Below are positions 1-43,243 of a DNA stretch of 43,243 nucleotides, one piece after another. The stretch is from Bacteroidales bacterium. Lineage in GTDB: Bacteria; Bacteroidota; Bacteroidia; Bacteroidales; JAHJDW01. Every line of letters starts with the position of its first letter. Positions within the stretch are counted from its first letter, which is position 1. Under the pieces are notes generated by a model. That model worked only from the letters and a program-made list of their open reading frames with translations. It had not been told where the DNA came from and searched no databases. The position numbers were made by a program, and so were the translations under genes. The stretch covers positions 1 through 43,243 of the forward strand of contig JAQUPB010000006.1 of NCBI GenBank assembly GCA_029004185.1, written 5' to 3'.

Positions 1-1
1 C

Positions 2-1498
2 AGCATAATCTGCAAGTCCCCGAGATTCGGATATCATTATATGAACGATAAAAAAAGAGTAATAAAACCTTTACTGAAAGTTAAAGATAAATTTGAAGAA
101 ATATCATTTGACAAAGCATTTCAGCTGATAACAGAAAAAATCAAAAGTGTTAAAGCCGATGAAAACGCATTTTTTGCGGGTGCACGACTTACAAATGAAG
201 AACTTTATTTAATTCAGAAATTTTCAAGAGCTGGAGTAAAAACTAACAATGTTGCAAGTTTTCATTATCTTGACAGAGGCGAAAATTATTTCAGCAATAT
301 GTATGAAAGTTTACCTTTTGAACAAATAAAAGAATTAAAAAATATTTTTCTGATTGGTGCTGAATTAAATAAAGATAATCCCGTGATGGGATACATGATT
401 AATAAATCAAAATTTAAAAATAATATAAAATTAAAGGTTATCTCCAATAAGCCGAAAAGCTTAATGAAATCAAAAGCTGATGAGTTCATTCTTATAAAAT
501 CATATTATCATTTCATTAAAGCAATGAACCATTACCTGCTGACCAACAACATGGCAGAAGCAAATTTCATAAAAGACAACTGCTCGGGTTTTGAAGAATA
601 CAAAAAGAAACTTTTATCTGAAGATTATAAAACTTTAGTCAAAGAATCAGGCGTTGCCGATGAAAAAATAATTGAAGAAACCGCAAAATCATATTTAAAA
701 GGATTGAACTCCGTTGTTGTTTTTTCAGAAAAAAATCTTTCTGCAAATGCAACAACCGCACTTATTAATTTCTCGCTGCTTACCGGAAAGATGGGAAAAA
801 CAGCAAACGGAATAATTGCACTTAAAGAAAAAAATAACTCACAGGGATTGTTCGATATGGGAATAACTCCTGAATATGGCGTGGGCTATCAGTCGGTGAA
901 TGATGCAAATTACAAAACACTTTTAAAGAAAAAATGGGGAGTAAGCGATTTTCCCGAAAAAATTTATGCCGACCAGCTTGCACTTCTGAATGAAGGCAAA
1001 ATAAAGAATATATTCATTTTTGGTGAAGATCCTGTTGGCTGTGCGGTTGATAAAAATGCCGTGAAAACTTTAATAAATAAAACAAAGTTTAAAGTTGTTC
1101 AGGATTATTTTATCACTGAAACTTCTGCCGAAGCGGATTTGATTTTGCCGGCATCGTTACCCGCTGAAATAGGCGGACATTTTACAAATACCGAAGGATT
1201 AATCCAGAAATTCGATGCTGTTTTGCAGAGCAAACCTGAAATAAATTCATACAATCAGCTTTATGCTCTCCTGAATAACTCGGGTGTTAAAACCGAAATT
1301 GCTCCCGGAAATCTTATTCTCGAAATAGCTTCATTACTTGAACAACCCGGCGACACAAGCGTAGGCGATAAAAAATACTCGTTCATAAGTCTTGTGAAAG
1401 ATAACGAAAACAGAATGTTTCATTATGGTTGTGATAATATTACAAAGCAGTTTACAGAATATTTTAATAACACTTTGGGTTATAAAAAGAGTAATTGA
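2..1498 (+). CDS. Molybdopterin oxidoreductase family subunit, NuoG/FdhA-like (5' partial)
   Basis: This is the C-terminal part of a molybdopterin-dinucleotide oxidoreductase-fold protein, as in complex I NuoG and formate dehydrogenase alpha. The frame is open from base 2, and the residues before the ATG at 41 (ICKSPRFGYHYMND) match the family segment in which the last Cys of the [4Fe-4S] ligand set precedes a conserved R-F-G-Y. The true start is therefore upstream of the window. The family pattern continues with KPLLK..GKFEE-like, GARLTNEE, and near the end SAEADLILPASLPAEIGGHF followed by TNTEG. The region that carries the Mo-ligating Cys or Sec in formate dehydrogenases (after TNNVASF) has no Cys, so the protein resembles NuoG-type structural or electron-transfer subunits more than an active formate dehydrogenase. 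The partner subunits lie outside the window. Its stop is one base from the stop of the convergent aminotransferase gene. Confidence 0.8.
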   Translation, partial: SIICKSPRFGYHYMNDKKRVIKPLLKVKDKFEEISFDKAFQLITEKIKSVKADENAFFAGARLTNEELYLIQKFSRAGVKTNNVASFHYLDRGENYFSNMYESLPFEQIKELKNIFLIGAELNKDNPVMGYMINKSKFKNNIKLKVISNKPKSLMKSKADEFILIKSYYHFIKAMNHYLLTNNMAEANFIKDNCSGFEEYKKKLLSEDYKTLVKESGVADEKIIEETAKSYLKGLNSVVVFSEKNLSANATTALINFSLLTGKMGKTANGIIALKEKNNSQGLFDMGITPEYGVGYQSVNDANYKTLLKKKWGVSDFPEKIYADQLALLNEGKIKNIFIFGEDPVGCAVDKNAVKTLINKTKFKVVQDYFITETSAEADLILPASLPAEIGGHFTNTEGLIQKFDAVLQSKPEINSYNQLYALLNNSGVKTEIAPGNLILEIASLLEQPGDTSVGDKKYSFISLVKDNENRMFHYGCDNITKQFTEYFNNTLGYKKSN

Positions 1499-1499
1499 T

Positions 1500-2678
1500 T
1501 CAACAAATTGACTTCAGAATAACCTCGCAAGCTTTTTTAATTTCATTCTTAGTAATTGTAAGTGGCGGTGCTATTCGCATTGATTGAGCATTGAACAAAA
1601 ACCAGTCAGTAATAACTCCGTTTGCAATACAGTTTTTTATTATTTTTTTATTCAGTTTTTCATTGCCAAAATCAACGGCGAACATTAAACCTTTGCTTCT
1701 TATTTCTTTTATTGAAGGATGAAAAAGTAATCTCCTGAATAATTTTTCTTTTTCCTTAACTTTTTTTATCAAATCATTTTTTAAAATAAATTCAAGTGAA
1801 GCAATCGCAGCAGCACAGCTAACAGGATGTCCGCCGAATGTGGTTATATATCCGAGAGCAGGATTTTCAGAAAGACAACTCATTATTTTTTTCGAAGAAA
1901 TGAAAGCTCCCAGAGGCATACCTCCTCCCATCGCTTTTGCAAGACAAAGTATGTCGGGTGTGATATCAAATTGTTCAAACGCAAACAAACTACCTGTCCT
2001 TCCGAATCCTGTTTGTGCTTCATCAAATATCAGTAACGTTCCTGTTTCGTTGCATTTTTTGCGGAGTTGTTTTAAAAAATCATTTTCCGGAACTATAACT
2101 CCTGCTTCACCCTGAATTGGCTCGGTTATGACAGATGCGGTTTTGCGTGAAATATTTTTTAAATCATCAATGCAGTTAAACTTTAAAAATTTCACATCAG
2201 GTAAAAGTGGTTGAAATTTAGATTTGTAATTTTCATTTCCGGTTACACTCATTGCCCCGTGCGTGCTTCCATGATATGAATTTTTAAATGCAATAATTTC
2301 CTTTCTCCCCGTATATCTTTTTGCAAGCTTTAAAGCCCCTTCCACTGCTTCACTTCCCGAATTCACAAAATAAACCGAATTCAGATTTTCAGGTAAATTA
2401 TCAGAAAGCATTTTGGCAAACAGAACCTGCGGCGATTGAACATATTCGCCGTAAGCCATAAGATGGGAATATTTACTTACTTGCTTTTTTATTGCATTTA
2501 CAACCGAAGCATTGCAATGCCCGATATTACTTACGGAAATTCCCGAAACCAAATCAATATATTTCCTGCCTTTATTATCGTAAATATATATTCCCTTGGC
2601 TCTTTCCGGTTCAAGCATTATAGGTTCGGAAGATGTTTGAGCCAGATATTGAAGAAATATTTGTTTGTCAGTAAGCAT
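1500..2678 (-). CDS. Class III aminotransferase (acetylornithine/ornithine/4-aminobutyrate type)
   Basis: A 392-residue PLP-dependent fold type I aminotransferase. Visible features are NSGSEA near residues 106-111 (PLP phosphate binding), SYHG near 134-137, the FDEAQTGFGRTG stretch at about 218-229 with the cofactor-contacting Asp, and the Schiff-base lysine in CLAKAMGGGMPLGAF, at about K248. The length fits ArgD/RocD-like enzymes, which transfer amino groups from acetylornithine, ornithine or related omega-amino acids. The exact substrate cannot be read from sequence, and no arginine genes adjoin it. It converges with the oxidoreductase gene with no room for a terminator. A Bacteroidetes-like promoter lies upstream. 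Confidence 0.85.
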   Translation of the reverse strand: MLTDKQIFLQYLAQTSSEPIMLEPERAKGIYIYDNKGRKYIDLVSGISVSNIGHCNASVVNAIKKQVSKYSHLMAYGEYVQSPQVLFAKMLSDNLPENLNSVYFVNSGSEAVEGALKLAKRYTGRKEIIAFKNSYHGSTHGAMSVTGNENYKSKFQPLLPDVKFLKFNCIDDLKNISRKTASVITEPIQGEAGVIVPENDFLKQLRKKCNETGTLLIFDEAQTGFGRTGSLFAFEQFDITPDILCLAKAMGGGMPLGAFISSKKIMSCLSENPALGYITTFGGHPVSCAAAIASLEFILKNDLIKKVKEKEKLFRRLLFHPSIKEIRSKGLMFAVDFGNEKLNKKIIKNCIANGVITDWFLFNAQSMRIAPPLTITKNEIKKACEVILKSIC

Positions 2679-2698
2679 TGTTTTTTTTGCTAAAATAA

Positions 2699-2731
2699 TA
2701 AATATAAAACTCTTCGCTGGTGCATAGCAAA
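2699..2731 (-). promoter_or_regulatory. Bacteroidetes-type promoter for the class III aminotransferase
   Basis: On the minus strand TTTG (2731-2728) is followed after 21 nt by TATATTTA (2706-2699), close to the TTTG-N19-21-TAnnTTTG consensus. It lies about 20 bases upstream of the start codon at 2678. Confidence 0.5.
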
Positions 2732-2765
2732 TGTATTAATTAAATTGACTTTATCTTATTTTTTC

Positions 2766-2797
2766 AACCGATTACCGATAACTGATAACCGATTACC
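2766..2797. repeat. Short direct repeat, 11 nt, period 21
   Basis: AACCGATTACC occurs at 2766-2776 and again at 2787-2797, with the related word CCGATAACTGATAACC between. It lies in the 254-base divergent spacer between the aminotransferase and the first protease. It is one of several word repeats confined to spacers in this window. Confidence 0.6.
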
Positions 2798-2872
2798 AAA
2801 TCTTTTAAGCAAGTTGCTGAGATTTTAAATTATTAATATAATAGAAATACCAATAATTCAAATAAATATTTC

Positions 2873-2905
2873 TGTTGACTTTTGTTGTCACATTCCATAT
2901 ATTTA
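2873..2905 (+). promoter_or_regulatory. Possible promoter for the first subtilase
   Basis: GTTG (2873-2876), 21 nt, then TATATTTA (2898-2905) approximates the Bacteroidetes -33/-7 consensus. It ends 27 bases before the ATG at 2933. Confidence 0.4.
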
Positions 2906-2932
2906 CATATTCATTTATGAAATTTCAAAAAT

Positions 2933-5788
2933 ATGAGAAAAATATACATTCTTTTCGCTGCAATACTAATTCTGCTTTATGCAATTAATGCAACTTCTCA
3001 GACATCAAATAAAATAACTCCTGAATTATTACGGCAGATGCTCGCATTCAAATCCGGTGAAAAAATTTCCTGTCTTGTTCAGATGAAAACAACCTACCCA
3101 TACGAAAGTGTGAGAAATAATTCTGTAAAAAGCAAGATAGAAACATTCAGGAAAATCGCGAAAACGAGTCAGGAAAAAATTCTTGCATTGCTTAGGAGCA
3201 TGCCGCCGGAAAAAGCAGAAGTAAAACAAACTTACTGGGTTATGAATGGTTTTCATTTAATTGCAACTGCCGATGTAATAAATGAAATGGCAAAAAGAGA
3301 TGATGTTGAGAAAATTTTCGATGATGAAATAGTAACGCTGCCTCCCGAAGAAGCTGATGCCACAAAAACAGCACCAAGCAGAGCAGTAGAATGGAATATT
3401 CTGAAAATTGAAGCCGACAAATGCTGGGATGCAGGATATACGGGACAGGGAATTGTAATCGGAATTCTCGATACAGGTGTTGAATATACACATCCTGCAC
3501 TGACAAACAAATGGGCGGGTTACTGGCATGTTGCCCAAGGCTTCCCGCAACAGGCAACACCTTATGATGATAACGACCATGGTACGCATTGCATGGGAAC
3601 AATACTCGGCGGAGATGGAAGAGGTTCGGGTACAAATGATATTGGCGTTGCTCCCGACGCAAAATTCGTGGCTGCAAAAATTTTAGGTTCAAATGGTTCG
3701 GGCTCGAGCAACCAGATTATAGAAGGCATGCAATTCATGGCTGACACAAAAGCACTAATTGATATTAAAGCAATATCGAATTCATGGACAAGCAACTCGG
3801 GAGGAACCTACTATGTTGCCGCCTGCCGCACTCTTGATTCGCTTGGAATTTATTCCGTTTTTGCAACCGGAAATAGCGGACCAAATGCAAGTACAGCTGG
3901 CGCACCTGCTGATTACCCAAATGAAATGGGCATCGGAAATACTGATGATCAGGACGACATAAATAACTCATCTTCACGTGGTCCATCAACAAATAGTAAA
4001 CCTCCATATAATGACCTAAGTCAATGGATAAGGGCTGACTGGAACTATATTAAACCCAACATATCTGCTCCCGGAACAAATATTAATTCGGCAAAACCGG
4101 GCGGTACATACTGGCAGATGACCGGAACATCAATGGCTACACCTCATGTATGCGGTGCTGTTGCTTTGTTATGTCAAAAAAATCCCGTTTTAACAAGAAC
4201 AAATATTTATAATTTACTGGTTGATAATGTTGACCTTCCATCACAAGGCGCGCCTTACCCAAACAATGATTACGGATGGGGACGATTAAACGTTTGGAAA
4301 GCACTTCAGGCAACTCCGACTGCAAATATGCCTTGGGTGGCAATGCTATCAAGAAATGTTGACGTTGTTACAGCTGGACAAACAGGAAATGCAATATTCA
4401 CAATAAAAAATATCGGTGGTTCCGACGCAAATAATACAACCGTGAAATTAATTTCAAAAGATATTTATATTATAGTGAATCTTGGAAATCAGAATTTCGG
4501 AACGTTGGCTTCAACACAATCTGCAAATAATAATTCGACACCGTTTACATTCACTGCACATCAGTTAACACCTGCCGGTCATGTTGCAAATATGATTTTT
4601 ATTGTTCATGCCGACGGAACTCCCAAAAATTATGACGATACCATTGAGTTTACGCTGACTATCGGAACCGCTCCTCCTCCTTTCCCGATTTATTCCGATG
4701 ATTTCGAATATGTAGGCGGTGCCGACAGTTTTCCCCAATACTGGACTGTTACGGGAAACTGGAGCCGCATTACAGCCAATTCACATTCCGCAACTCACTC
4801 TTCATACAGCGGAGCTATAACAGGAGGTACAACCGTTACAACATATCTCACATTAAAAAATGCCATGGATTTATCAAAATACACAAGTGCATATATTGAT
4901 TTCTGGCATTCTTTTGATTTTGATGCCGATTTTACTGCAACCGCGACAATGGAAACATCTACCAATGGCGGCACAAACTGGGTATCTGTCTGGAATTCCT
5001 CACTAAGCGGCAGTAATAAGACAATACCATGGACAAAGGATAGCGCATCAATAATTTCACTGAGTAATAATTTTAAAGTAAGATATGTCTTATCTGCCAA
5101 TGCATTTTTTGTAAAGAAAGCCGACTGGTGGATTGATGACTTTGAAATAAAAGTACCAAGCGATGTTGAACCTCCTTATTTTGATAATACTACAATTTGG
5201 GTTGACACACCATACACTGGTCCTTTTATCGTAAAATCAGATGTTACCGATGATAACGGAGTTGATAGTGTTCGCCTTTATTATAAAATTAACGGAGGAA
5301 GCTGGAATCAGCTTGCAATGGCAAAGACGACAGGAAACACTTATCAGGCAACAATTCCCGCACAAGGTATAAACGATTCAATAAAATATTATCTCTGGGC
5401 AAAAGATAAATGGGCTCAGCCAAACAAAGGAACTGTGCCAGTTGGCGCCATACAAACCACCGATTATTTTAAATTTAAAATAATTTATGTTAACACTCCC
5501 GAAAAACAAAAACTTGTAAACGAAATAATTGTTTATCCTAATCCATCAAATAATTATATTGATACATATATTGATGTACTGAAAAAATCAAAACTCGAAA
5601 TTTCTTTCTACGATTTAACAGGCAGAAAAATTGAAACAATTATAAACAAAGAAGTGGATTCGGGTTATTATCAATTCAGATTTAATGAAGATAATAATAT
5701 TAAACCGGGTGTCTATTTTATTCATATTAGTTGCACTGATGGTTTAAACAACACATTTAAAACTGTTAAGAAAATTATAATTCTGTAA
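2933..5788 (+). CDS. Secreted S8 subtilisin-like protease with T9SS sorting tail (copy 1)
   Basis: A 951-residue extracellular serine protease. Residues 1-22 form a signal peptide, and about 44-135 look like an I9-type propeptide that must be removed for activity. The catalytic domain spans about 165-460: Asp180 in ILDTGVEYTHP, His216 in DHGTHC, oxyanion-hole Asn314 in ATGNSGP, and Ser400 in GTSMATPHVCG. Beyond it are a CARDB-like beta domain (about 475-580), a jelly-roll-like module beginning YSDDFEYVGG, and an Ig-like module beginning PPYFDNTT. The last 90 residues are a Por_Secre_tail (VYPNPSNNY... GRKIET... KPGVYFI... VKKIIIL), which in Bacteroidota directs export by the type IX secretion system. 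It is the first of three tandem paralogues and is closest by eye to copy 3. The substrate is unknown. Confidence 0.93.
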   Translation: MRKIYILFAAILILLYAINATSQTSNKITPELLRQMLAFKSGEKISCLVQMKTTYPYESVRNNSVKSKIETFRKIAKTSQEKILALLRSMPPEKAEVKQTYWVMNGFHLIATADVINEMAKRDDVEKIFDDEIVTLPPEEADATKTAPSRAVEWNILKIEADKCWDAGYTGQGIVIGILDTGVEYTHPALTNKWAGYWHVAQGFPQQATPYDDNDHGTHCMGTILGGDGRGSGTNDIGVAPDAKFVAAKILGSNGSGSSNQIIEGMQFMADTKALIDIKAISNSWTSNSGGTYYVAACRTLDSLGIYSVFATGNSGPNASTAGAPADYPNEMGIGNTDDQDDINNSSSRGPSTNSKPPYNDLSQWIRADWNYIKPNISAPGTNINSAKPGGTYWQMTGTSMATPHVCGAVALLCQKNPVLTRTNIYNLLVDNVDLPSQGAPYPNNDYGWGRLNVWKALQATPTANMPWVAMLSRNVDVVTAGQTGNAIFTIKNIGGSDANNTTVKLISKDIYIIVNLGNQNFGTLASTQSANNNSTPFTFTAHQLTPAGHVANMIFIVHADGTPKNYDDTIEFTLTIGTAPPPFPIYSDDFEYVGGADSFPQYWTVTGNWSRITANSHSATHSSYSGAITGGTTVTTYLTLKNAMDLSKYTSAYIDFWHSFDFDADFTATATMETSTNGGTNWVSVWNSSLSGSNKTIPWTKDSASIISLSNNFKVRYVLSANAFFVKKADWWIDDFEIKVPSDVEPPYFDNTTIWVDTPYTGPFIVKSDVTDDNGVDSVRLYYKINGGSWNQLAMAKTTGNTYQATIPAQGINDSIKYYLWAKDKWAQPNKGTVPVGAIQTTDYFKFKIIYVNTPEKQKLVNEIIVYPNPSNNYIDTYIDVLKKSKLEISFYDLTGRKIETIINKEVDSGYYQFRFNEDNNIKPGVYFIHISCTDGLNNTFKTVKKIIIL

Positions 5789-5910
5789 TTTCAAGCAGAT
5801 TTAAATTTCTCCACCCTATCAATGAAAGTGGAAAATACTATTTCAAGAAAAGACCTAAGAAAGAAATTTAAAAACACGGCATTAATTTGTCAATATTGAA
5901 CAATTTGGTA

Positions 5911-5940
5911 TTGCTTTATTGCAAAATAGTTTTTATCTTG
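5911..5940 (+). promoter_or_regulatory. Possible promoter for the second subtilase
   Basis: TTG (5911-5913), 20 nt, then TATCTTG (5934-5940) approximates the Bacteroidetes consensus and lies about 50 bases upstream of the ATG at 5991. It suggests that copy 2 can be transcribed independently of copy 1. Confidence 0.35.
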
Positions 5941-5990
5941 CAGGTGAAAAATCACCAATTTTATTTTTTATTATCTAAATTTTATAAAGT

Positions 5991-8855
5991 ATGAAAAAAA
6001 TAAACTTTCTCATTTGTGTTGCATTAATATTTGCTAATGCAAATTTATTTTCCCAGAATAACATTACATCAAGCAATAAAATTACGGGCGAATTGCTGAA
6101 ACAAATGCAGACTTTACAAGCAACTCAGAAGATTTCATGTGTGGTGCAGATGAAAAATGCTCTTCCGTTTGAAAGCACAAAGAGCAGTTCCGTAAAAGAA
6201 AAGATTGAAATATACCGCAAAGCTGCTGAAGAAAGCCAGAAAAAAATTCTTGAGTATCTTCATCAAATGCCTGAAGGAAAAGCCGAGATTCAGCAAAAAT
6301 ACTGGATAATAAACGGTTTTCATCTTATGGCAACTGCAGATGTTATTAGCGATATTGTTCAAAGAGAAGATGTAAAAGTTATTTCTGAAGATGTGATTGT
6401 ATCATTGCCGCCAAACGAAACTGCTGTTGCCGATGCAACAAAGACAATCAAAAGCAGGGCGGTGGAGTGGAATATAACAAAGGTTAAAGCCGATCAGTGC
6501 TGGGATGCAGGATATACCGGAAAAGGAGTTATTATTGGAATACTTGATACAGGTGTTGATTACACACACCCGGCTCTTGTCGGTAAATGGACAGGATACT
6601 GGCATGTTTCTCAGGGATTTTCGCAATCACCAACACCATACGATGATAACAATCACGGAACACATTGCTGTGGAATAATTCTCGGAGGCGACGGCAGAGG
6701 TACATTTGCAGAAGATATAGGTGTTGCTCCTGATGCAAGATTTGTTCCCGTGAAAATTTTAAGCGGTTCCGGCTGGGGAACAGGCACACAGATTCTTGAA
6801 GGTATGCAGTACATTGCAGACCTGAAAGCTACTGTTGATGTAAAAGCAATTTCAAATTCGTGGTACAGCAGTCACGAAGCAATATATTTTTTCGATGCCG
6901 CAAAAGCAATCACCGACATAGGTATTCTTTCAATATATTGCAACGGGAATACCGGTCCAGGAACCGAAACAGTTGGTTCGCCTGCCGATTATCCAAATAC
7001 AATAGGTGTTGGAAATACTGATAATACTGATGACATCAACTCTTCTTCTTCGCGTGGTCCGGCTCCCAGTAACCCTCCATATAATACCACAAGCTACTGG
7101 TTAAGGGGCGACTGGAGTTATATAAAACCAAATATTTCTGCACCGGGAACTGACATCAACTCGGCAAAACCTGGCGGTACATACTGGCAAATGACAGGAA
7201 CTTCAATGGCAACACCTCATGTTTGCGGTGCTGCTGCTGTTCTTTTCCAGAAAAATTATAACCTCACACAACAGCAGGTTTATACTTTGCTTATTGACAA
7301 CTCTGATCATCCGGCACAGGGCGCACCTTATCCAAACAATAACTACGGATGGGGACGACTTAATGTTTATAACTCATTACAGGCTACAACTCCAGGCGGC
7401 AGCGGAGGTCCTCATATTGCAATTGCTTCACAAAATATTGATAACGTAACTGCTGGTCAGACCGGAAATCTTACTTTAAGCGTTATTAATCTTGGCGGAA
7501 CTGGAAGTAATACAACTGTTAAATTTATTTCCAACGATAATTACATAAAAGTAAATTCGGGTTCTCAGAATTTTGGAACACTTACAAATAATCAAACAGC
7601 AAACAATAATTCAACACCGTTTTCTTTCACCGCTCATGCACTCACTCCTGCTTATCATCAGGCATCGCTTTCTGTTATTCTGCATGCCGACGGGAGTCCT
7701 AATTACAACGATACAATTACTTTCAGTATTATTATAGGTACAATGCCTTCACCGGTTCCTTTTTATTCCGATGACTTCGAATACATAGGAACCGATAGTT
7801 TTCCTTTATTATGGACAACTAACAAATACTGGAGCAGGATAAATTCAAAATCTCATTCAACATCACACTGTTCCTACAGCGGAGCAGTGTTTGAAGGCAA
7901 TTCATACCTTACATTTGCAAACGGTGTTGATTTATCAAAATATATGGCAATTGCAATTGACTTCTGGCACAGTTACGACATAGGTTTTTCGGGTAATGCC
8001 GGCAACCTTCATGTTGAGATTTCTGAAGACGGAGGAACTAACTGGGCGGATTTATGGTCGGATGATCTGCTCACTAATCTGCAAATACCGTGGACACATA
8101 TAACTACGCCTACTATTAATTCTCAAAGTAAAAATTTTAAGATGAGATTTGATTTGAATATCGTTAATGCAACAGGTGTTACAAAAACCGACTGGTGGGT
8201 TGATGATATAGTAATTTCGGCTGTAAAAAATAATGAACCTCCATATTTTACAAATACAACTGTTTGGCCCGATACTATATTTACGGGTCCTTTCCCCGTT
8301 AATTCAGATATTACAGATGGCAACGGAGTGAAAACAACATCTTTCCATTACAGGGTGAATGGCGGCGGCTGGAATCAGATTGCATTGCCAAAACTTACAG
8401 GAAAAACTTATCAGGCAACTATTCCCGCCCAGAATCTGAATGACATTATTGATTATTATCTTTGGGCAGAAGACAGTGTGAACCCTGCAAATGCAGGAAC
8501 CGCACCGATAGGAGCAATTCAGGCAACGGAATATTACACTTTTAAAATATGGAATCCTTTAAATGTTAGTACTTATAATCCCATAAACAATATATCTGTT
8601 TACCCGAACCCTGCAACATCAGAAATAACAATCAATGTAAACATTTCTCAAAAATCGGATTTGAATATTGATGTTTATGATATTACCGGAAGAAAAATCG
8701 AAACGGTTGTAAATAAAAATAATGTTTCAGGAAATCAAATTGTAAAATTCAACAATGATAAACATCTCGAACCGGGAGTTTATTATTTTAAAATAATTTG
8801 TAAAGGCAGTGAAAACAATGTTTATGAAATGATTAAGAAAGTTGTTGTTTTGTAA
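5991..8855 (+). CDS. Secreted S8 subtilisin-like protease with T9SS sorting tail (copy 2)
   Basis: A 954-residue paralogue of the preceding gene with the same order of parts: signal peptide (1-21), propeptide (about 48-138), catalytic domain, CARDB-like domain, YSDDFEYIG jelly-roll-like module, PPYFTNTT Ig-like module, and T9SS tail (VYPNPATSE... GRKIET... EPGVYYFK). The triad is intact: Asp186 (ILDTGVDYTHP), His222 (NHGTHC), Ser405 (GTSMATPHVCG), with Asn320 as the oxyanion residue. It is the most divergent copy. After the catalytic domain it has TPGGSGGPH where copies 1 and 3 have TPTANMPWV, and its jelly-roll module differs more. It is separated from copy 1 by 202 bases and from copy 3 by only 48, so copies 2 and 3 are probably co-transcribed. 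Confidence 0.93.
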   Translation: MKKINFLICVALIFANANLFSQNNITSSNKITGELLKQMQTLQATQKISCVVQMKNALPFESTKSSSVKEKIEIYRKAAEESQKKILEYLHQMPEGKAEIQQKYWIINGFHLMATADVISDIVQREDVKVISEDVIVSLPPNETAVADATKTIKSRAVEWNITKVKADQCWDAGYTGKGVIIGILDTGVDYTHPALVGKWTGYWHVSQGFSQSPTPYDDNNHGTHCCGIILGGDGRGTFAEDIGVAPDARFVPVKILSGSGWGTGTQILEGMQYIADLKATVDVKAISNSWYSSHEAIYFFDAAKAITDIGILSIYCNGNTGPGTETVGSPADYPNTIGVGNTDNTDDINSSSSRGPAPSNPPYNTTSYWLRGDWSYIKPNISAPGTDINSAKPGGTYWQMTGTSMATPHVCGAAAVLFQKNYNLTQQQVYTLLIDNSDHPAQGAPYPNNNYGWGRLNVYNSLQATTPGGSGGPHIAIASQNIDNVTAGQTGNLTLSVINLGGTGSNTTVKFISNDNYIKVNSGSQNFGTLTNNQTANNNSTPFSFTAHALTPAYHQASLSVILHADGSPNYNDTITFSIIIGTMPSPVPFYSDDFEYIGTDSFPLLWTTNKYWSRINSKSHSTSHCSYSGAVFEGNSYLTFANGVDLSKYMAIAIDFWHSYDIGFSGNAGNLHVEISEDGGTNWADLWSDDLLTNLQIPWTHITTPTINSQSKNFKMRFDLNIVNATGVTKTDWWVDDIVISAVKNNEPPYFTNTTVWPDTIFTGPFPVNSDITDGNGVKTTSFHYRVNGGGWNQIALPKLTGKTYQATIPAQNLNDIIDYYLWAEDSVNPANAGTAPIGAIQATEYYTFKIWNPLNVSTYNPINNISVYPNPATSEITINVNISQKSDLNIDVYDITGRKIETVVNKNNVSGNQIVKFNNDKHLEPGVYYFKIICKGSENNVYEMIKKVVVL

Positions 8856-8858
8856 AAA

Positions 8859-8875
8859 GCCACGAATGCACGAAT
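8859..8875. repeat. Half-palindrome word (gccacgaatgcacgaat)
   Basis: A 17-base word containing the tandem cacgaat unit, located in the 48-base spacer between protease copies 2 and 3. It resembles one arm of the larger intergenic palindromes listed elsewhere (for example near 42105), but I see no matching opposite arm here. Confidence 0.4.
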
Positions 8876-8903
8876 AAAACAATTCAATCTTTAAATCTTT
8901 TTT

Positions 8904-11765
8904 ATGAAAAAAATAAAAATTTACGCAGCATTAATGTTTTTGGTTTTTTCAGGTTTCACAGTTTATTCACAAGAACAAAAACAAGGAACTGAAAAAATAA
9001 AACAGGAATTACTGAGGCAAATACAATCTTCAAAACCTGATGTTAAAATCTCCTGCATTGTTGAGATGAAAGCCACTTATCCGTACGAAAGTGTAAAAAG
9101 CCGTTCGGTACAAAATAAAATCGAAACTTTCAGGAACATTGCAAAAACGAGTCAGGAATCTGTTTTAACATGGCTGAGGAGTTTACCGATAGAAAAAGCC
9201 GAAGTAAAACAATTATACTGGGTGATGAACGGTTTTCATCTGTTGGCAACTGCCGACATAATAAAAACTTTGTCGGAAAGGGATGACATAAAAGTAATAT
9301 ATGAAGATGCGATTATTGTTGCCGATGGTGAAATTTTAAAAAACGATGCAACAAAAACAGTTCCCAGCAGGGCTGTTGAATGGAATGTATTAAAAATAGG
9401 TGCGGACAAATGCTGGGATGCAGGATATACAGGGCAGAACGTAATAATCGGAATTCTTGATACAGGCGTGGATTATACTCATCCTGCATTGTCAAGTCAA
9501 TACAGCGGATACTGGCATGTTGCGGCAGGTCTGCCCCAACAGGCTACCCCATATGATGATCATGGGCACGGTACACATTGTGCGGGTTCAATTCTTGGCG
9601 GCGACGGCAGAGGTCCTTTTGCTTATGACATCGGTATTGCACCCAATGCAAAATATGTAGCTGTTAAAATATTAGATTCGCAAATGGCAGGCTCAGGCTC
9701 GGATATTAACGAAGGATTGCAGTATATTGTTGACCTGAAAGCTACCGTTGACATTAAAGCTATTTCTAATTCATGGTGCAGCAAACCTCCGAACGATAAC
9801 TGGTTCACTATTTGCAACACATTCAAATCTCTCGGTATTATTGCAATTTTTGCTAACGGAAACTGGGGACCGGGACCGAGTACAGAAGCTTCTCCGGCTG
9901 ATTATCCTCATACAATCGGTGTCGGAATGGTTGATATAAATGATGATATAAATGACATGTCTTCACGTGGTCCTGCTCCAAATACAAGTCCGTGGAATGA
10001 CCAATCATACTGGTTTACTCCCGACTGGAATTATATAAAACCAAATATTTCGGCTCCCGGCGTGAATATTAATTCTGCCAAACCCGGTGGAACTTATCAG
10101 ACAATGGGCGGAACTTCAATGGCAACACCACAAGTTTGCGGTGCTGCGGCTCTTCTTTATTCGAAAAATCCTACATTAACAACGAAACAGGTTTACGACC
10201 TTTTGATTAATAACGTTGATTTACCTCCGCAGGGCGCACCTTATCCCAACAACAACTATGGATGGGGACGGCTTAATGTGTGGAAGGCGCTTCAGCATAC
10301 ACCTACTGCCAATATGCCATGGGTATATATATTATCAAAAACCGTTGATGCCGTAACAGCCGGACAAACTGGAAATGCAACCGTTAATGTAAAAAATGTC
10401 GGTGGTTCAAATGCAAATAATACAACGGTAAAATTAATTTCAAATGACAATTTTGTAAAAATAAATGATGGCATAAGAAATTTCGGTTTATTAACCGTAA
10501 ATCAAACTGCCGATAATGTTTCCAATCCCTTTACTTTTACGGCACATTCGCTGACTCCTGCCGGACATGTTGCAAACATGATGCTTGTAACCCATGCAGA
10601 TGGAAGTCCTGCAAATTATGATGATACCATAAGATTTACAATTACTATAGGAACAGCTCCTAATCCCGTTCCTGTCTTTTCCGACGATTTTGAATATGTA
10701 GGCGGAGCAGACAGTTTCCCTCAATACTGGACCGCAACGGGAAACTGGAGTCGCATTACCAGCAAATCACATTCTGCAACTCATTCGGCATACAGTGGTG
10801 CATCAAAGGATGGAGATGCAATTCTTACACTTAAAAATGCAGTTGACTTATCGAAATATCCACAGGTATTTATAAAATTCTGGAATTCTTATGATTTTAT
10901 AACGGAACAAATGGTAACTGTGGGATTTGAAAAATCCACAAACGGAGGTTCAAATTGGGAGCCATTGTGGGACCCGGGTTTAACAAGTACCAATCTTCAG
11001 GCACCATGGGCAGAGGTAACCAAAACAGTTTCACAGCCGGGAAACAGTTTTAAAGTAAGATGTAAAATAAATATCGGCAATTCTCTTTTTGTAACCAAAG
11101 CCGATTTGTGGATTGATGATTTTTCAATCAACATACCAAAAGATAATGAACCACCTTATTTCACAAATACTACTGTTTGGCATGACACTCTGTATACAGG
11201 TCCTTTTTTAGTAAAATCAGATATTACTGATGCAAGTACTTTGAATAATACATATCTTTATTACAGGGTAAACGGCGCCAGCTGGAATCAGCTTGCATTG
11301 CCAAAGCAAAGCGGAAACACTTATCAGGCAACAATTCCATCACAAAGCTTAAACGACAGCATTGAATATTATTTATGGGCGGATGATAAATGGACTCCTG
11401 CAAATGCAGGAACTGACCCGGTAAGCGCAATACAGTCAACCGAATATTTTAAATTCAAAATTACAAATGCTACTTCGGTTAACAACGGTAAACTTGTTGA
11501 TGATTTTATAATTTATCCTATTCCGTCAAATTCTTATGTTGAAGTATATGCAAATGTTTTACGAAAATCAAAACTTGAAATTTCAGTTTTTGATATTGCA
11601 GGAAGAAAAATTGAAACGGTAATTGAAAATAATGTAAATCCGGGTTATTATCAGTACAGGTGGAACGAAGATGGCAAAGTGAAATCAGGTGTTTATTTTA
11701 TAAATATAAAATGCTCTGATAATAATACTACTTTTAACTCAATAAAGAAGGTTGTAATATTATAA
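8904..11765 (+). CDS. Secreted S8 subtilisin-like protease with T9SS sorting tail (copy 3)
   Basis: A 953-residue paralogue with signal peptide (1-22), propeptide (about 49-138), S8 domain with Asp186 (ILDTGVDYTHP), His222 (GHGTHCAG), Asn320 (FANGNWGPG) and Ser405 (GTSMATPQVCG), CARDB-like domain, FSDDFEYVGG jelly-roll-like module, PPYFTNTT Ig-like module, and a T9SS tail (IYPIPSNSY... GRKIET... KSGVYFI... KKVVIL). The tail has IYPIPS where the usual motif is YPNP, a mild deviation. It shares long near-identical stretches with copy 1 in the propeptide and jelly-roll module, suggesting a more recent duplication or gene conversion between 1 and 3. It converges with murB, 14 bases apart. Confidence 0.93.
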   Translation: MKKIKIYAALMFLVFSGFTVYSQEQKQGTEKIKQELLRQIQSSKPDVKISCIVEMKATYPYESVKSRSVQNKIETFRNIAKTSQESVLTWLRSLPIEKAEVKQLYWVMNGFHLLATADIIKTLSERDDIKVIYEDAIIVADGEILKNDATKTVPSRAVEWNVLKIGADKCWDAGYTGQNVIIGILDTGVDYTHPALSSQYSGYWHVAAGLPQQATPYDDHGHGTHCAGSILGGDGRGPFAYDIGIAPNAKYVAVKILDSQMAGSGSDINEGLQYIVDLKATVDIKAISNSWCSKPPNDNWFTICNTFKSLGIIAIFANGNWGPGPSTEASPADYPHTIGVGMVDINDDINDMSSRGPAPNTSPWNDQSYWFTPDWNYIKPNISAPGVNINSAKPGGTYQTMGGTSMATPQVCGAAALLYSKNPTLTTKQVYDLLINNVDLPPQGAPYPNNNYGWGRLNVWKALQHTPTANMPWVYILSKTVDAVTAGQTGNATVNVKNVGGSNANNTTVKLISNDNFVKINDGIRNFGLLTVNQTADNVSNPFTFTAHSLTPAGHVANMMLVTHADGSPANYDDTIRFTITIGTAPNPVPVFSDDFEYVGGADSFPQYWTATGNWSRITSKSHSATHSAYSGASKDGDAILTLKNAVDLSKYPQVFIKFWNSYDFITEQMVTVGFEKSTNGGSNWEPLWDPGLTSTNLQAPWAEVTKTVSQPGNSFKVRCKINIGNSLFVTKADLWIDDFSINIPKDNEPPYFTNTTVWHDTLYTGPFLVKSDITDASTLNNTYLYYRVNGASWNQLALPKQSGNTYQATIPSQSLNDSIEYYLWADDKWTPANAGTDPVSAIQSTEYFKFKITNATSVNNGKLVDDFIIYPIPSNSYVEVYANVLRKSKLEISVFDIAGRKIETVIENNVNPGYYQYRWNEDGKVKSGVYFINIKCSDNNTTFNSIKKVVIL

Positions 11766-11779
11766 ATGTGAGAAAAGAT

Positions 11780-12799
11780 TTAAATTACATTTATTTCCAG
11801 TTCTAAACTTATTTTGAATTTTTCAAATACTGTTTTTTGAATTTTTTTAGCAAGTTCGAGTATTTCGCTTCCCTTGGCATTTCCGTAATTAACCAGCACG
11901 AGGGCTTGTTCTTTATGAACGCCCGCATCGCCGATTCTAATTCCTTTTAACCCTGCCTGCTCAATCAGCCATCCTGCAAAAATTTTTATTTTGTTGTCTT
12001 TTGCCTCAAAATAAGGAATCCCCGGATATTTCATTTGCAAATAGCTAAAGGTGTTTTTATCAACGAAAGGATTTTTGAAAAAACTTCCTCCGTTTCCTAT
12101 TTCTTCAGGATTGGGAAGTCTGCGTTTACGGATATTACAAACCGCTTTTGATATTGTAAAAATATCGGGTTCTTTTACTTTCATTGATTCCAGTTCCTTT
12201 TCAATACTTCCGTATTTCGTAAATAACAAATGATTATTTCTCGTAAGTTTGAATGCAACCGAAATTATTATGAATTTATTTTTCAGTTCACTTTTAAAAA
12301 TACTGTCCCTGTACCCGAATTTACATTTTGCCTTTGAAAATCTTTTTGTTTCGTGCGTTTCGATATTTACTGCATTAATTTCATGAAGAGTATCTTTAAT
12401 CTCAACTCCATAAGCGCCTATATTCTGAACTGCACCACTTCCGACATTTCCATAAATCAAAGATAAATTTTCAATTCCTCCATATTTTTTTTCAAGACAA
12501 TAATTTACAAAATCGCTCCACACCTCTCCGGCTGCTGCTTTTATAAAAATAAAATCTTTTTCTTTTCTGAGAATATCAATTCCTTTATTATTAATTTTTA
12601 TTACAATACCGTCAAAATCTTTAGTAAACAAAATATTGCTACCGGCTCCAAGTATTAATTTCGGGATTTTCTTGAATTTTTCGGTTTTCAAAAATTCCAT
12701 TATCTCATCAACAGAATTGAGTTCAACAAAATATCTTGCCGAAACATCAATACCGAAAGTATTGTATTTCTTTAAAGAAAATTTTTCTTTAACTTCCAT
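11780..12799 (-). CDS. murB: UDP-N-acetylenolpyruvoylglucosamine reductase MurB
   Basis: MurB is the cytoplasmic FAD enzyme that reduces UDP-GlcNAc-enolpyruvate to UDP-MurNAc in peptidoglycan synthesis. The 339-residue length fits the type I (E. coli-like) form. Visible motifs are NTFGI at 13-17, the FAD-binding LGAGSNILF at about 50-58, GNVGSGAVQNIGAYGVEI at about 117-134, KFGYRDS with the catalytic Arg at about R164, GNGGSFFKNP with the proton-donor Ser at about S239, AGWLIEQAGLKG near 275-286, and a C-terminal Glu (about E335 in LELEINVI) corresponding to the third catalytic residue. It stands alone on the minus strand with its own promoter. Confidence 0.96.
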   Translation of the reverse strand: MEVKEKFSLKKYNTFGIDVSARYFVELNSVDEIMEFLKTEKFKKIPKLILGAGSNILFTKDFDGIVIKINNKGIDILRKEKDFIFIKAAAGEVWSDFVNYCLEKKYGGIENLSLIYGNVGSGAVQNIGAYGVEIKDTLHEINAVNIETHETKRFSKAKCKFGYRDSIFKSELKNKFIIISVAFKLTRNNHLLFTKYGSIEKELESMKVKEPDIFTISKAVCNIRKRRLPNPEEIGNGGSFFKNPFVDKNTFSYLQMKYPGIPYFEAKDNKIKIFAGWLIEQAGLKGIRIGDAGVHKEQALVLVNYGNAKGSEILELAKKIQKTVFEKFKISLELEINVI

Positions 12800-12824
12800 T
12801 CTGGTTTTAATTATATGAGAATCT

Positions 12825-12856
12825 TAAAGATATGAATATTTCTTGAGTATTGCAAC
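12825..12856 (-). promoter_or_regulatory. Bacteroidetes-type promoter for murB
   Basis: On the minus strand GTTG (12856-12853), 20 nt, then TATCTTTA (12832-12825). The -7 element differs from TAnnTTTG at the last base. It lies 26 bases upstream of the murB ATG. Confidence 0.5.
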
Positions 12857-12859
12857 TTA

Positions 12860-13336
12860 TTAATACATTATTTTACCTTCCTTGCTTTGCCATTCTTTAA
12901 ATGCCATCAAAGCTTTGTCTCGAAACAACTGATGCATTTGTATTTTTTTTTCTGATAAAGGTTTTGCAAATTCGTTATAAATAAATTTATCGTTAAAGCC
13001 ATTATCTTCAGCATCTTCTTTAGAGGCAGCATAATGTATTTTTTTTATTCCCGCCCAGTATATTGCCGCAAGACACATCGGACAGGGTTCACAACTCGCA
13101 TAAATCTCACATCCTTTTAAATTGAAATTTTTTAACTTTTTTGATGCTTTTCGTATTGCAATTATTTCCGCATGTGCGGTAGGGTCATTAGTTGATGTTA
13201 CAATGTTTGTTGCTTTTGCAATAACATTATTATCTTTCACAATTACTGCACCAAATGGACCTCCTTTGCCTTTTTTTACATTCTCAACTGATAATTTTAT
13301 CGCTTTTTTTATGAATTTATTTTCGGGTTTATTCAT
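12860..13336 (-). CDS. guaD: Guanine deaminase (cytidine-deaminase fold)
   Basis: A 158-residue Zn-dependent deaminase that converts guanine to xanthine and ammonia in purine salvage or catabolism. The zinc and active site are His55 and Glu57 in TAHAEI and Cys85/Cys88 in SCEPCPMC. The protein follows the Bacillus subtilis GuaD pattern closely: GGPFGAVIVKD, SNDPTAHAE-like, AIYWA, FIYNE, and a C-terminal Tyr, which in GuaD contributes to the active site. This argues against TadA or CMP deaminase. Its ATG overlaps the last 8 bases of the upstream flavodiiron gene (13329-13336), implying translational coupling. Confidence 0.88.
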   Translation of the reverse strand: MNKPENKFIKKAIKLSVENVKKGKGGPFGAVIVKDNNVIAKATNIVTSTNDPTAHAEIIAIRKASKKLKNFNLKGCEIYASCEPCPMCLAAIYWAGIKKIHYAASKEDAEDNGFNDKFIYNEFAKPLSEKKIQMHQLFRDKALMAFKEWQSKEGKIMY

Positions 13337-14552
13337 TAGTTACATTTTTATTTTCAAGCATTTTCCTTCCGAATTCCTTGCCAAATTCAATGCATTTAAT
13401 TTTATTTTCATCATTTGGTCTGAATTTAATTGTCAATGGTTCCAGTTCAACTTTAAATTTTAAATTTCTAAGATTTGCGTCAATAATTTTTGGTGCTTCG
13501 CCGCTCCATCCATAGGAACCGAAACTCCCTGCAAGCTTTCCTCTGTCTCTCAGCGGATTTATTAAAGCCAGAAAATTATAAATCTGCATCAATGTATTTT
13601 GATTTATTGTCGGCGAACCAATCAGCAAACCTTTGCATTGTTCGATTTTTGAATTCAAAATCGGTAATTCGGTTTTTTCTATATCCAGGACTTCAACATC
13701 AAAACCCTCAATTTGATTGACTCCTTCGGCCACCGCTTTTGCTATTTCACCCGTGAAACCATAAGCAGAAACATAAACAATCAGAATTTTTTCCACTTCG
13801 GGGTTTATTGTTTCCATGTATTTTCTGGCATATTCTTCCGATAAATCGACATATTTTTTCCATTTGCCGCGTAGAATTGGTCCGTGACCTGTGCAGATTG
13901 CATCAATTTCAAGTGGTCTTATTTTTTCAATTGCTTTCAGCATGAATTTGCTGAAAGGACGAAGTATTACGTCAAAATAATATTTAAAAGCATCGTCATA
14001 ATCAGGTACCATATCGTCGAACATTGCTTCATTGCAATAGTGCGCACCGAATGAATCGCAGGTGAATAAAATTTTATCTTCTTCAAGATATGAATAAATT
14101 GTATCAGGCCAGTGCAGATTGGGAGCTCCAATAATTTTTATTTTTTTATTTCCCAGATCAAGAACATCTCCTTCTTTAACAACTACATTCGGAATTTCAT
14201 GTCCGATGATTTCAGTCAGGTTTCTGACGGCATTATTGCTTCCAACGACTTTAGCATTCGGTGCAATATTCATCAAATGTTTTACACTACCCGAATGATC
14301 GGGTTCAGTATGATTAACAATAATATATTCGATTTCTTCCGGCTTAACAACACTTCTCACTTTTTCCAGATATTCATCTGCAAATTTTTCTTTAACAGTT
14401 TCGACAATTGTTTTTTTATCGGCATTGATGAAATACGAATTATACGTGGTGCCGTATTTGGTTTCCATTACTATATCAAAAGTTCTGATGTCATGGTCCA
14501 ACGCGCCAATCCACTTTACGTCTTTTGTTATTTCTAAAATTTTATTATCCAT
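13329..14552 (-). CDS. Flavodiiron protein (FprA family A-type flavoprotein)
   Basis: A 407-residue soluble protein with an N-terminal metallo-beta-lactamase-like diiron domain and a C-terminal flavodoxin domain. Diiron ligands are visible as HTEPDH (H81, E83, D85, H86), with later ligands in NLHWPDT, CDSFGAHY and CTGHGP. The flavodoxin domain starts near ILIVYVSAYGFTGEIA, with FMN contacts in GSPTIN and GSYGWSGEAPK. The family reduces O2 to water and/or NO to N2O and protects anaerobes and microaerophiles. No rubredoxin domain is fused, so an external electron donor is needed. It lies between the epimerase gene (19 bases upstream) and guaD (8-base overlap), probably in one operon. Confidence 0.93.
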   Translation of the reverse strand: MDNKILEITKDVKWIGALDHDIRTFDIVMETKYGTTYNSYFINADKKTIVETVKEKFADEYLEKVRSVVKPEEIEYIIVNHTEPDHSGSVKHLMNIAPNAKVVGSNNAVRNLTEIIGHEIPNVVVKEGDVLDLGNKKIKIIGAPNLHWPDTIYSYLEEDKILFTCDSFGAHYCNEAMFDDMVPDYDDAFKYYFDVILRPFSKFMLKAIEKIRPLEIDAICTGHGPILRGKWKKYVDLSEEYARKYMETINPEVEKILIVYVSAYGFTGEIAKAVAEGVNQIEGFDVEVLDIEKTELPILNSKIEQCKGLLIGSPTINQNTLMQIYNFLALINPLRDRGKLAGSFGSYGWSGEAPKIIDANLRNLKFKVELEPLTIKFRPNDENKIKCIEFGKEFGRKMLENKNVTNE

Positions 14553-14571
14553 TTCAAAAAAATATTTTTAC

Positions 14572-15528
14572 TTACGACTCTTTTTTTATCCACTCAATTT
14601 CTTTTATTATTCCTTCTTCCAGTTTTGTTTCGGGATTATAATTTAATTTCAGTTTTGATTTTGTAATGTCGGCAAAAGTTATCGGCACATCTGCTTTCGA
14701 CATTTCGGTGTGTTTTATTTTTGCTTTTATCCCAAGATTATCTTCAATTATTTTAACCAGATCATTTAATTTAACAGGTGAAGAATTCCCAAGATTAAAA
14801 ATTCCACAATCTTCGGCCTTATATTCAATAGAATTCATTATTCCGTTTATAATATCGTCAATATAGGTATAATCCCTTGCGGTTTCTCCATTGCCGTATA
14901 AAACGATTTCTTCATTTTTCAATATTTTTTCAATAAATTTTCTTATTGCAAGGTCGGGACGCTGACGAGGACCAAAAACTGTAAAAAACCTCAATATGCT
15001 TGTTTTTATATCATACATATTGGTATAAACACGGCAAATGGCTTCGGCAGCTATTTTAGTTGCAGAATACGGAGAAGCAGGGTTTATCAAGGCATCCTCT
15101 TCGGAAAAGGGAACCTTTTTGTTTGTTCCATAAACGGAACTTGAAGAAGCAAAAATAAATTTATCGGGAATTTGATTTTTTATTGCATGAAGAACATTCA
15201 TCGTTCCCAGTACATTCGTTTGATAATATTCATCAATATTGCTTATTGAAGGTAGAACCCCAGCCCTTGCAGCCAGATGAACGACAACATCAGGTTTTGT
15301 ATTTTGAAAAACTTTTAAAATAAATTCTTTATTGCTTATATCACCTTCCGCTAAAATAAAATTTGATTTTCCGAGATGAGATGCAATGTTGTTTCTTTTT
15401 TCCTGCGGATTATAAAAATTGCTGAAATTATCAACGCAAACAATTTTATGGCTTTCATCAGTCAGAAGCCTGTCAATTAAATGACTTCCGATAAAGCCTG
15501 CTCCTCCTGTTATCAAATATGTTTTCAA
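14572..15528 (-). CDS. NAD-dependent sugar-nucleotide epimerase (UDP-glucuronate 4-epimerase-like extended SDR)
   Basis: A 318-residue extended short-chain dehydrogenase. The NAD-binding TGGAGFIGSHL is at 7-17, HLAARAG near 84-90, SSSSVYG at 128-134, the catalytic YSATK at Y154/K158, and FFTVFGPRQRPD follows. The family acts on UDP- or GDP-sugars, and the AGVLPS and RPD features resemble UDP-glucuronate 4-epimerases, but the substrate is not certain. The start codon is TTG (15528-15526): MKTYLITGG is the expected N-terminus and no ATG fits. CAGGAATT lies just upstream as a weak ribosome-binding site, and a TATCTTTG promoter element is close by. First gene of the apparent operon with the flavodiiron and guaD genes. 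Confidence 0.85.
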   Translation of the reverse strand: MKTYLITGGAGFIGSHLIDRLLTDESHKIVCVDNFSNFYNPQEKRNNIASHLGKSNFILAEGDISNKEFILKVFQNTKPDVVVHLAARAGVLPSISNIDEYYQTNVLGTMNVLHAIKNQIPDKFIFASSSSVYGTNKKVPFSEEDALINPASPYSATKIAAEAICRVYTNMYDIKTSILRFFTVFGPRQRPDLAIRKFIEKILKNEEIVLYGNGETARDYTYIDDIINGIMNSIEYKAEDCGIFNLGNSSPVKLNDLVKIIEDNLGIKAKIKHTEMSKADVPITFADITKSKLKLNYNPETKLEEGIIKEIEWIKKES

Positions 15529-15545
15529 ATTCCTGGATTTTACTG

Positions 15546-15553
15546 CAAAGATA
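15546..15553 (-). promoter_or_regulatory. -7 promoter element TATCTTTG upstream of the epimerase
   Basis: The minus strand reads TATCTTTG at 15553-15546, a perfect TAnnTTTG. No good TTTG lies 19-21 nt upstream. It is 18 bases from the TTG start, giving a very short leader. Confidence 0.5.
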
Positions 15554-15599
15554 ATGTTTATACAAATAAATATTCAGAAAATATGAAATAAAATAAATT

Positions 15600-15654
15600 G
15601 CCACAGATTCACAGATTAAAAAATTACTGTTTTATAAATCTGTGAATCTGTGGC
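15600..15654. repeat. Perfect inverted repeat, 18-bp arms (ccacagattcacagatt)
   Basis: GCCACAGATTCACAGATT (15600-15617) is perfectly complementary to 15637-15654 across a 19-base loop. Each arm is itself a near-tandem repeat of CACAGATT. It lies between the epimerase promoter region and the stop of the MbnP-like gene. It could act as a transcription terminator for that gene, but the sequence style matches the other intergenic palindromes. Confidence 0.75.
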
Positions 15655-15680
15655 CGATTTTTAATCTAAAATTTTTGGGA

Positions 15681-16478
15681 TTAATGAATATACCCAAGAG
15701 AAAATGCGTTTTTGCCATTTTGTGCAATTTTGTTCATTGCTTCCTGATTTTCCATTATATCGCCTCCGTAGTAATTCCAATCAAAAATATAAACACCTTC
15801 AAACCATTTTTCAACATTCATTATTATCTGAATTTCTTTAGTTTGATTTTTTGAAATTGAAAATGAAGAGTTAGGTATGCTAACCTTGAAATAATTTTGA
15901 ATAAATGTAGTGTTGCCTCCTGTAGTATCTTTTCCGATTCCAAGGTGGCATCTGAAATTCTGAATATTCAGAGATGCATCTTTCCATTTTCCATTGAGCA
16001 TCATATAATGGTAGCCGCCGCCAAGTATTTCAGGCCAAGCCATGTTTGATTCGGGAGGATTAACAAACATAAACGACTTGTTTTTTTCCTGTGTTATGCC
16101 GAAAACAAAATTTATCGAATCGTAATCTCCGGCAGGAATATCATCGTACACATTCCATGTTAAAGTTGAGGAAATATCAATATCAACGTAAAATATTTCC
16201 ACCCAATCGTTAATTATTTTTTTTGTTCCGTCATTTTTATAAAGTGTAAGTTCTGAAATAAAATATTTTAATTCATCCACCTCATAAGTATTTGCAGCAG
16301 CATTAACATATTTTAATGTGTCTTTCTCCATCAGCTGTCCGTTAATGTAATGAGCAAATTTTAAAACTATCTTTCCGTTTTCAGGAGTAGGAATTGGTTT
16401 TTCTTTATGGCAGGAAGCATAAATAAATAATAATAAAATCAGAGAAATTAAAATCGGTTTATCTGCTTTTATTATCAT
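15681..16478 (-). CDS. MbnP-like copper-associated lipoprotein
   Basis: A 265-residue protein of the MbnP family, named for the methanobactin-associated copper protein. It shows the family-typical ELKYFISELTLY, DSINFVFGI, MAWPEILGGGYHYMMLNG and RCHLGIG motifs. Residues 1-22 form a lipoprotein signal ending ASC (Cys23), so it is predicted to be membrane-anchored. The frame could be read 12 residues further upstream, but those codons fall at the intergenic palindrome at 16492-16565, so I place the start at the ATG at 16478. It lies directly downstream of an OprC-like copper receptor gene on the same strand. In methanotrophs MbnP works with the dihaem protein MbnH, and no MbnH gene is in this window. 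Copper binding here is inferred from family and neighbour. Confidence 0.8.
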   Translation of the reverse strand: MIIKADKPILISLILLLFIYASCHKEKPIPTPENGKIVLKFAHYINGQLMEKDTLKYVNAAANTYEVDELKYFISELTLYKNDGTKKIINDWVEIFYVDIDISSTLTWNVYDDIPAGDYDSINFVFGITQEKNKSFMFVNPPESNMAWPEILGGGYHYMMLNGKWKDASLNIQNFRCHLGIGKDTTGGNTTFIQNYFKVSIPNSSFSISKNQTKEIQIIMNVEKWFEGVYIFDWNYYGGDIMENQEAMNKIAQNGKNAFSLGYIH

Positions 16479-16491
16479 GATTATTTTTCTT

Positions 16492-16565
16492 GCCACTAAG
16501 ACACAAGGACACAAAGGTACACAAAGTTTTCTTTGTGATACTTGGAGTCTTCGTGTCTTTGTGGC
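16492..16565. repeat. Large imperfect inverted repeat, 35-nt arms
   Basis: Arms 16492-16526 and 16531-16565 pair at 27 of 35 positions around a TTTT loop. The arms are built of repeated words such as GACACAAGGACACAAAGG and begin and end GCCAC...GTGGC, as does the palindrome at 15600. It lies between the TonB receptor and MbnP-like genes, so in an operon it would form a strong hairpin in the message. Confidence 0.75.
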
Positions 16566-16614
16566 ATTTTTGTTTTATGACTATATAATTGAACTTATAA
16601 AAAAATATCTATTT

Positions 16615-18714
16615 CTAAATGTTTATTAAAAGGTTTGCAAAAACAACTCTTCCTGGTTCAAATAATCTATATGTACTTCCTACAATTCGCCTGTTCAAAT
16701 GCTCGTAATATGCCATATTGAAAATATTATTTACACCGGCAGAAAGATTAATATTTTTATTGCATTTATAGATTAAAACAAAATTTGCAAGCACAAAACA
16801 TGGAGTTCTTCTTTCGTAATATGCTTTTGAAACATAGTCCTGCTCTGCAATCACGCGCATACCTGCTTTTGGAATAAGTTTATTTTTAAATAATTTATAT
16901 GAAATATTTATTGTTGATTCAAGCGGAGGAATTTCAGGCAGCGCATCTTTTTCCAAAGTAGTTTTGCTGATTACCTGGGTTCCCGAATAATTATATCTCA
17001 CAACTTCTTTCATTGCTGCAATCGTTCTGTATGCAGTTAATTCCACACCAAATTTGCAGGAATCGGGAGAGTTATAACCGAATTCAAAACCTTTAAAAAC
17101 CGCAAAATCAGCATTTGTAAATTGCTTTACTCCAATTGCTGTCATTGTTTGTATCGGTGCAACAGACGGTGCAAGAATAGTTCCCGTAATATAATTCTGA
17201 ATATAAGAACAGAAAATATTGAAATATGCACTACCTACTTTATTAGATTTATACTTCAACGTAAAATCAGCTTCATTATTTGTTTCAGGCTTTAACTGCG
17301 GGTTTCCGAGATAATCATAATTGTCGTAACCAACAGTCAGGAACTTGATATATCTTTCGAGCATGTTCGGACTTCTTGTTCCCCTGCCGATAGCTATTCC
17401 TGCAATCAGGTTTTCTGTTATTTCTTTATTCACGCATAAATTCATGCTGAAATTGAAATAACCGGATTTTGTATCACCGAAATAAACATTGCCTGATTTT
17501 ATAATATTTAAAGTATCATCGGAATTTGCCATGTTATAATCGCATCGCACTGCCATAACGAAATAAGTACTTTTGTATTCGCTGTATATTCCGTAATTCT
17601 GAATAACCGCATTATTCCAAAGATTCATTATCGTCTGGTTATCCATCATACTATTTATCATTCTCATTGTTCTTTCACCGTCTTTCCTTATATTTTCATA
17701 GTTCACACCCAGAGCCATATTGTTTTTTCCGGCTTTGAAATTCAATTCCCCTCTTCCACCCGTATTTATTGCATTAACATCGGCATACATTCTCATAATT
17801 GACGAATATGGCGAAACAATGGAATTAAAATTCCGCCTTTCACTGTTATCCATTATATGTGTAACATTGGAATTATAAATTTTAAATTCTGCTGAATTTA
17901 TTTTATCAGACACATCTTTAATATTGTAATCTATTGCCATTATTCTTGTATTATCTTCGAGTTCATCCATCGGCAATGCAGGATACATCATTTCCATAGA
18001 ATGAATTTCTTTGTATGTAAGGATAATATTCTGATTTGATTTTGGAGCAATGCCAACTTTAGCTGAATAATTATATTTGCTGAATGAAGAATTTACAGTA
18101 TCTCCGTTACCATCTTTGTAATTACCATAATTTCTGAAGCCACCGGTTATGTGGTAAAATATTTTTTTTCCGCCGCCGTATAAACTCAATTGTTCCCTGT
18201 ATCCATTCCAGTTGCTTTCATAACCGGTAAATAACTTAACATGGATTTGATTTTTATCAAATGGCCGTGGTTTCTCGCTAATAAGATTAACAACACCTCC
18301 CATTGCAGGTCCGTATTTTAAAGCAAAAGGTCCTTTTATGATTTCTATTTTTTCAATTTCTTCGGCTTCGATGCGCGATGTAGTCGGGTCCATCCTGTTG
18401 GGACAGCCGCCTTCAATTTTTATTCCGTCATCAATCTGAGTATTGATTTGATTTGCTCTGAATCCCCTTACAATAGGGTCGATTGATGTTCCGCCTTTTC
18501 TCACTCCCGACACATTAGGAACAGAACGAAGATAATCACCCATGTCGCGTATAGCAATATTTTTTAGTTCCTCGTTTTTGATTTCATTCTTTATAAAAGA
18601 AACGTTCTTGTCTTTTATTTCAACTTGGTTAAGATTCACAGTGTCCTTGATGGATTGTGAAAAGATACAAATCGGAATAAATGATAAAATAATTGAGATT
18701 ATTGTATTTTTCAT
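16615..18714 (-). CDS. TonB-dependent copper receptor, OprC/NosA-like
   Basis: A 699-residue outer-membrane receptor with signal peptide (1-20), plug domain (about 45-150) and beta-barrel ending in a hydrophobic LLINI. In the plug, GGCPNRMDPTTSR contains C104xxxM108, and the barrel contains H238xM240 in EIHSMEMMYPALPM. The pair CxxxM plus HxM is the copper site described for Pseudomonas OprC, and the surrounding CPNRMDP is typical of that family. Extra methionines around 240-249 strengthen the metal reading. It probably imports copper with TonB energy. The next gene is an MbnP-like lipoprotein. I see no carboxypeptidase-like N-terminal domain and no SusD partner, so a carbohydrate role is unlikely. 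Confidence 0.88.
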   Translation of the reverse strand: MKNTIISIILSFIPICIFSQSIKDTVNLNQVEIKDKNVSFIKNEIKNEELKNIAIRDMGDYLRSVPNVSGVRKGGTSIDPIVRGFRANQINTQIDDGIKIEGGCPNRMDPTTSRIEAEEIEKIEIIKGPFALKYGPAMGGVVNLISEKPRPFDKNQIHVKLFTGYESNWNGYREQLSLYGGGKKIFYHITGGFRNYGNYKDGNGDTVNSSFSKYNYSAKVGIAPKSNQNIILTYKEIHSMEMMYPALPMDELEDNTRIMAIDYNIKDVSDKINSAEFKIYNSNVTHIMDNSERRNFNSIVSPYSSIMRMYADVNAINTGGRGELNFKAGKNNMALGVNYENIRKDGERTMRMINSMMDNQTIMNLWNNAVIQNYGIYSEYKSTYFVMAVRCDYNMANSDDTLNIIKSGNVYFGDTKSGYFNFSMNLCVNKEITENLIAGIAIGRGTRSPNMLERYIKFLTVGYDNYDYLGNPQLKPETNNEADFTLKYKSNKVGSAYFNIFCSYIQNYITGTILAPSVAPIQTMTAIGVKQFTNADFAVFKGFEFGYNSPDSCKFGVELTAYRTIAAMKEVVRYNYSGTQVISKTTLEKDALPEIPPLESTINISYKLFKNKLIPKAGMRVIAEQDYVSKAYYERRTPCFVLANFVLIYKCNKNINLSAGVNNIFNMAYYEHLNRRIVGSTYRLFEPGRVVFANLLINI

Positions 18715-18736
18715 GGAATAAAATTTATAAAATTTG

Positions 18737-18744
18737 CAAAATTA
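18737..18744 (-). promoter_or_regulatory. -7 promoter element TAATTTTG upstream of the TonB receptor
   Basis: The minus strand reads TAATTTTG (18744-18737), matching TAnnTTTG, 22 bases from the start codon. The -33 element is not clear. No copper-regulator operator could be recognised. Confidence 0.45.
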
Positions 18745-18801
18745 ATTTTTGGGGTTTCCTTTTTAAGAAATTATTAATTATTCACTATTAATTATTAATT
18801 T

Positions 18802-19773
18802 TTACAAGCTCTTCATAATTTCCTCAACAATATTTTCAACAGTAATACTTTCGGCTTCGGCTTTGTAGTTGCGGATTATGCGATGTCTTAGAATAGGTAA
18901 CGAAACCGCTTTCACATCTTCAATATCGGGAGAATATTTTCCGTTAATTATTGCGTGACACTTTGCCCCTATAATTAAATATTGCGAAGCTCGCGGTCCT
19001 GCACCCCATGATACATACTCATTTGAAATCTGATGAGCAATTTCTTTTCCCGGTCGTGTTTTATGTGCAAGCTTCACCGCATATTCTACAATGTTATCAT
19101 TTACCGGAATCTTTCTTACAAGACTCTGAAAATATAATATTTCTTCTGCATTAAGAACTTTATTCAGCGATGCTTCGTAATCCGATGTAGTTTGATTTAC
19201 AATTTGCTTTTCCTGAGTTAACGTTGGATAGTCGAGCCATACATTGAACATAAACCTATCGAGTTGTGCTTCGGGCAAAGGATATGTTCCTTCCTGCTCA
19301 ATCGGATTTTGTGTTGCAAGAACGAAAAAAGGCTTGTCGAGTTGAAAGGTTGTTCCTGCGGCAGTAATTGCTCTTTCCTGCATTGCTTCGAGCAAAGCCG
19401 ATTGCGTTTTTGGCGGAGTTCGGTTTATTTCATCGGCAAGGATGATATTCGCAAATAAAGGACCTTTCACAAAGCGGAATTTTCTGTTTTCGTCAAGAAT
19501 TTCTGTTCCTATTATATCTGAAGGCATAAGGTCGGGAGTAAACTGAATTCTGCTGAAGTTCAATCCCAAGACTTTTGAAATCGTATTAACGAGTAATGTT
19601 TTTGCAAGTCCCGGCACACCTACCAACAAACAATGTCCGTTCCCGAAAATTGAAATCAAAACACTTTTCACGATTTCGTCCTGCCCTACTATTACTTTTG
19701 CAATTTCGTTTCTCAGCTCTTTAAATTTTACATTAAAAGCATCTACTGCTTCCACATCGGATTTGTAGTTCAT
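18802..19773 (-). CDS. MoxR-family AAA+ ATPase
   Basis: A 323-residue MoxR ATPase. Walker A is GVPGLAKT (52-59), Walker B ILADE (111-115), followed by INRTPPKTQSALLEAMQE and the sensor region LATQNPIEQEGTYPLPEAQLDRF. These chaperone-like ATPases usually work with von Willebrand factor A or DUF58 proteins on complex assembly or envelope stress, but none of those genes is adjacent, so its partner is unknown. The frame extends 21 codons further upstream, but those codons come from the hairpin at 19789-19852, so the start is set at the ATG at 19773. Downstream of rpoN and the DUF559 gene on the same strand. Confidence 0.9.
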   Translation of the reverse strand: MNYKSDVEAVDAFNVKFKELRNEIAKVIVGQDEIVKSVLISIFGNGHCLLVGVPGLAKTLLVNTISKVLGLNFSRIQFTPDLMPSDIIGTEILDENRKFRFVKGPLFANIILADEINRTPPKTQSALLEAMQERAITAAGTTFQLDKPFFVLATQNPIEQEGTYPLPEAQLDRFMFNVWLDYPTLTQEKQIVNQTTSDYEASLNKVLNAEEILYFQSLVRKIPVNDNIVEYAVKLAHKTRPGKEIAHQISNEYVSWGAGPRASQYLIIGAKCHAIINGKYSPDIEDVKAVSLPILRHRIIRNYKAEAESITVENIVEEIMKSL

Positions 19774-19788
19774 AATTTTCTTTTTTTG

Positions 19789-19852
19789 CCTCACCCCCTC
19801 CCCCTCTCCAATTTGGAGAGGGGTGTCCGAGTTCATCGAGGACGGGGTGAGG
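19789..19852. repeat. GC-rich nested hairpin element abutting the DUF559 gene
   Basis: An outer inverted repeat CCTCACCCC (19789-19797) / GGGGTGAGG (19844-19852) encloses a perfect inner hairpin CCCCTCTCCA (19801-19810) / TGGAGAGGGG (19814-19823) with an ATT loop. It is much richer in G+C than its surroundings and stops exactly where the TGA of the DUF559 gene begins (19853). Confidence 0.75.
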
Positions 19853-20233
19853 TCATAAACATTCAGATATTTTTTTAATTACTTTATTAATATTTTTTTC
19901 AACTTCCTCATTCTTAAACCGCAATATTTTCAATCCATGTTTTTTTAAAATTCTTTCCCTTTCAATATCGTATTCTTTATTTTCTTTGATGTTATGAATT
20001 CCGCCATCTATTTCAATAACCAACTTTTTTTGAGGACAGTAAAAATCAGCAATAAATGTATCTATAGGATGCTGCCTTCTGAATTTTTGATTTTTAATTC
20101 TTCTGTTTCGTATTACTTTCCACACAATCATTTCAGCTTTTGTAGAACTCTTTCTTAAATCATTTGCCAATTCAAATATCTTCGGTTTTGCTTCGAAAAA
20201 CATGGGATATTCTATGACTTTATTGACCTTCAT
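19853..20233 (-). CDS. DUF559 protein, PD-(D/E)XK (Vsr-like) nuclease fold
   Basis: A 126-residue DUF559 protein. This family has the restriction-endonuclease-like fold of very-short-patch repair nucleases. The putative catalytic residues are D63 (FIADFYCP) and E74/D76 (VIEIDGG), with QHPID before and LKILRFKNEEV after, all typical of the family. The biological role is not established. It sits between rpoN (24 bases upstream) and moxR on the same strand, with repeated ATTATTCACTATTAATTATT-like words at its 5' side and a GC-rich hairpin touching its stop codon. No clear ribosome-binding site. It could be a passenger gene linked to those repeats (inference). Confidence 0.8.
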   Translation of the reverse strand: MKVNKVIEYPMFFEAKPKIFELANDLRKSSTKAEMIVWKVIRNRRIKNQKFRRQHPIDTFIADFYCPQKKLVIEIDGGIHNIKENKEYDIERERILKKHGLKILRFKNEEVEKNINKVIKKISECL

Positions 20234-20257
20234 TATTCACTATTAATTATTCACTAA

Positions 20258-21742
20258 CTACAGTTCCTTCCTCATTCTCGCAACCGGAATATTAAGCTGC
20301 TCACGGTATTTTGCAACTGTTCTTCGTGCAATGTTATAACCTTTTTCTTTTAAAATAGTTGTTAATTTATCATCTGTCAATGGTTTTTTCTTGCTTTCAA
20401 CTTCTATGCAATCCCTTAAAATCTTTTTCACTTCTTTTGTAGAAACATCTTCGCCGCTGTCGGTATGCAACGATTCGGAAAATAAATTTTTAAGAAATAT
20501 AGTTCCGAAATTTGTTTGTACATATTTACTGTTCACAACCCGTGAAATTGTTGAAATATCATAATTTACAATATCTGCAATGTCTTTTAAAACCATTGGT
20601 TTCAGTTTTGTTTCATCGCCATCAATAAAATATTCATGCTGATAATTCATTATTGCTTCCATTGTATTGCAAAGAGTATTTTGTCGCTGTTTTACTGCAT
20701 CTATGAACCATTTCGCAGCTTCAATTTTTTGTTTTACAAACATTAAAGTTTCTTTCGCTTTTTCGCTGTTTTTGTTTTTTGTATTATTATATTCATTTGC
20801 CATATCGGTATAAGCTCTGCTCAACCGGAGTTCGGGCGCATTTTTAGAATTCAATGTAAGTTCAAGTTTTCCGTTATTGTTAAAAATGGAAAAGTCGGGA
20901 ATAACATATTGTATGGTTTTCTGGCTGTCAAAAGAATCTCCGGGTTTAGGACTTAGTTTTAATATTTCATTTATAGATTCCTTAAGTTCTTCGTCGGTGA
21001 TGTCAAGTTTCTTTACTATTTTTTCGTAATGTTTTTTTGTAAATTCCTCAAAACATTTTTTGATTATCTGAATTGCAGTTTTTGTTTTTTTAGTTCTTTC
21101 TTCTTTTCTTTCGAGTTGAATCAGCAAGCATTCCTGGAGGTTCCTTGCTCCCACTCCCGAAGGTTCAAAATCATTAATGATTCTCAACAATTCTTCAAGT
21201 TCTTTTACGTTAGTTGTAATATTTTGTGAGAATGCAAGGTCGTTGACTATTGCAGAAAGTTCGCGCTGAAGGTAACCGCTGTCGTCAATATTGCCGATAA
21301 TTGTTTCGGCAATTAAATGTTTTCGTTCGTCAAGATTTCTCAGTCCAAGCTGACTTAAAAGATTTTCCTGAAAACTTATAGCGGAAGCAAATGGAGTTTC
21401 TTTCTTTTCATCATCGGCGGAAACATTGCTTACTGATGTTTTATAATTCGGAATTTCGTCTTCATCAACATAATCGGACAGGTTAAATTCATCTTTTTCG
21501 GCTTCAGTATTTTCTTCAGGTGCATTTTCTTCGCCTTCCAGATCCGAGAATTCATCAGTGTCACTTTGTTCTTCTTTTTCTTCTTCCCCTTCTTCAAGCG
21601 CAGGATTTTCTTCAATTTCCTGTTTTATTCTCTGCTCAAGCGATATTGTAGGAATCTGAAGCAGTTTCATGAGCTGAATCTGCTGAGGAGATAATTTTTG
21701 TAATAATTTTTGTTGTAATCTCTGATTTAACATTCTTATCAA
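20258..21742 (-). CDS. rpoN: RNA polymerase sigma-54 factor RpoN
   Basis: A 494-residue sigma-54. The glutamine- and leucine-rich region I (LQQKLLQKLSPQQIQLMKLL, then IPTISLEQRIKQEIEENP) contacts activator and core polymerase. A long acidic linker follows at about 50-90, then the core-binding domain and the DNA-binding C-terminus with the RpoN box ARRTVAKYRE (about 472-481). It directs transcription from -24/-12 promoters and needs an enhancer-binding ATPase, none of which is encoded here. Translation could instead start at the fourth codon, ATG at 21733 (MLNQRL). MoxR is an AAA+ protein but not a sigma-54 activator. Confidence 0.95.
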   Translation of the reverse strand: MIRMLNQRLQQKLLQKLSPQQIQLMKLLQIPTISLEQRIKQEIEENPALEEGEEEKEEQSDTDEFSDLEGEENAPEENTEAEKDEFNLSDYVDEDEIPNYKTSVSNVSADDEKKETPFASAISFQENLLSQLGLRNLDERKHLIAETIIGNIDDSGYLQRELSAIVNDLAFSQNITTNVKELEELLRIINDFEPSGVGARNLQECLLIQLERKEERTKKTKTAIQIIKKCFEEFTKKHYEKIVKKLDITDEELKESINEILKLSPKPGDSFDSQKTIQYVIPDFSIFNNNGKLELTLNSKNAPELRLSRAYTDMANEYNNTKNKNSEKAKETLMFVKQKIEAAKWFIDAVKQRQNTLCNTMEAIMNYQHEYFIDGDETKLKPMVLKDIADIVNYDISTISRVVNSKYVQTNFGTIFLKNLFSESLHTDSGEDVSTKEVKKILRDCIEVESKKKPLTDDKLTTILKEKGYNIARRTVAKYREQLNIPVARMRKEL

Positions 21743-21863
21743 TACTTTTTTTACAAAATTTCCTGCTAAAATACCACATAATTAAATAAAAACCAACATT
21801 CTTTGTTCAAAAAAAATGTATTATATTTTTTGGAAATAATAATAAAATTTACTAATGAATTTC

Positions 21864-23264
21864 TCAGAACTCAGCATTCTTAGGGGTGCGGGGAAATGGA
21901 ATAACGTCACGAATATTTGCCATTCCTGTAACAAATAAAATTAATCTTTCAAATCCCAGCCCGAAACCGCTGTGTGGTGCTGTTCCGAATTTGCGGGTTT
22001 CGAGGTACCACCATAGGTCTTTTGCGGGAAGATTTAACTCTTCTATTCTTTTTGAAAGTTTGTCAAAATTTTCTTCTCTTTGCGAACCTCCGATAATTTC
22101 ACCAATTCTTGGAAACAAAACATCCATTGCCCTTACTGTTTTTCCGTCATCATTTTGTTTCATGTAAAATGCCTTAATTTCTTTGGGGTAATTCGTTAAA
22201 ATAACAGGTTTCTGAAAATATTTTTCCACAAGAAATCTTTCATGTTCTGCCTGTAAGTCGCAGCCCCAGCTAACAGGAAATTCAAACTTTTGCCCCGATT
22301 TTTCAAGAATATCAATAGCTTCGGTATATGTCAGTCTTTCAAACTTATTGTTTATTATTGACTTTATTCTTTCAATTAATTCGCTGTCATAAGTTTTTTG
22401 TAAAAATTCAAGGTCATCATAACAATTTTCTATAGCGTAATTCATCAAATATTTCAGCATTTCTTCAGCTAAGTCCATATTATCGGTGATGTCATAAAAT
22501 GCCATTTCGGGTTCAATCATCCAGAATTCAGCAAGGTGGCGCGGAGTATTTGAATTTTCAGCCCTGAACGTTGGTCCGAAAGTATAAATTTCACCAATGG
22601 CAAGAGCTGCAAGCTCACCTTCGAGTTGCCCTGATACCGTGAGATTTGTCTGCTTTCCAAAAAAATCTTCATTATAATTTACGGTTCCATCGGAATTTTT
22701 GGGTGGATTAACTGCATCGAGAGTTGTAACCCTGAACATTGAACCCGCGCCCTCACAATCGGAACCAGTGATAATGGGAGCATGCAGATAATAAAAACCT
22801 TTATCATTAAAAAATTTATGAATAGCAAATGCCATTGCATGACGAAGACGTAATATTGCTCCGAAAGTATTTGTTCTCGGACGTAAATGTGCTATTTCAC
22901 GAAGAAATTCAAGTGTGTGTCCTTTTTTCTGCAATGGATAAATTTCAGCATCGGCAGTTCCATAAACTTCAATTTTCTTTGCCTGAATTTCCACGCTCTG
23001 TCCTTGTCCCTGCGAATTCACAAGTGTTCCCTCAACACAAATACATGAACCAGTAGTAATCTGTTTTAATATTTCTTCATCGAAATTAGCAACTTCGGCT
23101 ACAATCTGAATGCTATGTATAATTGAACCATCGTTCAATGCAATAAAAGCAATATTTTTATTTCCTCTTTTTGTTCTAACCCAGCCTTCAACTTTTACGT
23201 CATTACCAATGCCAACAACTTCGGGAGTTTTCAGCAATACTTTTATTTTTGTTTTTGCTATCAT
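21864..23264 (-). CDS. asnS: Asparaginyl-tRNA synthetase
   Basis: A 466-residue class IIb aminoacyl-tRNA synthetase that charges tRNA-Asn with asparagine in the cytoplasm. The N-terminal OB-fold anticodon-binding domain covers about 15-105 ([19 protein letters not shown]). The catalytic domain has motif 2 [24 protein letters not shown] (split by the ATP-contacting Arg) and motif 3 [15 protein letters not shown], ending in [25 protein letters not shown] is typical of AsnRS rather than AspRS. Monocistronic as seen here, with a good -7 element 20 bases upstream. Confidence 0.97.
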
Positions 23265-23283
23265 ATGAAATTATTTATAATTG

Positions 23284-23291
23284 CAAAGTTA
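23284..23291 (-). promoter_or_regulatory. -7 promoter element TAACTTTG upstream of asnS
   Basis: The minus strand reads TAACTTTG (23291-23284), a perfect TAnnTTTG, 20 bases upstream of the asnS ATG. The -33 region is AT-rich without a clear TTTG. Confidence 0.5.
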
Positions 23292-23454
23292 TAACTTTTT
23301 AAAAAAATCTATAATTTTTCTTTATACTCTTATTATTTGTTACTTTTTTATAAGTGTTGTTCGGTAAAAATAATTTAATGAATATTACGATGTTTTTTTA
23401 ATGTGGTAATATAATATCGCCGACTACGGGGCTCATTTTTCTGATTTTTTTTAT

Positions 23455-23520
23455 TTCTACCAAAATGTCGTCTCTAACGAGGCTGAATAAAAGTACCGTA
23501 GATACGATATTATGGTAGAA
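23455..23520. repeat. 66-base imperfect hairpin element
   Basis: TTCTACCAAAATGTCGTCTC (23455-23474) pairs with 23501-23520 at 17 of 20 positions. The inner part contains AACGAGGCTG and the near-palindrome GTACCGTAGATAC. A further word, GACTACGGGGCTC, lies just upstream (about 23421-23433). The whole looks like a mobile or structural intergenic repeat. It could form an RNA hairpin if transcribed. Confidence 0.6.
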
Positions 23521-23540
23521 TAAACAAATTCAAATTTATT

Positions 23541-23562
23541 AAAGTGCCGTAAGCACGAAATT
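23541..23562. repeat. Second copy of the gtgccgtaagcac palindromic word
   Basis: The 22 bases at 23541-23562 match 23490-23511 at 17 positions. The core GTGCCGTAAGCAC (23544-23556) is palindromic apart from its centre, and several differences from the other copy keep the pairing. Confidence 0.55.
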
Positions 23563-23620
23563 AAAATACAAACAAAACTTAATCGGACAATAATGCTTTT
23601 TTATTTGTTCAAAAAAGTAC

Positions 23621-23628
23621 TAATTTTG
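23621..23628 (+). promoter_or_regulatory. -7 promoter element TAATTTTG upstream of hemB
   Basis: A perfect TAnnTTTG 42 bases before the hemB ATG. The -33 region at the expected distance is a run of T without a clear TTTG. Probable promoter of the haem cluster. Confidence 0.45.
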
Positions 23629-23670
23629 AAAATCCTAAATATTTATTGTAAACCATTAAATTAATATACC

Positions 23671-24648
23671 ATGTCATTTCCCATAACCAGGTTAAGAAGA
23701 TTAAGGAAAAATCCTATTTTAAGAAATATGATTTCAGAAACAACCATCAGTGTTGATGATTTGATAATGCCATTGTTTGTTTGTCCGGGTAAAAAAGTAA
23801 ATAATCCAATTTCTTCAATGCCCGGAAACTCCCAATTGTCAGTTGATTTGCTCGTCGAAGAATGTAAAAAAATAGTTGATACAGGAGTAAAATCGGTTTT
23901 GCTTTTCGGTATTCCCGAAACAAAAGATGAGCACGGACTTGTTGCCTGCGGCGAAAACGGAATTGTTCAGCAGGCAATCCGTGCAATAAAAGAAGAATTG
24001 AAAAATAATCTGCTGATTGTTGCCGATGTTTGCAACTGTGAATACACCACACACGGACACTGCGGCACAATAGTTGACGGCGACGTGGATAATGATTTAA
24101 CGATCGAAACACTTTCCAAACAATCATTGTCGCTCACCAAAGCAGGAGCAGATATAATTGCTCCCAGCGATATGATGGACGGCAGAGTAAAAGCAATAAG
24201 AACCATTCTTGATGAAAACGGACTTTACAATACACCTATTTTATCATACGCAGCGAAGTATGCTTCCGGATTTTACGGACCTTTCAGGGAAGCTGCTGAG
24301 TCGGCACCAAAGTTCGGCGACCGCCGCAGTTACCAGATGAATCCTTCAAATTCAAACGAAGCAATGCGCGAAATACAACTCGACATAGAAGAAGGTGCAG
24401 ATATTATTATGGTGAAACCCGCATTGAGTTATCTCGATGTTATCCGCAGGGCAAAAGATACTTTCAACATTCCGATTGCTGCTTACAATGTAAGCGGTGA
24501 ATTTTCGATGGTTAAGGCTGCCGCCGCTAATGGTTGGATTGATGAAGAAAGAATAATGATGGAAATAATGACTTCAATAAAAAGAGCCGGCGCCAACATT
24601 ATAATCACTTACTTTGCAAAGGAAGTTGCTGCTGTTTTGAATAAGTAG
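23671..24648 (+). CDS. hemB: Porphobilinogen synthase (delta-aminolevulinic acid dehydratase)
   Basis: HemB condenses two 5-aminolevulinate molecules to porphobilinogen. The 325-residue protein has the zinc-site cysteines C121, C123 and C131 in [14 protein letters not shown] (a Zn-dependent type), the Schiff-base lysines K196 ([16 protein letters not shown]) and K249 ([12 protein letters not shown]), and [10 protein letters not shown] near 164-173. First gene of the haem cluster, with hemL 25 bases downstream. Confidence 0.97.
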
Positions 24649-24673
24649 TAAATAAAATAAAGATTTAATATAA

Positions 24674-25966
24674 ATGACCACCGAAAAAAGCAATTCAGAA
24701 TATTTAAAAGCATGCGGATTAATTCCAGGCGGAGTTAACTCTCCGGTGAGAGCATTTAAAAGTGTTGGCGGAAACCCTATATTTATCAGTCGTGCCAAAG
24801 GGTCAAAAATAACGGATATTGACGGAAACAATTACATTGACTATGTAAGTTCATGGGGACCTTTACTTTTAGGTCATGCACACGAAAGCATCGTTGAAGC
24901 AATAAAAAAAGCTTCAGAAAAAGGAACAAGTTACGGTGCACCTACAATTGCGGAAAATGAAATGGCAGAACTTATAATTCAAATGGTTCCTTCAATAGAA
25001 ATGGTGCGAATGGTGAGTTCGGGAACAGAAGCAACAATGAGTGCGATAAGACTTGCAAGAGGCTTTACAGGAAAAAATAAAATAATAAAATTTGCAGGTT
25101 GCTATCACGGTCATGGCGACAGTTTTTTGATTAAAGCCGGTTCGGGAGCTGTTACTCTCGGTTTACCCGATAGTCCCGGAGTTACCGAAGGAACTGCAAA
25201 AGATACGTTGATTGCAGAATACAACAATATTTTTTCTGTTGAAAAACTATTTAATGAACAAGGAAATAATATTGCTGCAGTAATTGTTGAACCTGCTGCA
25301 GGCAACATTGGTGTTGTTTTACCAAAAAATAATTTTCTTGAAGAATTAAGAAAAATTACTAAAAAATATAATTCATTATTGATCTTTGATGAAGTCATAA
25401 CGGGCTTCAGAATTGCAAAAGGCGGGGCACAGGAATATTATAAAGTAATTCCTGATATTACAACGCTAGGAAAAATTATCGGTGGTGGTTTACCTGTTGG
25501 CGCTTATGGTGGCAAAAAAGAAATAATGGAAAAACTTGCACCTGTAGGTCCTATTTACCAGGCAGGAACATTGTCGGGAAATCCTTTGGCTATGGCTGCA
25601 GGAATTGCAATGCTGAAATTCATAAAAGAAAATCCGAATATTTACAACGATTTGGAAATTAAAACTTCAAAACTTGTAAACGGTTTAAAAAATAATCTGG
25701 AGAAAACCGGTGTGAAAGGAATCATAAACAGAATCGGTTCAATGTTCACTTTGTTTTTTAATGATTCGGGAAAAATCGAATTCTTTGATGATGTCATGAA
25801 ATCCGATAAGGAGAAATATGCAAAATATTTTAAACTTTCACTCGAAACAGGAATATATTTAGCACCTTCACAATTCGAAGCTGCATTTGTTTCATATGCT
25901 CACAGCGATGAAGATATTGAAAAAACAATCGAAGCAAGTTATAATACATTAAGTAAATTAAATTAA
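24674..25966 (+). CDS. hemL: Glutamate-1-semialdehyde 2,1-aminomutase
   Basis: A 430-residue PLP enzyme that converts glutamate-1-semialdehyde to 5-aminolevulinate, showing that this organism uses the C5 tetrapyrrole route. Features are [16 protein letters not shown] at 18-33 (diagnostic for HemL), [15 protein letters not shown] at about 115-129, [16 protein letters not shown] at about 238-246, and the PLP lysine at about K267 in [18 protein letters not shown]. It feeds HemB, encoded just upstream. The glutamyl-tRNA reductase gene hemA is not in the window. Confidence 0.97.
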
Positions 25967-25968
25967 TA

Positions 25969-26067
25969 CTTTGCGTTCTTTGCGGGATTTTTTTTGCGGC
26001 CTTTGCGTGAAATTTTATTTTTTATTTCTCGCAAAGAACGCTAAGGTCAAACGCAAAGCACGCAAAG
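25969..26067. repeat. Imperfect inverted repeat built of cgcaaag words
   Basis: The left part (25969-26010) starts CTTTGCGTTCTTTGCG and contains CCTTTGCGTGA. The right part (26030-26067) reads CGCAAAGAACGCTAAGG and ends GCACGCAAAG. The two halves are complementary with mismatches around a T-rich loop. It fills the 116-base spacer between hemL and hemE, so it lies inside the probable haem transcript and could attenuate or process it. Confidence 0.65.
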
Positions 26068-26082
26068 TTAAATCAATTCCAA

Positions 26083-27120
26083 ATGCAAAATTCAATTTTA
26101 CTCGATACGATAAAAGGAATAAAAAGAGAACGCCCGCCGGTTTGGTTTATGCGGCAGGCAGGAAGAGTTCTTCCTTCATATAGTAAACTAAGAGAAAAAT
26201 ATAGTTTCAGGGAATTAATGCTGAATCCCGAACTGGCAGCACAAGTAACATTGCTTCCCGTGAACGATTTGGGAGTTGATGCTGCAATTCTATTTTCCGA
26301 CATTCTTGTTATTCCCGAAGCACTGGGAATGAAAATAAACTTCACTGACAAAGGTCCTGTTTTCGAAACTCCTTTGTCTGATGCCCGAAATCAAATTCCA
26401 TATTTGAATTCTGATTCATCAAAACTTGAACATATTTATAAAACAATTGACATAATCAGGAAACAAAAAACCGCAAACATTCCGCTCATAGGATTTTGCG
26501 GCGCTCCGTTTACAACTTTTTGTTATATGGTTCAAGGAAACAGCGCAAATCACAATTTCTCCGAAGCCATAAAATTGTTTTATAACGACAGGGAAACAGC
26601 ATTAAAACTTCTCGAAATAATTACGGAACTATCAATAGAATATGCCGTTTCTCAGGCAAAACACAGGATCGATATATTTCAGCTTTTTGAAACTCATGCC
26701 GGACTTTTACCTTCCGATTTATATATTGAATTGATTCTCCCTTTTGTCAAAAGAATAACTTCGGCGGTAAAAGCAAAAGAAGTTCCTGTAATATTTTTTC
26801 CGAAAGGATTGGGACATGCGATTTCGCGACTTAATCCCGACATTGCCGATATCGTTAGCATTGACTGGCAATTTTCAATTGTCGAAGCCTGGGAAATTAT
26901 CGACAGCAAAATAGGATTGCAGGGAAACCTCGACCCGCGCATTCTTTCGGTTGACAATAAAGAAATAATTACAAAAGAACTTGAAAAATTTGTTCCCTTC
27001 GGAAGAAATGAATATAAATGGATTTTCAACACAGGTCACGGCTTACTGCCTGATAATATTTTTGAAAATGTAAAGTTTGTTGTTGACTGGATAAAGAGCG
27101 CAAATTGGTACAGAAGTTGA
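26083..27120 (+). CDS. hemE: Uroporphyrinogen decarboxylase
   Basis: HemE removes four acetate carboxyls from uroporphyrinogen III to give coproporphyrinogen III. The 345-residue protein starts with the family signature PPVWFMRQAGRVLPSY, containing R24 and R28, and has the key Asp at about D73 in LFSDILVIPEALG, and GFCGAPFTTFCYMVQG near 140-155. The C-terminal NTGHGLLPDNIFENV is characteristic. hemN follows 10 bases downstream. Confidence 0.97.
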   Translation: MQNSILLDTIKGIKRERPPVWFMRQAGRVLPSYSKLREKYSFRELMLNPELAAQVTLLPVNDLGVDAAILFSDILVIPEALGMKINFTDKGPVFETPLSDARNQIPYLNSDSSKLEHIYKTIDIIRKQKTANIPLIGFCGAPFTTFCYMVQGNSANHNFSEAIKLFYNDRETALKLLEIITELSIEYAVSQAKHRIDIFQLFETHAGLLPSDLYIELILPFVKRITSAVKAKEVPVIFFPKGLGHAISRLNPDIADIVSIDWQFSIVEAWEIIDSKIGLQGNLDPRILSVDNKEIITKELEKFVPFGRNEYKWIFNTGHGLLPDNIFENVKFVVDWIKSANWYRS

Positions 27121-27130
27121 TTTTTTTAAA

Positions 27131-28507
27131 ATGAAAATTACAAAAGATTTTCTCGAAAAATACAATAAACCCGGACCGCGATATACGAGTTATCCGCCTG
27201 CAACGTCATTTACCGCTTCATTTGAAAAAGATGATTACATAAAATATTTAATAAATTCGAATAATCAGAAACCCGAAAATATTTCATTTTATATTCATAT
27301 TCCTTTTTGTCCGCAACGTTGTTTTTTTTGCGGATGTAACACAACTGCGCTTGAAACCAATGAAAAAATAAAAAAATACATTGAATGTTTAATTAAAGAA
27401 ATCGAAAATGTTACTGAACACATTGATAAAAAAAGAAAAGTAACACAAATTCATTTTGGCGGCGGCACTCCCAATTCGGTTGAATTTAAATTTTTAAAAA
27501 ATATTATTGAAAAAATCAAATCAATTTACACTTTAAGTTCAAACTGCGAAATAGCCATAGAATGTAACCCCGCATATCTCGAATTAAATGATATTGACGA
27601 CCTGGCAAAAATGGGGTTTAACAGGATAAGTTTCGGAATACAGGATTTCAATGCTGAAGTTTTAAGTGCAGTAAACCGCAAACCTTCAAAATATCCTGTT
27701 GAACAGATTATTGAAAGAACGCGAAAAAATAATTTCAAGGGAATAAATATTGATTTAATTTATGGACTACCACTGCAAACACCAGAGAGTTTTGAAAATA
27801 CAATTAAAAAAACAATAGGAATTTATCCCAACAGAATAGTAACATTTTCATACGCTCATGTTCCGTGGTTTAACGAAGAACAGAAAAAGCTTGAAAAATA
27901 TAAACTTCCGTTGCCCGAAGAAAAATTATCAATGCTGGCAACTGCATTAAACTTGCTTACAGAGAACGGATATGAATTTATCGGGATGGATCATTATGCC
28001 AAATCAACCGATGAACTTGCAATTGCAAAAAAAGAAAAAAAACTTCACCGTAATTTCCAGGGATATTGCACAAAAGAAACCACAGGGCAGGTTCTGGCTT
28101 TTGGTGCTTCGGCGATAAGTCAACTTGCCGGTGCTTATTCGCAGAATTTTAAAAATCCCGATAAATATATTTCTCTTATTGAAAATACTGGCTTTGCAAC
28201 CGAAAGAGGGTACACTCTAACAAATGATGATAAAATAAGAAGAGAAATTATAAATGAAATTATGTGCAATGGATACATTGATTTCACTGAAATTGCGAAA
28301 TGTTTAAATTTTTCCGTTTACGAAGTAAAAAATGCAGTTGACTTTTCTTCAGATAAATTTAAAGAATTTGAAAACGACAAATTGTTAACTATAAAAGGAG
28401 ATTTTATTCAGGTGAGTGAAACAGGAATGCTCGTTGTAAGAAATATTGCAATGGCATTCGACCCGCTTTTGAAAATCGAAGACAACAAATATTCAAAAAC
28501 CGTATGA
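27131..28507 (+). CDS. hemN: Oxygen-independent coproporphyrinogen III dehydrogenase
   Basis: A 458-residue radical SAM enzyme that oxidatively decarboxylates coproporphyrinogen III to protoporphyrinogen IX without O2. The [4Fe-4S] cysteines are C60, C64 and C67 in YIHIPFCPQRCFFCGC, with the HemN-specific fourth Cys at C69. HFGGGTPNS (SAM-binding glycine motif), FGIQDFN, DLIYGLP and the N-terminal KYNKPGPRYTSYPPA are those of true HemN rather than the HemW family. Its stop overlaps the hemH start by 4 bases (ATGA). Confidence 0.96.
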   Translation: MKITKDFLEKYNKPGPRYTSYPPATSFTASFEKDDYIKYLINSNNQKPENISFYIHIPFCPQRCFFCGCNTTALETNEKIKKYIECLIKEIENVTEHIDKKRKVTQIHFGGGTPNSVEFKFLKNIIEKIKSIYTLSSNCEIAIECNPAYLELNDIDDLAKMGFNRISFGIQDFNAEVLSAVNRKPSKYPVEQIIERTRKNNFKGINIDLIYGLPLQTPESFENTIKKTIGIYPNRIVTFSYAHVPWFNEEQKKLEKYKLPLPEEKLSMLATALNLLTENGYEFIGMDHYAKSTDELAIAKKEKKLHRNFQGYCTKETTGQVLAFGASAISQLAGAYSQNFKNPDKYISLIENTGFATERGYTLTNDDKIRREIINEIMCNGYIDFTEIAKCLNFSVYEVKNAVDFSSDKFKEFENDKLLTIKGDFIQVSETGMLVVRNIAMAFDPLLKIEDNKYSKTV

Positions 28508-29427
28508 TAGGAATACTACTTGTAAATATGGGTTCCCCGTCATCTCAGAAAGAAATGAGAAAATTTTTATTCAACATGTTTTCTGATTTCGCAATACTTC
28601 CTTTGCCTGAGTTCTCAAGAAAAACGGTTGCTTTCTTAATAAGCATAACGAGATACAAAAAGTCGTGGCAGAAGTATGAAAAAATAGGCGGTTCACCAAT
28701 GAAAATTTCCTCAAATAATATTGAAATAAAACTGCAAGGTGAACTCGGAAATGAATTTCCCGTATTTACTTGTTCTTCGTACTTGTCGCCTAGGATTAAA
28801 GAAGGATTTGAATATTTTAAAAACTATGGAATTAACAAAATCAAAATAATTCCGCTCTATCCTCATTCATGTTTTTCGACAACCGGAAGTGTAAAAACCG
28901 AAATAAAAAACATTAAAATATTTTATGAAAATACTACTTTTGAAATAGCTGATGAATTTTATAAGAACAAATATTTTATTTTTTTCTGGAAATTTTTAAT
29001 TGAAGAAACCATAAACAAGAATAACTTAAATAATCCAATTCTTCTTTTCAGTGCGCATTCGATTACCGAATACCAGGTTACCAGAGGAGATACTTATATC
29101 AGCGCAATAGAGGAATCTTCAAGGCTCATTGCAGAAAGTACAGGATTGGAGTATAAAGTGTCGTATCAATCGAAAATGGGGAAATTAAAATGGGTTGAGC
29201 CGGAAACAAAGTCAGTTCTCAGGGAAATGGCAGGGAAAAATCAAGAAAATATTGTTGTCGTTCCTCTTAGTTTTATCAGCGAAAATCTGGAAACACTTTA
29301 TGATTTGGATATTGATATTATTCCTTATGCCAAAAATGAATTGAAAATAAAAAATATTTGCAGGGTAAAAATTCCCAACTCACATCCTTTGCTGATTCAA
29401 GCGTTAAAAGATATTACAATCAATTAA
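28504..29427 (+). CDS. hemH: Ferrochelatase
   Basis: HemH inserts ferrous iron into the porphyrin. The 307-residue protein is the short, soluble or peripheral bacterial form. It has the N-terminal VNMGSPSS, IPLYPHSCFSTTGS at about 115-128, the metal-site His at about H185 in LLFSAHSITEY, the YQSKMG.LKWVEP stretch, and the conserved Glu at about E260 in PLSFISENLETLYDLDI. It overlaps hemN by 4 bases and is 3 bases from hemY, so it is tightly coupled. Confidence 0.95.
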   Translation: MIGILLVNMGSPSSQKEMRKFLFNMFSDFAILPLPEFSRKTVAFLISITRYKKSWQKYEKIGGSPMKISSNNIEIKLQGELGNEFPVFTCSSYLSPRIKEGFEYFKNYGINKIKIIPLYPHSCFSTTGSVKTEIKNIKIFYENTTFEIADEFYKNKYFIFFWKFLIEETINKNNLNNPILLFSAHSITEYQVTRGDTYISAIEESSRLIAESTGLEYKVSYQSKMGKLKWVEPETKSVLREMAGKNQENIVVVPLSFISENLETLYDLDIDIIPYAKNELKIKNICRVKIPNSHPLLIQALKDITIN

Positions 29428-29430
29428 TTT

Positions 29431-30795
29431 ATGGAAATTAATACCGACATAGTTGTAATAGGAGCCGGACTAACAGGTCTCACAACCGCGCATTATCTTA
29501 AAAAACAAAACAATAAATTTATTGTTTTGGAAAAAAATAACAGAGTTGGCGGAGTTATCAGTACTGTAAAAGAAAATAATTTTATTTTTGAAGAAGGACC
29601 TAATACCGGTGTTATTGGAAATACAACAGTTGTTGAACTCTTTGATGAATTGTCTATATTTTGCGAATTGGAAATTGCTGCCGACACAGTTAACAAAAGA
29701 TACATTTTAAAAAACGGTAAATGGGAGCATTTGCCAATGGGTTTAATTGATGCAATTAAAACTCCTTTGTTCACTTTCAAAGATAAAATACGCATACTTG
29801 GTGAGCCATTTAGAGCGCCGGGAAAAAATCCCCATGAAAATTTATCGTCACTTGTAAGGCGAAGACTTGGAGAAAGTTTTTTGAATTATGCTGTAGATCC
29901 TTTCATTCTGGGAGTTTATGCCGGCGACCCCGATTATTTAATTACAAAATATGCTTTGCCGAAACTTTATAACCTTGAACAAAAATATGGAAGCTTTGTC
30001 GGCGGTTCAGTTAAAAAGGGATTTGAAAAGAAAACCGAACCCGAGAAAAAAGTAAACAAAAAAGTTTTTTCATTTAAAAATGGAATGGGCTCGCTTATTG
30101 ATTCTTTGTACAAATCGGCAGATGAAAATAATTTTATTCTTGGAGCAAGCGATATAAAAATAAACCCGGTGAACAATGGATTCAAAATCAGATATAAGAA
30201 TAAAATAAACAGCGAAATAATCATTAAATCAAATAAAATAATAACAACTGTAGGTGCTTATGAGCTGGGAACAATGCTTCCGTTTGCAGAAAAAAATACC
30301 ATTTCAAATATTGATTCATTGCTTTATACAAAAGTAATTGAAGTGATTTTAGGATTCAATAAATGGGATGGAATGAAACCCGATGGTTTCGGGGGCTTGA
30401 TTCCTTTTATTGAAAAACGCGATTTGCTTGGAATACTTTTTATGTCATCGTTATTTAAAAACAGGGCACCGGAAAGTGGTCAGCTATTTTCAATATTCAT
30501 GGGAGGCGTGAGAAGGCAGGATATTATGAATCTGAATGATGATGAAATAAAAAAAGTTGTTGAAAAAGAATGTTTGGAACTTTTATCATTAAAACAATTT
30601 AATCCCGATTTATTTAAGATTATCCGTCATAATAAAGCAATTCCTCAATACGGAATTGAAAGCGGAGAAAGATTTAAAGCCGTTGAAGAAATTGAAAAAA
30701 AATATAAAGGATTATTAATCGGCGGAAATTTAAAAGGCGGTATAGGAATGGCTGACAGGATAAAACAGGGAAAAGAACTTGCTGCAAATATTTAG
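29431..30795 (+). CDS. hemY: Protoporphyrinogen oxidase, HemY type
   Basis: A 454-residue FAD-dependent oxidoreductase of the amine-oxidase fold, with the dinucleotide motif VVIGAGLTGL near 8-17, EKNNRVGGVISTV, EEGPNTG near 53-59, and the C-terminal YKGLLIGGNLKGGIGMADRI. It converts protoporphyrinogen IX to protoporphyrin IX, normally with O2 as acceptor. Position after hemE-hemN-hemH supports the assignment. A coproporphyrinogen oxidase role (HemY in monoderm bacteria) is less likely because HemN lies beside it. Its stop overlaps the stop of the convergent membrane gene. Confidence 0.9.
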   Translation: MEINTDIVVIGAGLTGLTTAHYLKKQNNKFIVLEKNNRVGGVISTVKENNFIFEEGPNTGVIGNTTVVELFDELSIFCELEIAADTVNKRYILKNGKWEHLPMGLIDAIKTPLFTFKDKIRILGEPFRAPGKNPHENLSSLVRRRLGESFLNYAVDPFILGVYAGDPDYLITKYALPKLYNLEQKYGSFVGGSVKKGFEKKTEPEKKVNKKVFSFKNGMGSLIDSLYKSADENNFILGASDIKINPVNNGFKIRYKNKINSEIIIKSNKIITTVGAYELGTMLPFAEKNTISNIDSLLYTKVIEVILGFNKWDGMKPDGFGGLIPFIEKRDLLGILFMSSLFKNRAPESGQLFSIFMGGVRRQDIMNLNDDEIKKVVEKECLELLSLKQFNPDLFKIIRHNKAIPQYGIESGERFKAVEEIEKKYKGLLIGGNLKGGIGMADRIKQGKELAANI

Positions 30796-32762
30796 GGATT
30801 AGGTATAAACTCATATAATCTCGAAGGACTATCATCATATTCTCCGATTTGATTTACTACTTTAAAGCTTCCGGGATATTTTGCAGTTATTCCCAATATA
30901 AATTGCTGAATACTGGTAATGCTTGTATATTTTTGATCTCCATTAATTTTAGTTAATGAAAGATCCATAAGATATTTTACATTATTTTTTTTAAGGTAAT
31001 TATATAAAGAATCGGGAATAATAGCACGAACTTGTGCATTACTTTTGCTTAATGCATCTAAAAAGCCGTCAATATCGAATGAAAAATCTATGTTATTTTT
31101 TTTTAAATCCGAATACAAAGTGGTGTCGGTTCCGAAATCGTAAATACCATACCCACGGGTATTTTTGTTGTTTATTAATACTTTTAAAAAGGGTGCAAAC
31201 TTTTCGTATAAAATGGAATCTTTCTCTTTCCATTGCGAGTAATCTGTTATTGTGTAAACAACATTTTGTTTCTTCAGATTTCGAACAACACTTGTGGGTT
31301 CTTCGACAGGAAATTTAGCAATTCCGAAAAATTTTCTTCCCTTACCATAAATAAACGACATTGAAGGTTTACGGCAGGCAATTACCGGGTTTTCGGGTAT
31401 ATTTTTTGACACCCATTCACTCATTTGCAAATAATGTTTCCAGTCGGTAGAAAATCCATAAAACTTATCCCCTTTTATATTTTCTCTTAAAACAGGAATG
31501 TTGCTTTTTATTTTATTTTTTGTCTGTGCAAACTCTAGCAATATCAACATTGATAAAAAAATAACCAGAAAATATTGTAGATATTTCAAATTGTATTTTT
31601 TGGATAATTCATATATTCCGACTGATATTAATAAGACTATCAGGGGCACATAAATTAAAATCAATCTTGGTTGGTCCCACAAAACCTGTTGTGAAATAAA
31701 TGTTGCAAATATTGATACTATCAGATAGATGGAAATAAAAAGTAAGTATTTATTCTTTTTAAAAACAAAATAAACTGACGCAATAAACAGCAGACAAAAC
31801 AAAATTGTGGAAAACTTACTCATCGTAGTTGATTCAAGAGGTTTAAGTCCTATTATTTTTAAAAAGTTTTTTGACAAATAATGGTCGCAATTTCTGAAAA
31901 AACGTTCTATAAATCCCGATAAATCTTCCTTCCCTATTGCACGGTTATATGGATCCTTCCAGAACATTTCGCCGAACTGACCTTCATATCCTGTTTCGCT
32001 AAATTTCCAGAAAAGGTTTTTATAAATAGTATACGGTATCTGAAAAATCAAAAAAGACACAAATGAATACACCATCTGCATATATTGCTTGTTTACCAAA
32101 AAGTACAATAAAACAGCAATTATAAATCCAATGCCGACATTTCTGGCAATGCTAAGTAAAAACATAAACAAACCGAATGTCAGCCATGTTTTCCAGTGTT
32201 TTTTTATGTTATTGGGATTCTCATTTGATTTTTCAAGAAGTTTAAAGAAAAAATAAACGGTTAGTGTTTGCATCAGCATAAAGAATGCTTCACTATATGT
32301 AGAACTTGCATGAAAAAGAATATGACAATTTATTGCGGTCAGAACTACTGTAAATACAAGTATCGTTGAAGGAATTCTGTTTTTAAAAGTATAAAACAGT
32401 AAAACCAGATTTCCGATTATCAGAAAAAAAGAAATTATTTTAAAAGTTACAACATTAACACCAAACAGCAGCATCGGCAAACCAAGAAATATCGGATATA
32501 AAGAACCATGCCATGTCGGGAACTGTTTCCCGTCAATAAAATCCTTTGCCGCCATGATATATCCCGAATCATCTCCGCCCTCATCAATCTTAACATTGAA
32601 TAACAATGCACCGAAAAAAATTGCCGAAATTATTGAAATCCAAAAAAAGATTTTACTATTCCTGGTAAAATATTTGTCCGCTTTTGCAAGAAAATCGAGA
32701 CTTACGTCGGTTTTAATTTTTTTTCTGACTGCTGATTTTTGTTTTTTTATTTTCCTGCTCAT
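30792..32762 (-). CDS. Polytopic membrane glycosyltransferase-like protein (GT-C / GT39-like)
   Basis: A 656-residue integral membrane protein with a basic cytoplasmic N-terminus (KKQKSAVRKKIK), a first membrane segment at about 38-55, then the acidic loop KIDEGGDDSGYIMAA (60-71) typical of GT-C glycosyltransferases, WHGSLYPIFLGLPMLLFG, and about ten further hydrophobic segments up to about residue 405. A soluble C-terminal domain of about 250 residues follows, presumably periplasmic. GT-C enzymes transfer sugars from polyprenyl-phosphate donors to protein, lipid or glycan. The substrate is not predictable, and no cell-envelope cluster surrounds it. Confidence 0.65.
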   Translation of the reverse strand: MSRKIKKQKSAVRKKIKTDVSLDFLAKADKYFTRNSKIFFWISIISAIFFGALLFNVKIDEGGDDSGYIMAAKDFIDGKQFPTWHGSLYPIFLGLPMLLFGVNVVTFKIISFFLIIGNLVLLFYTFKNRIPSTILVFTVVLTAINCHILFHASSTYSEAFFMLMQTLTVYFFFKLLEKSNENPNNIKKHWKTWLTFGLFMFLLSIARNVGIGFIIAVLLYFLVNKQYMQMVYSFVSFLIFQIPYTIYKNLFWKFSETGYEGQFGEMFWKDPYNRAIGKEDLSGFIERFFRNCDHYLSKNFLKIIGLKPLESTTMSKFSTILFCLLFIASVYFVFKKNKYLLFISIYLIVSIFATFISQQVLWDQPRLILIYVPLIVLLISVGIYELSKKYNLKYLQYFLVIFLSMLILLEFAQTKNKIKSNIPVLRENIKGDKFYGFSTDWKHYLQMSEWVSKNIPENPVIACRKPSMSFIYGKGRKFFGIAKFPVEEPTSVVRNLKKQNVVYTITDYSQWKEKDSILYEKFAPFLKVLINNKNTRGYGIYDFGTDTTLYSDLKKNNIDFSFDIDGFLDALSKSNAQVRAIIPDSLYNYLKKNNVKYLMDLSLTKINGDQKYTSITSIQQFILGITAKYPGSFKVVNQIGEYDDSPSRLYEFIPNP

Positions 32763-32876
32763 CTTTTAAATTCCTGTTTTTTATATTCCGAATATAATAA
32801 ACAAAAGTAATAATATTATAAAACTAAAGAGTTTTCGTTATTTAAAAAATTATATGTACGGGAACAAACTTTTATT

Positions 32877-32884
32877 TATCTTTA
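32877..32884 (+). promoter_or_regulatory. Possible -7 element TATCTTTA upstream of cysK
   Basis: TATCTTTA matches TAnnTTTG in all but the last base and lies 31 bases before the cysK ATG. The -33 region is weak (TATG 20 nt upstream). Confidence 0.3.
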
Positions 32885-32915
32885 AGTTTTAAAATTATTT
32901 TAAATACATAAAAAT

Positions 32916-33839
32916 ATGAGAATAGCTGAAAACATAACAGAGCTAATAGGAAACACTCCACTTGTTAAATTAAAAAATATAAATAAAAACAATAATGCAA
33001 CAATTGCCGCAAAACTTGAATTCTTTAACCCGGCAAGCTCGGTGAAAGACAGACTCGGTTTTGCAATGATCGATGATGCAGAAAAAAAGGGATTGTTGAA
33101 AAAAGACACTTTAATTATTGAGCCGACAAGCGGCAATACCGGTATAGCTCTTGCTTTTATTTCTGCGGTTAAAGGATATAAATTAATTCTCACAATGCCC
33201 GAAAGCATGAGCATTGAAAGAAGAGCTTTACTGCAGGCATTTGGGGCGGAAATTGTTTTAACACCAAAAGAACTCGGAATGAAGGGCGCAATTGATAAAG
33301 CAGAAGAATTATCAAAAGAAAATCCAAACTCAATAATTTTGCAGCAATTTAAAAACCCCGCAAACGCCGAAATACACAGAAAAACAACAGCCGAAGAAAT
33401 CTGGAAAGATACTGACGGAAAAATTGACATTTTAGTTGCCGGAGTCGGTACCGGTGGAACAATAACAGGTATTTCAGAAACCATAAAATCACGAAAATCC
33501 GGATTTAAAGCTGTTGCCGTGGAGCCTTCCGCTTCACCTGTTTTATCCGGAGGTTCGCCTTCGCCGCATAAAATTCAGGGAATTGGAGCTGGCTTTATTC
33601 CTGGAGTATTGAATACAAAGATAATTGACGAAATAATTCAGGTAAGCAATGAAGATGCAATTGCAACAGCACAAAAGCTGATGAGAAAAGAAGGAATTTT
33701 GAGCGGCATTTCTTCAGGTGCAGCAACATGGGCAGCAATACAAATTGCAAACCGTAAGGAAAATAAAGGAAAATTAATTGTAGTTATTTTACCCGATACA
33801 GGAGAAAGATATTTAAGCACTGACTTGTTTAAATTCTGA
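32916..33839 (+). CDS. cysK: Cysteine synthase A (O-acetylserine sulfhydrylase)
   Basis: A 307-residue PLP enzyme that makes cysteine from O-acetylserine and sulfide. The N-terminal [17 protein letters not shown] lysine K44 in [11 protein letters not shown], substrate loop [11 protein letters not shown], phosphate-binding [22 protein letters not shown] and SGISSGAA are all present. This pattern fits CysK. It appears to be a single gene, with no cysE nearby. Confidence 0.95.
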
Positions 33840-33960
33840 ATATTGCAAAATACATATATAGATTTATACATATGTATTTAATGACTCAAAATATTTCTAT
33901 CATTTTTTATTTTTTTGTATTTTTAACTTCTCCATTAAAAAAGTTTTAAAATCACAAACT

Positions 33961-34524
33961 ATGAGAAAACCCCGTTTTATTATCTCGGCAATTTTAATTT
34001 CCGTACTTCTTTCCGGCTGTTTAACTTTCGAAAAGAAAGAATATACTTTTGAATTAAACGGCAGCGGAGGAGGAACGCTGACAATGAAATTTTACAATAT
34101 AATGTCATATTCTTCAAAAAAAGATGAAGCAAAAAGTAAAGCTAATGATGATTTTGACGAACTAATAGATAAATACATTGAAGGAGATGAATTAAAAAAT
34201 GATTTTCCAGCGGCAACAATTACTAAAAAGGAGCTTTTCGAAGAAGATGGAAAATTATGCGGTATAGTAGTTGTTGAATTCAAGCAATTGTCTGAAGTCA
34301 GGCTTTACCAGAAAGATGCAAACAGTCCGTTCATGTATGCCATATGCAATTCAACATTAGGAAACGAAAAATATACCGAATCAAACGGCGAATGGGGCGG
34401 AGATGTTATGCCAGTTGTATTCTGGGATAAAAAGAACAAACGCCTTACATTAATTACAAATTTCGATAAACCAAGCGATGAGTATACAAGCCTGCTGGGA
34501 AAATATCTTAAATGGAAAAAATAA
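33961..34524 (+). CDS. Hypothetical lipoprotein (187 aa)
   Basis: I do not recognise the family. The N-terminus is a clear lipoprotein signal: MRKPRFIISAILISVLLSGC, with Cys20 as the lipidated residue. The mature part is about 167 residues, charged, with a lysine- and aspartate-rich stretch at about 55-75 and a C-terminal half of predicted beta strands (MPVVFWDKKNKRLTLITNF). It lies between cysK and an oppositely oriented second lipoprotein gene. The location is probably the periplasmic face of a membrane. Confidence 0.75.
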   Translation: MRKPRFIISAILISVLLSGCLTFEKKEYTFELNGSGGGTLTMKFYNIMSYSSKKDEAKSKANDDFDELIDKYIEGDELKNDFPAATITKKELFEEDGKLCGIVVVEFKQLSEVRLYQKDANSPFMYAICNSTLGNEKYTESNGEWGGDVMPVVFWDKKNKRLTLITNFDKPSDEYTSLLGKYLKWKK

Positions 34525-34558
34525 TTATAGAATTGAAAAAAGGAAATAAACTGAAAGA

Positions 34559-35098
34559 TTAATTATTCGGCAGGCCGACTTCAAAAATTTCCATAATCTC
34601 AAGTTTCTTATTGCATATTCCGCCACCCAAAGGAACATCAATACCATTAGCTTGACCTTTTATTACAATTTCCATCCATATCTTGCCGGAATCATCAAAT
34701 CGTTTAAAAATATCATTGTAAATGCTGAGGTATTCGGAAGAGATTCTGCAATTAAGAATTTTACCTTTAAACGAATACCCGGTGCTTGATGCATAAGTCG
34801 GTACCAGCGAAGAATCTATTTCGGAGTATAACAAAAACCTGTTATCCTGCTGGAAAACGTTGCCTTTATAAATAAACCCCTTTATTGTAAATACCTTCCC
34901 CTGGCTGGGAAACTGGTCAAAACATGTAAGAGTGTCCATATTTAGCTGCAGTGCTAATTCCTGTATAGTTAAAGTATTTTTGTAATCATCAATCGAGTGA
35001 ACGGGCTGGAAATCATTAACAACTTTATCGCAACCGGCAATAATGATAATTCCAATTATTAAAATTATGTTTAAAATTATTTTTCTGATGCTTTTCAT
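34559..35098 (-). CDS. Hypothetical lipoprotein (179 aa), possibly OB-fold-like
   Basis: The family is not recognised. Residues 1-22 form a very hydrophobic lipoprotein signal (repeated Ile) ending IIAGC, with Cys23 lipidated. The mature part has the alternating pattern GKVFTIKGFIYKGN...RFLLYS and KIWMEIVIKGQANG, suggesting a small beta-barrel such as an OB fold (inference from pattern only). It converges with the preceding lipoprotein gene and is divergent from ridA. Confidence 0.7.
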   Translation of the reverse strand: MKSIRKIILNIILIIGIIIIAGCDKVVNDFQPVHSIDDYKNTLTIQELALQLNMDTLTCFDQFPSQGKVFTIKGFIYKGNVFQQDNRFLLYSEIDSSLVPTYASSTGYSFKGKILNCRISSEYLSIYNDIFKRFDDSGKIWMEIVIKGQANGIDVPLGGGICNKKLEIMEIFEVGLPNN

Positions 35099-35201
35099 TT
35101 CAACTTTCGAAAAAAATTATTTTGAACCGGTTTAATATTTTTTATATATTTATTTTTTTTAAAGAAGTACAAATATACTATCTTATTCAGCTAAAGTCAA
35201 G

Positions 35202-35209
35202 TAATTTTG
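35202..35209 (+). promoter_or_regulatory. -7 promoter element TAATTTTG upstream of ridA
   Basis: A perfect TAnnTTTG 45 bases before the ridA ATG. No clear -33 TTTG at the expected distance. Confidence 0.4.
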
Positions 35210-35254
35210 TGTTTTTAAAATCAAATAATTACCAAATTTTAAATTAACAGGAAT

Positions 35255-35632
35255 ATGAAAAAAATAATCAGAACGAATCAGGCACCGCAACCTATCGGTC
35301 CATACAGCCAGGCTGTGCTGGCAGGAAGTTTTTTATTTGTTTCAGGACAGGTAGCAATTAATCCGTCAACAGGCAAGGTTGAAGCTAAAGATATCAAAGA
35401 GCAAACCAGACAAATCATGGAGAATGTCGGAGCCATACTTAAGCAGGCGAATATGAATCTTTCCGATATAATAAAAACAAGCATATTCCTGACTGAAATG
35501 GGCAATTTCCCTCAGGTTAATGAAGTTTATGGGAGTTTTTTTACCTCCGATTTTCCTGCAAGAGAAACTGTTCAGGTTTGCAAACTGCCTTTGGGTGTGG
35601 ATGTGGAGATATCGGTGGTTGCTTATCAGTAA
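35255..35632 (+). CDS. ridA: RidA family reactive intermediate (enamine/imine) deaminase
   Basis: A 125-residue RidA/YjgF protein that hydrolyses reactive 2-aminoacrylate-type enamines released by PLP enzymes. The conserved residues are present: GPYSQA at 15-20, SGQ at 30-32, R103 in PARETVQV (substrate carboxylate binding) and E118 in DVEISVVAY. The length is standard. Active members form cytoplasmic trimers. It is monocistronic here, followed by a short hairpin. Confidence 0.93.
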   Translation: MKKIIRTNQAPQPIGPYSQAVLAGSFLFVSGQVAINPSTGKVEAKDIKEQTRQIMENVGAILKQANMNLSDIIKTSIFLTEMGNFPQVNEVYGSFFTSDFPARETVQVCKLPLGVDVEISVVAYQ

Positions 35633-35641
35633 TATTAGATA

Positions 35642-35671
35642 AAAGTCCCTAAATCTCCTAAAGGGGACTTT
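35642..35671. repeat. Short inverted repeat aaagtccc/gggacttt
   Basis: AAAGTCCC (35642-35649) pairs with GGGACTTT (35664-35671) across 14 bases, 10 bases after the ridA stop. There is no immediate T run, so it is a weak terminator candidate. The rest of the spacer to 35899 is AT-rich without a recognisable gene. Confidence 0.5.
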
Positions 35672-35899
35672 ACACTGCTGTTAAGTAATTTTTTTATATT
35701 TTTAAAAATGTAACTAAAAATTGATTTCCTTCGCTCACTTTAGGGTTGGGGCAAACGAAGAAAATCAATTTCTGTGTTGAATTATTTATTTTTTTTCACA
35801 ACATCACAAATTCACAACTTCACAAATTATTTAAGTAATTGCTAAAGCGCAATAGTATTATAATGATTAGAAAAAGATATAGAAGCATAACAAAATTTC

Positions 35900-37738
35900 C
35901 TACTCAACAGTTACCGATTTTGCAAGGTTTCGGGGTTGATCTACATTGCACCCTCTCATAACTGCAACATAATATGAAAGAAGCTGGAGCGGAATTGTTG
36001 CTACAAGAGGAGTAAGAACTTCATCGGTGTCGGGAATTTCAATAATATAATCGGCAATATCTTTAACTCTCTTATCACCTTCGGTAATTATTGCAATTAT
36101 AATACCTTTTCTTGCTTTTATTTCCTGGATGTTGCTGATAATTTTTTCATAAGTTCCTTTTTTGGTAGCAACCACAACAATAGGCATTTGCTCATCTATG
36201 AGTGCTATCGGTCCGTGTTTCATTTCTGCAGCAGGATATCCTTCAGCATGAATGTATGAAATTTCCTTGAGTTTTAAAGCTCCTTCCAAAGCAACAGGGA
36301 AATTGTATCCTCTTCCGAGATAAAGAAAATTTCTTGAGTCCTGGAATATTTCAGCAATTGCTTTAACTTTTTCGCTTGCTTTAAGTGTTTTTTCAACTTT
36401 TGCAGGAATAACATTAAGTTCATTAATAATCTGATAAAATCTCGATTTTGAAATTGTTCCTTTTTTCTGGGCAATCATCAACGCCATAAGAGTAAGAATG
36501 GTAACCTGTGCGGTAAATGCTTTTGTTGAAGCAACACCGATTTCGGGTCCGGCGTGAGTATATGAACCGGCATGCACGGCTCTTGCAATTGAAGAACCGA
36601 CAACATTACAGATGCCGATTATTGTTGCTCCTTTTGATTTAGCAAGTTCAATTGCAGCAAGTGTATCGGCGGTTTCACCTGATTGGGAAATGGCAATAAC
36701 AACATCATTTTCATAAATCACGGGATTCCTGTATATGAATTCAGAGGCATATTCAACTTCAACAGGAATTCTTGCAAGGTCTTCAAATAAATATTCTCCA
36801 ACCAATGCAGCATGCCATGATGTTCCGCATGCAATAATGATTATTCTGTTTGCACTTAAAAATTTCTGTTCATAATCAATAATTCCGCCAAGTGAAACAA
36901 TTCCTCCTTCAATATTAAGTCGTCCTCTCATGCTGTCTCTTATTGAACGCGGTTGTTCATATATCTCTTTTAACATGAAGTGTTCATATCCTCCTTTTTC
37001 CAAAGCCTGCAAGCTCATTTCGAGTTTCTGAACATAAGGGGTTTTATCTTTATTTTTTGTGGTTTTGATTTTTAATCCTTCTTTTATGTTCACAATTGCT
37101 ATTTCTTCTTCTTCAAGATAAACAACGTTTTGGGTGTACTCAACAATTGGAGTGGCATCGGAAGCAAAGAAATATTCATCTTTTCCCAGACCGACAACCA
37201 GGGGACTTCCTTTTTTAGCGGCAATTAATTCATTGGGATTATCTTTGTTTAATATCACAATTGCATATGCACCTATAACTTCATTTAAAGCAATCTGAAC
37301 GGCTTCTACCAGGTCCACCTTTTCGCTAATCTGAATATCTTCAATTAAATGTATTAAAACTTCCGTATCTGTGTCGCTTCTGAATACAAATCCGCGTTTG
37401 ACAAGTTCTTCTCTGAGAGAAGCATAGTTTTCGATAATGCCGTTATGTATTATTGCAAGTTTTTTTGATAACGAATAATGCGGGTGTGCATTTGCATCGT
37501 TAGGTTCTCCGTGGGTTGCCCACCTTGTATGTGCTATTCCGACATTACCTTCTTTATTTTTATCCTTCATTAAATCTTCCAGATCGGTAACTTTTCCTTT
37601 GGTTTTATAAAGATTTAATCCTTTGTTCAGAAGAGCAATTCCCGCACTGTCATAGCCTCTGTATTCGAGTCGTTTCAACCCTTTAATCAGAACATCGTAT
37701 GCATTCTGTTGTCCGATATATGCAAAAATTCCACACAT
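35900..37738 (-). CDS. glmS: Glutamine--fructose-6-phosphate aminotransferase (isomerising)
   Basis: GlmS makes glucosamine-6-phosphate from fructose-6-phosphate and glutamine, the first committed step to UDP-GlcNAc for peptidoglycan and LPS. The 612-residue protein has the class II glutamine amidotransferase domain, with nucleophile Cys2 in MCGIFAYIG, HTRWATHGEP and HNGIIENY, and two SIS domains with CGTSWHA, SQSGETADTLAA and the C-terminal NLAKSVTVE. The upstream region is only about 70 bases and has no room for a glmS ribozyme. Confidence 0.98.
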   Translation of the reverse strand: MCGIFAYIGQQNAYDVLIKGLKRLEYRGYDSAGIALLNKGLNLYKTKGKVTDLEDLMKDKNKEGNVGIAHTRWATHGEPNDANAHPHYSLSKKLAIIHNGIIENYASLREELVKRGFVFRSDTDTEVLIHLIEDIQISEKVDLVEAVQIALNEVIGAYAIVILNKDNPNELIAAKKGSPLVVGLGKDEYFFASDATPIVEYTQNVVYLEEEEIAIVNIKEGLKIKTTKNKDKTPYVQKLEMSLQALEKGGYEHFMLKEIYEQPRSIRDSMRGRLNIEGGIVSLGGIIDYEQKFLSANRIIIIACGTSWHAALVGEYLFEDLARIPVEVEYASEFIYRNPVIYENDVVIAISQSGETADTLAAIELAKSKGATIIGICNVVGSSIARAVHAGSYTHAGPEIGVASTKAFTAQVTILTLMALMIAQKKGTISKSRFYQIINELNVIPAKVEKTLKASEKVKAIAEIFQDSRNFLYLGRGYNFPVALEGALKLKEISYIHAEGYPAAEMKHGPIALIDEQMPIVVVATKKGTYEKIISNIQEIKARKGIIIAIITEGDKRVKDIADYIIEIPDTDEVLTPLVATIPLQLLSYYVAVMRGCNVDQPRNLAKSVTVE

Positions 37739-37780
37739 ATTTTCGTGGTTTTATTTTCGGGATTTTTTTGTTTTCTGCTA

Positions 37781-37788
37781 CAAAGCTA
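37781..37788 (-). promoter_or_regulatory. -7 promoter element TAGCTTTG upstream of glmS
   Basis: The minus strand reads TAGCTTTG (37788-37781), a perfect TAnnTTTG, 43 bases upstream of the glmS ATG. It lies just beyond the stop of the DUF4270 gene, so glmS can be transcribed on its own. Confidence 0.5.
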
Positions 37789-37810
37789 AAAAAAATTAAA
37801 AAAGAAGAGA

Positions 37811-39202
37811 TTAAAGTTTTGTATAAATTATTGAAAGTTTAATTTTTCCGGCGGGATTTTGCCCGGCTTTAAAAACTGTCCGGTTTGCAGTAACTCCCGC
37901 ACCATATGTCAACATGTACATTCCGAACTGCTTGATTTTATTTTGAATCAAATACTGAACATGGCGGCTGATATTGAATTTATATTGTTTTGCCGTTGCA
38001 TCATATGTGCCACCGAAAAAATTATCACTTCCGGTTTGGTCTTTTAAAAAATAAGTCTTCCCCGTTGAATCAATCCCTACCAAAGCAAGTTGTGATGAGG
38101 GAGCATATTTGTCTATAAATGTATTGTTGCCTTCAACACTTATTAATAACTCGGCCTGATTGATGGCAATATTTTTAATTTTAGCCCATTCCATTATATT
38201 GGGAAAAATTATTTTTGTCTTTATGCCTGCCATTGCCTGTATATATGCCAAATTCCCTACATATTTCGGAGTGTGAGAAGTCTGCATTGACTTTAAGGTA
38301 TCGGTTGCATTTGTGTAATTGTGATTAAAGTAATTATAATTTATACAATCGTAATCAACGGCAATTGTATAATTATGTTTTAGTGTATCCGTGATATTCC
38401 TGTAATACAAAGTTATTCCCGACAGAAATGAAGAAGAAACCTGACTTAAGTATAATATTGTTCCTGTATTATTACCTGTAATCTGGTCAGTTGAAATATA
38501 AAGCCCTTTAAAAAACTCCAGAAATTTAGTGTTGTCGGACAGCTGGTCGGCAGTAGCATTTAATATTTTTTGCCCTAATGTATTGTTTAATTTTAATCTC
38601 AAATGCGGAGAAGTTTTTATTCCGCCAACATTAACGCTGTCGATAATTTTAGGAACCATTGTTATGTTGACTAAATCATTACCATCATTTGCGAGTGTTT
38701 TGTTTGAAAAATATGTGCTGTCATGATTCATGCTTTCAGTAAGTTCATATGCATGAAAAGTTAAAGGGGTAATAGTGTCGCCATAAAAGCCGCTGTATTT
38801 AAATGCAAGTACAACCGAATCTATTGTAGGAAAATTTCCAAAACTGATACCTGTTGTGGGAAGTCTGAATTGTGAATAAAAGCCTGCAGTTGTTATTCCG
38901 AATATCTGGTCGTTGTAACTTCCGAGCAGATTGCTAGACAAGTGGTCTGTACGTAACGAATCTTCTTTCACAATATAAACATCAACTTTTGATGTATCGC
39001 ATATTGCAACATTCGGTTTATCGTTAGGCGGTTGTATTTCAAGACCAATGGTATTGGGCTCTTTACATGAAAAAAGAAATAATAAAAAAGCAGGAACTAT
39101 TAACAGTAAACTCTTTTTAAAAAGAAAAACTATAGAAGGAATGTTCTTAAATAAGAAGGAATTATTCCACAAGTGACATTTCGTCAACAAAAATCTCATC
39201 AT
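37811..39202 (-). CDS. DUF4270 family lipoprotein
   Basis: A predicted outer-surface or periplasmic lipoprotein of the Bacteroidota DUF4270 family. A hydrophobic stretch ends LFLFSCKEPNTIGLE, with the lipidated Cys at about residue 46 from the chosen start, followed by the family-typical GLEIQPPND, LGSYNDQIFG and FGNFPTIDSVVLAF. The start is uncertain. The frame opens at 39235, the first plausible ATGs are at 39202 and 39199 (both inside the 3' end of the glycogen-synthase-like gene), and a shorter signal would need a non-ATG start after 39162. The function is unknown. glmS is downstream. Confidence 0.78.
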   Translation of the reverse strand: MMRFLLTKCHLWNNSFLFKNIPSIVFLFKKSLLLIVPAFLLFLFSCKEPNTIGLEIQPPNDKPNVAICDTSKVDVYIVKEDSLRTDHLSSNLLGSYNDQIFGITTAGFYSQFRLPTTGISFGNFPTIDSVVLAFKYSGFYGDTITPLTFHAYELTESMNHDSTYFSNKTLANDGNDLVNITMVPKIIDSVNVGGIKTSPHLRLKLNNTLGQKILNATADQLSDNTKFLEFFKGLYISTDQITGNNTGTILYLSQVSSSFLSGITLYYRNITDTLKHNYTIAVDYDCINYNYFNHNYTNATDTLKSMQTSHTPKYVGNLAYIQAMAGIKTKIIFPNIMEWAKIKNIAINQAELLISVEGNNTFIDKYAPSSQLALVGIDSTGKTYFLKDQTGSDNFFGGTYDATAKQYKFNISRHVQYLIQNKIKQFGMYMLTYGAGVTANRTVFKAGQNPAGKIKLSIIYTKL

Positions 39203-39989
39203 AAAATTCGGAATAAACGTCAATATAATCATCACCTGATTGGTAAGGTAAAACGGGTTTATCGGTAATATTCAGATAAGCTTCCACATTTGAATTTAAG
39301 TTTTCGCTTCCTTTTATTACTGCATCTGAAAATTTAATAGCGGCTTTTGTCAAGCTTTCGTATGTTGTTTTGTTGAACAACTTCAGATGTTTTTGCTCAA
39401 TACCTTCAACAAGAAGTTTCTTTTCGAAGTTTTTCCCGAAAACAGTATCATAATCGTCATCATATACCGAATAAACTACTTTTGAATCGGAAAATAAAGG
39501 ATTATCCTTTAATGCTGTTTTTACATAAAGAGGTATTAAACTTGTCATCCATCCGTGGCAATGGATAATATCGGGAGCCCAACCTAATTTTTTAACGGTT
39601 TCCAGAACTCCTCTGCAGAAAAACACGCAACGTTCATCATTGTCTTTGAAAAATTTCCCGCTTTTATCGGTTAATGTATGTTTCCTTTGGAAATAATCCT
39701 CATTATCAATAAAATAAACCTGCATTCGGGCAAGTTGTATTGAAGCTACTTTTATTATCAGGGGGTGGTCGGTTTCGTCAATTATCAAATTCATGCCCGA
39801 CAAACGAATCACTTCGTGAAGCTGGTTCCTTCTTTCATTGATGCACCCGAAACGAGGCATAAATGTTCTGATCTCATTGCCTTTTTCCTGAATCCCCTGA
39901 GGAAGATGACGTCCGATGTTCGACAAATGACTTTCCTCAAGATAAGGGGTTATTTCTTGAAATACGAAGAGAACTTTAGCTTTTTTCAT
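39162..39989 (-). CDS. Glycogen/starch synthase N-terminal (GT5) domain protein, half-length
   Basis: A 275-residue protein corresponding only to the N-terminal Rossmann domain of GT5 glycogen synthases: KKAKVLFVFQEITPY at the start, SHLSNIGRHLPQGI, an FMPRFG stretch, then WAPDIIHCHGWMTSLIPLY. A normal GlgA has about 470-500 residues with a second C-terminal domain, which is absent here; instead it ends DEIFVDEMSLVE. Without that domain, classical ADP-glucose transfer is doubtful. The reading frame extends to 40040, but a consensus promoter lies within that extension, so the ATG at 39989 is chosen. It overlaps the DUF4270 gene downstream. Confidence 0.82.
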   Translation of the reverse strand: MKKAKVLFVFQEITPYLEESHLSNIGRHLPQGIQEKGNEIRTFMPRFGCINERRNQLHEVIRLSGMNLIIDETDHPLIIKVASIQLARMQVYFIDNEDYFQRKHTLTDKSGKFFKDNDERCVFFCRGVLETVKKLGWAPDIIHCHGWMTSLIPLYVKTALKDNPLFSDSKVVYSVYDDDYDTVFGKNFEKKLLVEGIEQKHLKLFNKTTYESLTKAAIKFSDAVIKGSENLNSNVEAYLNITDKPVLPYQSGDDYIDVYSEFYDEIFVDEMSLVE

Positions 39990-40009
39990 ATATAGGTTTA
40001 ATAGGATTG

Positions 40010-40041
40010 CAAAGATACAAAATTTTTTTGCCAAAATCAAA
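40010..40041 (-). promoter_or_regulatory. Consensus Bacteroidetes promoter for the GT5-like gene
   Basis: On the minus strand TTTG (40041-40038), exactly 20 nt, then TATCTTTG (40017-40010). This is the best match to the Bacteroidetes consensus in the window. The inferred transcript start is about 15 bases before the ATG at 39989. Confidence 0.7.
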
Positions 40042-40224
40042 TTTACTTTTACCTAAAACGTATATTTTTTGTTTAATGTTACTTATATATTGAATGATAA
40101 CAGATTGTATTTAATCACTTGATTTTAAACATCTTAAATGTTTTTGTTAGTATATTTAAATATTTTTCTGAAATTTGCTTTCGATAAAACCAATAGTAAC
40201 TAATAAAGTGATTGATATTTGATA

Positions 40225-40304
40225 TGTTTGTTGTTTGTCGTTTGTAGTTTGTTGTTATGCTTTTTACTAAAGACAAAAGATTTTATAACTACGAACAACA
40301 AACA
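40225..40304. repeat. Inverted repeat of tgtttgttgtttg words
   Basis: TGTTTGTTGTTTG (40225-40237) pairs with CGAACAACAAACA (40292-40304), 12 of 13 as Watson-Crick pairs, with more of the same word (TCGTTTGTAGTTTGTTG) following the left arm. The loop is about 54 bases. Confidence 0.5.
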
Positions 40305-40377
40305 TTTTTAAACCACAAACTTATTCTAATTGCTAATTAGCTTCAATTATTATTAATAACGGCATATTATAACTTTT

Positions 40378-42054
40378 ATGACAGACGACAGGAAAATTAT
40401 TTTTTCAATGGTAGGGGTAAGTAAGATTTATCCACCTCATAAACAAGTTCTTAAGAATATCTATTTGTCATTTTTTTATGGGGCAAAAATCGGGATAATC
40501 GGGTTGAACGGCTCGGGCAAGTCAACTTTACTGAAAATAATTGCCGGAGTTGAAAAGTCATTTGACGGTAATGTTGTTTTTTCTCCCGGGTATTCAATAG
40601 GATATCTGGAACAGGAACCTGTTGTTGACGATAATAAAACAGTAAAGGAAATTGTTCAGGAAGGAGTTCAGGAAGTTGTTAACCTTCTTAAAGAGTACGA
40701 GGACATAAATAATAAATTTGCAGAACCGATGAGTGATGAAGCAATGAACAAACTCATCGAACGGCAAGGTGAACTTACAGAACTTCTCGAACAGCATGAT
40801 GCATGGGAGCTTGACAATAAACTCGAAAGAGCAATGGATGCACTCCGCTGTCCCGAAAGTGATGCATTAATTAAAAACCTTTCCGGCGGTGAAAAAAGGC
40901 GCGTGGCTCTTTGCAGATTGCTTTTAAAAGAACCTGATATTCTTTTACTTGACGAACCTACAAATCATCTCGATGCCGAATCTGTTCAGTGGCTCGAACA
41001 GCATCTACAGCAGTATAAAGGGACAGTCATTGCAATCACCCATGACAGATATTTTCTCGATAATGTAGCAGGATGGATTCTTGAACTCGACCGCGGCGAA
41101 GGTATTCCGTGGCAGGGAAATTATTCTTCGTGGCTTGAACAAAAATCAAACCGTCTGGCTCAGGAAGAAAAAACCGAAAGCAAAAGAAGAAAAACTCTTG
41201 AACGCGAGCTGGAATGGGTGAGAATGTCGCCAAAAGGACGCCATGCAAAAGGAAAAGCCCGATTATCGGCATATGATAAACTTCTGAATGAAGATATAAA
41301 ACAAAAAGAAGAACGGCTGGAATTATTTATTCCAAACGGTCCACGACTTGGTACTAATGTTATTGAAGCAAAAGATGTTTCAAAAGCATTTGGTGAAAAA
41401 TTATTATTTGAGGGTTTGAACTTTATGCTGCCGCCTGCCGGAATAGTCGGAATTATTGGTCCTAACGGTGCAGGGAAAACAACTTTGTTCCGCCTTGTTA
41501 TCGGTTCGGAAAAAAATGATAAAGGCGATTTCAAGATCGGGGAAACTGTTAAAATAGGATATGTTGACCAGAGTCATACTGATATTGACCCTGAAAAAAC
41601 GGTCTGGCAGGTTATTTCCGGAGGAAATGAAATTATTCTGATGGGAGGGAAATCAATAAATTCGCGTGCTTACGTTGCACGTTTCAATTTCAACGGCGCC
41701 GACCAGGAAAAGAAATGCGGAATTTTATCGGGCGGCGAAAGAAACCGTTTGCATCTGGCAATGACTTTAAAAGAAGAAGCAAATGTTCTTTTGCTCGATG
41801 AACCAACAAACGACATTGATATTAATACGCTTCGCGCTTTGGAAGAAGGACTTGAAAATTTTGCAGGATGTGCAGTTATAATTTCCCACGACAGATGGTT
41901 TCTCGACAGGGTTTGCACGCATATTCTCGCATTTGAAGGTAATTCGCAGGTTTATTATTTCGAAGGTTCTTATTCCGAATATGAGGAAAACCGCAAAAAA
42001 CGCCTCGGCGACGAAGGACCAAAGAGAATTAGATATAAGAAGCTTGTTGAATAA
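40378..42054 (+). CDS. ettA: Energy-dependent translational throttle protein EttA (ABC-F)
   Basis: A 558-residue cytoplasmic ABC-F ATPase without membrane segments. The first cassette has Walker A GLNGSGKST (42-50), signature LSGGEKRR (168-175) and Walker B LLLDEPTNHLD with Glu193. The interdomain linker (about 245-330) has GNYSSWLEQK and a charged helix. The second has Walker A GPNGAGKTT (361-369), LSGGERNR and LLLDEPTNDID. EttA binds the ribosomal E site and gates entry into elongation according to ATP/ADP ratio. The length and PTNDID match EttA rather than Uup or antibiotic-resistance ABC-F proteins. Confidence 0.93.
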   Translation: MTDDRKIIFSMVGVSKIYPPHKQVLKNIYLSFFYGAKIGIIGLNGSGKSTLLKIIAGVEKSFDGNVVFSPGYSIGYLEQEPVVDDNKTVKEIVQEGVQEVVNLLKEYEDINNKFAEPMSDEAMNKLIERQGELTELLEQHDAWELDNKLERAMDALRCPESDALIKNLSGGEKRRVALCRLLLKEPDILLLDEPTNHLDAESVQWLEQHLQQYKGTVIAITHDRYFLDNVAGWILELDRGEGIPWQGNYSSWLEQKSNRLAQEEKTESKRRKTLERELEWVRMSPKGRHAKGKARLSAYDKLLNEDIKQKEERLELFIPNGPRLGTNVIEAKDVSKAFGEKLLFEGLNFMLPPAGIVGIIGPNGAGKTTLFRLVIGSEKNDKGDFKIGETVKIGYVDQSHTDIDPEKTVWQVISGGNEIILMGGKSINSRAYVARFNFNGADQEKKCGILSGGERNRLHLAMTLKEEANVLLLDEPTNDIDINTLRALEEGLENFAGCAVIISHDRWFLDRVCTHILAFEGNSQVYYFEGSYSEYEENRKKRLGDEGPKRIRYKKLVE

Positions 42055-42063
42055 AAAATTGTT

Positions 42064-42084
42064 TGTGGTTTGTGGTTTGTGGTT
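42064..42084. repeat. Three tandem 7-mers tgtggtt
   Basis: TGTGGTT occurs three times in a row right after the ettA stop. The complementary word AAACCACAAAC precedes ettA at 40310-40320, so ettA is bracketed by inverted short words. Confidence 0.6.
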
Positions 42085-42104
42085 AAAAAAATTATAACTT
42101 ATTT

Positions 42105-42185
42105 CACGAAGTGACACGAAGATTAATTTTAAATTATTTATTTTTTTCTCCGTGTAACTTCTTTTTAAACTTCGTGCTCTTCGTG
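42105..42185. repeat. Inverted repeat built of cacgaag words
   Basis: The left arm CACGAAGTGACACGAAG (42105-42121) is complementary to CTTCGTGCTCTTCGTG (42170-42185) apart from the spacer between the two CACGAAG units. A further CCGTGTAACTTC word lies in the loop. It lies in the ettA-pcm spacer. Confidence 0.65.
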
Positions 42186-42272
42186 TAACTTTTATTATTA
42201 ATGGTTTCGGTTTGAAATTATGTTGCCGTTAAAAAATTACAAATTGGATAGACAGAAAAAAGAAAAAATAAA

Positions 42273-43010
42273 ATGAATTTAAAGACGCAATTCATATTCC
42301 TTATTTTAATAAATCTAATTATTGTCACTCCTTCCTGTTCACAAAAACAACATAAAAAAAACAAAGCTGTAAACCCCGAATGGTGGAGAGCAGAAGCATC
42401 AAAAATGGTGGATTCGCAGATTATTGCAAACGGAATTAAAGATACTTCGGTGCTGAAAGCAATGAAAAATACTCCGCGGCATTTATTTGTTCCTCCCGAT
42501 ATGATTAAAAGCGCTTATGTCGATGGTCCTTTGCCGATAGGAAACGAGCAGACTATTTCACAACCATATATTGTAGCATTAATGACCGAATTATTACAAC
42601 TGAAAGGCAATGAAAAAGTCCTTGAAATAGGCACAGGCTCGGGTTATCAGGCGGCAATCCTTTCACAGCTTGTTGACAGTTGCTACTCAATTGAAATTAT
42701 AAAAATTCTTGCTGACAGTTCGGCTTTGAGATTAAAAAAATTAGGATATGAAAATGTTGTAGTAAAATGCGGAGACGGATATAAAGGATGGAAAGAACAT
42801 TCTCCTTTCGATTGCATAATAGTAACTGCCGCTCCCGAAAAAATTCCGGAGGAACTCATCAGACAACTTAAAATTGGAGGCAGGATGGTTGTTCCGGTTG
42901 GAGATAAAGATCAGGAACTTCTGCTTATTACTAAAAATGAAAGCGGAATAAAAGAAGAAAAAATTATCCCGGTTAAGTTTGTTCCTATGGTTCATCCGGA
43001 AAAACCATAG
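42273..43010 (+). CDS. pcm: Protein-L-isoaspartate O-methyltransferase with lipoprotein signal
   Basis: A 245-residue SAM-dependent methyltransferase that methylates L-isoaspartyl residues for repair of aged proteins. PCMT hallmarks are PRHLFVPP near 68-75, DGPLPIGNEQTISQPYIVA near 84-102, motif I VLEIGTGSGYQAAIL at 116-130, and a C-terminal GGRMVVPVG. About 30 extra residues precede the catalytic domain: a hydrophobic helix ending VTPSCSQ with Cys22, followed by a lysine-rich linker, consistent with a lipoprotein or secretion signal. Most bacterial PCMTs are cytoplasmic. Export is inferred from sequence only. Confidence 0.92.
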   Translation: MNLKTQFIFLILINLIIVTPSCSQKQHKKNKAVNPEWWRAEASKMVDSQIIANGIKDTSVLKAMKNTPRHLFVPPDMIKSAYVDGPLPIGNEQTISQPYIVALMTELLQLKGNEKVLEIGTGSGYQAAILSQLVDSCYSIEIIKILADSSALRLKKLGYENVVVKCGDGYKGWKEHSPFDCIIVTAAPEKIPEELIRQLKIGGRMVVPVGDKDQELLLITKNESGIKEEKIIPVKFVPMVHPEKP

Positions 43011-43100
43011 TTTGATAATAAATAGAAATTTTCAACTTCGAAATTCAGTGTTCGATATTCGATATTAAAATTGTTTAAAGTTTAATGTCTAAAGTTTAAA

Positions 43101-43118
43101 GCCTGACTGCCGTCAGGC
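43101..43118. repeat. Short hairpin gcctgac-tgcc-gtcaggc
   Basis: A perfect 7-bp stem with a 4-base loop, 90 bases after the pcm stop. The surrounding spacer (43011-43182) is otherwise low-complexity words such as TTCGATATTCGATATT and GGAAACTGAAAAC. Confidence 0.55.
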
Positions 43119-43182
43119 AGGTTTCGGGATTTTGTTGTTTGCGCCAGGAAACTAAAAACTGAAAACCGGAAACTGAAAACTT

Positions 43183-43243
43183 TTAATTTATTTTTCTTCT
43201 CATTGATTTTGCCATAAAATTGCAAATCCTGAAAACCAGAGAT
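43183..43243 (-). CDS. Possible 3' end of a minus-strand gene running off the right edge
   Basis: On the minus strand a frame is open from the window edge for 19 codons, ending CNFMAKSMRRKIN and a TAA stop at 43185-43183. The basic end is plausible for a protein C-terminus, but the stretch is too short to be sure it is coding, and no family can be named. Confidence 0.25.
   Translation of the reverse strand, partial: SLVFRICNFMAKSMRRKIN

Follow-up and report, generated by a model that had tools for sequence, protein, structure and literature searches.

Does a receptor gene followed by a gene for an MbnP-like lipoprotein form a copper uptake system of its own, or is it part of a larger system that also needs the di-haem enzyme MbnH? 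MbnP and MbnH are established partners, with a role that is unclear outside methanobactin loci. The question was raised by a two-gene locus of a Bacteroidales bacterium (GCA_029004185.1, contig JAQUPB010000006.1; genome 94% complete), which lies in the window analysed here, that is, the whole stretch of DNA covering positions 1-43,243. A sequence-only reading of this stretch had described the locus as an OprC-like receptor plus an adjacent MbnP-family lipoprotein, and had proposed that the two form a minimal copper uptake system without MbnH.

The receptor gene and its predicted copper site

Both genes of the pair were real open reading frames (ORFs) with the expected Pfam domains. The receptor gene (16615-18714, minus strand) encodes a 699-aa OprC-like TonB-dependent receptor with Pfam plug and barrel domains, and mbnP follows it on that strand at a distance of 136 bp. 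The mbnP ORF, counted from a TTG at 16514, spans 15681-16514; the probable start is the ATG at 16478, which gives a 265-aa lipoprotein (15681-16478, minus strand) with its lipobox cysteine at C23. The intergenic region contains a long imperfect hairpin (16490-16566, not assigned to a strand), and RNA folding of 16479-16614 yielded −38.4 kcal/mol with a z of −6.85. A second strong hairpin-forming inverted repeat (z −9.9) was located at 15600-15654, just past the 3′ side of mbnP, and both inverted repeats are possibly dispersed repeat elements. At 2933-11765 the window also carries three consecutive paralogous ORFs of ~950 aa each, which share 63-78% DNA identity over long blocks and resemble subtilisin-type proteases.

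Comparison with solved structures bore out the OprC-like character of the receptor. Its closest PDB sequence match was OprC (6fok, 2.1e-40), and the AlphaFold2 model (pLDDT 86.5) combined a barrel and a plug with OprC as the nearest fold, the best 28 Foldseek matches in the PDB all being OprC at a TM of ~0.8. The copper site of OprC has been described as a CxxxM-HxM arrangement (PMC8610252), and both halves were present in the receptor. The plug half corresponds to the CPNRM motif (18391-18405, minus strand), in which C104 and M108 aligned with C143 and M147 of OprC, and the barrel half to the HIM of HIMDN (17851-17859, minus strand), in which H286 and M288 aligned with H323 and M325. All four residues were identical in 34 of the 34 aligned receptors, which were drawn from MbnP loci. 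Judging from the OprC alignment and the overall fold of the model, the four ligands would converge in one site. The sequence-only reading had identified C104 and M108 correctly and had misplaced the second half at H238 and M240, a candidate that we rejected because the OprC residues align to H286 and M288 and because H238 and M240 are not conserved: H238 was found in 9 of the 34 receptors and M240 solely in that of the window. The methionine richness it had pointed out was present (26 Met in the receptor), but few of these residues are kept across receptors: besides the ligands, only M249 (34/34), M451 (29/34) and M352 (22/34) were widely conserved.

The receptor is thus like OprC/NosA of Pseudomonas, a TonB-dependent transporter of ionic copper, in its fold and in all four ligands of the copper site, but shares ~22% identity with it in the structural alignment, and in Bacteroidales it is genetically linked to MbnP. 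Its score of 241.6 bits against the TonB-copper equivalog TIGR01778 fell under the cut-off of 472.45, a point that we counted against our preferred reading. The low score would also suit a receptor that imports another substrate and adjoins mbnP incidentally, as would the MbnP loci that lack a receptor or have one of a different type. Two observations speak against such a receptor, namely the invariance of the four copper ligands in the 34 receptors and the finding that, of the seven strongest receptors of the window's type in a set of 60 relatives, five adjoin MbnP; we consider another substrate very unlikely.

The MbnP lipoprotein and its conserved residues

Assignment of the downstream gene to the MbnP family was upheld by a PF20243 match of 89.8 bits (2.6e-25; cut-off 27) and by the predicted fold. 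Apart from the six chains of 7L6G, the MbnP of Methylosinus trichosporium (Foldseek E 2e-8 to 2e-7), nothing in the PDB matched the fold of the model (pLDDT 94.8) significantly. The model aligned with 7L6G over 214 residues at a VIA Z of 16.5 and an rmsd of 3.5, the next match having a Z of 7.6. Profile sequence searches against the PDB recovered no MbnP, and the fold comparison alone did so. No MbnP relative was found among viral contigs.

Six residues, C23, M146, W148, H157, H178 and M242, were conserved across 56 aligned MbnP relatives. The lipobox C23 (16410-16412, minus strand) was retained in 55 of the 56 sequences, while W148 (16035-16037, minus strand) and the two candidate copper ligands H157 and H178 (15945-16010, minus strand) were each present in all 56; H178 also matched a conserved His of classical MbnPs in the alignment. 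W148 aligned with the MYWSWN motif of classical Bacteroidota MbnP, which in turn aligns with MAWNW of 7L6G, and thereby with the first Trp of the WxW motif, the second Trp being absent in the MbnP clade of the window. The score of 25.8 bits against TIGR04052 (MbnP_like_WxW), under the cut-off of 140, fits this loss, and the degenerate motif makes a changed copper site possible in the clade. Both the score and the missing Trp were counted against the preferred reading.

In the methanotroph protein CorA, the copper site consists of two His and a kynurenine, and the MauG-like partner CorB is co-transcribed (PMC3912023). The locus described here is comparable to CorA/CorB and to MopE/SACCP of methanotrophs only in its likely way of working, with a surface or periplasmic copper protein and a MauG-like di-haem partner. 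CorA and MopE were absent from the significant sequence and Foldseek matches, and we do not claim membership in the CorA/MopE family.

MbnH in the genome and among relatives

The claim that the system lacks MbnH was accurate at the locus, where no gene in the window adjoining the pair encodes it, but not for the genome. The single CCP_MauG protein of this genome, encoded on a separate contig (C32:9985-11082), was a lipoprotein of 365 aa that contains CxxCH twice, which places an MbnH-type di-haem enzyme in the same genome as the pair. Its best PDB match was 6e1c, the solved MbnH (1.5e-48), and it matched TIGR04039 at 2.6e-66 with 224 bits, under the cut-off of 362.85, which also weighed against our reading. 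Among 91 stretches compared, contig C32 had the tetranucleotide profile closest to that of the window (r 0.99; for two 20-kb sections of the window the value was 0.98), which assigns mbnH, so far as this can be judged, to the organism from which the window derives. A gene for a sigma-54 response regulator comes after MbnH both on this contig (L018:8706-9872) and in a relative of the same family in which the operon is complete (L030:11752-12927). MbnB of methanobactin synthesis was not found in the 94% complete genome (no PF05114 match), in line with the earlier statement that no methanobactin gene is present.

The three genes stood side by side in several relatives. The order receptor-MbnP-MbnH was observed at L027, L032 and L030, the last from the window's family, and the order MbnP-MbnH at L019, L020, L021 and L033. 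We then counted 80 further MbnP loci, which had been chosen as those matching the window's family best and so are not a random sample, and which included four duplicates of loci from the 60 relatives: 28 had receptor-MbnP-MbnH, 16 had receptor-MbnP without MbnH (plus 5 cut by contig ends) and 9 had MbnP-MbnH (plus 3 with a short upstream side), the remainder having neither arrangement or being cut. Adjacency of receptor and MbnP, a survey of which the sequence-only reading had suggested, proved widely conserved in Bacteroidales, both with and without MbnH. Some receptor-MbnP-MbnH operons carry a small lipoprotein-like ORF of 118-122 aa between receptor and MbnP (L030:9335-9703 and L027:6644-7000), which matched PF05423 weakly in L027 and not in L030, and which is missing from the window's pair.

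Genome content pointed to a close association of the two proteins. In the 60 relatives, an MbnH-type enzyme was encoded by 15 of 15 genomes with MbnP and by 2 of 45 without it (Fisher p 2.6e-12), as scored by a profile made from operonic MbnHs that gave 328-726 bits for MbnH-type proteins, except for one fragment of 157 aa at 255, and no more than 111 for ordinary peroxidases. In a phylum sample of 247 genomes, all 67 with MbnP had a TIGR04039 match, compared to 49 of 180 without MbnP, by a looser criterion (E ≤ 1e-30) that admits other peroxidases too; an MbnH-family match was located no more than 3 kb away from 71 of the 86 MbnP genes in this sample. One genome (G049) encoded an OprC-like receptor and two MbnH-type genes, with no MbnP detected.

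A maximum-likelihood tree was built from 92 MbnPs, with a bootstrap that had not fully settled. It placed the MbnP of the window within a clade of 39 rows (support 98/93), none of which had an adjacent MbnH. A receptor was adjacent in 18 of these rows and in 4 more that were cut downstream, 15 had neither neighbour, and 2 were cut upstream. The 39 rows represent 37 genomes, and 36 of these, including the genome of the window, encoded MbnH elsewhere, in one case as a fragment; G078 was the sole genome of the clade in which MbnH was not found. The detached mbnH stood alone in most of the inspected genomes, and in at least five genomes it adjoined a second MbnP. In one subclade (L214-L219, L223 and L224), its position was fixed, next to a pair of housekeeping genes resembling ispE and ung. 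Distances in the MbnP and MbnH trees correlated (Spearman Mantel 0.69 overall and 0.68 among detached pairs, p 0.001), a congruence that may partly reflect shared species history. The simplest history would be that mbnH separated long ago from the receptor gene and mbnP and was not lost.

These counts bear on the two-gene proposal that the pair imports copper without MbnH, in which case the MbnP of this clade would bind the metal by its His residues alone. The complete lack of adjacent MbnH in the 39 rows, with the receptor kept adjacent in at least 22 of them, the room that the degenerate WxW leaves for a changed copper site, and the one genome with no MbnH all agree with it. The missing MbnH of G078 may, however, be due to an incomplete assembly, W148 is still invariant, and MbnH is rare in relatives that have no MbnP. 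Above all, an MbnH gene elsewhere in the genome regularly accompanied this MbnP clade, the very outcome that the sequence-only reading had listed as refuting its proposal, and related loci carry receptor, MbnP and MbnH in a row. With MbnH in 36 of the 37 genomes, the claim of a minimal system fails, and we consider self-sufficiency of the pair quite unlikely.

A putative three-protein copper system

The explanation that we prefer, and regard as probable, is that an OprC-like copper importer and an MbnP acceptor depend on MbnH supplied in trans, which would make the system a dispersed form of a partnership already known. This explanation draws on the identity of the protein families and the conservation of the ligands, on the adjacent genes, on an almost obligate joint occurrence with MbnH and on the operons of relatives, all established by sequence comparison and structural modelling. 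The pair would then provide the import part of a copper system with three proteins, the third of which, MbnH, has its gene at a separate place in the genome. By analogy to OprC, copper would be the substrate of the receptor, taken up as ionic copper through the site formed by C104 and M108 of the plug and H286 and M288 of the barrel. The receptor may pass copper to the lipid-anchored MbnP, which would accept or hold it. The di-haem lipoprotein encoded on C32 would mature MbnP, most likely by oxidising the conserved Trp, for which W148 is the candidate, to kynurenine within the copper site.

The MbnP/MbnH pair is known far beyond methanobactin producers and sometimes occurs near MbnT-like receptors (PMC3621798). 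Compared to this pair as previously defined (TIGR04052/TIGR04039; 7L6G, 6E1C), the system shares the MbnP fold, an MbnH-type di-haem lipoprotein in the genome and, in relatives, the adjacency of the genes. It differs in that mbnP and mbnH are not linked in the window's genome, the receptor found with them is OprC-like and not MbnT-like, the WxW motif has no second Trp, no MbnB was found, and the scores lie below the equivalog cut-offs.

Haem-copper oxidase is the commonest copper client, and its subunit I, COX1 (PF00115), had no match in the 94% complete genome; the usual client thus appears absent, which we counted against the preferred reading. This absence favours a role in copper defence or scavenging instead of nutrition, in which receptor and MbnP would lower copper toxicity at the outer membrane or supply a non-respiratory cuproenzyme. 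However, the annotated neighbouring ORFs included no recognised gene for efflux or for a copper oxidase, and OprC-type receptors as well as CorA/CorB are copper-repressed and tied to acquisition (PMC8610252, PMC3912023), so that we hold defence or scavenging to be unlikely.

Returning to copper import dependent on MbnH in trans, a broader formulation can be offered tentatively. Bacteroidales may widely possess a methanobactin-independent copper acquisition system composed of an OprC-type importer of ionic copper and an MbnP acceptor matured by the di-haem MbnH. In one old clade, MbnH would have come to lie outside the operon and to act in trans, sometimes serving two MbnP copies, and the copper site would be changed, with one conserved Trp instead of WxW. 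What is new is the combination of an OprC-type receptor with MbnP/MbnH and, in one clade, the placement of MbnH in trans; it is a variant of the known pair. A literature search that covered few subscription journals returned no paper on MbnP/MbnH with OprC in Bacteroidota. The link to a receptor with the OprC copper site gives MbnP/MbnH a testable place in a pathway, that of chalkophore-free import of ionic copper in Bacteroidota, and the detached clade provides a natural test of MbnH action in trans.
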